The notes beneath the pieces were generated by a model. That model had not been told where the DNA came from and did not search any database. It saw only the letters and a list, made by a program, of their open reading frames with translations. This document shows positions 1 to 41,618 of a DNA stretch of 41,618 nucleotides, one piece after another (the stretch's first letter is position 1; each line of letters opens with the position of its first letter). Source of the DNA: Euryarchaeota archaeon TMED173 (GTDB taxonomy: Archaea > Thermoplasmatota > Poseidoniia > Poseidoniales > Thalassarchaeaceae); NCBI GenBank assembly GCA_002172185.1, contig NHHW01000006.1:8917-50534 (forward strand), written 5' to 3'. The translations under genes and the position numbers were made by a program.

Positions 1-900
1 GCACAGACTAAGGAACACGCCTTCCTTGCGAAGGTTCTCGGAGTAAAGGAGCTAATAGTCAACATCAATAAGATGGACATTAGTGGAGTTGACTGGTCCC
101 AGGATAAGTATAACAGCGCAGTTGAGGAGGTTTCCAATCTACTGAAGATGGCAGGATTTAACCCAACCGATATCCCATTCATCCCATGCAGCGCTCTGGC
201 CGGAGATAACATCTTCAGCAAGAGCGATAACACACCATGGTACAGTGGACCAACTCTGTTCGATGCAATCGATGGTGTCGAGATGCCACCCAAGCCTACG
301 GACAGGCCCCTTAGACTTCCTATCCAAGATGTATACAAGATCAGTGGAATAGGCACAGTCCCTGTAGGAAAGGTAGAGACTGGAATTCTACACTCCGGGA
401 AGACTGTCGTCTTCAATCCAAGTCAGAAGTCCGCTGAAGTCAAGAGCATAGAGATGCATCATACTATCCACGAGAAGGCTGAACCAGGAGATAACGTCGG
501 ATTCAACGTACGTGGTCTTGCTGCTACGGACATCCGTCGAGGAGACGTAGCCGGATACTCAGAAAGTGAGCCTGCCTTCGTAAGACACGACGAGACATTC
601 GTAGGACAGATCCAGTTGATGGATATCCCCAAAGCAATCGGAGCGGGATATACTCCAGTATTCCACGCACACACTTCACAGGTCGCAGTTAGGTTCGTCG
701 AACTATTGGAGAACTCCAAGACTAAAGAGGCAAATCCAGCTTTCTTGAAGACAGGAGATGCTGCACTAGTTAGATTCGCACCTACAAAGCCAATGGCAAT
801 CGAGCAGATGGATGCATTCCCCGAACTATCTCGTTTCGCTGTCCGTGATATGGGTAAGACAGTAGCTGCCGGCGTCTGCATGAAGATCGAGAAGAAGTAG
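1..900 (+). CDS. tuf: Elongation factor 1-alpha, C-terminal part (N-terminus outside window)
   Basis: The open frame enters from the left edge and ends at a TAG at 898-900, giving 299 residues. It is the translational GTPase that delivers aminoacyl-tRNA to the ribosome. The guanine-specificity motif NKMD lies at fragment residues 23-26 and the later IPCSALAGDN stretch fits the G5 region. Domains 2 and 3 follow, with recognisable EF-1A segments such as VPVGKVETGIL, EPGDNVGFNVRG and RFAVRDMGKTVAAGV. The P-loop and switch regions lie off the window, so this is partial at its 5' end. uS10 follows 16 bp downstream, as in the archaeal str operon order. Confidence 0.97.
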   Translation, partial: AQTKEHAFLAKVLGVKELIVNINKMDISGVDWSQDKYNSAVEEVSNLLKMAGFNPTDIPFIPCSALAGDNIFSKSDNTPWYSGPTLFDAIDGVEMPPKPTDRPLRLPIQDVYKISGIGTVPVGKVETGILHSGKTVVFNPSQKSAEVKSIEMHHTIHEKAEPGDNVGFNVRGLAATDIRRGDVAGYSESEPAFVRHDETFVGQIQLMDIPKAIGAGYTPVFHAHTSQVAVRFVELLENSKTKEANPAFLKTGDAALVRFAPTKPMAIEQMDAFPELSRFAVRDMGKTVAAGVCMKIEKK

Positions 901-916
901 ACGACTGGTGAAACTA

Positions 917-1246
917 ATGCCGGTCGTCACTACAATCAAGTTGACTGGCGAAAATCACCAAGACGTTGATCTGGTCTGTCAGCAGATTAAGGCTATTTCA
1001 GACGAGACTGGAGTTAATCTAAGAGGCCCCATTCCGCTACCTACCAGGAGGTTGGTAGTTCCTTGCCGGAAAAGCCCGGATGGTGAGGGTTCAGAAACAT
1101 GGGACCACTGGGAGATGAGAATCCATAAGAGGCTTCTAGAATTGGTAACAAATTCCGCAAAAGATGAGAAGTCACTGAGAAAGGTTCTGAGAATACCAAT
1201 TCCAGATTCTGTAACCATAGAACTATCTCTAAGGAATCTAAACTGA
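917..1246 (+). CDS. rpsJ: 30S ribosomal protein uS10 (S10)
   Basis: Small-subunit head protein of 109 residues. The segment GPIPLPTRRLVVPCRKSPDGEG matches the conserved uS10 loop, and the ends ELSLRNLN and HKRLLELV fit the family. I chose the ATG at 917 because a GGTGA at 907-911 lies at a suitable distance; an in-frame GTG at 908 would add three residues. It directly follows the EF-1A gene and is probably co-transcribed with it. Its stop is 2 bp from the stop of the convergent peptidase gene, so there is no room for a separate terminator. Confidence 0.95.
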   Translation: MPVVTTIKLTGENHQDVDLVCQQIKAISDETGVNLRGPIPLPTRRLVVPCRKSPDGEGSETWDHWEMRIHKRLLELVTNSAKDEKSLRKVLRIPIPDSVTIELSLRNLN

Positions 1247-1248
1247 AT

Positions 1249-2595
1249 TTAGTTCAATGCCTCTTCTCTAGCTAGTGATCCCATTGGGTCCCAAGCAGGA
1301 AGTACTACTGGTTCTTGTTTCAAGCCCTCTTTCATTTTGGCACTCAGGAACTTCTTTGACGCAGCAATTTCAAACATATGCTCATCAAACCAATTGTCGT
1401 TCATAGTATAGAATCCTTTTACCCCACTCTCATCGGAACCCCATGAATTCTCAACTCTCCATCTTCTTGGTTCACCTTCAACTACATCGACTCCAGTAAA
1501 TAGCATTGCATGTGTCATCATTGTTTGTCCAAAGCGTAAACGATTAGCCTTTTCCATTCCGAATCTAATTCCATACAGATCTTCAAATTCGTATAAATTA
1601 GCATCCCAAAGACCCTTTTTCCTCTCCATCTGCTTACCCACGTCACAACCCATCCATACCGGCTCACCATCCTCTAGAATCCGTTGAGTTACTTTCTTCA
1701 TCTCCCCAGTTGGTACGTTAAGATATACTACTGGAGGTCCTCCTACAACATTCTGGAGGTAATCCACTGTATATGTTCGATAATATTCGTTCCTGGGGTC
1801 ATTGACTATGCAAACGTAGTTTTCCCAATCGATCTCAACATACTCTTTGGCAAACTCCAATGGAGTCATCTCCCCCTTTCTATGGAATTTCTTATCTTTG
1901 TCGTGCCATTGCCAATCAAACCTCTCTGGCGGGGTTCCCAGATGGATGCACAGTATCCTCCAAATTTCTTCCATTCTAGATTCTTTGTGAGAACGAGCTC
2001 CATCAATCGATCCATTTTTTTCTATAATCTCTCTAATTTCGCTGGCTGTTGTTCTTAGGATATCTTTCAGAATTGTATTCATTGCTCGGGTATTACTGCT
2101 GCTGTGAGACTCTGGATAAGCAGACATTGGGACTAAACCATGTTTTCTGATTAGGTTTGTTGCCATGTTCCATTGTCCCCCATCTCCGATAGGATCGCTA
2201 AGAAGAAAGTGAATTGTCCTATCATCTACAGGAAGACTAGAGGTTTCCAGAATTGCTTCTAAGAAGTGGTTTGACCTCTCTAGTTTGTCCCAAAAATGTA
2301 TGTGAGACTGACTAAATTCAAAATTCTTGACATTCATCTTCTTCATAGCACCAACTCTGAAGAGATTCAATGTTGCGAATAGCCAGCACCTGCCACTTCT
2401 TCTTTGGTTTGTAACACTCCACTCATCCAATTTTATGCTGAATGAAAAGTCAGTGTTCTGAACAACTTCTCTACTTAGAGCTAGAGACGTTAAAGCAGTA
2501 TTGCTTATCGCATTCTGAGCAACTCTGGCAGATGGATCGGAGTCGAAAGCTTCTCTAAACCTCTTAATTTCTCCACCAGTCACTCCTTCATTCAA
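1249..2595 (-). CDS. pepC: C1-family cysteine aminopeptidase (bleomycin hydrolase / PepC type)
   Basis: Papain-fold self-compartmentalising cytosolic aminopeptidase of 448 residues, the usual length for the family. The catalytic cysteine is C70 in TNQRRSGRCWLFA. The histidine lies in THAMLFTGVDVV and the asparagine in RVENSWGSDESG. The C-terminal tail (VVLPAWDPMGSLA and the last residues) matches the arm that in bleomycin hydrolase reaches into the active site and sets exopeptidase specificity. The start is a TTG at 2595 preceded by GGTGAG; no in-frame ATG lies nearby. It follows the GINS gene on the same strand by 55 bp and may share its transcript. A role in peptide recycling is inferred from the family. 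Confidence 0.93.
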   Translation of the reverse strand: MNEGVTGGEIKRFREAFDSDPSARVAQNAISNTALTSLALSREVVQNTDFSFSIKLDEWSVTNQRRSGRCWLFATLNLFRVGAMKKMNVKNFEFSQSHIHFWDKLERSNHFLEAILETSSLPVDDRTIHFLLSDPIGDGGQWNMATNLIRKHGLVPMSAYPESHSSSNTRAMNTILKDILRTTASEIREIIEKNGSIDGARSHKESRMEEIWRILCIHLGTPPERFDWQWHDKDKKFHRKGEMTPLEFAKEYVEIDWENYVCIVNDPRNEYYRTYTVDYLQNVVGGPPVVYLNVPTGEMKKVTQRILEDGEPVWMGCDVGKQMERKKGLWDANLYEFEDLYGIRFGMEKANRLRFGQTMMTHAMLFTGVDVVEGEPRRWRVENSWGSDESGVKGFYTMNDNWFDEHMFEIAASKKFLSAKMKEGLKQEPVVLPAWDPMGSLAREEALN

Positions 2596-2650
2596 AATCT
2601 CACCACACCTGTTTGCTGTCGGAGGTCGGAGAGAGTTAGTAATTGCCCTA

Positions 2651-3595
2651 TCATATAGGGGCAGCTTCAGCTAGTCCCGCTGAAATCAGAATCTCCGCAA
2701 TCAATGAAGGACACGATTCAATATCTCCTTCAGTAAGTTTGACCTCGGAACCATCAGCCATTAGGATCGGATCTTGGACATCTTTGAGAACTTTAATTCG
2801 TAACAAATCACTGTTTTTGTCGATATCGTCATTCCGGATACTTCGAGACTCAGCACTGGAGGCAGCATGTTCGGGAAAATCGTCCATCTCTCTGATTCGA
2901 TCTTCTTCATCGAAATCTGGCTCCCTCCATTCCCTCTCTTTACTAGGAAGACGAATGCTCTTATCCGCCTCTTCTAAATTATTATCAGTGAAATCAGTTA
3001 AGGTATCAGAAATTTCTGAAACTGTAGACTCTAAATCTGAATCGGAGGATCCTAGCATCGAAGACCAGGAAGTCGTAATCTTGTACTTCTCCGATAATTC
3101 CCTGATGCCATTATAGAATACTCTCTCAGAAGGATCAAACTTGCTCCAATCTAGTGTTTGGAAGCTTTTCATACTTCTTTCCGTATTATTCGATTCTAGT
3201 AGACTTGACGAAACTGAATGTCGAGTGAATGCATTCAAACGCATTCTGGTTAGATCTCTGACACAGGTCCTTGCTACCCCAAGTCTTCTAGATAGTAGTT
3301 GAGCCTTAGCCGTCATACCCTCGTCTCTTACCGTCTCAGAGAGTTCTGTTTCCATATTTCTTAGTAGCTGACCAACTGCGTCCCAAAAGCTCATTCCATC
3401 GGGCATTGCTACCTCAACCGGGCTATCACTGCTCTTCTGTCTTCTAGTGACTTCAATCAATGATTTGTGAACTGCTTCAAGCTCACCTTTTGATAGTCTT
3501 CGAGGACTCGAACCGGAAATCATCTTCGCAACCAGTTGGTCTTCCCACAGAGGAGATACATCAACAATTCCTAAGAAAAAACAAAAGTCAGCCAT
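2651..3595 (-). CDS. GINS complex subunit, Gins51 (Sld5/Psf1)-like
   Basis: Replisome factor expected to bind MCM and the GAN/Cdc45-like nuclease at the replication fork. The middle helical region (LLSRRLGVARTCVRDL, then FDPSERVFYNGIRELSEKYK) fits the GINS A domain. The last 50 residues (LLRIKVLKDVQDPILMADG, then LTEGDIESCPSLIAEILI and AGLAEAAPI) fit the small beta-rich B domain, which is C-terminal as in archaeal Gins51. An acidic, serine-rich linker of about 100 residues separates them, making the protein longer than most archaeal GINS subunits. The start ATG at 3595 has no clear ribosome-binding site, so leaderless translation is possible. The call rests on motif recognition. Confidence 0.75.
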   Translation of the reverse strand: MADFCFFLGIVDVSPLWEDQLVAKMISGSSPRRLSKGELEAVHKSLIEVTRRQKSSDSPVEVAMPDGMSFWDAVGQLLRNMETELSETVRDEGMTAKAQLLSRRLGVARTCVRDLTRMRLNAFTRHSVSSSLLESNNTERSMKSFQTLDWSKFDPSERVFYNGIRELSEKYKITTSWSSMLGSSDSDLESTVSEISDTLTDFTDNNLEEADKSIRLPSKEREWREPDFDEEDRIREMDDFPEHAASSAESRSIRNDDIDKNSDLLRIKVLKDVQDPILMADGSEVKLTEGDIESCPSLIAEILISAGLAEAAPI

Positions 3596-3600
3596 CCGCG

Positions 3601-3610
3601 AAAATAAAAT
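3601..3610 (+). promoter_or_regulatory. Putative TATA box of tRNA-Leu
   Basis: The A/T stretch AAAATAAAAT is centred about 27 bp before the first tRNA base, the normal spacing for an archaeal TATA element. It lies in the spacer between the divergent GINS gene and the tRNA. Confidence 0.45.
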
Positions 3611-3632
3611 CTACGATTACTCTCCGAGAGGT

Positions 3633-3717
3633 GCAGGTGTACCCGAGTGGTCAAAGGGGGAGGGCTCAAGATCCTCTGCATAGCGCTTCGCAGGTTCGAA
3701 TCCTGCCGCCTGCACCA
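3633..3717 (+). tRNA. tRNA-Leu (anticodon CAA), CCA encoded
   Basis: The acceptor arms GCAGGTG and CGCCTGC pair with one G-U. The D arm is CCC/GGG with AGTGGTCAAAG in the loop. The anticodon stem GAGGG/TCCTC carries the loop CTCAAGA, giving CAA, which reads UUG leucine codons. A long variable arm follows, then the T arm GCAGG-TTCGAAT-CCTGC, discriminator A and an encoded CCA at 3715-3717. The class II variable arm and the discriminator A both agree with leucine. No intron is seen. Confidence 0.95.
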
Positions 3718-3729
3718 AAGTGTTGTAAA

Positions 3730-4443
3730 CTAATCCAAAAGAGCCCTTAGTAGCTCAACTGCACCATCTAAGCCCATATGATGGGTTATACAATCAGCAG
3801 AAGCAACAACTTCTGGGAACTTATCATCTACTGCTACGGAGTAACCGACTAAATCGAACATTGGAATGTCATTAGGGGCGTCTCCGCATGCAATTACTCT
3901 TGATGGATCGATCCCTCGTTGCTGTAATGCTATTTTCAGACCGTTTGCTTTGTTTATCCCCGGTTTGGCTATATGAACCGCGAAGCCTGTCGGAACAACC
4001 TCTAAATCCGACCACTCGCTATTTTCGATCAGCCTCTTCATAATCTCGAATTCTTCCGTTTCTTTAAGGCACCATTCGGTTTCTCTCCATCTGTTCGACT
4101 CTATTCCCTTCGGATCCAAACCTTGAATTTTTGTCGCTAACCACTCTGAAGCCTCCCTAGCTCTGGTCCCATCAGAAAGTGAATGAATTGCATGACCTTC
4201 CAAGCTATCCCAAACCATTCCTCCGTTTTCAGCCACTATGAAGCCATTAGCCCCTATTGCTTGAATTATCGGGGTAACGTTTGGTAGAGTTCTCCCTGAC
4301 GCAAGAGAAACTGTCATGACCTCCCTATCTACTCTCCTGACTAGTTCAACTAATTCGTTGTGGAATCCATCTGAATCTAGTAGGGTACCGTCCACATCAA
4401 ATACAATCATATCCCAATTTTCCTTATCAGGAATCTCTACCAT
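3730..4443 (-). CDS. HAD-superfamily phosphatase, archaeal phosphoglycolate phosphatase-like
   Basis: Predicted Mg-dependent cytosolic phosphatase of 237 residues with a Cof/SPP-type (HAD IIB) layout. Motif I is DMIVFDVDGTLLDSD with the nucleophile and acid aspartates. Motif II is SLASGRT. A late lysine lies in KPGINKANGL, and motif IV is VIACGDAPNDIPMFD. The order and length fit the archaeal phosphoglycolate phosphatase family, but sugar phosphatases share this architecture, so the substrate is not settled. I chose the ATG at 4443; an upstream ATG at 4500 would add a cysteine-rich, non-homologous extension. It diverges from the metal ATPase gene with about 80 bp between starts. Confidence 0.85.
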   Translation of the reverse strand: MVEIPDKENWDMIVFDVDGTLLDSDGFHNELVELVRRVDREVMTVSLASGRTLPNVTPIIQAIGANGFIVAENGGMVWDSLEGHAIHSLSDGTRAREASEWLATKIQGLDPKGIESNRWRETEWCLKETEEFEIMKRLIENSEWSDLEVVPTGFAVHIAKPGINKANGLKIALQQRGIDPSRVIACGDAPNDIPMFDLVGYSVAVDDKFPEVVASADCITHHMGLDGAVELLRALLD

Positions 4444-4524
4444 GGCTTTGCGAACTATCATGCATACAAGATTCCATCGACAGAGAAACATTACGTTCAA
4501 GCGATAGTAAACTTTCGAGCAATC

Positions 4525-7269
4525 GTGTCAGAAGACTTTGATGACTTCGCGGACTTCCTCATCCTAGATGACGAAGAGGAGGAGAATAATTCAGAAAATA
4601 TAAGGAAGAAAGATACATTCAGACTACCCAAATTTGGTATTTCTAAGAATCCCCCAAAAATCTCCAATGATGAAAATTTAATCATGGAAGATCAATATGG
4701 TGACCATGGTCTCCAGATTTATCTGGACGGGACTTACAAGTTTGAATGGCCAATATCAGGGATGGACTGTGCAGATTGTGCAATGAAAGCAAACTGGGCT
4801 GTGCAGAGACTTCCCGGTGTCGAGTCCAGTAATTTCTCAGTTTCTGACGGGTCCGTCGAAATTACAATAGATATTTCTGTTGGATCCACCTCAAGAGCGT
4901 CATCAGTACTTTCCAGCTTGGGTCATGAGCCTGATGTGGGATGGCTGAGAGTCGTAGGGCAGAATCCAGAAAAAATTTCCTCCATACATGGGATTGACGT
5001 AAGTGAATTGAAAGAATGGCTTCTAAATGTCCCCGGAGTCCTTAATGTAGCTACAAGCAATGGAAGGATAGAAATCCAAAAGGTTCAGATGGAACAAGTA
5101 GAACTGAGAAAATCTGTTGAACAAAAAATGGATGAAATTCTAGGAAATGGGCATTCTCTGGAAAAATTTAGCAGTTCAGGTTTCAGAAAGGATCAGATTC
5201 AACTAATCTCTTCTATTCTAGTAATCCCACTAATTTTCCTTGTTTCATTTTTAGAAAATACAGATTTTTTTCCAGATGTAATCGCGTGGGTAATATCCCT
5301 GGGGGGAATTATTCTTGCAGGACAGTTTCTATTCCAAGAGGCATTAGCTAGTCTGAAGAATAGTCTGATAGGATTCCAAGTACTAGTTTCTATGGCCATA
5401 ATCGGAGCATTCTGCTTAGGAGAATTAGTTGAGGCTCTTCTGGTCGTTTCATTGGTCTCCTTCGCATCCCATCTAGAGAATAGGGCACTTATCAGAGCAA
5501 GAGAATCTATGCAAGGAGGACTAGATCGGTTACCTAGGATGGCACGACTATCAACTACAGGTAAACAAAATAAATCTGGTGTGAGGAATCTGATGGTGAT
5601 TATGCCTATCGAGGTAACGACTCCTCAATCTCATTTTCCACAAGATGAATTAACTCCTCAATCTCATTTTCCACAAGATGAATTAATCCCCGTAGAAGCA
5701 CTGGAAGTAGGGGATTTAGTAGAGATCAGATCTGGAGAGATTGTCCCTGTAGACGGAGTGATAATTGAAGGAGAAGGGGCTATAGATAGAGCACCCTTGA
5801 CAGGAGAGCCTATTCCAATATCTGTAAAGAAAGGAGATAGAGTTGAGGCTGGCTTATCACTCACAAGAGGTCCATTGGTAGTGAAATCAGAGGCAGTAGG
5901 AAGAGGAACAAGACTCTCGAATCTAATCAAATTAGTTAGACACTACAAGGACAAACCCACAAGGACACAGAGTATTATCGAGAGATTTACTCTTATTTGG
6001 ACGCCATTGGTTGTATTCGCTTCTCCAGCTATCGGATTTCTAATCCATCCCGGATCTCCTGAACAGGCAATTCTTACTACATTATTGCTTTGGGTTGTCT
6101 CATGTCCTTGCTCCCTTCTTTTAGCATCTCCAGTACCACATGCTGCAGCCTTGACTACGGCTTCATCGTTCGGACTAATTGCTAGAGGAGGAGACGTTCT
6201 AGAGTCAGCTGCAGAGGTGGAGATAGCTTTACTCGATAAGACTGGAACTTTGACTACTGGAAACCCTACAATATCCAATATATTTGTAGTAAACGGGGAA
6301 AATGAGGAAAGAGTTCTAAGAATCTCAGCAGGCCTAGAATCTCGTTCAAATCATCCATATGCAAAGACAATTATCAACGAAGCAGAGAAGCGATCTCTTG
6401 AGCCAATGAAGATCACTCAAATCAAAGATGGAGAAGCAGGAGTTACAGGGAAACTCGGAGAAAAAACTGCGATTTTCGGTAGATCTGATTGGCTTATTTC
6501 AGAAGGAACCAGGGTCCCCCAAGAAATTCAAAGTATATTGAATGAATCTAGGAAATCAGGAAGTGGTGTAAGCCTTCTATCATTAGACTATTCTGTTATT
6601 GCGATATTTGAATTCACTCATGATGATGCTAGAAACGGGGTTAGAGAAGCGATTAGAGAATTTGAATCTCTTGGAGTTACTGTGGAGATAATCAGTGGTG
6701 ATGAGCAATCCAGTGTTGAAGAATTTACTCGTTCAATTGGATTAGAACGAGCATTGTGTATGGGGGGTGTTAACCCAGAAGAAAAGGCACAATATGTCAC
6801 TGAAAAAACAGCAGTGAAGAGAACCATGATGGCTGGCGATGGATTTAATGATGCGGGTGCACTTGCAGCTGCAGATATTGGAGTGGCGATAGGAAGTGGA
6901 GATCAGGTGAATCTAGATGCTGCAGATATCTTAATTCCAGGAGAAGATCCAAGAGCACTATCAAAAATGATAGGTCTCGCAAAGAGGACAAGAAGGGTTG
7001 TTTTTGCGAATATCACTATCTCGGTAATGGTCACATTGTTCTTAGTTTCTACTGTTTTGATGGGATTCGAAATAAATCTTGCATTGGGCATAGCATTGCA
7101 CGAGATCAGCGTAATAATCGTTATTTTGAATGGAATGTGGGTATCTGGTTCTGAAACTAGTAGGTTTTCGAATCTTAGAGCTCTAGTGATGGATATTTTT
7201 TCTGATATTTCAGAGATTTGGAGTATATTTGTACATTATTTGCCAAAAGACACATCGTCGACCGCTTGA
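4525..7269 (+). CDS. Heavy-metal-transporting P1B-type ATPase
   Basis: Membrane ATPase of 914 residues that exports soft or transition metal ions. In order: an acidic 60-residue N-tail; a metal-binding HMA domain with GMDCADC (C82, C85); a second HMA-like repeat lacking the CxxC; membrane helices; an actuator domain with LTGEP; the intramembrane CPC motif (C527-P528-C529); the phosphorylated D571 in DKTGTLT; the HP pair at 610-611; the hinge GDGFNDA at 771-777; and two final helices. CPC suggests Cu, Ag, Zn or Cd, but the last helix has HEIS around H859, closer to Zn/Co/Cd-type pumps than to copper pumps. The start is a GTG. The actuator domain holds a perfect tandem duplication at codons 366-387. 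Confidence 0.93.
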   Translation: MSEDFDDFADFLILDDEEEENNSENIRKKDTFRLPKFGISKNPPKISNDENLIMEDQYGDHGLQIYLDGTYKFEWPISGMDCADCAMKANWAVQRLPGVESSNFSVSDGSVEITIDISVGSTSRASSVLSSLGHEPDVGWLRVVGQNPEKISSIHGIDVSELKEWLLNVPGVLNVATSNGRIEIQKVQMEQVELRKSVEQKMDEILGNGHSLEKFSSSGFRKDQIQLISSILVIPLIFLVSFLENTDFFPDVIAWVISLGGIILAGQFLFQEALASLKNSLIGFQVLVSMAIIGAFCLGELVEALLVVSLVSFASHLENRALIRARESMQGGLDRLPRMARLSTTGKQNKSGVRNLMVIMPIEVTTPQSHFPQDELTPQSHFPQDELIPVEALEVGDLVEIRSGEIVPVDGVIIEGEGAIDRAPLTGEPIPISVKKGDRVEAGLSLTRGPLVVKSEAVGRGTRLSNLIKLVRHYKDKPTRTQSIIERFTLIWTPLVVFASPAIGFLIHPGSPEQAILTTLLLWVVSCPCSLLLASPVPHAAALTTASSFGLIARGGDVLESAAEVEIALLDKTGTLTTGNPTISNIFVVNGENEERVLRISAGLESRSNHPYAKTIINEAEKRSLEPMKITQIKDGEAGVTGKLGEKTAIFGRSDWLISEGTRVPQEIQSILNESRKSGSGVSLLSLDYSVIAIFEFTHDDARNGVREAIREFESLGVTVEIISGDEQSSVEEFTRSIGLERALCMGGVNPEEKAQYVTEKTAVKRTMMAGDGFNDAGALAAADIGVAIGSGDQVNLDAADILIPGEDPRALSKMIGLAKRTRRVVFANITISVMVTLFLVSTVLMGFEINLALGIALHEISVIIVILNGMWVSGSETSRFSNLRALVMDIFSDISEIWSIFVHYLPKDTSSTA
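5620..5685 (+). repeat. Perfect 33-bp in-frame tandem duplication inside the P-type ATPase
   Basis: Two identical 33-bp copies (5620-5652 and 5653-5685) encode TPQSHFPQDEL twice in a row within an actuator-domain loop, just before the VGDLVEIRSGEIVPVDG segment. The copies match at every base, including third codon positions, which points to a recent duplication. Confidence 0.95.
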
Positions 7270-7294
7270 TTAAGTGGTGATATTTCCCATATTC

Positions 7295-7684
7295 ATGGCA
7301 CCACCGGAAGTAGAGTCAAAGATAGCTCCTCCATTAGTCAATTGTGTACAGTGCGAGGGAATGCTTCCTCAGGGTCTGGGGGAAATTGAGTGTGTCCTTT
7401 GTGGTGCGATGTGTAGAGTAACTCATCAGCCCACAGTAGACGCTCTGTTCAACGAAAAGGTCCAGTGTCCAATTTGTATGACGGTAGTCGAGGCAGGAAC
7501 AGACCAAAGACCGGTCGATCTAACATGTGGAGCTTGCTCTGGAATATTCACACTCAAAGAAAAGATCGCAAAGGTCGAGATTCAGTGTCCTTCCTGCGAG
7601 GCAAATCTTAGGATCAGACCTCGCCCAGGAAAGAGAGAATTGACATGCCCAGGATGTCAGAATTCATTCAATGTGACATTCTAG
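7295..7684 (+). CDS. Small protein with three predicted zinc ribbons
   Basis: A 129-residue protein with six CxxC knuckles in regular order (CVQC, CVLC, CPIC, CGAC, CPSC, CPGC), enough cysteines for three zinc ribbons. No catalytic domain or membrane segment is visible, so it may bind nucleic acid or a partner protein. I chose the ATG at 7295 (MAPPEVE); an in-frame GTG at 7274 would add a hydrophobic VIFPIF stretch. It lies 25 bp after the metal ATPase on the same strand. A role in metal handling would be guesswork based on position alone. I do not recognise a named family. Confidence 0.75.
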   Translation: MAPPEVESKIAPPLVNCVQCEGMLPQGLGEIECVLCGAMCRVTHQPTVDALFNEKVQCPICMTVVEAGTDQRPVDLTCGACSGIFTLKEKIAKVEIQCPSCEANLRIRPRPGKRELTCPGCQNSFNVTF

Positions 7685-7783
7685 TGCCCAGTTGATAAGA
7701 ACCCTCAAAACCGCATTTTGATGTTGGATTCAACCCCCTTGTCTCAAATACCCCGAAAAGTGCCCGGGATTGGGGATGGGTAA

Positions 7784-8884
7784 GTGAGCGAGAGCAAGTC
7801 GACAGAATCAGACGATTCTGAAGGCATAGACGAACTAGATGCTCTTAGAGCAGAGCATGCCCTCTCATCACCAGCAGTTACAGCTGCTGTGAGGGCCAGA
7901 GAGCGCTTGGATGAAGAATCCTCTCTACGTTCTGGAATTAGACGAGAAAGAAGGATGAGAATAGCAGAAATGACCGACAGAGTATCTGGTATGCATGGCG
8001 CTATGAGAAAGGCCAACGAAATCCTTTTCGAAGAACAACTTCAACAGATCGAAGCAGATCTCAGAGACGAATTGGAAGACGAGCTTGAAAGATTAGAGAA
8101 GGAAGCCTTGGAAAGAGAGGAAAGACTACTTCGGGAAGAGATGCTTCATAGACTAAGGAGAGAAGAAAATAGACTTAGAGATCAACTTGATTTGGAGAGA
8201 GATCGTAGGATTGAGGCTCATACCTCGAGAGTCAGGGATCGGCTCAGAGAAGAAATGGAAACCGAATTCTCCAGAAGGAGATCATTCTTGGAAGAAAGAT
8301 TGGAACTAGAAGCATCCCAGGCAATAGATAGAATGGAAAGAAGAGTGGAGATGGACCTTAGGGAAGCTATGGAATCAGAAGTACATAGAAAGGCAGACTC
8401 ATACAGATTAGAGCAGGAAATAAAGATGAGAGAGAATATCTCAAAGATGCGAAGAAAGCATGAATCAAAGCTAGAAAAGCAACTTGAAAACGAGAAAGAA
8501 TCTCTAGAGAAGGAGATGTTTTCGGATATTCAGGTAAGAATAAAATCATTGCAAGAAGAGACTGAGAGGGCTGCTCTAGCTGAGCTAGATAGGAGGTTCA
8601 GGGCAGAAAGAGAGAGCACGGAGGCCGCATTAACGCTAAGAAGACAGGAACTCGCTCTTGAGAGCGAGGTTGAGATGGAACAAAGAGTATCTAATTTCGT
8701 CAAAGACCGAGAGACAGAAATGATGTCCAATCTAGAGAAGCAATTAACAAAGAGAGGAGAAATTGAAAAGAAGGAAGTCTCTAAATTGCTCAAGACTATG
8801 GAGTCCGAAATAAAAGTGAAGATGGAAGCTGCTCTTTTAGATGCTAGACAGAGTATTTTAGAAAAATCCAACACGGATAAGTGA
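7784..8884 (+). CDS. Highly charged coiled-coil protein of unknown function
   Basis: A 366-residue protein, almost entirely Glu/Arg/Lys/Leu in heptad-like spacing, with few glycines or prolines after residue 60. It therefore looks like one long alpha-helical rod with a short acidic N-terminal head (SKSTESDDSEGIDELDAL). There is no signal peptide, membrane helix or nucleotide-binding motif. The start is a GTG. It converges on the ParA gene: its TGA directly abuts the ParA stop codon. A structural or scaffold role beside ParA is possible, but the genes are on opposite strands and cannot form an operon. Low-complexity helices match many unrelated proteins, so no family is assigned. Confidence 0.8.
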   Translation: MSESKSTESDDSEGIDELDALRAEHALSSPAVTAAVRARERLDEESSLRSGIRRERRMRIAEMTDRVSGMHGAMRKANEILFEEQLQQIEADLRDELEDELERLEKEALEREERLLREEMLHRLRREENRLRDQLDLERDRRIEAHTSRVRDRLREEMETEFSRRRSFLEERLELEASQAIDRMERRVEMDLREAMESEVHRKADSYRLEQEIKMRENISKMRRKHESKLEKQLENEKESLEKEMFSDIQVRIKSLQEETERAALAELDRRFRAERESTEAALTLRRQELALESEVEMEQRVSNFVKDRETEMMSNLEKQLTKRGEIEKKEVSKLLKTMESEIKVKMEAALLDARQSILEKSNTDK

Positions 8885-9787
8885 TCAATTTTTACTTAGA
8901 CTCCTTATTCTCTCGTCTGCTTCCTTTGCAAAATCCCAGTATGCCTTGCTTGCAGGATTTGACTTAGTCGGCTTCTGTGCAATAACTATTGGAGCTCCCT
9001 CCAAAGGAGACTCTGCTATAGCTACAGATCTGGGAATTTGAGATTCAAAAACACGATCTCCAAAGTGCTTTCTTGCCTGATCCGAAACGGCTTCACATAG
9101 CTTACTCCTAGTTTGCACCATTGTCATCAGAATTCCAAATAATCCTAATTTCGGATTTACTGAATTCTGAACATCCCTGATTGCGGAGATTAGTTGCGCC
9201 ATCCCTTCTAGAGCGTAGAACTCTGCTTGAATCGGAATTAGAACTAATTCTGATGCTGTAAGAGAATTTACTGTAAGCAGACCTAAAGATGCCGGAGTAT
9301 CGATAATAATTATTTCAAACTCATCCATTGCTTCCTGGAGTGCCAATTTCAGCCTGTTCTCTCTCCCTACTCTTGTCGCCAAATCAACCTCTATCCCTGA
9401 TAGGTCCAAATCCGCAGGTAGTAACCACAGGTTTTGAATTGAAATCTGCTTAGGAGGACCTCTTATTTTTCCGGGGTTATTTTTTTTCCATGCGGATTTC
9501 ATTGATCTAGAAAGAATAGCTGAGCTTAGGATGCAGTCCTCCAGTCTTAGGGATGAGTCTCCAATCTCTCTGGCGAACAACTGGTTCATCGTTGGTCCAA
9601 TTTCTCTCTTATCTACACCGAAAGTTGTAGAAACATTTCCTTTAGGATCCATGTCTACAAGCAGTACCTTCCTGCTTCTAATGCCGTACTCTTCATTTCC
9701 TATAGCTAGAGCAGATGCTAGATTAACTGCTGTAGTAGTTCTGGCACAACCACCTTTGTGATTGACGCATGATATTACCAGTGCCAT
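8885..9787 (-). CDS. parA: ParA/Soj-family ATPase with altered Walker A lysine
   Basis: MinD/ParA-type ATPase of 300 residues that would act in chromosome or cargo positioning. The deviant Walker A reads KGGCARTTT (residues 11-19): the signature lysine K11 is present, but the P-loop lysine is R16. The Walker A-prime region is VDMDPKGN where ParA normally has DPQGN. The Walker B IIIIDTPASLGLLTVN and downstream PIQAEFYALEGM, SQIPRSVAIAES and GAPIVIA are typical of Soj. No ParB or parS cluster is visible in the window. The codons for both unusual residues (9740-9742 and 9641-9643) read cleanly, and the frame is intact. Confidence 0.9.
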   Translation of the reverse strand: MALVISCVNHKGGCARTTTAVNLASALAIGNEEYGIRSRKVLLVDMDPKGNVSTTFGVDKREIGPTMNQLFAREIGDSSLRLEDCILSSAILSRSMKSAWKKNNPGKIRGPPKQISIQNLWLLPADLDLSGIEVDLATRVGRENRLKLALQEAMDEFEIIIIDTPASLGLLTVNSLTASELVLIPIQAEFYALEGMAQLISAIRDVQNSVNPKLGLFGILMTMVQTRSKLCEAVSDQARKHFGDRVFESQIPRSVAIAESPLEGAPIVIAQKPTKSNPASKAYWDFAKEADERIRSLSKN

Positions 9788-9828
9788 GACAACCGAATTG
9801 GACGTACGGTTAATTGGGATTGCCCGAA

Positions 9829-10815
9829 CTATTGTATTACGGGAACGTTTACTTCGCTCAAGATCTTATTCACGACCCTTCTTCCAGTGACGCCTCTGAT
9901 CTTTGACTCAGGCTTGAGTACAATCCTATGGCTTACTACGTCTAGTGCTACACCCTTGACATCGTCAGGAATCACGTAATCCCTTCCATCTATAGCTGCA
10001 GATGCTCTTGACGCCTTGAATAGACCTTGACTAGCCCTAGGTGAAGCACCAGCCTCAATCCTTGGATCAGCTCTGGTCCTCTGCACTACTTGGACAATAT
10101 AGCCAAGAATTGCAGGGTCAATATGGACAGTCTCTAGAGCCTTCTGCATCGCTACAACCTTTCGAGGCTCAACGATTTGCTCCACATCATATCCATCCTT
10201 AGCTCGAAGCTTCCTTCGTTGCAGAATTGCCTTCTCTTCGTCCATCGAGGGATAACCCATGCTCATCTTCATCAGAAACCTATCCATTTGAGCCTCAGGC
10301 AAAGGGTAAGTTCCTTCCTGTTCTATGGGGTTCTGAGTGGCCATAGTTACGAATGGAGCTGGAAGTTTATGGGTGATTCCTTCAATTGTGACTTGCTTCT
10401 CTTCCATTGCTTCCAGAAGCGCAGCCTGAGTCTTAGGTGGAGCCCTATTAATCTCGTCCGCAAGAAGGATATTTGTGAACAATGGCCCAAATCTAGGTCT
10501 GAACTCTCCAGACTTCTGATCGTACATGTAAGTACCAATGATATCTGCTGGAAGTAAATCAGGAGTAAACTGAACGCGCTTGAATTTACATCCCAAAGCC
10601 TCTGCAAATGTATTCGACATCAGAGTCTTTGCCAGACCAGGATTATCTTCAATCAGAATATTACCATTTGCTAGAATCCCGATTGCTACTTTTCTAATAT
10701 TTTCAGGCTTTCCGATAATGACTTTTGCAACCTCGCTCATTAGATTGTTTGTATGTCCCGAAACTGATCTGATTAGGTCTTTAGAGCTAGATCCACCACC
10801 CTGAGCAATCGCCAT
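9829..10815 (-). CDS. MoxR-family AAA+ ATPase
   Basis: AAA+ chaperone-like ATPase of 328 residues. The Walker A is IEDNPGLAKTLM, the Walker B is ILLADEINRAPPKTQAALLEAM, sensor 1 lies in TMATQNPIEQEGTYPLPEAQ and the arginine segment is QMDRFLMK. These are hallmark MoxR sequences. MoxR proteins usually work with VWA-domain proteins to activate or insert cofactors, but no VWA gene lies next to it here. I chose the ATG at 10815, which has a GAGG seven bases upstream; a longer reading would run into the aIF5B gene. It follows aIF5B on the same strand with a 76-bp gap. Confidence 0.93.
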   Translation of the reverse strand: MAIAQGGGSSSKDLIRSVSGHTNNLMSEVAKVIIGKPENIRKVAIGILANGNILIEDNPGLAKTLMSNTFAEALGCKFKRVQFTPDLLPADIIGTYMYDQKSGEFRPRFGPLFTNILLADEINRAPPKTQAALLEAMEEKQVTIEGITHKLPAPFVTMATQNPIEQEGTYPLPEAQMDRFLMKMSMGYPSMDEEKAILQRRKLRAKDGYDVEQIVEPRKVVAMQKALETVHIDPAILGYIVQVVQRTRADPRIEAGASPRASQGLFKASRASAAIDGRDYVIPDDVKGVALDVVSHRIVLKPESKIRGVTGRRVVNKILSEVNVPVIQ

Positions 10816-10891
10816 AATGAGTCCTCGATGTTTATGGCCCCATTCCATGACTACTTGAGTGTTCGGTGCATGTGAACAACTAATGCTCCGA

Positions 10892-12670
10892 CTATCTTCC
10901 CCAGAAGTGGTCTTCCTTGCGATGAATGCTAAGAAGCTCCTCATAAACTTCCTTCTCTGCCTGAGTCATCTCCATCTTCCTCAATTTTCTTGCATGAGAT
11001 TCAGGAATATCTACCAAAAGCACATCGCCTTCATCGACTTGCCTTCCAACAGTCACTCCTTCTATCGAAATTGCTACCTCAGATCCCTGTCTGGCCTCCT
11101 TCATACTTTCCTGTCCCGATCTTATAGACTTGATTCGACCAATTCTCCTCCCATCCTTAAGTAGGCCCTGACCAATGTGAACTCTCCCAGCAATGACTCT
11201 TACGCCCACTACAGCAGGTTTGGAGACTCTGAAAGTATGATCCGGAAGTAGCAATATCCTTCCTGGATATACCACCATCTCTCGCCTCTCTTCTTCAAGT
11301 TCTATTTTCCTCTCCTCGATCCAAATCTCATATTCCTCAAGAATCCTATAGATAATATCGGATCCGATATGTTTCACACCAGCATCCGAATTTCCAATTT
11401 CTTGCTCCGCTTCTTCAAGAATCTCAGTACTGAATGCCATTATAGACCTGTGAAGGGGATCAGAAGAAGCTTCAGCACTTCGAACATCCCTTCTACTAAC
11501 CTTCCCTATACTTGCATCCCTTATCGGTACCCCAATTTCGTTAAGCTCCTTAGCTAGGGCTTCGAGACCACCGACAGTATCAGATTTGATACACACGCCT
11601 TCTTCTTCCAATTCGATTGACAGGTTTGCCTCGATGTTTGCTTCTTCCAATGCATCCATTTTCTCTTCTTCATTTTTTACGACCCTTAGGGTCGTTCCCA
11701 CAAGAACTCCTTCCAGAGATGGTGCGCTAATCTTTACTCCAGCCGCGGCGAATACCTCTTCTGTGTCATCCCACCTATCTCCAGCATCCCTCATTTCACT
11801 CATTCCTCTTGGTGAGAATAACCCTTTTACATGGGTACTTGCACCTCCTCTTTGGCTTACTAGTACTATTTCGTCACCTTTTCTAATGGATCCTCTGTGA
11901 AGAATCAAATCCAATGTTTTTCCAAGCCCCCTCTCTTCCTTCATCTCCAGAACAGTCGCCTCTCCTCTTCCTTCAATATCCATAAGCTGATCCAATAGAT
12001 AACGCTCTGCCAGACCTATAACTACTGCTAGGAGGTCCTGAATCCCCTCTCCTTCTCTTGCCGAGATCGGAACCAAAGCTATGTCTTTGGTGAAGTCCTT
12101 GACTCTGTCATATCTTTCCAAATTAAATCCATCTTCAGCGAACTGACCAACTAGGTCCCAGTATCGCTTCTCGAATAGTTCTGATGCTTCACTTGTCTGC
12201 TCTCTGAGGGAGATGGCCATGGAACGACCATTCTTACACTCCCACCCGTATATTCTGTCTACTTTGTTAGCCGCAATTACGAATGGAGTCTTTGACTGCT
12301 TAAGGATTCTAAGTGATTCTCTCGTTTGAGGTCTACAACCTTCCATTACATCAATAATCAATATTGCTATATCTGCCAATGATCCACCTCTAGCACGAAG
12401 AGAGGAAAATGAGTGATGTCCAGGAGTATCGATGAATAGAAGTCCTGGTGAGTCGAACTTTTTGCCTCCAAGGAGTGGTGCACAAAGATCGTTGAGAATT
12501 CCAGAAGGAACCTCGGTTGCGCCGATGTGTTGAGTAATACCACCGGCCTCTCTATCCATCACCGAAGAACGTCCCTGATCACCCAGAGACCTCACATGAT
12601 CCAGAAGTGAGGTTTTTCCATGATCAACATGGCCTAGAACTGCAATGATGGGTTGTCTACGCTCTGACAT
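10892..12670 (-). CDS. infB: Translation initiation factor aIF5B (IF-2)
   Basis: GTPase of 592 residues that promotes ribosomal subunit joining and initiator tRNA placement. G1 is GHVDHGKT (13-20), G3 is FIDTPGHHSFS, G4 is AANKVDR and G5 is PISAREGEG. Domain 2 and the archaeal/eukaryal-type domain 3 follow. The C-terminal domain 4 has the segments VVGVRVIAGRVHIGQGL and EGVTVGRQVDEGDVLLV. The length matches archaeal aIF5B and lacks the long N-tail of eukaryotic eIF5B. It is 38 bp downstream of Ndk, preserving the archaeal eL8-eS28-eL24-ndk-infB gene order. Confidence 0.96.
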   Translation of the reverse strand: MSERRQPIIAVLGHVDHGKTSLLDHVRSLGDQGRSSVMDREAGGITQHIGATEVPSGILNDLCAPLLGGKKFDSPGLLFIDTPGHHSFSSLRARGGSLADIAILIIDVMEGCRPQTRESLRILKQSKTPFVIAANKVDRIYGWECKNGRSMAISLREQTSEASELFEKRYWDLVGQFAEDGFNLERYDRVKDFTKDIALVPISAREGEGIQDLLAVVIGLAERYLLDQLMDIEGRGEATVLEMKEERGLGKTLDLILHRGSIRKGDEIVLVSQRGGASTHVKGLFSPRGMSEMRDAGDRWDDTEEVFAAAGVKISAPSLEGVLVGTTLRVVKNEEEKMDALEEANIEANLSIELEEEGVCIKSDTVGGLEALAKELNEIGVPIRDASIGKVSRRDVRSAEASSDPLHRSIMAFSTEILEEAEQEIGNSDAGVKHIGSDIIYRILEEYEIWIEERKIELEEERREMVVYPGRILLLPDHTFRVSKPAVVGVRVIAGRVHIGQGLLKDGRRIGRIKSIRSGQESMKEARQGSEVAISIEGVTVGRQVDEGDVLLVDIPESHARKLRKMEMTQAEKEVYEELLSIHRKEDHFWGR

Positions 12671-12708
12671 TCTAACAACCCCATACTCCTTCCCCTTCAG
12701 AATTGATG

Positions 12709-13155
12709 TTACTCGTAGATATGCGCCTCAGCGTCACGGACCCATTCAACCAGGCCGTCGGAGAACCAAAGGTCCAACTCGAACGCTGCAGTTTCCTCTC
12801 CGTCAGATCCATGAATTACATTGTGACCGATGTCCAATGCTAGGTCTCCTCTGATAGTGCCTGGAGCGGCAGTTCGACCATCTGTGGGCCCGATAATGTT
12901 ACGAGCTACGCTTATCGCATCGACTCCAGTCCATGCCATAGCCACTACAGGACCAGATGTGATGAACTCTATGAGGCCTGCGTAGAATGGACGCTCGCTA
13001 TGAACCTCATAATGAGCCTCTGCTAGCTCAAGAGAAGGGGTCAACTGTCTGAGTCCTACTAGCCGTAGGCCCTTGGTCTCGAATCTACCTATAATGTCAG
13101 CAACCAAGCCTCTCTGTACTCCATCAGGTTTTATCATTACGAAGGTAGTTTGCAT
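12709..13155 (-). CDS. ndk: Nucleoside diphosphate kinase
   Basis: Balances NTP and dNTP pools by phosphate transfer through a phospho-histidine. The protein starts [16 protein letters not shown], has [19 protein letters not shown] and [20 protein letters not shown], and the active histidine is in NVIHGSD. At 148 residues it is full length. I chose the ATG at 13155, preceded by GGGAGA; an in-frame ATG at 13164 would add three residues, while still longer readings overlap the divergent lipoprotein gene. It belongs to the ribosomal cluster but is separated from eL24 by that lipoprotein gene on the other strand, so it needs its own promoter or a long transcript. Confidence 0.96.
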
Positions 13156-13243
13156 TTCTCCCATGTTCGGCCGAAACACCCCCCCTATTTCAACGAAGTC
13201 ACCAATACAAATCCTTGATGAGCCTACTTGTATTCGGGTAATT

Positions 13244-13705
13244 ATGAGATTACTCCTGATTCTCCTAATGTCCGTCTGCCTGACTCTTCCCGGTTGCACC
13301 GACGCAGTTCAGGATACAGTAAATCCAGAGAGAGAGTTATTCGACGACAATACATTCATCGATGAGGACCAGTATCTTGGACTTGAATGGACAATTGATT
13401 CTGCTGCAACAATTAGAATCGTGCTGGACCGACAAGAAGGACCTAACATAGATCTGTACACTATGACTCCAGTGAACTACGAGAAATGGAAAGAATGCGA
13501 CGCTTTTGTCTATATTTCACAACTTAGCGATCCGGACACTGCTGGGGCAAGCCTCGAACTAACAGTAGATTCGGGTACATATGTGACAGTGATCGATAAT
13601 TCAGACTGCGGAGAAGCACAACCTCCCGACCAAAGTACACTACTTGACCCTGGAGGCGACGAAAATGATAGGGCTAGAGTAGACTACAGGATTACTGCTC
13701 AGTGA
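13244..13705 (+). CDS. Secreted lipoprotein of unknown function
   Basis: A 153-residue protein with a lipoprotein signal: [18 protein letters not shown] has a short charged start, a hydrophobic core and a lipobox LPGC with the cysteine at residue 18. The mature part is acidic and beta-strand-like ([19 protein letters not shown], then [20 protein letters not shown]). This resembles the beta-sandwich accessory domains (PPC/GOLD-like) of archaeal surface proteins, but that is inference. I chose the ATG at 13244 because only it gives a signal peptide. It is oriented against the ribosomal cluster, between ndk and eL24, and stops 8 bp from the eL24 stop. Confidence 0.8.
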
Positions 13706-13713
13706 GTGAAAGC

Positions 13714-13905
13714 CTATTTGATTCCGCCTTTCTCGTAGCGACGAGTCCACTTCAGTCGCCTAGCATTCCTCTTCAATTTGAGCATGTTCTTTCTGGACTT
13801 GCTGTCCTTGAACCAGTATACACTTCCATCTCGCTTTACAAACATCATTCCAGTGCCCGGCTCAATCTCTTCGTTTGTGAAACTACAAATTCTCTGCTCA
13901 GGCAT
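13714..13905 (-). CDS. rpl24e: 50S ribosomal protein eL24
   Basis: A 63-residue large-subunit protein. The N-terminal ICSFTNEEIEPGTGMMFVKR and following SVYWFKDSKSRKNMLKLKR match eL24. Archaeal forms often carry a zinc site of two Cys pairs. Here only one cysteine remains (C7), so the zinc site is lost, as also occurs in eukaryotic members. It lies 4 bp after eS28 on the same strand and is surely co-transcribed with it. Confidence 0.93.
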   Translation of the reverse strand: MPEQRICSFTNEEIEPGTGMMFVKRDGSVYWFKDSKSRKNMLKLKRNARRLKWTRRYEKGGIK

Positions 13906-13909
13906 TCTA

Positions 13910-14152
13910 TCACCGTGAGCCTATCCTTCGGGCTTCTCTTCCCGTGTCCCTGAGCATCAGTATGTCTCCACCCTCTCCTGAGACTGGGTCAGGACCTCTA
14001 ACTGGCCCTAGAACATTCCTAGTGATAATTCGACCAATGTCTCGAGGGTTATTCGAGTCCAAAACTCGAACCTTTACCTGCATAGCCTCTCCAGTGAGTC
14101 CGGTCCTACCTACAATTTCCACTACCTCTGCCGGCCAAGCCTCAGTTGACAT
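13910..14152 (-). CDS. rps28e: 30S ribosomal protein eS28
   Basis: An 80-residue small-subunit protein. The OB-fold core [20 protein letters not shown] followed by [18 protein letters not shown] and the tail [14 protein letters not shown] are diagnostic of eS28. The ATG at 14152 is preceded by a GGAGG and a GAGGT. It is tightly packed between eL8 (12 bp) and eL24 (4 bp), the standard archaeal arrangement. Confidence 0.96.
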
Positions 14153-14164
14153 ACCTCAAACCTC

Positions 14165-14548
14165 CTAGTTTGATGAGAGAGTCTCATAGTGGGATTTGAC
14201 CTCATTGAATCTATCCATCCCCTCTTTCTCGACCTGCATTACCGCTATTGCTGCAGTTCGCGTACCATTACTCATTCCTGCTGCCTCTGCAAGATACGAT
14301 TGATCTTCAACATAGATGAATGGGATCTCCTTCTCCTGACAGATCATAGGGATGTGTGCTAGTAACTCTCCTGGATTTACGTTTTCTGCCATAACTATCA
14401 TCTGAGCAGTCCCTCTCTCTGCAGATTTAGTCACCTCATTGGCTCCTTTCTTGAGACGGCCTTTCCCATCCTTGCCTAGGCTCTTTACCATCTCATAAAC
14501 TTGCTCTTGTACGTCTTGGGGTGTTTCGAAAACAATATGTACACTCAT
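14165..14548 (-). CDS. rpl7ae: 50S ribosomal protein eL8 (L7Ae), k-turn-binding protein
   Basis: A 127-residue RNA-binding protein that recognises k-turns in 23S rRNA and, in archaea, also in C/D and H/ACA guide RNAs and RNase P. The segment RLKKGANEVTKSAERGTAQM is the L7Ae RNA-contact signature, followed by VNPGELLAHIPMICQEKEIP. The ATG at 14548 has a GGAGA eight bases upstream; an upstream in-frame start at 14632 would overlap the prs stop and lacks homology. It is the first gene of the eL8-eS28-eL24 run. Confidence 0.96.
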   Translation of the reverse strand: MSVHIVFETPQDVQEQVYEMVKSLGKDGKGRLKKGANEVTKSAERGTAQMIVMAENVNPGELLAHIPMICQEKEIPFIYVEDQSYLAEAAGMSNGTRTAAIAVMQVEKEGMDRFNEVKSHYETLSSN

Positions 14549-14631
14549 TGGAACATCTCCTCGTGTTAGTAAGTCGCCGCACGGCATGACCGATATAAAC
14601 GCAGCGTATTTGGACCCAGTTGCACGTTCCA

Positions 14632-15564
14632 CTACCTAGACATCATTTTCACTATTCCTCTGGATAGTGCCGGTGCTGAAGAAACACTTGCTCTCGGATT
14701 AGGTAGTGAGTCAGTGGTAAAGACACCATCCACGTGATTAGCTAATCTTGATAATGCGCCTCCAGTGAATAATCCGTGTGTACAAGCGGCATGTACCTCT
14801 TTAGCACCCTGTCTTCTAAGTGCATCACTAGCTCTACAAATTGTTCCACCTGTACTAATCATGTCATCTACTATAGCAACAATCTTTCCTGACACATCAA
14901 GATCCTTCGGTGAATGCTCAATCGTATGCGCATCTATCCTAGTCTTTTCTAGGTAAGAGAATTCACAGCCAATTAGTCCTGCCACCTCTGAGGCTCTGGC
15001 GATAGCTCCCTTGTCAGGACTTAGAATAAAGTCGGGAGAAACTTCGGTTTGAAGAGAATCAGCTATTTCGGGCATAGAGCTAACGAATTCTACCGGTAAC
15101 GAAAAATCTTCCAAAACATCTGGGGCGTGCAAGTCAAGAATTGTTATTCCATCACAAAATTCCGCTAATACTTCTGCAACAACTCTAGCAGATACAGACT
15201 CACCCGCGGCGAATCTCTTATCCTGACGAGAGTATCCATAGTATGGTATCGCTAAGAAAATTCCGGGACCTACGTCTTCTTGATCTGACCCAAACTCTTC
15301 TTTCAGGCTTGAAACTCTTCCCTTTCTAACGTCTCTAATTGCCCCAAGGAGGAGAATAGTTTGCATTATTCCAGAATCTGGATAAGTGTTTGAGACCAGT
15401 ATCACATCCTCCGATCTGACTGAATCTATCGACTCTAAAGGTACTCTGACATATGCTTCTCCATCTGGGAATCTTCTACTCTCAAGAGCGGTATGATCCA
15501 TCCCTAGTAGTGGAGCAAGAGCCTTTGCCGCTTCTACTCCTGAGGCTCCGCTCAGAACAGGCAT
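14632..15564 (-). CDS. prs: Ribose-phosphate pyrophosphokinase
   Basis: Makes PRPP from ribose 5-phosphate and ATP for nucleotide, histidine and tryptophan synthesis. Recognisable segments are the ATP loop IPYYGYSRQDKRFAAGESVS, the metal-binding DLHAPD and the PRPP loop VAIVDDMISTGGTICRA. At 310 residues it is full length. The ATG at 15564 (MPVLSGASG) fits the family start; a TTG three codons upstream is the alternative. It lies upstream of the ribosomal cluster on the same strand, with an 83-bp gap to the eL8 start. Confidence 0.95.
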   Translation of the reverse strand: MPVLSGASGVEAAKALAPLLGMDHTALESRRFPDGEAYVRVPLESIDSVRSEDVILVSNTYPDSGIMQTILLLGAIRDVRKGRVSSLKEEFGSDQEDVGPGIFLAIPYYGYSRQDKRFAAGESVSARVVAEVLAEFCDGITILDLHAPDVLEDFSLPVEFVSSMPEIADSLQTEVSPDFILSPDKGAIARASEVAGLIGCEFSYLEKTRIDAHTIEHSPKDLDVSGKIVAIVDDMISTGGTICRASDALRRQGAKEVHAACTHGLFTGGALSRLANHVDGVFTTDSLPNPRASVSSAPALSRGIVKMMSR

Positions 15565-15607
15565 TTGATACAAGGGAGAGGAACCCCCTTCATGATGCTT
15601 CTTGTCA

Positions 15608-15615
15608 ATTATAGT
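15608..15615 (-). promoter_or_regulatory. Putative TATA box of prs
   Basis: On the minus strand this reads ACTATAAT. It lies about 45 bp before the prs ATG in the short spacer between prs and tRNA-Ile, so a short leader would result. Confidence 0.35.
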
Positions 15616-15633
15616 ATCTCTAACCGATGAATT

Positions 15634-15711
15634 TGGTGGGCACGACAGGATTTGAACCTGTGACCTCCCGGTTATCAGCCGGGTGCTCCAGCCAAACTAA
15701 GCTACGCGCCC
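15634..15711 (-). tRNA. tRNA-Ile (anticodon GAU), CCA encoded
   Basis: On the minus strand the acceptor arms GGGCGCG and CGTGCCC pair with one G-U. The anticodon stem CCCGG/CCGGG encloses CTGATAA, giving anticodon GAT. The T arm ACAGG-TTCAAAT-CCTGT is intact. Discriminator A and an encoded CCA end the gene at 15634. It has no long variable arm and no intron. It sits between prs and a possible PRC-barrel gene. Confidence 0.95.
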
Positions 15712-15718
15712 TGAGAAT

Positions 15719-15736
15719 CAATCCCACATGGGATTG
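15719..15736. repeat. 18-bp inverted repeat upstream of tRNA-Ile
   Basis: CAATCCCA and TGGGATTG are perfect 8-bp arms around a 2-bp centre. They lie between the end of the upstream gene (15762) and the tRNA 5' end (15711). On the tRNA strand a TTCAAATTC stretch at 15737-15745 could serve as its TATA box, placing the palindrome between TATA and start. Confidence 0.7.
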
Positions 15737-15761
15737 GAATTTGAAGGCTACTCAAGTGACA

Positions 15762-16349
15762 TCATTCTTCTTCGTACCCTTCATCATTAAGTTTAACATA
15801 ACTTGGAAGTGTCATTAGTCTGGAGAATGTACATTTCAGAATTACTTCGTCAAGCCTGGAAGTAGTTCTAGCCAGCTGTCCGCAAGGTACAGCAATTGTA
15901 TCCGGTAGTCCGTGCCTTGCTCTAATCATGAAGTGTGGTTTAATCAATAATCCCTTATATGTCCTCTTGATTTTAATTAGACTGATTACGTTTCCAATAT
16001 CCATCCCGTCATTGTCTAGTACGGCTCTGTCTAGCAGCTCGTCTGGCGCATACAGATCCTCTTCTATTCTGACCGTATTCCTCCATCTTCTCTGCAATTC
16101 TCGCATAGATTTGGAGAGTTTTATTCCTCCATCAGGTCTTATGCTATGTACAAGTTCTTTGGCCAATGGGGCCAGATCAGCCGGTTTTCTCATGAACTCA
16201 CTAGCAATATCATCCTCTACCTTTAATCTAAGAGATCTCACAAATTCATCTCTTGGATGGAATCTCTCACCAACAACTACTCCGACATGTTTGTCTCCGA
16301 CGTAAACGTCTCTGTGTATCATTTCCTGTATTTCGTAGTCTTCTACCAT
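15762..16349 (-). CDS. Conserved-looking protein, possible PRC-barrel-like domain
   Basis: A 195-residue protein of uncertain family. The C-terminal part has RAVLDNDGMDIGNVISLIKI, later TIAVPCGQLARTTSRLDEVI, a pattern like the PRC-barrel (a glycine turn after dG-x-x-iG, then an iPv strand). The N-terminal part has a weaker echo in YVGDKHVGVVVGERF. The middle is helical and basic. I chose the ATG at 16349 because GGAGG lies seven bases upstream. It has no signal peptide or membrane helix. It diverges from the aminotransferase across a palindrome-rich spacer and precedes tRNA-Ile. The PRC reading is tentative. Confidence 0.7.
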   Translation of the reverse strand: MVEDYEIQEMIHRDVYVGDKHVGVVVGERFHPRDEFVRSLRLKVEDDIASEFMRKPADLAPLAKELVHSIRPDGGIKLSKSMRELQRRWRNTVRIEEDLYAPDELLDRAVLDNDGMDIGNVISLIKIKRTYKGLLIKPHFMIRARHGLPDTIAVPCGQLARTTSRLDEVILKCTFSRLMTLPSYVKLNDEGYEEE

Positions 16350-16444
16350 ATCTCTGCCTCCATTAGGAGTGCATCCCCCTTGCCTTCTCCAAAGTCTCAG
16401 ACACTGGGATAGCACTTATAATATTCGTAAATAAATACTGATAA

Positions 16445-16486
16445 TTCAATTGAAATTTTTTACTCTAATAAAAATTTTCAATTGAA
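16445..16486. repeat. Large inverted repeat containing twin 10-bp palindromes
   Basis: Arms 16445-16461 and 16470-16486 pair at 16 of 17 positions around an 8-bp loop. Each arm contains the self-palindrome TTCAATTGAA (16445-16454 and 16477-16486), so two identical twofold sites sit 32 bp apart, about three helical turns. The repeat lies in the AT-rich spacer between divergent genes and therefore looks more like an operator pair than a terminator. Confidence 0.8.
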
Positions 16487-16557
16487 AAACTGAATTTAAT
16501 TTGATTTTAACGATGATTATCAGAACTTCCGTTTTTCCTTTTTCCAGATTTTTTTCG

Positions 16558-16578
16558 TGAATTCTGAAAGTGAATTCA
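16558..16578. repeat. Inverted repeat TGAATTC-N7-GAATTCA before the aminotransferase
   Basis: Perfect 7-bp arms at 16558-16564 and 16572-16578 around TGAAAGT. The octamer GTGAATTC also occurs twice in direct orientation here. The element lies 10 to 45 bp before the candidate start codons of the aminotransferase, where it could be an operator or a leader hairpin. Confidence 0.7.
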
Positions 16579-16621
16579 GAGAATATTGATGTGGGTGGAC
16601 TTTTTCCCCTACTTGATGACA

Positions 16622-18121
16622 ATGGGAATTGAAGGCCTTGCCGAAATTCGTTCCCAAACTGGAAAGCCTCTAACAAAAGGACTCAATGACCATGTAATCT
16701 CTGAATTCCTTCAGACAGATCCTTCTCTCAGTATTGCGATAGAGGAAGCATGTGAAAACTTTCTTAGCTTAGAAAATGACATGGGTACGGAAACAATAAA
16801 AATGGATGAGCAGGATCTTGTAAGCATTCTCCAGGGAGACTACGTAAACTTCTATTCTGCAGCAACTGTTAATCCATACGTAGCTATAGCTGCACGTGGC
16901 CCTTGGATTGTCACATCTCATGGAGCAGTTATTCATGATAATGGGGGTTACGGGATGCTTGGAATGGGGCACGGTCCGACAGATGTTATTCAGTCCATGC
17001 AGAAGAATTGGGTTATGGCCAATGTAATGACTCCATCGTTCAGTCACAAAAGATTAGCAGACAGACTCAAGAAGGAAGTCGGACATACAAGGGGAGAATG
17101 TCCATTCTCGAAGTTTGTTTGTTTGAACAGTGGATCAGAATCTGTAACGATTTCAATGAGGATAGCTGATGCTAATACTCTTCAGATGACAAGGAAGGGA
17201 GGGCTTCATGAGGGAAAGAAAACGAAAATGCTAGCGCTAGTTGAGGCATTTCATGGCAGGACCCATAGGCCGGCTCAAATTTCTGACTCTTGTAGAGGTA
17301 AATATGAGAAGAATCTGGCTTCATTCAGAGATAGTAAAAATGTAATTTTTGTACCATGTAATGACGTAGAATCTCTTATCGAGGCGTTCGATAGAGCTGA
17401 TCGAGAAGGGTTCTTCATTGAATTAATGGCAATAGAGCCGGTAATGGGAGAGGGAAACCCCGGTCTATGTGTGACAAGAGAGTTTTACGACAAAGCACGT
17501 GAGTTAACTTATAATCATGGAAGCATGCTCATTGTAGACTCTATCCAAGCAGGCCTAAGGGGTCAGGGTTGTCTTAGTATTGTTGATTATGAAGGTTTTC
17601 AGGACTGTTCTGTTCCAGATATGGAAACTTGGTCCAAGGCACTCAATGCCGGTCAATTTCCGCTTTCTGTAGTCGGACTTTCCAATAGGGCGGCCGACCA
17701 CTATGTAGTGGGAATATATGGAAATACAATGACGACCAACCCACGAGCTCTCGAGACAGCGATCACTGTCCTCGATCGAGTTACCCCTGAACTACGCCTC
17801 AACATTAAGGAAAGGGGGATCGAATTCGTTTCAAAATTGAAAGAATTAGCCAATGAAATTCCAGGAACAATTACTCATGTTCAAGGGACCGGACTTCTTT
17901 TGTGTGCCGAGCTAGACCCTGAAAAGTTGCCAGTAATTGGTTTTGGTTGTGTGGAGGAATGGTGTAGAATAAATGGTCTTGGGGTTATTCATGGTGGACA
18001 GAATGCACTCCGTTTTACCCCCCATTTCGCAATTACTTCAGCTGAGATTGATCTGATAATTGATGTTCTAAGAGAGGGACTTCAAACATTTACCTCCCCT
18101 AAAATAATTGAGGCCAAGTAA
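16622..18121 (+). CDS. Class III PLP-dependent aminotransferase, substrate unknown
   Basis: Fold-type I aminotransferase of about 499 residues. Recognisable parts are CLNSGSESVTISMRIAD in the cofactor phosphate region, EAFHGRT, the cofactor-ring aspartate in LIVDSIQAGLRGQG, and the Schiff-base lysine in ETWSKALNAGQFPLSV. The later TMTTNPRAL and HVQGTGLLL also fit class III. The usual DEVQTG is DSIQAG here, and an extra N-terminal region of about 70 residues precedes the core. Ornithine, lysine or other omega-amino substrates are possible. Starts at 16589, 16616 or 16622 have no clear ribosome-binding site; I chose 16622. The next gene follows by 14 bp. Confidence 0.88.
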   Translation: MGIEGLAEIRSQTGKPLTKGLNDHVISEFLQTDPSLSIAIEEACENFLSLENDMGTETIKMDEQDLVSILQGDYVNFYSAATVNPYVAIAARGPWIVTSHGAVIHDNGGYGMLGMGHGPTDVIQSMQKNWVMANVMTPSFSHKRLADRLKKEVGHTRGECPFSKFVCLNSGSESVTISMRIADANTLQMTRKGGLHEGKKTKMLALVEAFHGRTHRPAQISDSCRGKYEKNLASFRDSKNVIFVPCNDVESLIEAFDRADREGFFIELMAIEPVMGEGNPGLCVTREFYDKARELTYNHGSMLIVDSIQAGLRGQGCLSIVDYEGFQDCSVPDMETWSKALNAGQFPLSVVGLSNRAADHYVVGIYGNTMTTNPRALETAITVLDRVTPELRLNIKERGIEFVSKLKELANEIPGTITHVQGTGLLLCAELDPEKLPVIGFGCVEEWCRINGLGVIHGGQNALRFTPHFAITSAEIDLIIDVLREGLQTFTSPKIIEAK

Positions 18122-18135
18122 GCAGTTAGGTTTCT

Positions 18136-18807
18136 ATGTCAAAATCCATCAGTGTTCTCGGTCCAATGGATGGACTCAGAGGATTTCTAGAGGAAAGACT
18201 GGAAAGAGCAGGGGCTAAGCTTGTCGATGTTCAAAAGAATGCAGACTTCACAATATGTATTGGAATTAATGAGAAATGCAATCTTTCAATAGATTCTCAT
18301 GGTTCGGAAAATATCCTTTCTGCTGTAGCTATTGGTATTGAAGATGTAATCATTCCAAGTGGAGATAGGGATTGGGGAAATGGAAAAATCTTGGATTGGA
18401 TTGATTGTGTAAAGAAAGGTCATGATCCATTAATAGAAGACAGAGTAAGATACTGGGTGAATATACGAGATGTAGTTGAGGCAATTACCACGATTTCAAT
18501 GTTTGAGGGTGAACTAGAATTATCCGACCATGTCAAAATCTGTGGTAGAAGAGGGTGGAAGGATGAACATATAATTGACGAGATTAGAATTCTTTGGGAG
18601 AGGTATTCAAATTCAATAAATTATTCTCATACGATTGAATCCCTATCTGGTGTACCTAGTCCTGTTAGAGGTTTAGATTCGGAGGAATCAAGCTTAAATG
18701 ATCTAGATTCAATACACGACATATTGATTGCATGTGGGGGGAAGGGGTGGCAACCCCTAGTTCCACTTCGGATATCTCTGATGGAGATGATCGCGAGTAT
18801 GGAGTGA
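18136..18807 (+). CDS. Short NDP-sugar-epimerase-like protein, lacking usual catalytic motifs
   Basis: A 223-residue protein. It opens with a strand-like segment (SISVLGPMDGLRGFLEERL) that resembles a dinucleotide-fold start but lacks the GxxGxxG. The segment YWVNIRDVVEAITTI matches the VxDVaeAi region of extended SDR epimerases, and the end GWQPLVPLRISLMEMIASME matches their C-terminal helix. No YxxxK is visible, so it is probably a shortened, possibly non-catalytic relative. It follows the aminotransferase by 14 bp and is probably co-transcribed. I cannot name a function. Confidence 0.7.
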   Translation: MSKSISVLGPMDGLRGFLEERLERAGAKLVDVQKNADFTICIGINEKCNLSIDSHGSENILSAVAIGIEDVIIPSGDRDWGNGKILDWIDCVKKGHDPLIEDRVRYWVNIRDVVEAITTISMFEGELELSDHVKICGRRGWKDEHIIDEIRILWERYSNSINYSHTIESLSGVPSPVRGLDSEESSLNDLDSIHDILIACGGKGWQPLVPLRISLMEMIASME

Positions 18808-18990
18808 CTATCTCGAGTTCTTATCCTCTTGAACCTTGATTCTGATAACCTGGGCTAAATTTTTACATGATTGCATAACTTTCCTCACTCGTGTTCCAGC
18901 TGCTCCATTTCCGGAGTCGTGCTTCTCTGCATCATCGAGAATTTCAGTTAGTTCGTTTATCATCTCTTGTATCATACTTCTTACTGACAT
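18808..18990 (-). CDS. Small Hc1 (histone H1-like)-family nucleoid protein
   Basis: A 60-residue protein. Its second half (GNGAAGTRVRKVMQSCKNLA, then QVIRIKVQEDKNSR) closely follows the pattern of bacterial Hc1/histone-H1-like proteins, in which a GN-x-AA-x-RVRK turn is followed by a lysine-rich helix. The first half is an acidic helix. It lacks the long lysine/alanine tail of chlamydial Hc1. I chose the ATG at 18990; a TTG four codons upstream is possible. Its stop codon abuts that of the convergent epimerase-like gene. DNA binding is inferred from the family. Confidence 0.65.
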   Translation of the reverse strand: MSVRSMIQEMINELTEILDDAEKHDSGNGAAGTRVRKVMQSCKNLAQVIRIKVQEDKNSR

Positions 18991-19043
18991 GTCACTATCC
19001 AATATTTCTGGACTAATAGCGGTTACTAAAGCTAATCAACATT

Positions 19044-20030
19044 CTATCTGAAAAGATCAGATCCTAACAGAGGCAGAATAAGACTAGCTTCTCCTTCAAT
19101 TACTATTTGTGGAGCCTGAGGGCGAATCTTTCCCCAAGAAATTGCTTCTCTCAGTCTAGCACCAGATAATGATCCATCGAACTCCGGTGCAGTTGTAATG
19201 GAAACTGCAGAGTCCATGCCGGAAGATTCTCTGAATTGATTCCACCAAATCACATGATGTTTGGATATTCCACCTCCAATCATTAGGCCGTGACTTTCCT
19301 TTGCAGTCCATATTTTATCAGATAAAATCTGTTCATCAGCTAGGATATCTATCATGAAATCCGGACTCTTCTGTCGGTGCATGAATAACTGTGAGCCAAT
19401 AGAACCATCCGTCAGGCCAGGAATGACCATTGGAATTCTATGTTTGGCAACCCAGTGAAGTAGAGAACTCTCGTCTTCAATCCTATCTCCCATCGCCCAG
19501 CATAATTCTACTGATCCAAAACCAATCCATGGTTTCTCTTTGTTTTTGGACCTCCTCTCAACCTCAATTTCACTAAGCCAGGGCAGTACAATCTTCTCTA
19601 GAATCTCACCATAGCATTCGTTTGGAACTACTACGTTCCCTAGTCTGTTCAGCCCCTCTTCGCCAAGTGCTACATCATCAAGAGAGAAATCTCCATGGAA
19701 GTAGTCACTATATGTTCTAGCAATGTCATGATCTAGAGTTCCGCATGTTGTGACAATTACATTGTATGCTCTACTCTTTAGGGCCTCGACAAAGAATCCT
19801 CGAGTCCCAGTAGCACAAAGACAAGCCGGGAAAGAAAGCCAATTTAGCACCCCATCTTCTCCAACAGTAGAAATCGCTTCTCTCAAAATGTCCCTTCCTC
19901 TTGCTAGTTTTGTTGCAGTGAAACCACCAGCTCTTCCCATCTGATCTATTAGAGATCTAGCATCAGTAATTTTCGAGAAATCGTAGTCTTCTACAGGAAA
20001 ATCAAAGTCATCGCGAGAGTATCTGCCCAC
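19044..20030 (-). CDS. dys: Deoxyhypusine synthase
   Basis: NAD-dependent enzyme that transfers the aminobutyl group of spermidine to a lysine of aIF5A. Its 328 residues include TTCGTLDHDIAR, an NAD-binding stretch, and GGGISKHHVIWWNQFR with the active-site lysine. The C-terminal AVSITTAPEFDGSLSGA fits the family. The start is a GTG at 20030. It lies 24 bp after UvrB on the same strand and could share its transcript. aIF5A itself is not in the window. Confidence 0.95.
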   Translation of the reverse strand: MGRYSRDDFDFPVEDYDFSKITDARSLIDQMGRAGGFTATKLARGRDILREAISTVGEDGVLNWLSFPACLCATGTRGFFVEALKSRAYNVIVTTCGTLDHDIARTYSDYFHGDFSLDDVALGEEGLNRLGNVVVPNECYGEILEKIVLPWLSEIEVERRSKNKEKPWIGFGSVELCWAMGDRIEDESSLLHWVAKHRIPMVIPGLTDGSIGSQLFMHRQKSPDFMIDILADEQILSDKIWTAKESHGLMIGGGISKHHVIWWNQFRESSGMDSAVSITTAPEFDGSLSGARLREAISWGKIRPQAPQIVIEGEASLILPLLGSDLFR

Positions 20031-20054
20031 ATGCTCCGCACTGCAATCTCGTCT

Positions 20055-22319
20055 TCAATTAGTAGCATTATGTAATCTGTAGATCCTATCTCTTAGTTTA
20101 GCTGCTCTTTCGAAGTCAAGCCTATCCGCAGCCTGTCTCATTTCCAGCTCTAACCTCTCAATCAACTCCTTCTCCCTTCCTTCATTGGCTCCCACCTGTT
20201 CTTCTACCCAATCGGGTTGACTAATATTCTCCAGAACAGAATCTGAGGTGTTCCACACTCCTGCACCTAGTCCAAATTTCTGTGCTAAGCTATCCAGGCC
20301 TCTCTTTCCTGGTGGCTTAGCCACCATTCTTTTTCCTCCACTTTCTCCAGTTCCCGCCACTCCAGATAATAGCTCTTCAATTTCTGCACCCATTACTGGA
20401 AGTGCCTTTTCAATTGTCCGGGGGACTATTCCATTTCCCTCATTATATTCTTCTTGCATCTTTCTTCTTCGTACTGTTTGGCTAATTGCAGCTTCCATTG
20501 CGGGAGAGACCGAATCGCCATACAGAATCACTGATCCGTTAGAATTCCTAGAGGCTCTTCCTATGGTCTGAAGAAGAGATCTTTCATTCCTCAGGAATCC
20601 CTGTTTGTCTGCATCAAAAATCGCTACTAATGACACTTCTGGAATATCCAGACCCTCTCTTAGAAGATTAATACCCACTATTACGTCAATCAATCCCAAT
20701 CTGAGAGCTTTGATTATCTCGGTTCTTTCCAATGTATCAATCTCACTATGCAGATAGTGAGCCTTTACCCCCATACGTTCGAGATATTCAGAAACTTCTT
20801 CTGCGAATTTAATTGTCAAAACAGTAACTAGAACTCTCTCCCCTCTTTCCACTCTATTACTAATCTCGCTAAGCAGATCTTGGACCTGACCCTCAGTACT
20901 TCTAACTTCTATTTTCGGATCTAGTAACCCCGTCGGCCTGATTTCCATTCTAGAAATGCCATTAATTTCTCCTAGCACCTCTTCCAAGCTATTTTTGTAC
21001 TTTGATTTCCCATATTCAGACTTCTTAGCTCCTCCCCCTCCGTCAACATGCATTAGGCCTTCGGGAATTTTCTGACCTGTTACCTCTGCAAGATGTCTAA
21101 GCTCTCTTTCACCAGGTGTGGCACTAACGTATACCATCTGGGGAACCAACTCTTGGAATTCATCAATCCTTAATGGGCGATTATCGTAAGCAGAAGGCAG
21201 ACGAAAACCATGATCTACAAGATTCTTCTTTCTAGAGAAATCCCCTCCAAACATCCCACCTACCTGCGGAAGAGTCACATGTGACTCATCCATGATGACA
21301 AGATATCTCTCCGAACCACCTCGGAACTGTTCAGCATTTTTCGCAAAGAAGTCTAGAAGACAATATGATCGCTCCCCTCTTTTTCTTCCATCGAAGTGCA
21401 TAGAGTAGTTTTCTACCCCTTTGCAGGAACCTACTTCATTTAGCATTTCTAAGTCAAATCTAGTTCGCTGCTCAAGACGATGAGCCTCTAATCCGCCATC
21501 TTTTGATTCGAACCACTCAACCCTCTTTTCCAACTCTTTCTCTATGTCTTCAACAGCTTTATTGAACCGATCCTCACTAGTCATGTAGAACTCTCTAGGA
21601 TGTATCCAAGCTTCTTCAAAATCATCCAGAGGCTCCCAAGAAATAGCTTCACAGACTTGGATTCTTTCTATTCCGTTCCAACCGAACTTAATTCTAATTG
21701 GATCATCTCTACTAGGCATCCAAATATCAAGAACTTCTCCTCTGAGACGCACATCCCCCCTTACTATCCCTCCTCTAGTTCTTCTATAATGTAGGTCAAC
21801 AAGCTTCCTAACTATTTCCTGAGGGTCCGATTTTTGACCTATATGGAGCCTTATATGGTTCTGCTGGAAAACCTCTGGAGGATTTAACCCATATATTGAA
21901 GAAACCGTACCTACAGTGATTATATCAGGACGAGAAACTAGTGAGGCCACTGTGGAGAACCTCTCTTGTTCAATCCTCTCGTTCATCTGTAGTTCCTTAT
22001 CAATATACAAATCTCGTCCAGGGATGTATGCTTCAGGTTGATAATAGTCGTAGTAGCTAACAAAGTACTCAACAGAATTCTCTGGAAAAAGACCCGACAT
22101 CTCCTGCCATATTTGACGTGCAAGAGTCTTGTTGTGTGATAGTATAAGTGTGGGTTGTTGAACTCTCTCTATTATCTTGGCCATTGCAAAAGTCTTACCC
22201 GAACCAGTGACTCCTAGGAGTACACATCTTTCCTGACCATTGTTCAATTGACTAACTAGCTTATCTATTGCTTGCTCCTGATCTCCGGCCGTATCGTATT
22301 CTGAGTGTAGTCTAAACAT
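20055..22319 (-). CDS. uvrB: UvrABC excinuclease subunit B
   Basis: Damage-verifying helicase of bacterial nucleotide excision repair, 754 residues, somewhat longer than the usual 660-700. Walker A is GVTGSGKT (36-43). The DNA-wedging beta-hairpin region is VSYYDYYQPEAYIPGRD. The DEAD-like motif is VIMDESH, and the late helicase motifs include LREGLDIPEVSLVAI and QTIGRASRN. The C-terminal UVR motif (EMRQAADRLDFERAAKLRDR) that binds UvrC is present. A GAGGT precedes the ATG. No uvrA or uvrC is in the window. Bacterial origin by transfer is likely, as for other archaeal uvr genes. Confidence 0.97.
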   Translation of the reverse strand: MFRLHSEYDTAGDQEQAIDKLVSQLNNGQERCVLLGVTGSGKTFAMAKIIERVQQPTLILSHNKTLARQIWQEMSGLFPENSVEYFVSYYDYYQPEAYIPGRDLYIDKELQMNERIEQERFSTVASLVSRPDIITVGTVSSIYGLNPPEVFQQNHIRLHIGQKSDPQEIVRKLVDLHYRRTRGGIVRGDVRLRGEVLDIWMPSRDDPIRIKFGWNGIERIQVCEAISWEPLDDFEEAWIHPREFYMTSEDRFNKAVEDIEKELEKRVEWFESKDGGLEAHRLEQRTRFDLEMLNEVGSCKGVENYSMHFDGRKRGERSYCLLDFFAKNAEQFRGGSERYLVIMDESHVTLPQVGGMFGGDFSRKKNLVDHGFRLPSAYDNRPLRIDEFQELVPQMVYVSATPGERELRHLAEVTGQKIPEGLMHVDGGGGAKKSEYGKSKYKNSLEEVLGEINGISRMEIRPTGLLDPKIEVRSTEGQVQDLLSEISNRVERGERVLVTVLTIKFAEEVSEYLERMGVKAHYLHSEIDTLERTEIIKALRLGLIDVIVGINLLREGLDIPEVSLVAIFDADKQGFLRNERSLLQTIGRASRNSNGSVILYGDSVSPAMEAAISQTVRRRKMQEEYNEGNGIVPRTIEKALPVMGAEIEELLSGVAGTGESGGKRMVAKPPGKRGLDSLAQKFGLGAGVWNTSDSVLENISQPDWVEEQVGANEGREKELIERLELEMRQAADRLDFERAAKLRDRIYRLHNATN

Positions 22320-22328
22320 AGTAATACC

Positions 22329-23285
22329 TCAATTAGATAAATCTTCATGGTGGAAATCTACGTATCCTATGCTGACTAGTAGTACCCAACCAGTTAACAT
22401 CGAACTTCGGAAAAGTAATTTCTGAAAACCTTCCATAGCTTCATCAGACTCAGAAGAACTCCTGGAAATATTGTTCATAACAAAAATGTTCACAATTGAC
22501 ATTAGAATCACCGAGGGAATCCATAATATTGAGCGGAAGCTTCTGTAATCGGTGAACTGATGCATTCCAGTTAGTAGAAAACAGAGCATCCAGCTTAGGG
22601 TAAGAAAAACACTCATTTTTCTTGTCGCATCCTCTCCAAAAATTGCCGGAAAGGAATGAATACCCTGCTCTCTGTCAATTTCTTTATCCATTAGAGCATA
22701 GTTGATATCGAAAGCAGCTATCCAAAGTGCCACTCCCAGTGAAATGAAGAAAACCTCTGGGAACCAAAGAAACTGAGTCTGAGTACCGATCACTCCAGTC
22801 AAAGCCCCCCACCCATGGGTGTCAGCTGCTATTGCTAACCATGCCCCTGCAGGGGCCAGGGCTAAGCAGAGCCCAATCCAGAAGTGACAAATCCAAGAGA
22901 ATCTCTTGGTGTAGGGGTATATTGCAAATGCCATAACTGGTAACCAAGACATCATGAGTGCAACTTTGTTCAATTTCCATGCAGAAAAGAGAAGTGTGGA
23001 GAGGAAGACTGCGGCTAGTATCCATGCTGTTTCAATTGACATTGTTCCAGAAGGAAGGTGCCTACTTGCAGTCCTTGGATTATCCGCGTCAATATCTCGA
23101 TCGACAATTCTGTTTAGTGCCATAGCTAGACCTCTAGCACCCACTGCTGCTAGAATTATCCAGAATATATCCATAGTCTCCGATCCGAAACTATGATCCG
23201 CTAGAATGAAACCAATCAGAACGAAAGGAAGAGAAAAGAGTGTATGCTCGACCTTAACAAATTCTAGTATCTCCCTAAATCCCAT
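22329..23285 (-). CDS. ubiA: UbiA-family prenyltransferase (4-hydroxybenzoate / menaquinone type)
   Basis: Integral membrane enzyme of 318 residues that attaches a polyprenyl chain to an aromatic ring in quinone synthesis. The two Asp-rich motifs are ALNRIVDRDIDADNPRTASR and YALMDKEIDREQGIHSFPA. About eight hydrophobic helices are visible. The opening EFVKVEHTLFSLPFVL is typical of the UbiA/MqnP group. The start ATG at 23285 lies one base after the UbiD stop, and a GAGGT within the end of ubiD serves as its ribosome-binding site, so the two are tightly coupled. Confidence 0.92.
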   Translation of the reverse strand: MGFREILEFVKVEHTLFSLPFVLIGFILADHSFGSETMDIFWIILAAVGARGLAMALNRIVDRDIDADNPRTASRHLPSGTMSIETAWILAAVFLSTLLFSAWKLNKVALMMSWLPVMAFAIYPYTKRFSWICHFWIGLCLALAPAGAWLAIAADTHGWGALTGVIGTQTQFLWFPEVFFISLGVALWIAAFDINYALMDKEIDREQGIHSFPAIFGEDATRKMSVFLTLSWMLCFLLTGMHQFTDYRSFRSILWIPSVILMSIVNIFVMNNISRSSSESDEAMEGFQKLLFRSSMLTGWVLLVSIGYVDFHHEDLSN

Positions 23286-23286
23286 T

Positions 23287-25224
23287 TCACAACCTCTCTG
23301 AAAGCCATGCATCTACTCGTCCAACTAAATCTGTATCGTGTAGGGTAACAGCAGGCCATCTCCGAACAGGAAGTGGTCCCTCTGTAGATGGAATCGGTGC
23401 CGTCGCGTCCCACGCAATTCTATTTCTCTCATCATCAAAGTGGAGGTCTCTACCTACATCGAATCTACAAAAGAGCTGCCAGAGAAGCCTTCTTTTCCAA
23501 TCCTCACTTTCAAGATTTGCATCGGAGTCAGTGATAAAAAGCCATTTCAAATCTTTCGAAGCCTCGAGATTCCAAATTGAGTCAATAATCTCCGAAATTC
23601 GTTCACGCTGAGTATGCGCTAATTTTTCATTGGGTTCTTCCATGCTTATCTCCGGCTTTGGCCCGCCTTCTGTTTCTGTTGTAATTACCATTATTGATGG
23701 TCTGAGCATCCTAGACTGGATTACACCTTCTATTGCAGAAACTGAAATCACTAAAGATTCGTTTGCCCCCTTATTTTCCATATTTTTTATCGGATCTCCA
23801 GCTGCAGGTTCGGTCGCATCAATTATCAATTTGTCATGAATATTCTCCCAAGGTGAGGTATGAGCAAGCGAATCTGCCACCATTCCCTCTAAAATAATTA
23901 GATCTTTATCAATGACCACCTTACTACCTAAAGCGTCTAGAAGAGAATCCAGATCCTTAACGGGATGATCATCATCAACTACCACTACCACCTTTAGGAA
24001 CATCATCTGCCCCGCTCCCAATAGTCCTAAAGCCGTCTTCCTAGCTTGTCTAGGGAACCTTTGTTTTGAGGAAATTATGGCAAGATTATGAAAACCAGTC
24101 TCTAGGGGGAGAAATGCATCAATCACATCTCTGTGTTGGAATTTTAGCACTGGTAACAGGGCATCCCCTATTGCTTCCCCTAAGTATCCGTCTTCCATGG
24201 GGGGAATTCCAACAATTGTCATAGGTACTGCAGGATCCTTTCTGTGAGTAATGGCTGTAACATGCATTACTGGATAGTGGTCTTCAAGAGAGTAGTGTCC
24301 GAAGTGATCTCCAAATGGGCCTTCTAACCTAGTCTCTCCTGGGATCGTATACCCCTCAATCACAAAGTCACATTCTGCTGGAACCCATAAATCATTGGTA
24401 AGACATTTCGTAATCTTCAACCTCCTTCCACTAAGTAATCCTGCGAATTCATACTCGGATAGATTATCCGGTAATGGAGAAATAGAACTAAAGATGACTT
24501 GGGGAGGCCCTCCTAGACAAATAGCCACAGGCATCCTTTCCCCAGAAGATTCTGCATGATCAGCACCATGTTTGTGTTTTTGCCAATGTAGTCCGACCTC
24601 TTTTGGTCCGAAAACTTGACTCCTATACATTCCCATATTATGAGTTCCAGTCAATGGATCCCTAGTCACAACAAGGGGGAGAGTCATGAACGGCCCTCCA
24701 TCATGCGGCCATGTAGTAGGAATGGGGAGTTTTGTTACATCAGGGTCATCGATTCTTACTTGCTGACATTTGCCCTTTGAAACCCTGCGCGGTGCCATCG
24801 AAATACCTTGTCTTAACAGACCAATCCCTGTCCATGGCTTCTTCAGAATCTCTCCAATATCTGGTTTCATTAGTCCAACCATCATTTCACCAATATCCTT
24901 TGGTTCCTCAACACCTAGCGCTAGATTTGTCCTTTCTCTGGTCCCGAATAGATTCATGACTAGTGGGAATCTACTGATATCTCCACCGCTCAATCTAGGC
25001 TGATCAAATATCACTGCAGGTCCACCCCTCTTGACAAGTCTATCTGCAATACAGCCAGCTTCAAATTCTAGGTCAACTGGATGACTTACTCTAAGCAGCT
25101 CCCCCCTCTTCTCTAAGGCCCTGATGAACTCATCGAGACTCCTCCATCCCATGCCCATTCGTGTAGCTTCTAACATGAGAAGGTTCGCTCTTTCAGAGCT
25201 CGACAAACCGACGGTTTCTTTCAT
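23287..25224 (-). CDS. ubiD: UbiD-family prenylated-FMN-dependent decarboxylase
   Basis: Decarboxylase of about 645 residues acting on an aromatic quinone precursor. Family segments are GELLRVSHPVDLEFEAGCIA, TRDPLTGTHNMGMYR, LEGPFGDHFGHYS and VGIPPMEDGYLGEAIGDALL, the last two around the prFMN and metal sites. It is longer than the roughly 490-residue enterobacterial UbiD and closer in size to menaquinone-pathway decarboxylases. The start is uncertain: ATG 25224 is given, while ATG 25152 (MGWRSLDEF) fits the family start better and leaves more room for the divergent promoter. It is coupled to UbiA. No UbiX or mqnA-D is in the window. Confidence 0.9.
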   Translation of the reverse strand: MKETVGLSSSERANLLMLEATRMGMGWRSLDEFIRALEKRGELLRVSHPVDLEFEAGCIADRLVKRGGPAVIFDQPRLSGGDISRFPLVMNLFGTRERTNLALGVEEPKDIGEMMVGLMKPDIGEILKKPWTGIGLLRQGISMAPRRVSKGKCQQVRIDDPDVTKLPIPTTWPHDGGPFMTLPLVVTRDPLTGTHNMGMYRSQVFGPKEVGLHWQKHKHGADHAESSGERMPVAICLGGPPQVIFSSISPLPDNLSEYEFAGLLSGRRLKITKCLTNDLWVPAECDFVIEGYTIPGETRLEGPFGDHFGHYSLEDHYPVMHVTAITHRKDPAVPMTIVGIPPMEDGYLGEAIGDALLPVLKFQHRDVIDAFLPLETGFHNLAIISSKQRFPRQARKTALGLLGAGQMMFLKVVVVVDDDHPVKDLDSLLDALGSKVVIDKDLIILEGMVADSLAHTSPWENIHDKLIIDATEPAAGDPIKNMENKGANESLVISVSAIEGVIQSRMLRPSIMVITTETEGGPKPEISMEEPNEKLAHTQRERISEIIDSIWNLEASKDLKWLFITDSDANLESEDWKRRLLWQLFCRFDVGRDLHFDDERNRIAWDATAPIPSTEGPLPVRRWPAVTLHDTDLVGRVDAWLSERL

Positions 25225-25244
25225 AGGAACTCTACCGATGATGC

Positions 25245-26489
25245 GTGGGCGATGGAGTAACGACATGCGATGTTCTGGTTATAGGAGCAGGACCAGGAGG
25301 GGGAAATGCCGCTTTACAATGCGCTAGAGAGGGACTATCTACAATCATAATTGAAGATCACCATGAAGTCGGAACCCCTGTTCACTGTGGAGAATGCATC
25401 TCAGAGATTGCTTGCCAGAATCTAGAATTAAATCTCCCAGATGAGGTAATCAGTAAGAGAGTAAAGGGAATAAGGGTAATTTTTCCAGATGGAACCGAGA
25501 AGTGCTTGACTGAGGAGGGGTATGTACTAGAGAAGCACCTATTTGAGAGATGGATCACAGAAGAAGCGATTTCAGAAGGAGCTAGTCTTCATTTAGGACA
25601 CAAACTGAGATCAATGGAAAAAGTAGAGAAAGAGACCTTTGGAGGTTGGATTTGTGATGGAAAGGGCGATCAGTTTCCTATCCATGCCAAGATTGTTATC
25701 GATGCTTCAGGAGTTGCTGCAGTTTGCTCAAAATTGGTTAAGCTAGAAAATGAACAGCCACTAAACAGTAAGGGAAAAGTTGTAGCAGGGATGCAATACG
25801 AACTGACTAGTGTCCCTACAGATGGTTATTTAGATTTCTACATATGGCCGGAATATGCTGAGAAAGGATACCTCTGGATGATTCCAAAGTGTGATGGCCG
25901 GGCAAATGTCGGATTAGTAACTGAAGATAAGCCCAGAGCGAAGAAGGCACTGGATGAGTTCATTTCTAACACCCATTTCAGTGAATCCGATCAAACTCTA
26001 CCTCCTTGGAAAGAGAGAGGAAGTCCAGCATTCGGAGGAACTATACCAATTTCAGGACCCTTCGAGAATACTCACTACGACGGTCTAATGCTGGTGGGGG
26101 ATGCTGCAGGTTTCACATCTCCATTATTCGAAGGAGGATCACATCTGGCTCTGAAATCAGCAGTTTTTGCAGCGAAAACTGCAGCGAAGTCAATATCGGA
26201 AGGAGACTATAGCTCTCAAAGACTATCGCAGTATACCAGGCTATGGAAGGCAGAATTCCCTCCATATGATAAGATTCTAAGAGGAAAGAATGCATTGTTC
26301 GATCTTTCAGATGATGAGATGTCCGCGATGGCAAAATGCTTCCCCAATGAAATGTCAAGCATGGGGATATCTGGAAAGGCTATGGTTGGAATCAGGTTAT
26401 TAGTAAGAAAACCAGGGTTGTATTCAAAGAATATCATCCCTGCTATGCTTGCATTTGGATATAGTAGAGCCAAGTACTATGGGTGGTAA
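25245..26489 (+). CDS. Geranylgeranyl-reductase-family flavoprotein
   Basis: FAD-dependent reductase of 414 residues that saturates isoprenoid chains, either of archaeal lipids or of a quinone tail. The N-terminal dinucleotide motif is VLVIGAGPGGGNAALQC. The family signature PVHCGECIS follows. The second FAD segment is MLVGDAAGFTSPLFEGGSHL. The start is a GTG at 25245. It is divergent from UbiD and 40 bp before the haem-lyase gene on the same strand. The neighbourhood favours a link to respiratory quinone, but the lipid role is equally usual for the family. Confidence 0.92.
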   Translation: MGDGVTTCDVLVIGAGPGGGNAALQCAREGLSTIIIEDHHEVGTPVHCGECISEIACQNLELNLPDEVISKRVKGIRVIFPDGTEKCLTEEGYVLEKHLFERWITEEAISEGASLHLGHKLRSMEKVEKETFGGWICDGKGDQFPIHAKIVIDASGVAAVCSKLVKLENEQPLNSKGKVVAGMQYELTSVPTDGYLDFYIWPEYAEKGYLWMIPKCDGRANVGLVTEDKPRAKKALDEFISNTHFSESDQTLPPWKERGSPAFGGTIPISGPFENTHYDGLMLVGDAAGFTSPLFEGGSHLALKSAVFAAKTAAKSISEGDYSSQRLSQYTRLWKAEFPPYDKILRGKNALFDLSDDEMSAMAKCFPNEMSSMGISGKAMVGIRLLVRKPGLYSKNIIPAMLAFGYSRAKYYGW

Positions 26490-26529
26490 ACACCATTTAT
26501 AGTAGAGTGAAGTATTGCGAGTGGTAGAC

Positions 26530-28905
26530 ATGCTCAATATCATTGGTACCATAATGCTCTTTCTAGCATTTGGAATTAGTATTTTCTCAGCAATAAGGAT
26601 AAATTCAACGAACATCCACTCGTTAAGAAACGTTACAGCAATATTCCAATGTGCTCCCTTCCTCATCCTCACTATCTGCTTTCTTATCGAAGATACCTCT
26701 AATCAGTTGGTTTCTCAATACGTCGGCGAAGGACTACCCATATTCTACAGGATATCCGCAGTATGGGGAAGTAGGGTTGGCCCTATACTGATGTGGGCAT
26801 CAATAATGGGAATAATTACCTTGATTATGTCAAGACAAAAGAATCTCTCTAACTTTACTATTCAGATTATGAATTCATGGATAGCCATATTATTCTTAGT
26901 TTCTCTTTTTTTGGACCCTTTCTCTGCATCGGCTTCAGGATTAAGAAGAGGCGAGATAAGTCCACTGTTGCAAACTGATTTGATGGTAATCCATCCGCCG
27001 GTAGTTTTCTTGTACTATTCTCTCTGTTTAGCTACAGCAACGATTGCAGTTTCTGGAGTGATCAGGTCCGAATCCTCAGAAAAAATCCACTCCTCGATGA
27101 TACAATGGGCGAGATATTCACTATTAGCAGGTTCAGTTGGAATCGGTCTAGGAGGACTTTGGGCGTATACTGTTCTTGATTGGGGGGGATACTGGGCTTG
27201 GGACCCAGTGGAAACAGGATCACTTCTTCCATGGCTAGCACTCTTGGGGATATTACACGCTCGAGCAAGGAGATCTTCACTTCGCCCATTCTCTTATACC
27301 CCCGCTCTCGCAATGATTTCAGGCGCTCTGGTTTTTCATGCCACCTTGGTTACCAGAGCAAATGGAGTCTGGGCATCAGTCCATGCATTTGTTGGCGATG
27401 GCGAGAACTCATTACCTAGAGATCCATATATCAGAGTAGTCGAAATAATAGATTTCAGTGCTGTTGGCTTTGAAGTTTTGACTTATCTTCTGGCAGTCGT
27501 AGGCCTTCTTTCTCTATCTTTTCTTCATCTGATTAGGGAACAGTTGAGAGGGATAGGGGAGAGGGGATCTAGGACCTTTTTCCAAAAAAACAAAACTTTG
27601 TCAGTTTCGATTCTCGTTTACTTCACACTGATATCCTTGTGGATAGGGTCTTCTTTCGTAATCTTTTTCGGTCTTTCAATTCTGATGATGTTAGTATTTG
27701 GTGATGCAGAAAAACCATCCACTCATTGGGTTTCTTTAGGTGTAATTTTGATGCTTTTCTCAAGTTGGGCGTGGATTACAGAGTGGTATCAATCTCTTGC
27801 TGGAATAGCTCCATTCCTCTTGATTTGGATTATTCCAGAAGAAGATAAGGAAGAATTATCATGGCTTTGGAAAACTATTACTCACCCTATTTCTAGATAT
27901 AGATTTTCCAAGTCGTTTCCTTGGTATCTGTCAATAGTATTCTTACTTCTTACATGGATTCTACTCACAGTTGAGATTGATGGAACAAATATCGCTGCCC
28001 ACGAGTACTATGGGGCACCTCTGATTTCTTTGTTGGCAATTGGATTAGCCCTCTACTCTTGGGGTAACAACGTGTCAGGAAGATTGGGAATGATATATTT
28101 GATAATTGCAACCGTGCTTTCTATTGCAACTGCCATCTTCTCGGAATCAATGAATCTTCCAGGAAATCCCAATCTACCTATTACGGAAAACATCTCGAGA
28201 GGTAATCTATCAGTATTCATACTAACTTGGCTTTTTTTCGCTTTGCCAGCCACTTTAGTTAGGCTGTGGAGGAGTACTAAGAAACGAATAAGTTTCTCTG
28301 GAAGAGAACCCACGGTAGTTGTACCAAAAACGAGATTACTAGGAACACATTTAGCTCATGCTGGTGTCCTGATTCTACTAATTGGACATGTTTTAACCAC
28401 TACATTGGTGGACCGTTCTGATCCTTCTAATTTCATTACCCTGCAAAAGAATACGCCCACGGAGTATAGAGGAATGGATTTTGTATTTACCGGGGTCGAA
28501 CTCATTTCTCCAGATGACGACTCATATGATTATCAAATAGCTGATGGATACGTTGGAGTAGTGATTGAGGTAAGGGAAGGAAATGAATTGTTAGGAGAAC
28601 TCCGACCTGGAGTATTGAGGTTCGATACAACTTCACAAATTATACCTCGGTCTGAAGTTGATAGGATGAGTAGAATAACTGGAGACACTATAGCTATCCT
28701 AGACCTTCTTCAGTCAGGTGAATTACTATCATCCATGATCTTGTCTCAAACTGATCCTTCTAGACTAGAGGAGATAGAAGAAGTAAGAGTCACAATTCAT
28801 CATCTGCCTGGTAGTCATCTAGTCTGGATTGGATGGATTCTAATCATTTTAGGAAGTATATTGTCCTCAAAATATCCCTATAGATTGGATGATTCTGAGG
28901 AATAG
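26530..28905 (+). CDS. ccmF: CcmF/NrfE-type cytochrome c haem lyase subunit
   Basis: Multi-pass membrane protein of about 791 residues that presents or attaches haem to apocytochrome c. The diagnostic tryptophan-rich motif WGGYWAWDPVETGSLLPWL lies in an extracytoplasmic loop. Histidines at FHATLVTRANGVWASVHAF fit the haem ligands. Many hydrophobic helices surround it, and a C-terminal outside domain (TEYRGMDFVFTGVELISPDD) precedes the last helix. I chose the ATG at 26530 (MLNIIGTIM); TTG and GTG codons upstream are alternatives. CcmE, CcmH and the ABC subunits are not nearby, so the rest of the pathway lies elsewhere. Confidence 0.9.
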   Translation: MLNIIGTIMLFLAFGISIFSAIRINSTNIHSLRNVTAIFQCAPFLILTICFLIEDTSNQLVSQYVGEGLPIFYRISAVWGSRVGPILMWASIMGIITLIMSRQKNLSNFTIQIMNSWIAILFLVSLFLDPFSASASGLRRGEISPLLQTDLMVIHPPVVFLYYSLCLATATIAVSGVIRSESSEKIHSSMIQWARYSLLAGSVGIGLGGLWAYTVLDWGGYWAWDPVETGSLLPWLALLGILHARARRSSLRPFSYTPALAMISGALVFHATLVTRANGVWASVHAFVGDGENSLPRDPYIRVVEIIDFSAVGFEVLTYLLAVVGLLSLSFLHLIREQLRGIGERGSRTFFQKNKTLSVSILVYFTLISLWIGSSFVIFFGLSILMMLVFGDAEKPSTHWVSLGVILMLFSSWAWITEWYQSLAGIAPFLLIWIIPEEDKEELSWLWKTITHPISRYRFSKSFPWYLSIVFLLLTWILLTVEIDGTNIAAHEYYGAPLISLLAIGLALYSWGNNVSGRLGMIYLIIATVLSIATAIFSESMNLPGNPNLPITENISRGNLSVFILTWLFFALPATLVRLWRSTKKRISFSGREPTVVVPKTRLLGTHLAHAGVLILLIGHVLTTTLVDRSDPSNFITLQKNTPTEYRGMDFVFTGVELISPDDDSYDYQIADGYVGVVIEVREGNELLGELRPGVLRFDTTSQIIPRSEVDRMSRITGDTIAILDLLQSGELLSSMILSQTDPSRLEEIEEVRVTIHHLPGSHLVWIGWILIILGSILSSKYPYRLDDSEE

Positions 28906-29048
28906 AAAACTTCCTAAATCGTATTTTATTACAGAAATATACTTCTCTTAATGAGAAAAAAACAGCTATCCACTTGATAATCGGTCAATTTGCTACACCG
29001 TTTGAATGAAAAAGGAAGAGCCGGTCGCCGTGCCGCTGAGGTGACGAA

Positions 29049-29744
29049 ATGGATAACGGCTCGATTGTTCACATTGACTATGATTTGTATAATGCAGGAA
29101 ATGGAAATCTAATAGAGACAACCAGAGAAGAAACAGCAAAGGAGCACGAGCAGTTCGATGAAAATAGGACTTATTCACCTATGGTAACTATAGTTGGAGA
29201 TGGTCGACTAATTCCAGGATTCGAGACTCATCTGGCCGATGCAAAATCAGAAGAAGATTACGACTTCGAGATTGAGCCTGCCGAGGCTTATGGGGAAAGA
29301 GATCAGAACAAGGTCGAGACAATCTCACAGAATGTTCTACTTAGGAGTGTAAGAGACCCTAATACACTAGGAATAGGGTCTCCAGTAGAGATTGGTGGTA
29401 GAAACGGAATTCTCCAGTTCATGAGTGCTGGTAGGGCTAGGATTGACTATAACCATCCGCTAGCAGGAGTTACCCTAAGATATAATTACACAATTGTCAA
29501 GGTTGTCGATGATCGAGAGGAAAAGGTCCAAACACTCCTTAGCATGAACACTGGAAGGGATGACTTCGAACTAGATTTCAATGGAGACGACCTCACCATT
29601 ACTCTCCCGGAGGAAATCTCCTATGATCAGAATTGGTCATTCACAAAGTTCTCTCTTGTTACAACTTTGAGGGAGCACGTTGGAGTGGGAACAGTAGTAT
29701 TCAGAGAGGTTCATGAGCCCAGAAAGATTGACGAGGAAGAATGA
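29049..29744 (+). CDS. FKBP-type peptidyl-prolyl isomerase, long archaeal form
   Basis: Cytosolic prolyl isomerase and chaperone of 231 residues. The FKBP domain opens with GSIVHIDYDLYNAGNGNLIE and contains MVTIVGDGRLIPGFETHL. The insert-in-flap segment (EPAEAYGERDQNKVETI and the following 60 residues) is as in SlyD. A C-terminal extension of about 80 residues matches the layout of the longer archaeal FKBPs of about 26 kDa. A GAGGTGA lies a few bases before the ATG. It converges on the S2P protease gene with the stop codons directly abutting. Confidence 0.92.
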   Translation: MDNGSIVHIDYDLYNAGNGNLIETTREETAKEHEQFDENRTYSPMVTIVGDGRLIPGFETHLADAKSEEDYDFEIEPAEAYGERDQNKVETISQNVLLRSVRDPNTLGIGSPVEIGGRNGILQFMSAGRARIDYNHPLAGVTLRYNYTIVKVVDDREEKVQTLLSMNTGRDDFELDFNGDDLTITLPEEISYDQNWSFTKFSLVTTLREHVGVGTVVFREVHEPRKIDEEE

Positions 29745-31259
29745 TTAGATCAATCTTGGTAGAATCACTGGAATCAGAAGAATAAGTAAAATGAAAATAC
29801 TGCTTAGATTGCTAATTCTGTCAGAAATGGACTCTATTTTCATTGGATGCGCTTTCCGACTGATTTTCCTCAAAACAGAATGCAAACCGTCCCTAACCAG
29901 ATGTCCCCCATCAAAAGGAATCATTGGAATGAGATTAGCAAAGCCAAGAAGAAAGTTAATCCAGACTAACCAGAAAAGAAAGTCGAATAGCATCAACATT
30001 CCATCAGTTCCAAGTAATGTTGCGATAGCTCCTCCACCAGCAGTAATCATCTCCCTTTCCTCTAATATCATCGTCTGACCATCATTCGCAATAGGGGTGT
30101 AAAGCATCAGAACTGGCCTAATTAGGGTTGCAACTATGGCCCACTCAGTTTCGTATTCACCCTCTACTATCCAAGCATAGCCATCTACCCCAGCTCTAGA
30201 AGAAACCATCCCAGAAACTCCAAGAAAGCCATCCCCAGGTTCTATTCCCAGAGCGTCCAATAGTCTTTCCTTTTCGTCGACACATTTCTCATATTCGTTT
30301 TCTCCATCACAAGTATCTATGTAGTACTGATATTGATCTCCGAGAGTCACGGAAAGCTCCTTTTCGAATGGACTCGATCCATCTGAATCTTCCATCACAG
30401 TTAGTGTAACAATATCTCCAGAGGAGAGAAGCTCCATCTGTTCGTCGAAGTCAGCATAACTTTCGATTTGATTTCCCTGTACCTGAGTTATAGTTTGGAA
30501 CGGGAGTAATCCCGCTTCTTCTGCGGGTTGCCCCTTGATTATTCCTCTTGCATGGGTTCCTGCATTCTCGGCTACAAATCCACTTGCTACGGAACATAGT
30601 AGAATTAGAACTATGTAAGTTGCGATCAAATTGATTGAGGGCCCAGCAGCGAAAAGCCTCAATCTGTCTCTCCGAGGAGCTCTATCCATCTCAATCTCTT
30701 CGGGCTCAGCAAATGCTCCAATCGGCAAAGGACCTAATTGGAGGAGTCCAAAGCTTCTCAGCCTCATTCCATGAGCTCTAGCCTGTATTCCATGACTGTA
30801 TTCATGTATCACAATAGCAACAATTAGAGCAATAACAGGCCACCAAAATGGGACAAAACTAGTTACTCCGGGAATTAGGAGTAAATCACTAGCAGGAAGG
30901 GGTTCTTCAGGAGGACTCACTGCAGCAGATACTGCACCAAGGATTAACATTAGCACTACTCCAATCATCACAAAGAAGCATAGCCATATAGAAAACTCTC
31001 CATACACCCTCCAGAATTTTCTAGGTTTAGAAATGAACTCGAGAAGTCTCATTCCACTACGAGTTCTAATCATTAGAATAATACCAAGCGCACGCGTTGC
31101 GTTAATCCTATCTAAAATTCCTTCGGATTCACAGTATAGAAGTCCTAGATACCAAAATCCAATAATTATCACTATCCAAAAAGGTACTCCAAACGTATAA
31201 ACTAGGAAAAGAAGTAAAATTGGAAGCAGAAAACTCCTCCGCCCCCTCTCTTCTGACAT
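29745..31259 (-). CDS. M50 (site-2 protease) intramembrane metalloprotease with PDZ domain
   Basis: Membrane protease of 504 residues that cleaves substrates within the bilayer. The zinc motif is HEYSH in ALIVAIVIHEYSHGIQ, and the third ligand region is ANLIPMIPFDGGHLVRD. Between them lies a PDZ-like domain (ARGIIKGQPAEEAGLLPFQT) followed by an insert containing several cysteines (DTCDGENEYEKC). About eight hydrophobic segments are visible, with two or three before the catalytic helix. Likely roles are in envelope stress signalling or turnover of membrane proteins, from the family only. The ATG at 31259 shows no ribosome-binding site. Confidence 0.92.
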   Translation of the reverse strand: MSEERGRRSFLLPILLLFLVYTFGVPFWIVIIIGFWYLGLLYCESEGILDRINATRALGIILMIRTRSGMRLLEFISKPRKFWRVYGEFSIWLCFFVMIGVVLMLILGAVSAAVSPPEEPLPASDLLLIPGVTSFVPFWWPVIALIVAIVIHEYSHGIQARAHGMRLRSFGLLQLGPLPIGAFAEPEEIEMDRAPRRDRLRLFAAGPSINLIATYIVLILLCSVASGFVAENAGTHARGIIKGQPAEEAGLLPFQTITQVQGNQIESYADFDEQMELLSSGDIVTLTVMEDSDGSSPFEKELSVTLGDQYQYYIDTCDGENEYEKCVDEKERLLDALGIEPGDGFLGVSGMVSSRAGVDGYAWIVEGEYETEWAIVATLIRPVLMLYTPIANDGQTMILEEREMITAGGGAIATLLGTDGMLMLFDFLFWLVWINFLLGFANLIPMIPFDGGHLVRDGLHSVLRKISRKAHPMKIESISDRISNLSSIFILLILLIPVILPRLI

Positions 31260-31339
31260 GAACTATGTGCACCGTACAACACTCTTCAATCTGCTCTTCC
31301 AATCACAAGAGAAAATACTACCCTCCTCATCCGAGAGGC

Positions 31340-31528
31340 ATGTCGACAAATAGCCCTGCGTCTTCTAGGAAGACTAATCGCATCATTGACTCTCTTGTTA
31401 GAGAACGTGACAGCATCAGTAGAATCCTAAATCAAGCAGATTTATCCCAAGTAAACCAATCTATAGAATCATTGAAGGCAAAGTTAGAAAAAATCGATGA
31501 CCAGCTATCCGGTCAGTCTACAGATTAG
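31340..31528 (+). CDS. Small helical protein of unknown function
   Basis: A 62-residue polar protein. After a Ser/Thr-rich start it forms a predicted coiled coil (RIIDSLVRERDSISRIL, then SIESLKAKLEKIDDQL). No cysteines or membrane segment. The ATG at 31340 has GAGAGG very close upstream. Its last 11 bases overlap the end of the hjc gene on the opposite strand. Codon pattern and helix periodicity support a real gene, but no family is recognised. Confidence 0.55.
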   Translation: MSTNSPASSRKTNRIIDSLVRERDSISRILNQADLSQVNQSIESLKAKLEKIDDQLSGQSTD

Positions 31529-32093
31529 CAACGTATCCAGATTCGACGTTTTCTCCATTGACTACTATGCCCCTAGCTCCGTCCGACTTACAAATCAAAG
31601 AGAGGAAACGGTGAACCGGCATTCCAGAATTCCAATTCAAGTATGGAGTCCCTCTACGAGTTAGCGGTAATGACGGAATACTCCGTGATAGATGTCTTAG
31701 CTTACCTGTCAAACCTTGGACTTCAACCTTCATTATCCTCCAACTATCCCCTCTGACTCCCTTAAGTCTGAATGCATAAAGTGGGAGGAGACCACATTTT
31801 TCACCTGTTATCTTCAGAGCCGTGTACTGGGCCATTGTCCTCCCAGACAAGTAAATCTTATCACTCTTGGAAGTTTTTACTTCGATTGGAAAGCACATGT
31901 CGCCTCTAAGCGCTAGTAGATCCCCAGTCCCTTCTGAACCACTTCCAGGAGCTCTAACTACTAAGAAAGGTCTCTGTACAACCTGCATAGCCCTTGCTCG
32001 CTGAACCTCAGAGCACGATCTGGTAACTGCCCTAACTCCTTTCACTTCTCCAGCGAGTACGGCCCTCAGTTCCCTCTCGTAGTTGCTTCCCAC
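31518..32093 (-). CDS. hjc: Archaeal Holliday junction resolvase, extended form
   Basis: Structure-specific endonuclease that cuts four-way DNA junctions. Nuclease residues are all visible: the N-terminal glutamate in NYERELRAVL, the serine loop VVRAPGSGSEGTGD with the catalytic aspartate, the E-x-K in FPIEVKTSK and the glutamine in TMAQY. At 191 residues it is longer than typical Hjc (about 120-140). About 20 extra residues lie between the first helix and the VVRAPGSG strand, and about 60 at the C-terminus. The start is a GTG at 32093. The gene end overlaps a small opposite-strand gene by 11 bp. Confidence 0.9.
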   Translation of the reverse strand: MGSNYERELRAVLAGEVKGVRAVTRSCSEVQRARAMQVVQRPFLVVRAPGSGSEGTGDLLALRGDMCFPIEVKTSKSDKIYLSGRTMAQYTALKITGEKCGLLPLYAFRLKGVRGDSWRIMKVEVQGLTGKLRHLSRSIPSLPLTRRGTPYLNWNSGMPVHRFLSLICKSDGARGIVVNGENVESGYVANL

Positions 32094-32136
32094 GATGCTA
32101 TCCTATTATCAGGGTTATTGAGGACACCGGTCTTAA

Positions 32137-32778
32137 TTACTGGATCTTTCCCTTTCTGTAGTCCCTGGTTCTGTCTACACCAGGAAATTGGTCCTCACTC
32201 TCTCTGTAGACTGTTTTCATGTTGTTTAGGAAGTTATCCTCGTGAGTCACAATGAGGACCATCCCGACTCCAGGATTTTTCTCAGCATCCATCCATGAAA
32301 GGATGATTTCCATCGTCATTCTAGCTCCTTCTCTATGTGGATATGCATAAACATCCATGCCCAAGGGGGGTAAAACCAAGGTTTTTCTTTGATCTATAGA
32401 CTCTACAGCTTCAAATAACGCGTCGTAAGAGTTTCTGAGAAGCTCTCTGCGAAAGTTATCTTGTGTCGGCCTTCTACAGTCAGGACCAACCACATGAACT
32501 AGGTTTGAAGCTGGAAGATCAAATCCAGGTGTTGTAACTGCTTCACCAACTCCACAAGGTTGCTGATTGAGCTTCCTCTTTTCTTTCGCGATTTTCAAGC
32601 AAGCTTCTCTGACCCCAGGTCCTGCAGCTTGCTGCATTCTTTCATCAAGGCCCTCTCTGCCAGCTAATCTACTGTTTGCAGGAATTACCATCACATCCCC
32701 CTCTACTCCGACTATGTCTCCATAGAGTACTCTGACCTGCCCGTGTCGGCAATCTCTAACAATTACAACGTCGGCCAC
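32137..32778 (-). CDS. Macrodomain protein (ADP-ribose binding or hydrolysing)
   Basis: A 213-residue single macrodomain. The pattern LYGDIVGVEGDVMVIPANSR followed by GREGLDERMQQAAGPGVREA matches the ADP-ribose-binding loop 1. SNLVHVVGPD and the strand TLVLPPLGMDVYAYPHREGA match the second loop and core. Activity could be removal of ADP-ribose or O-acetyl-ADP-ribose hydrolysis, which the sequence does not settle. The start is a GTG at 32778. It lies 43 bp upstream of hjc on the same strand. Confidence 0.88.
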   Translation of the reverse strand: MADVVIVRDCRHGQVRVLYGDIVGVEGDVMVIPANSRLAGREGLDERMQQAAGPGVREACLKIAKEKRKLNQQPCGVGEAVTTPGFDLPASNLVHVVGPDCRRPTQDNFRRELLRNSYDALFEAVESIDQRKTLVLPPLGMDVYAYPHREGARMTMEIILSWMDAEKNPGVGMVLIVTHEDNFLNNMKTVYRESEDQFPGVDRTRDYRKGKIQ

Positions 32779-32870
32779 AATTTGACAAGAGGGGTCATCC
32801 GATATGTATTCATCGTAGGCATATTTTAGAAATCGGGAACGTTAATGCCTGCTCACCTTATCGGAAGTAC

Positions 32871-33104
32871 ATGTCGACCGGGTACGTTCTACTTGATGTG
32901 GAACCTGGGACGGAGCATTCGGTATTCGAAAAAGCGTCTTCATTGCCCTTTGTCTCAGACGCTCAGGTCCTATTCGGGGATCACGATATGATTCTAAAAA
33001 TTGATGCAGAAAGTATCGGTGAAATCGCCAAGTTAGTTGTTGATTCAGTACGTTCAATAGAGGGTGTTACAAATACAAAGACACTGGCTTGTGCAGAGTT
33101 GTAA
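32871..33104 (+). CDS. Stand-alone Lrp/AsnC ligand-binding (RAM) domain protein
   Basis: A 77-residue protein equal to the effector-binding half of Lrp/AsnC regulators (GYVLLDVEPGTEHSVFEKAS, then GDHDMILKIDAESIGEIAKL), with no helix-turn-helix. Such RAM-only proteins assemble as dimers or larger rings and may sense amino acids or modulate full-length Lrp proteins. It is divergent from the macrodomain gene and precedes MC1 with a 106-bp spacer that carries a separate promoter-like element. Confidence 0.9.
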   Translation: MSTGYVLLDVEPGTEHSVFEKASSLPFVSDAQVLFGDHDMILKIDAESIGEIAKLVVDSVRSIEGVTNTKTLACAEL

Positions 33105-33166
33105 TTATTCTCAAAATCACAAAATTAGCATACTTAGCCCCAGTAGCACGTTATTTCAGCTCATAG

Positions 33167-33174
33167 TTTAATAT
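33167..33174 (+). promoter_or_regulatory. Putative TATA box of the MC1 gene
   Basis: TTTAATAT lies about 40 bp before the MC1 start codon. With normal archaeal spacing, transcription would begin near 33195, giving a very short leader with the GGAGG. Confidence 0.4.
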
Positions 33175-33184
33175 CTATACAGGA

Positions 33185-33201
33185 CCTCCGAAGGTCGGAG
33201 G
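33185..33201 (+). promoter_or_regulatory. Hairpin overlapping the MC1 ribosome-binding site
   Basis: CCTCCGA (33185-33191) and TCGGAGG (33195-33201) are perfect 7-base complements around AGG. The right arm contains the Shine-Dalgarno GGAGG, nine bases before the ATG. In RNA the hairpin would hide that site if transcription starts upstream of it. As DNA it is a twofold site at the probable start of transcription. Confidence 0.6.
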
Positions 33202-33210
33202 AATCCAAGA

Positions 33211-33474
33211 ATGTCAGACAAGAAATATTTCGTGTTGATGCAGAACGGCAAGGACACTGCTCAAGTGTTCCACAGCAAGCAGCCTAGGGGTGCAGCCCTG
33301 AAGGCGGCTTCAAGAGGTGTCACAGACATCCAATTAAGGGAAAGAGGAACTAACAGGGTACATGTGTTCTCTGGTTCTAAGTCCAAGGTTCCTAAGGGTG
33401 CAAACGCACCAGACTGGCTACCAGATATGATTAACAAGGCCAATGTAAAGAAGTTGCGTATTGACCGATTGTGA
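33211..33474 (+). CDS. Archaeal chromosomal protein MC1
   Basis: Abundant small DNA-binding protein of 87 residues that bends DNA sharply. The family pattern is clear: KYFVLMQNGKDTAQVFHSKQ followed by PRGAALKAASRG, then IQLRERGTNRVHVFSG, then APDWLPDMINKANVKKLRID. The aromatic, proline and basic positions of the DNA-bending loop are kept. A strong GGAGG sits nine bases before the ATG, within a hairpin. MC1 is known from methanogens, haloarchaea and marine euryarchaea, and here it supports the organism assignment. Confidence 0.95.
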   Translation: MSDKKYFVLMQNGKDTAQVFHSKQPRGAALKAASRGVTDIQLRERGTNRVHVFSGSKSKVPKGANAPDWLPDMINKANVKKLRIDRL

Positions 33475-33496
33475 GAATAGTCGTAATCTACGTTTC

Positions 33497-33536
33497 CATC
33501 CGGTAATCGAAAACTATTAGCGGATGCGCTGTTTTT
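33497..33536 (+). terminator. Possible terminator after MC1
   Basis: The 6-bp arms CATCCG (33497-33502) and CGGATG (33521-33526) flank an 18-bp loop and are followed by a run of five T at 33532-33536. It lies in the 78-bp spacer between MC1 and the convergent sdhB. The long loop makes it weak as a hairpin; the T-run alone may suffice in archaea. Confidence 0.35.
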
Positions 33537-33552
33537 CCGAAACCAAGCGTCT

Positions 33553-34482
33553 TCATTCTGATCGGAATCTCTCGCGGGCCTTTTCGGATCTCTCCGACTC
33601 TTGCTTCTTCGCCTCTTCCATTCTTGCCCTCTCAGCATCAAGAGCGATTTTGGCCTTCTTGTTGTTCCCAGGATCACTTGCTTCAACAAAATCATCAGAT
33701 AAATAGCTGAAAACTCCAGAAGTCAGATTTGCTATGGCTTTAATTGGATTTATCATCGGATCGAAGTATTCTGTCACTACTCTTTCCTTTAGTGGTATCA
33801 GAGCGTTATCCGTGATTTGTATTCCAGCGGGACATACTTCTGTACAACATCTGGTGATGTTGCAGTAGCTTATTCCAAAGTCATCTTTGATTTCTGGAAT
33901 TCTACTCTCTGTATCTAATGGGTGCATCTCCAAGCTAGCAAGTCTCACGAAGAATCTTGGCCCTGCGAACTCATCGAACTTCTGGTGCTCCCTCATCACG
34001 TGACAAGTATTGACACAAAGCATACACTCAATACAAGATCTAAACTCTTGTATTCTATCAGCCTCATGCTGATTGAATACCCAGTCAGGCTCTTCTGGAC
34101 CGTTGATCGGCTTAATTTTCCTATCCATTTCGTAGGCCCAGGAAGTATCCGTCACCAAATCTCGAACCAATGGGAATGACTGCATAGGACGAACATCCAC
34201 AGGACCTTCGTAATCACCCATCTCATCCTTGATGTCATCCATTCTTGTCATGCACATTAGTCTCGGTTTACCATTCACTTCTGCACTGCAAGAACCACAT
34301 TTCCCTGCCTTACAGTTCCAGCGACAAGCCAGATCAGGGGCTTCCTCTGCCTGAATTCTGTGAATCACATCCAGTACAACCATGCCCTCGTCTAAATCCA
34401 CGGTATATTCCTTCATTTCTCCAATTGGAGAACCATCTTCATCAGGAGATCCTCTGAAAACACTGAATGTTATCTTCTCCAT
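33553..34482 (-). CDS. sdhB: Succinate dehydrogenase / fumarate reductase iron-sulfur subunit
   Basis: Electron-transfer subunit of respiratory complex II, 309 residues. The 2Fe-2S domain has CRWNCKAGKCGSCSAEVNG plus a later cysteine (RLMC). The C-terminal ferredoxin-like domain has CIECMLCVNTCHVM and CCTEVCPAGIQ for the 4Fe-4S and 3Fe-4S clusters. A charged tail of about 40 residues (ALDAERARMEEAKKQ and on) extends beyond the core, which is longer than usual. Its ATG lies one base after the sdhA stop, with a GGAGGAGGAG inside the end of sdhA. Confidence 0.96.
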   Translation of the reverse strand: MEKITFSVFRGSPDEDGSPIGEMKEYTVDLDEGMVVLDVIHRIQAEEAPDLACRWNCKAGKCGSCSAEVNGKPRLMCMTRMDDIKDEMGDYEGPVDVRPMQSFPLVRDLVTDTSWAYEMDRKIKPINGPEEPDWVFNQHEADRIQEFRSCIECMLCVNTCHVMREHQKFDEFAGPRFFVRLASLEMHPLDTESRIPEIKDDFGISYCNITRCCTEVCPAGIQITDNALIPLKERVVTEYFDPMINPIKAIANLTSGVFSYLSDDFVEASDPGNNKKAKIALDAERARMEEAKKQESERSEKARERFRSE

Positions 34483-34483
34483 T

Positions 34484-36313
34484 CTACTCCTCCTCCGATA
34501 AGTCTTCAGAGTCCAATAGATCTTTCAAATCTTCAGGTATGGGCGGGTAAGACGTATAGTCGATTTCCATCTTCCCATCTATTTGCATGATCCTACTATT
34601 GATCTTCCCCCATTTTGAATTGTCAGGATACGGAAAGTCATCTCTTGTGTGCCCTCCCCTGCTTTCCTCTCTCATCAATGCGGATAGGGCACACATCCTG
34701 CTTACGTCTATCATTGCAGATATCTCCAATGCTTGATGCCAACCCGGATTGTAGACCCTTCCACCCGGAGACGTCGTATTTTTCCCCCTGACCTCTAGCT
34801 CGTCTAGATCCTCCAAAGCTTCTTCGAGAAGTTCGCGTGTTCGGATTATTCCAACTTTATTTTGCATCATAACTCTGAGATCCTCGACTACCTTTGCAGG
34901 ATTTTCGCCGCCTTCTCTGTCTAGAGGTTCAAATATCTCCAATATTACTCTGTCAATTTCGTCTCCATCCATCTCTGCGAATCTATCTATTTGCTTTGCC
35001 GACTTAGCAGCGTGCTCGCCAGCAATCTTTCCGAAAGTAATGAGGTCGGACAAAGAATTACCTCCTAGGCGGTTCGCACCATGAAGACCAGTCGCCGCTT
35101 CGCCTGCTGCGAAAAGTCCGGGAACCGATGTCTCTTGCGTGATGGGGTCAACTCGTACTCCGCCCATCACGTAGTGAGCCGTGGGACCAACCTCCATGGG
35201 CTCCTTCGTAATATCAACAGCTGCAAGCTCCATAAATTGATGATACATTCCCGGAAGCTTCTTTTTTATTTCCTCTGACTTCCTCCAAGAGATATCCAAG
35301 TAAGCCCCTCCGTGTTCGGATGCTCTACCAGCAGCCTTCTCACTGTTGATTGCCTTGGCAACTACATCTCTGGTGAGCAGCTCCGGAGGTCTTCTTTTTG
35401 TGGCAAGTTTTCCTGCTACTACTTCTTTCACCCACTCACTTGACTCGGACTCAGTGTCAGCGAATTCTTCTCTGTACATTTCGGGCACATAATCGAACAT
35501 GAATCTCTCGTCCTCAGAATTTGTTAGCACCCCTCCCTCCCCTCTGACTCCTTCTGTGACCAATATGCCCTTTACAGAGGGCGGCCAAATCATTCCCGTT
35601 GGATGGAATTGAACGAATTCCATGTCTCCCATCTCTGCCCCCGTCCAGTAAGCAAGAGCATGACCTTCACCGGTGTACTCCCAAGAGCCGGAACACACCT
35701 CCCAACAGCGAGTTATTCCTCCTGTTGCCAGAACAATCGACTTGGCCCTGAAAAGGTGTAGGGAACCGTCTGACCTATTGTATGCGAAGCAACCTACTAC
35801 TCTGCCATCCTTCTTGAATAAGTGGCGCACAGTGTACTCCATGAAGACCTCCATTCCAGTGTGGATTCCTCTCTGTTGGAGTGTTCGTATCAGCTCCAAA
35901 CCAGTTGCGTCCCCGATATGAGCAAGTCTGGGGTATGTGTGACCTCCGAAATTCCTCTGACTTGTCTTACCCTCTGATGTTCTATCGAACACAGCACCCC
36001 ATTGTTCCAACTCTCTTATCCTGTCAGGAGCCTGCTGTGCGTGGACCTTGGCCATCCTCCAGTCTGAAAGATACTTTCCTCCCTTCATAGTGTCTCTGAA
36101 ATGTACCTTCCAAGAATCTCTATGATCCTTGTTAGCTAGTGCAGCGGCCGCTCCTCCCTCGGCCATTACTGTGTGGGCCTTACCAAGCATAGATTTGGTG
36201 ATCATGCCAACCTTGGCCCCGTTCGAACTTGCCTCTATGGCAGCCCTCAATCCTGCCCCTCCTGCTCCAATAACGACCACGTCAAAGTCCCATTCCGAAT
36301 ATGATTTATCCAT
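34484..36313 (-). CDS. sdhA: Succinate dehydrogenase / fumarate reductase flavoprotein subunit
   Basis: Catalytic subunit of complex II, 609 residues, with covalently bound FAD expected. The dinucleotide motif is VVVIGAGGAGLRAAIEAS. The histidine for FAD attachment lies in GKAHTVMAEGGAAAAL. Substrate-site segments are QFHPTGMIWPP and EGVRGEGGVLTN, and the late FAAGEAATGLHGANRLGGNS is typical. An AGGTG precedes the ATG. It lies between the membrane anchor gene and sdhB in a three-gene operon (anchor, sdhA, sdhB). Confidence 0.97.
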   Translation of the reverse strand: MDKSYSEWDFDVVVIGAGGAGLRAAIEASSNGAKVGMITKSMLGKAHTVMAEGGAAAALANKDHRDSWKVHFRDTMKGGKYLSDWRMAKVHAQQAPDRIRELEQWGAVFDRTSEGKTSQRNFGGHTYPRLAHIGDATGLELIRTLQQRGIHTGMEVFMEYTVRHLFKKDGRVVGCFAYNRSDGSLHLFRAKSIVLATGGITRCWEVCSGSWEYTGEGHALAYWTGAEMGDMEFVQFHPTGMIWPPSVKGILVTEGVRGEGGVLTNSEDERFMFDYVPEMYREEFADTESESSEWVKEVVAGKLATKRRPPELLTRDVVAKAINSEKAAGRASEHGGAYLDISWRKSEEIKKKLPGMYHQFMELAAVDITKEPMEVGPTAHYVMGGVRVDPITQETSVPGLFAAGEAATGLHGANRLGGNSLSDLITFGKIAGEHAAKSAKQIDRFAEMDGDEIDRVILEIFEPLDREGGENPAKVVEDLRVMMQNKVGIIRTRELLEEALEDLDELEVRGKNTTSPGGRVYNPGWHQALEISAMIDVSRMCALSALMREESRGGHTRDDFPYPDNSKWGKINSRIMQIDGKMEIDYTSYPPIPEDLKDLLDSEDLSEEE

Positions 36314-36321
36314 TTAAACAC

Positions 36322-37119
36322 CTAAATTTTGAAGCTTGGATCACTCAGAAATCCTTCAGCAACGGCCCACACGAATAAGTCTCCCAAGAACACCATCCCC
36401 AAGCTTGTCCAGAACCAGAATCCATGGTGGACATTAGCCTTGGAGACGAACCTGAAGATATTTCCTTGAATTTTCTCAAACCCTACGTTCCATCTCTTGT
36501 TTCCTCCTCCGACCAGGTGCCTGAAGGCGTGACAAGAGGTAACATACATCGTAAGCAAGAAAGACTCCGCAGCTAGGACGAATGTTCCTACTGAGAAACC
36601 ATATGAGTCAGGACCTTCTACCTCATGGAATCTGAGAGTGTGAAGAACGTCGATGTACTTCATGAATAGAATGATGATAGCAAGATATAGCATTATTCTA
36701 TGGATGTTATTGAAGATGAACAAGCCCCCTTCACCCCTATAGCCAAGAGATTTGGAGATTTTTGGCTCTGCCACTACACATGCTACGGGACTAGCAAAAA
36801 ACGTCCTGTAGTAGACGCGCCGCATGTAGTAGCATGTACCTCTGAAACCGAACGGAATCCAGAGAATCAACATAGCAGAATTGGCCCAAGCAGGGACTTC
36901 CAAACTCCACAGGTGAATTATGTCCGGCGAGAAAATTGGGCTAGTCACTCTATGATCATCGTAATGAATTGCACCATCAAAAAAAATCAATCTGATAAAC
37001 GTATAAACTAAGGCCGCCGTGAGGGCGACTCCCATCCAAAGGGGTTCCATCCACCAACGGTCTATTCTATTTGTCTCACCGAAGCCTTGGCTAATTGGAA
37101 GTTTGAAACTAGTTGCCAT
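36322..37119 (-). CDS. sdhC: Succinate dehydrogenase single membrane-anchor subunit
   Basis: A 265-residue membrane protein with about five hydrophobic helices, first in the operon before sdhA and sdhB. One anchor of this size replaces separate SdhC and SdhD. The stretch IPFGFRGTCYYMRRVYYRTF followed by VACVVAEPK closely resembles the anchors of actinobacterial-type succinate dehydrogenases. Several conserved histidines (HRIML, CHAFRHL, HHGFWFW) could bind haem b. It is expected to pass electrons to a membrane quinone, which agrees with the UbiA/UbiD genes elsewhere in the window. Confidence 0.85.
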   Translation of the reverse strand: MATSFKLPISQGFGETNRIDRWWMEPLWMGVALTAALVYTFIRLIFFDGAIHYDDHRVTSPIFSPDIIHLWSLEVPAWANSAMLILWIPFGFRGTCYYMRRVYYRTFFASPVACVVAEPKISKSLGYRGEGGLFIFNNIHRIMLYLAIIILFMKYIDVLHTLRFHEVEGPDSYGFSVGTFVLAAESFLLTMYVTSCHAFRHLVGGGNKRWNVGFEKIQGNIFRFVSKANVHHGFWFWTSLGMVFLGDLFVWAVAEGFLSDPSFKI

Positions 37120-37174
37120 TGTTCAACTCACTACCCGTCCCGCAGGAGCATTAATCCTACACGAAAGGAACTAC

Positions 37175-37183
37175 CATTTTAAT
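37175..37183 (-). promoter_or_regulatory. Putative TATA box of the sdh operon
   Basis: Reads ATTAAAATG on the minus strand, about 60 bp before the sdhC ATG, leaving a leader of roughly 30 bases. It is immediately downstream of the paired TCTGTGAAAT repeats. Confidence 0.4.
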
Positions 37184-37188
37184 CCGAG

Positions 37189-37217
37189 TCTGTGAAATTA
37201 ATTCAATTCTGTGAAAT
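37189..37217. repeat. Direct repeat TCTGTGAAAT pair upstream of sdh
   Basis: Identical 10-bp copies at 37189-37198 and 37208-37217, 19 bp apart start to start. They lie just upstream of the probable sdh TATA box, in the 146-bp spacer between sdhC and the aldehyde dehydrogenase gene, where an activator could bind. Confidence 0.55.
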
Positions 37218-37265
37218 ATCGCGTTTAGAGTAGTTACACACTCACGCCTTTTCAGAGATTTTTTT

Positions 37266-38894
37266 CTAGGCCAGAGCGGAATAATCCGCTTCCGCTTCTT
37301 CGATATGAATCTCATCAACATCCATTTGGGCTAGTTGTAACTTTCCTGAGAGCTCGTCATTTACTGCGTGCCAGTATGAGTAGGCCTCTAAGACCCAAAT
37401 TCCTGACTCTCTAGTGCCGTTTCCACTCTCCTTAACTCCTCCAAAGGGGAGATGTGCCTCCGCTCCAGTGGTCGAGTTGTTGATCCCTGTCATACCTGCC
37501 TTAATACCCGTCTTGAAGCGGTATGCCTCTAACCTATCGTTTGTATAGCACGCACTTGAAAGTCCGTATGGGGAAGCATTGGCCAAGTACAAGGCATGTT
37601 CGAAATCCTTCGCCCTAACAACTGTGACAGCAGGGCCAAAGATCTCCTCTTGGAAGCATTGCATATCTTCTGTAACTTCTGTATACACGTGTGGCCACAT
37701 GTAAACCCCTTCAGATGCATCCCCAAGGAAGTTTGTTGGCTTGTTTTCATTCGTAATCAGCCCCTCTCCCCAGAGTTTTGTAGCACCGTCTGATTCACAC
37801 ATCCCTAGATCCCTGAGGAAATCGTCCGCATATTTCTGAGAAAGCATTGGACCGTAAAGGACATCATCATACCTTAGTGAGTCGCCTATCCTGGTATCCT
37901 TGACCTTGGACATGAACTTGGACATGAACTCATCATAGACGTCTTCGTGGATGATCAAGTTCCCTAGGCTAGTACATCGTTGTCCTGCAGTACCAAAAGA
38001 TGCCCAATAAGCTCCTTCAACTGCATTGTCTATATTGGCTGAAGGCATCACCACCAAGGGATTCTTACCTCCGAGCTCCAGGGAGCAGGATACGAGATTC
38101 CTTCCGCACACTTCTCCGATCATTTTACCCACTGAGGTTGAACCGGTAAAACTGATTTTGTTTACCAGTCCTTTGTCCGCAGAGTCTACAAGGAATTGTC
38201 CCGCCCCGCTGCCTTTTCCGTGAATCAGGTTGATTACACCATTAGGTAAGCCCGCCTCATGCATTATCCTAGTTAGCATGAATGATAGTAGCGGAGAGTC
38301 CTGAGGACTTTTCCATACGCATGTATTCCCACACATTATTGCTGGAATCATCTTCCAGAATGGGACCGCAGAAGGGAAGTTGCTTGCATTGATTATCCCA
38401 CATACGCCCAAGGGTCTCCTGTATGTGAAAAGCTCCTTATCTGGCAATTCTGAGTTAACTGTCTGGCCATACAGCCTCCTTCCCTCAGACTGGAAGAATA
38501 GACACGTGTCGATAGCCTCCTGCACTTCTCCCGCACTCTCTTTCAGGGTCTTCCCTATCTCTCTAGTTTCGACTCTGACGATGTCATCCTTGTATTCCAT
38601 CAGTAATCTTCCCATGTTGCCAATAATTTGCCCCCGAGAGGGAGCAGGAGTCATTGACCACTCAGAGAATGCGCTTCTTGCAGATTCTAAGGCATCGTTC
38701 ACGTCCTCTTTAGTAGATAGGGGGAAAACTCCGAGGCAGTCATCTATCAATGCAGGATTCCTACTTTCGAAGGTCTTCCCATCACTGGAATCGCGTAACT
38801 CCCCGTTGATTATGTTGTATCCTACCACAGTGGGGCTGCCATTGGGATTTCCTTTTTGTAAAATCTCGAATCCAGTCTCTAGTACGTGTGCCAT
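37266..38894 (-). CDS. NAD(P)-dependent aldehyde dehydrogenase, substrate unknown
   Basis: Oxidoreductase of 542 residues with the standard fold. The catalytic cysteine is in FGTAGQRCTSLGN and the glutamate in LELGGKNPLVV. The cofactor loop is SFTGSTSVGKMIG, and the late segment is EIFGPAVTVVRAKDFEHAL, followed by HLPFGGVKESGNGTRESG. The GQRCTS context resembles the ALDH7 and related semialdehyde dehydrogenases, but the substrate cannot be read from sequence. It stands alone, divergent from the Cdc48 gene. A 12-bp tandem duplication encodes FMSKFMSK in a surface region. Confidence 0.92.
   Translation of the reverse strand: MAHVLETGFEILQKGNPNGSPTVVGYNIINGELRDSSDGKTFESRNPALIDDCLGVFPLSTKEDVNDALESARSAFSEWSMTPAPSRGQIIGNMGRLLMEYKDDIVRVETREIGKTLKESAGEVQEAIDTCLFFQSEGRRLYGQTVNSELPDKELFTYRRPLGVCGIINASNFPSAVPFWKMIPAIMCGNTCVWKSPQDSPLLSFMLTRIMHEAGLPNGVINLIHGKGSGAGQFLVDSADKGLVNKISFTGSTSVGKMIGEVCGRNLVSCSLELGGKNPLVVMPSANIDNAVEGAYWASFGTAGQRCTSLGNLIIHEDVYDEFMSKFMSKVKDTRIGDSLRYDDVLYGPMLSQKYADDFLRDLGMCESDGATKLWGEGLITNENKPTNFLGDASEGVYMWPHVYTEVTEDMQCFQEEIFGPAVTVVRAKDFEHALYLANASPYGLSSACYTNDRLEAYRFKTGIKAGMTGINNSTTGAEAHLPFGGVKESGNGTRESGIWVLEAYSYWHAVNDELSGKLQLAQMDVDEIHIEEAEADYSALA
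37905..37928. repeat. 12-bp tandem duplication in the aldehyde dehydrogenase gene
   Basis: Two exact copies of CTTGGACATGAA give FMSK twice in the protein. The insertion is short and in frame. Confidence 0.85.
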
Positions 38895-39035
38895 GATGCT
38901 CGCGAACGCTACCTCTGAAATGAATCATGCGCATCAGACATCTTTGCTCCGATAACCATTTTACCCTGCGGAGAATCCTCCAATGCTGGGTTTAACTACC
39001 CCCGATGCACGAGACGAGACGGTAGGGAGCCAATT

Positions 39036-41261
39036 ATGACGACAGAAAATAAAGATTCACTTACCCTTAGAGTAGCTAAAGCTATCCCCAGCGATGTAGG
39101 TCATGGTAGAGCCAGAGTCCCCTTCGACAACGATCTCAGCCTAAAGCCCGGAGATATAGTTGAGATCGAGGGAGAGACGAAGACTGCAGCAATAGTTTGG
39201 AGATGCAGGCCAGAAGATGCCAATCTCGGAGTTATCAGGATTGACGGCATAATTAGAAAGAACGCAGGAGTAAGTTTAGGCGATAGAGCAGAAATCAGAA
39301 AAGTTGAGGTTGAGCCTTGCACTAGATTGATCCTAAGTCCTGTTATGGCCAAGCAACAAAAGGTAAGATTTGGACCCGGTATTGAGGGATTTGCGAGAAG
39401 GGGTCTAAACAAGAGACCAGTTGTTGCAGGTGATAGGATTTTCATTCCAGGTATGACTCTCTTCGCAGAAGCTCTTCCTTTCGCAATAGTTCAGACTAGT
39501 CCGAAAGGAATTGTCCAAGTTCTTCCAGATACAGAGATTATCATCAAGGAGGATGCTCTTGATCACGAAGAAGAAAATTTAGTTCAGACTATTTCTTACG
39601 AAGATATCGGCGGTATTGCAAACCAACTTCAGAAAGTAAGAGAGATGATCGAACTTCCCCTAAAGCACCCGATTTTATTCAGAAGATTGGGCATTGATCC
39701 ACCTCGCGGTGTTCTTCTTCATGGCCCACCAGGGACTGGAAAGACTCTGATCGCAAAAGCAGTCGCTTCAGAAACTAAGGCACACTTTACTTCCATTAAT
39801 GGACCTGAAATCATATCAAAGTACTATGGGGAAAGTGAAAAACAACTTAGAGAGATCTTCGATGAAGCAGCTGCGAACGCTCCAGCAATTATCTTCATCG
39901 ATGAGCTAGACAGTATTGCTCCCAAGAGAGAGGATGTAACTGGAGAAGTAGAGAGGAGAGTCGTTGCCCAGCTTCTTACCCTTCTCGATGGAATGGGGGG
40001 AAGGGACAACGTTGTTGTTATTGGAGCAACGAATAGGAGAGATGCGATTGACCAAGCCCTAAGAAGGCCAGGTAGATTTGACAGGGAGCTAGAAATCGGG
40101 GTTCCAGATAAATCTGGGAGAGGGGAAATATTAGAGATCCACACCAGAGATATGCCAATAAGCGATGACTACAATCTTGACTGGCTATTGGATAACACTC
40201 ATGGTTTTGTCGGAGCAGATATCTCAGCTTTGGTTAGAGAGGCTGCTATGAAGGCATTACGGAGATATCTTCCAGAAATTGATCTCGACGAGGAAGAAAT
40301 TGCCCCAGAGGTAATCGAAAAGATGGAAGTAAGAATGTCAGATTTCCAAGAGGCGTTAAGGGAGATTGAACCCAGCGCATTAAGAGAAATTTATGTTGAA
40401 GTTCCAGAGGTAACATGGGACCAGGTTGGTGGACTAGAAGATGTCAAAGATAGGCTCAAGGAGAGTATAGAATGGCCACTAAATATGCCTGAGAAATTCG
40501 AGCATTTTGGAATATCTCCTCCGAGGGGAATTATGTTATTTGGAGCTCCTGGTACTGGAAAGACACTAATTGCAAAGGCTATAGCAAACGAAGCAAAAGC
40601 TAATTTTATCACAATAAAAGGTCCAGAACTAATCTCTAAGTGGGTTGGAGAATCAGAGAAAGCTGTTAGAGAAGTTTTCAAGAAAGCTAAGCAGTCAAGT
40701 CCTTCAATAGTTTTCTTAGATGAATTTGAGAGTATAGCAGGAATGAGGAGAGGTCATTCTGGCGAGGGATCAGATGTAATGAATAGAGTTGTTAATCAGC
40801 TTCTCAGTAGTCTAGATGGAGTCGAGGGAATGGAAGGAGTGATTGTTGTGGCCGCGACAAATAGGCCAGAGATGATCGACCCAGCTCTAATGAGAAGTGG
40901 ACGATTTGAGAGAGTTCTGCACATACCTCCTCCCGATAAGGAATCTAGAGAAGCAATATTGAAGATTCATACTAATAAGATGCCTATTGGAAAGTTCAAA
41001 ATTGATGATTTAGCAAGTCTAATGGAGAACTTCACAGGTGCTGATATTGAAGCTGTATGTAGAGAAGCAGCTCTAATTGCTATGAGAGACGGTAAGAAGA
41101 CAGTAACAAGGAAACATTTTGAAACAGCCACTGAGAGAGTGAGGCCAACAGTGACTGAGGAAATGCTTCAATACTACTCAAAGATGGAAGAAAATCTTAC
41201 CAGTGGACTGGAGTCAGTAAGAAGAACTACAGCCTCTATTGCAGGAATAGAATTAATTTGA
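39036..41261 (+). CDS. Cdc48/VAT-type double AAA+ ATPase
   Basis: Hexameric unfoldase of 741 residues that threads proteins toward the proteasome. The N-domain (first 190 residues) has the double-psi barrel segment [19 protein letters not shown]1 has [33 protein letters not shown] and a second region [17 protein letters not shown]2 has [33 protein letters not shown] and [17 protein letters not shown]2 Walker B reads DEFES where the family usually has DEIDA, which keeps the catalytic DE. The C-terminal tail is short and lacks a clear HbYX ending. A GGGAG lies six bases before the ATG. The PRC-barrel gene follows with a one-base overlap. Confidence 0.96.
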
Positions 41262-41512
41262 TGATTATTATGAAGACAACCTTCGGACAAGAAATTCTTA
41301 CTCGGAAGGTAGTTGATTCAGCAGGTGATTTACTTGGACGTCTTGCAGACTTCAGTGTAGATGTAAGTACTGGAAATATAGTCTCATTACTGGTTGTAAC
41401 CGAAGCCGGAATAGATCCTAATGAACTTCCTTGGCCCACTACAGACGGTTTTCTTGCAGTTCCGGTGGAGGAAGTTTCTAGTATTGGTTCAGTAGTAGAA
41501 TTATCGAGATAG
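41261..41512 (+). CDS. PRC-barrel domain protein
   Basis: An 83-residue protein that is a single PRC-barrel: ILTRKVVDSAGDLLGRLADF followed by VDVSTGNIVSLLVV and ending FLAVPVEEVSSIGSVVEL. Its ATG overlaps the Cdc48 stop (TGATG), so translation is probably coupled; an ATG at 41270 (MKTTFGQ) is an alternative start. PRC-barrel proteins act as adaptors, for example the CdpB proteins in haloarchaeal cell division and PRC domains in RNA-processing proteins. The link with Cdc48 here is by position only. Confidence 0.85.
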   Translation: MIIMKTTFGQEILTRKVVDSAGDLLGRLADFSVDVSTGNIVSLLVVTEAGIDPNELPWPTTDGFLAVPVEEVSSIGSVVELSR

Positions 41513-41618
41513 TAGATGCAAGACTCGTTCAGAGTCACATAATGGTCATAAAACGAACTTAAGGCTCAACGTCTGTAGTTGACGGGAGTGAGACAGGTGA
41601 TAGATGGAAAAAAATTGT
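41513..41618 (+). other. Spacer at right edge, possible start of another gene
   Basis: No complete gene. A GTG at 41597 and an out-of-frame ATG at 41604 each open a frame running to the edge, and a GGGAG at 41584-41588 could serve as a ribosome-binding site for either. Too short to identify. Confidence 0.25.

Follow-up and report, generated by a model that had tools for sequence, protein, structure and literature searches.

The locus described here raises the question of whether a chromosomal ParA needs ATP hydrolysis, or whether arginine can replace the lysine of its P-loop. Lysine-to-arginine exchanges made in the laboratory freeze ParA, whereas here evolution has fixed the same exchange throughout a genus, where selection maintains it; together with its lysine-bearing sisters the protein, hereafter ParA1, provides a natural test of this question. 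In the window, the whole stretch of 41,618 nucleotides analysed, parA1 occupies positions 8885 to 9787 of the reverse strand and its frame is open for 300 amino acids (MALVISCVNHKGGCARTTTAVNLA...KVLLVDMDPKGNV). Translation places arginine 16 (R16), encoded by AGA at 9742-9740, at the position of the P-loop lysine, and the signature lysine K11 (codon 9757-9755) is retained, as it is in 97 of 97 proteins compared. The intact frame, the arginine and the retained lysine had all been reported in the preliminary description, and all three stand. Pfam and fold matches agree with the translation in identifying a Soj/ParA-like deviant Walker ATPase. ParA1 belongs to the broad ParA/Soj-type family, with 149.9 bits (E 9e-44) against Pfam AAA_31, for which the gathering cut-off is 27; among solved structures, M. 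xanthus ParA (8ray) and T. thermophilus Soj (1wcv) match it best by sequence, and a Foldseek search with its model ranks Soj/ParA chains first (prob 1.00, TM reaching 0.84 when normalised by target length). The strict motif KGGxxK[ST], as defined in PMC9178275, contains both lysines, of which ParA1 keeps only K11. It falls outside the NCBIfam ParA_partition equivalog NF041546 (86.1 bits, under the cut-off of 180) and outside NF047398, the KGGVGR-motif variant AAA ATPases (25.6 bits where 90 are required, the match covering only residues 4-47).

The preliminary description had held that lysine in close relatives would point to a sequencing error or a one-off mutation; instead, relatives in the same genus carry arginine, and only beyond its boundary does lysine appear. 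At the DNA level, a pattern for the arginine motif, which matches once in the window and never in 100 shuffles of it, was found in all 21 genomes sampled from the window's genus and in 0 of 271 genomes from 24 other genera (292 Poseidoniia genomes in all). In a larger set of the genus it occurs in 26 of 28 genomes, and a family search found no ParA1 in the other two either. The corresponding lysine pattern has 24 sites in 23 of these 28 genomes, located at the positions of a second ParA (ParA2, discussed below) and of a contaminant-like ParAB in one of them. Among viral contigs the arginine motif matched four times, none of them in a ParA frame. At E 1e-20 or better, 250 of the 292 Poseidoniia genomes contain a match to the protein, a count that includes matches to ParA2. 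We collected 123 loci, namely the window copy, 33 relatives found in named assemblies, 29 other loci from the family search and 60 fetched regions, which encode 97 different proteins, 26 with arginine (R16) and 71 with lysine (K16); the R16 records with species names include Candidatus Thalassarchaeum and Thalassarchaeaceae. That the arginine is an error of sequencing or assembly, or a mutation private to this genome, can be dismissed, for the motif is shared by 26 of 28 genus genomes and by named metagenome-assembled and single-cell assemblies, two sets which overlap and agree only partly independently, and five different arginine codons among the R16 genes speak against error.

The P-loop lysine was replaced by arginine once, in a single genus of the Thalassarchaeaceae, and arginine was then kept by selection. 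When the 97 proteins are placed in a tree, a single branch separates the 26 R16 rows from all others; this branch is present in 92% of bootstrap trees and has a support of 94/91, slightly below the star threshold of the tool. Arginine 16 is encoded by AGA in 10 of these genes, AGG in 7, CGA in 4, CGG in 4 and CGT in 1, which indicates that it was retained through silent changes. The R16 proteins are under purifying selection similar to that on their lysine relatives, the median pairwise dN/dS being 0.070 for R16 (40 of 276 pairs in range) and 0.058 for K16 (41 of 2346); these pairs are not independent of each other, and four rows with ambiguous letters were left out. Decay of the gene is ruled out by the same ratios.

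The catalytic and dimer motifs are kept as well. K11, G12, G13, T17, T18, D45, D47, P48, K49, G50 and N51 are the same in every one of the 26 R16 proteins, as are D163-T164-P165 of Walker B, in agreement with the family's D(T/C)P, and S167 to L171 of the SLGLL loop, residue 15 being alanine or serine. The A-prime aspartate D47 (DPxG; 9647 to 9649, reverse strand) is present in 97 of 97 proteins. The invariance of K11, D45, D47, N51 and the SLGLL loop indicates that the R16 active site is not decaying. The altered A-prime motif, DPKGN, which had been noted together with the arginine, is real (K49, AAA at 9643-9641), but the change is older and wider than R16: all 26 R16 proteins have K49, and among the 71 K16 proteins residue 49 is lysine in 32, arginine in 11 and the usual glutamine in 28. 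A basic residue at this position, found in 43 of 71 K16 proteins, predates R16 and is not its specific compensation. The proposal that K49 compensates for R16, to be checked by their co-occurrence in aligned homologues, is consequently rejected as far as a specific partner is concerned, and K49 may at most be permissive. The DPK motifs of the NifH type may offer a parallel for DPKGN. A closer companion of R16 is methionine 46 (9650 to 9652, reverse strand), which directly precedes the A-prime aspartate and replaces leucine (L46M) in 26 of 26 R16 but only 2 of 71 K16 proteins. As R16 arose only once, neither its association with K49 nor that with M46 is open to a statistical test of correlation.

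Compared with chromosomal Soj/ParA proteins of bacteria (T. thermophilus 1wcv/2bek, M. xanthus 8ray, H. pylori 6iub), ParA1 has in common the fold, the signature lysine, the A-prime aspartate, Walker B and SLGLL, and differs in the arginine at the P-loop lysine, in lysine for glutamine in DPQGN, in extra residues from about 70 to 117, in the loss of one of two DNA-binding arginines and in that no ParB was found. In Soj-type ParAs two arginines bind DNA (PMC7229837). By our own mapping, based on alignment and spacing, the first corresponds to R227 (9107 to 9109, reverse strand), conserved in 26 of 26 R16 proteins; the second position, 256, is alanine or serine in all 26, so that nucleoid binding of the R16 ParA1 is uncertain, and both positions vary among the K16 relatives. 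The region of the SLGLL loop is a ParB-binding loop in M. xanthus (PMC12462528), its transfer to ParA1 being likewise our own. No parB lies near parA1, as stated previously and as far as the search extended: the single ParB_N-like match in the window's own genome is below threshold (21.5 against 26.3 bits) and on another contig, and with the ParB_N profile PF02195 15 of the 28 genus genomes gave a match, two of them over the cut-off and none on the contig of ParA1. One of the two matches over the cut-off adjoins a probable contaminant ParA. In these 28 genomes, then, ParA1 has no cognate ParB encoded beside it as in ParABS systems, which is in line with a survey of the ParB fold that describes chromosomal ParABS as generally absent from archaea (PMC12704722). 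One genus genome (G296, contig C42) contains a canonical pair of ParA and ParB of the bacterial type, probably a contamination.

A functional consequence of R16 is predicted and likely. On balance, and with slightly better than even confidence, we hypothesize that ParA1 is an ATP switch of the chromosomal ParA/Soj fold, lacking an evident ParB, in which R16 would render hydrolysis very slow or absent and the ATP dimer long-lived. The exchange is identical to two engineered ones, K122R in P1 ParA and K124R in V. cholerae ParA2, with the difference that the mutants are defective whereas the arginine of ParA1 is natural, fixed and conserved. According to PMC10287910, V. cholerae ParA2 K124R has no ATPase activity, binds less MANT-ATP, retains a DNA affinity like that of the wild type and forms immobile foci, and its authors compare it with P1 ParA K122R, which anchors partition complexes irreversibly. 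By analogy, R16 would still permit ATP binding and, with the signature lysine K11, would let the ATP sandwich dimer form; with hydrolysis very slow or absent, ParA1 would persist as a long-lived ATP-bound dimer, which may bind the nucleoid, and partners, or its own synthesis and degradation, would determine its turnover in place of a ParB-driven ATPase cycle. The engineered K-to-R proteins, taken with an arginine fixed under selection, make a slow or hydrolysis-poor switch the best reading. A hydrolysis-poor ParA had been one of two suggestions made earlier, and it stays the preferred one by this analogy, whereas compensation by K49 does not; the analogy is limited in that the engineered data stem from other types of ParA. 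AlphaFold2 models are uninformative on the P-loop, where pLDDT is below 50 in both the R16 protein and a K16 sister. The titles and abstracts searched, and a phrase search of PMC9599734, contain no report of a ParA with a natural arginine at this position, KGGVGR returned 0 papers in a mostly open-licence literature, and no study of chromosome segregation in these marine planktonic archaea was found in the literature search.

The main rival of slow hydrolysis is predicted retention of catalysis, a tentative alternative to which we give somewhat more than one chance in three: ParA1 would be a retuned, active ATPase whose arginine takes over the phosphate contacts of the lysine, helped by a permissive background (K49, L46M and K11), and sustains a useful rate of hydrolysis. 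Aspartate D47 is needed for hydrolysis in other ParAs. Its invariance in the R16 clade, with that of D45 and of the Walker B DTP in 26 of 26 proteins, weakly fits retained catalysis and in that measure tells against the slow switch, an argument weakened by the fact that half of the columns of the clade (152 of 301) are invariant. Selection about as strong as on the K16 relatives is also consistent with an active enzyme, as are the constant presence of K49 with R16 and the near restriction of M46 to R16; nevertheless, a single origin gives no power to tie either residue to R16, and M46 does occur with K16. The existence of NF047398, which to judge from its name resembles ParA1 in having arginine at the P-loop lysine position, indicates that such an arginine exists elsewhere. 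Against a retuned ATPase stand the engineered exchanges, which abolished hydrolysis in V. cholerae ParA2 and block the dynamics of P1 ParA (PMC10287910).

It is improbable that ParA1 is a pseudo-ATPase which has lost nucleotide binding as well, its fold providing scaffolding for a partner, for instance the neighbouring MoxR or the coiled-coil-like protein described below. The ParA superfamily does include a member without the catalytic lysine, namely BcsQ with RGGVGTT (table in PMC9178275), but in R16 proteins the other P-loop residues (except alanine or serine at 15), K11, A-prime and Walker B are invariant, unlike what would be expected of a site freed from ATP binding.

A second, lysine-bearing ParA is usually retained in the R16 genomes, and its presence may have facilitated the substitution in ParA1. 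ParA2 is 35% identical to ParA1 of the same genus and differs from it in having KGGVGKTT (23 of 23 genus sequences read) and D[SC]DSQGN (DSDSQGN in 21, DCDSQGN in two), as well as in the gene that follows it. Of the 26 R16 genomes, 22 have its lysine motif, and the other four, the window's own included, are incomplete assemblies; among 16 other Poseidoniales genomes, 12 have ParA2 and four only a weaker ParA1 match. In the R16 genomes ParA2 could carry the dynamic role. In 19 of the 23 loci from the genus, and in 7 of 12 from other genera, the gene after ParA2 codes for an N-terminal GLGRGL, and this sequence fits the ParA-binding motif of ParB type as defined in PMC12704722. In the four genus examples tested and in those of g3, g9 and g10 the product matches the EamA transporter family of Pfam, and the g4, g6, g17 and g21 products are about 150-170 amino acids long and have no Pfam match. 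From its sequence, the GLGRGL gene is a possible candidate for a ParB-independent activator of ParA in archaea.

ParA1 is widespread in the order Poseidoniales and has a conserved neighbourhood, IF2-MoxR-ParA1. In the window, parA1 is preceded on the reverse strand by a MoxR AAA+ ATPase (9829 to 10944, with a likely start near 10815; Pfam AAA_3, 212.6 bits) and a GTPase of the IF-2/aIF5B type (10892 to 12670; Pfam GTP_EFTU and IF-2). Of 93 loci, 92 have MoxR upstream and in the same orientation as parA1, eight of them with a gap of more than 600 bp, the remaining locus beginning too close to show it, and the IF2-like gene is found upstream in 88 of 93. On the other side a charged protein, coiled-coil-like by eye and with no Pfam match, is encoded on the forward strand (7784 to 8884), its stop abutting that of parA1; a gene of this kind is convergent with parA1 in 82 of 93 loci, and close to it in 54.

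MoxR appears to have changed unusually fast on the branch leading to the R16 genus, a lead that comes from one branch and few genes. Members of the genus share 95% identity in MoxR, and 14 lysine relatives from three genera share 93%, against 78% between the two groups, and in a tree of 72 different sequences (of 81, from 97 loci) the genus stem measures 0.25 at 100/100. The ratio of stem to within-group change is 3.16 for MoxR, in contrast to 0.25-0.71 for six other genes compared with 12-14 lysine relatives, ParA1 having 0.40. For four more genes of the locus, with only 6-8 lysine relatives each, it is 0.68, 1.62 (labelled here HAD-), 1.93 (DUF-) and 3.07 (Rpl7ae-), and the high values of the last three weaken the lead. 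A foreign origin of MoxR is ruled out and the gene is still the orthologue native to the order, its best matches outside the genus lying in the same order at 75-80% identity over nearly the full length; one further match of the order reaches 84% over part of the protein, and other families of the phylum 66% or less (116 genomes sampled). A stronger form of the slow switch, in which hydrolysis by ParA1 would be lost for good and MoxR would reset it by pulling the ATP-locked dimer apart, is less probable still than the scaffold considered above; if true, ParA1 would be a ParA with an outsourced off-switch. Elsewhere in the window, positions 4525-7269 encode what by eye resembles a metal P-type ATPase; its translation contains the short tandem repeat TPQSHFPQDEL.
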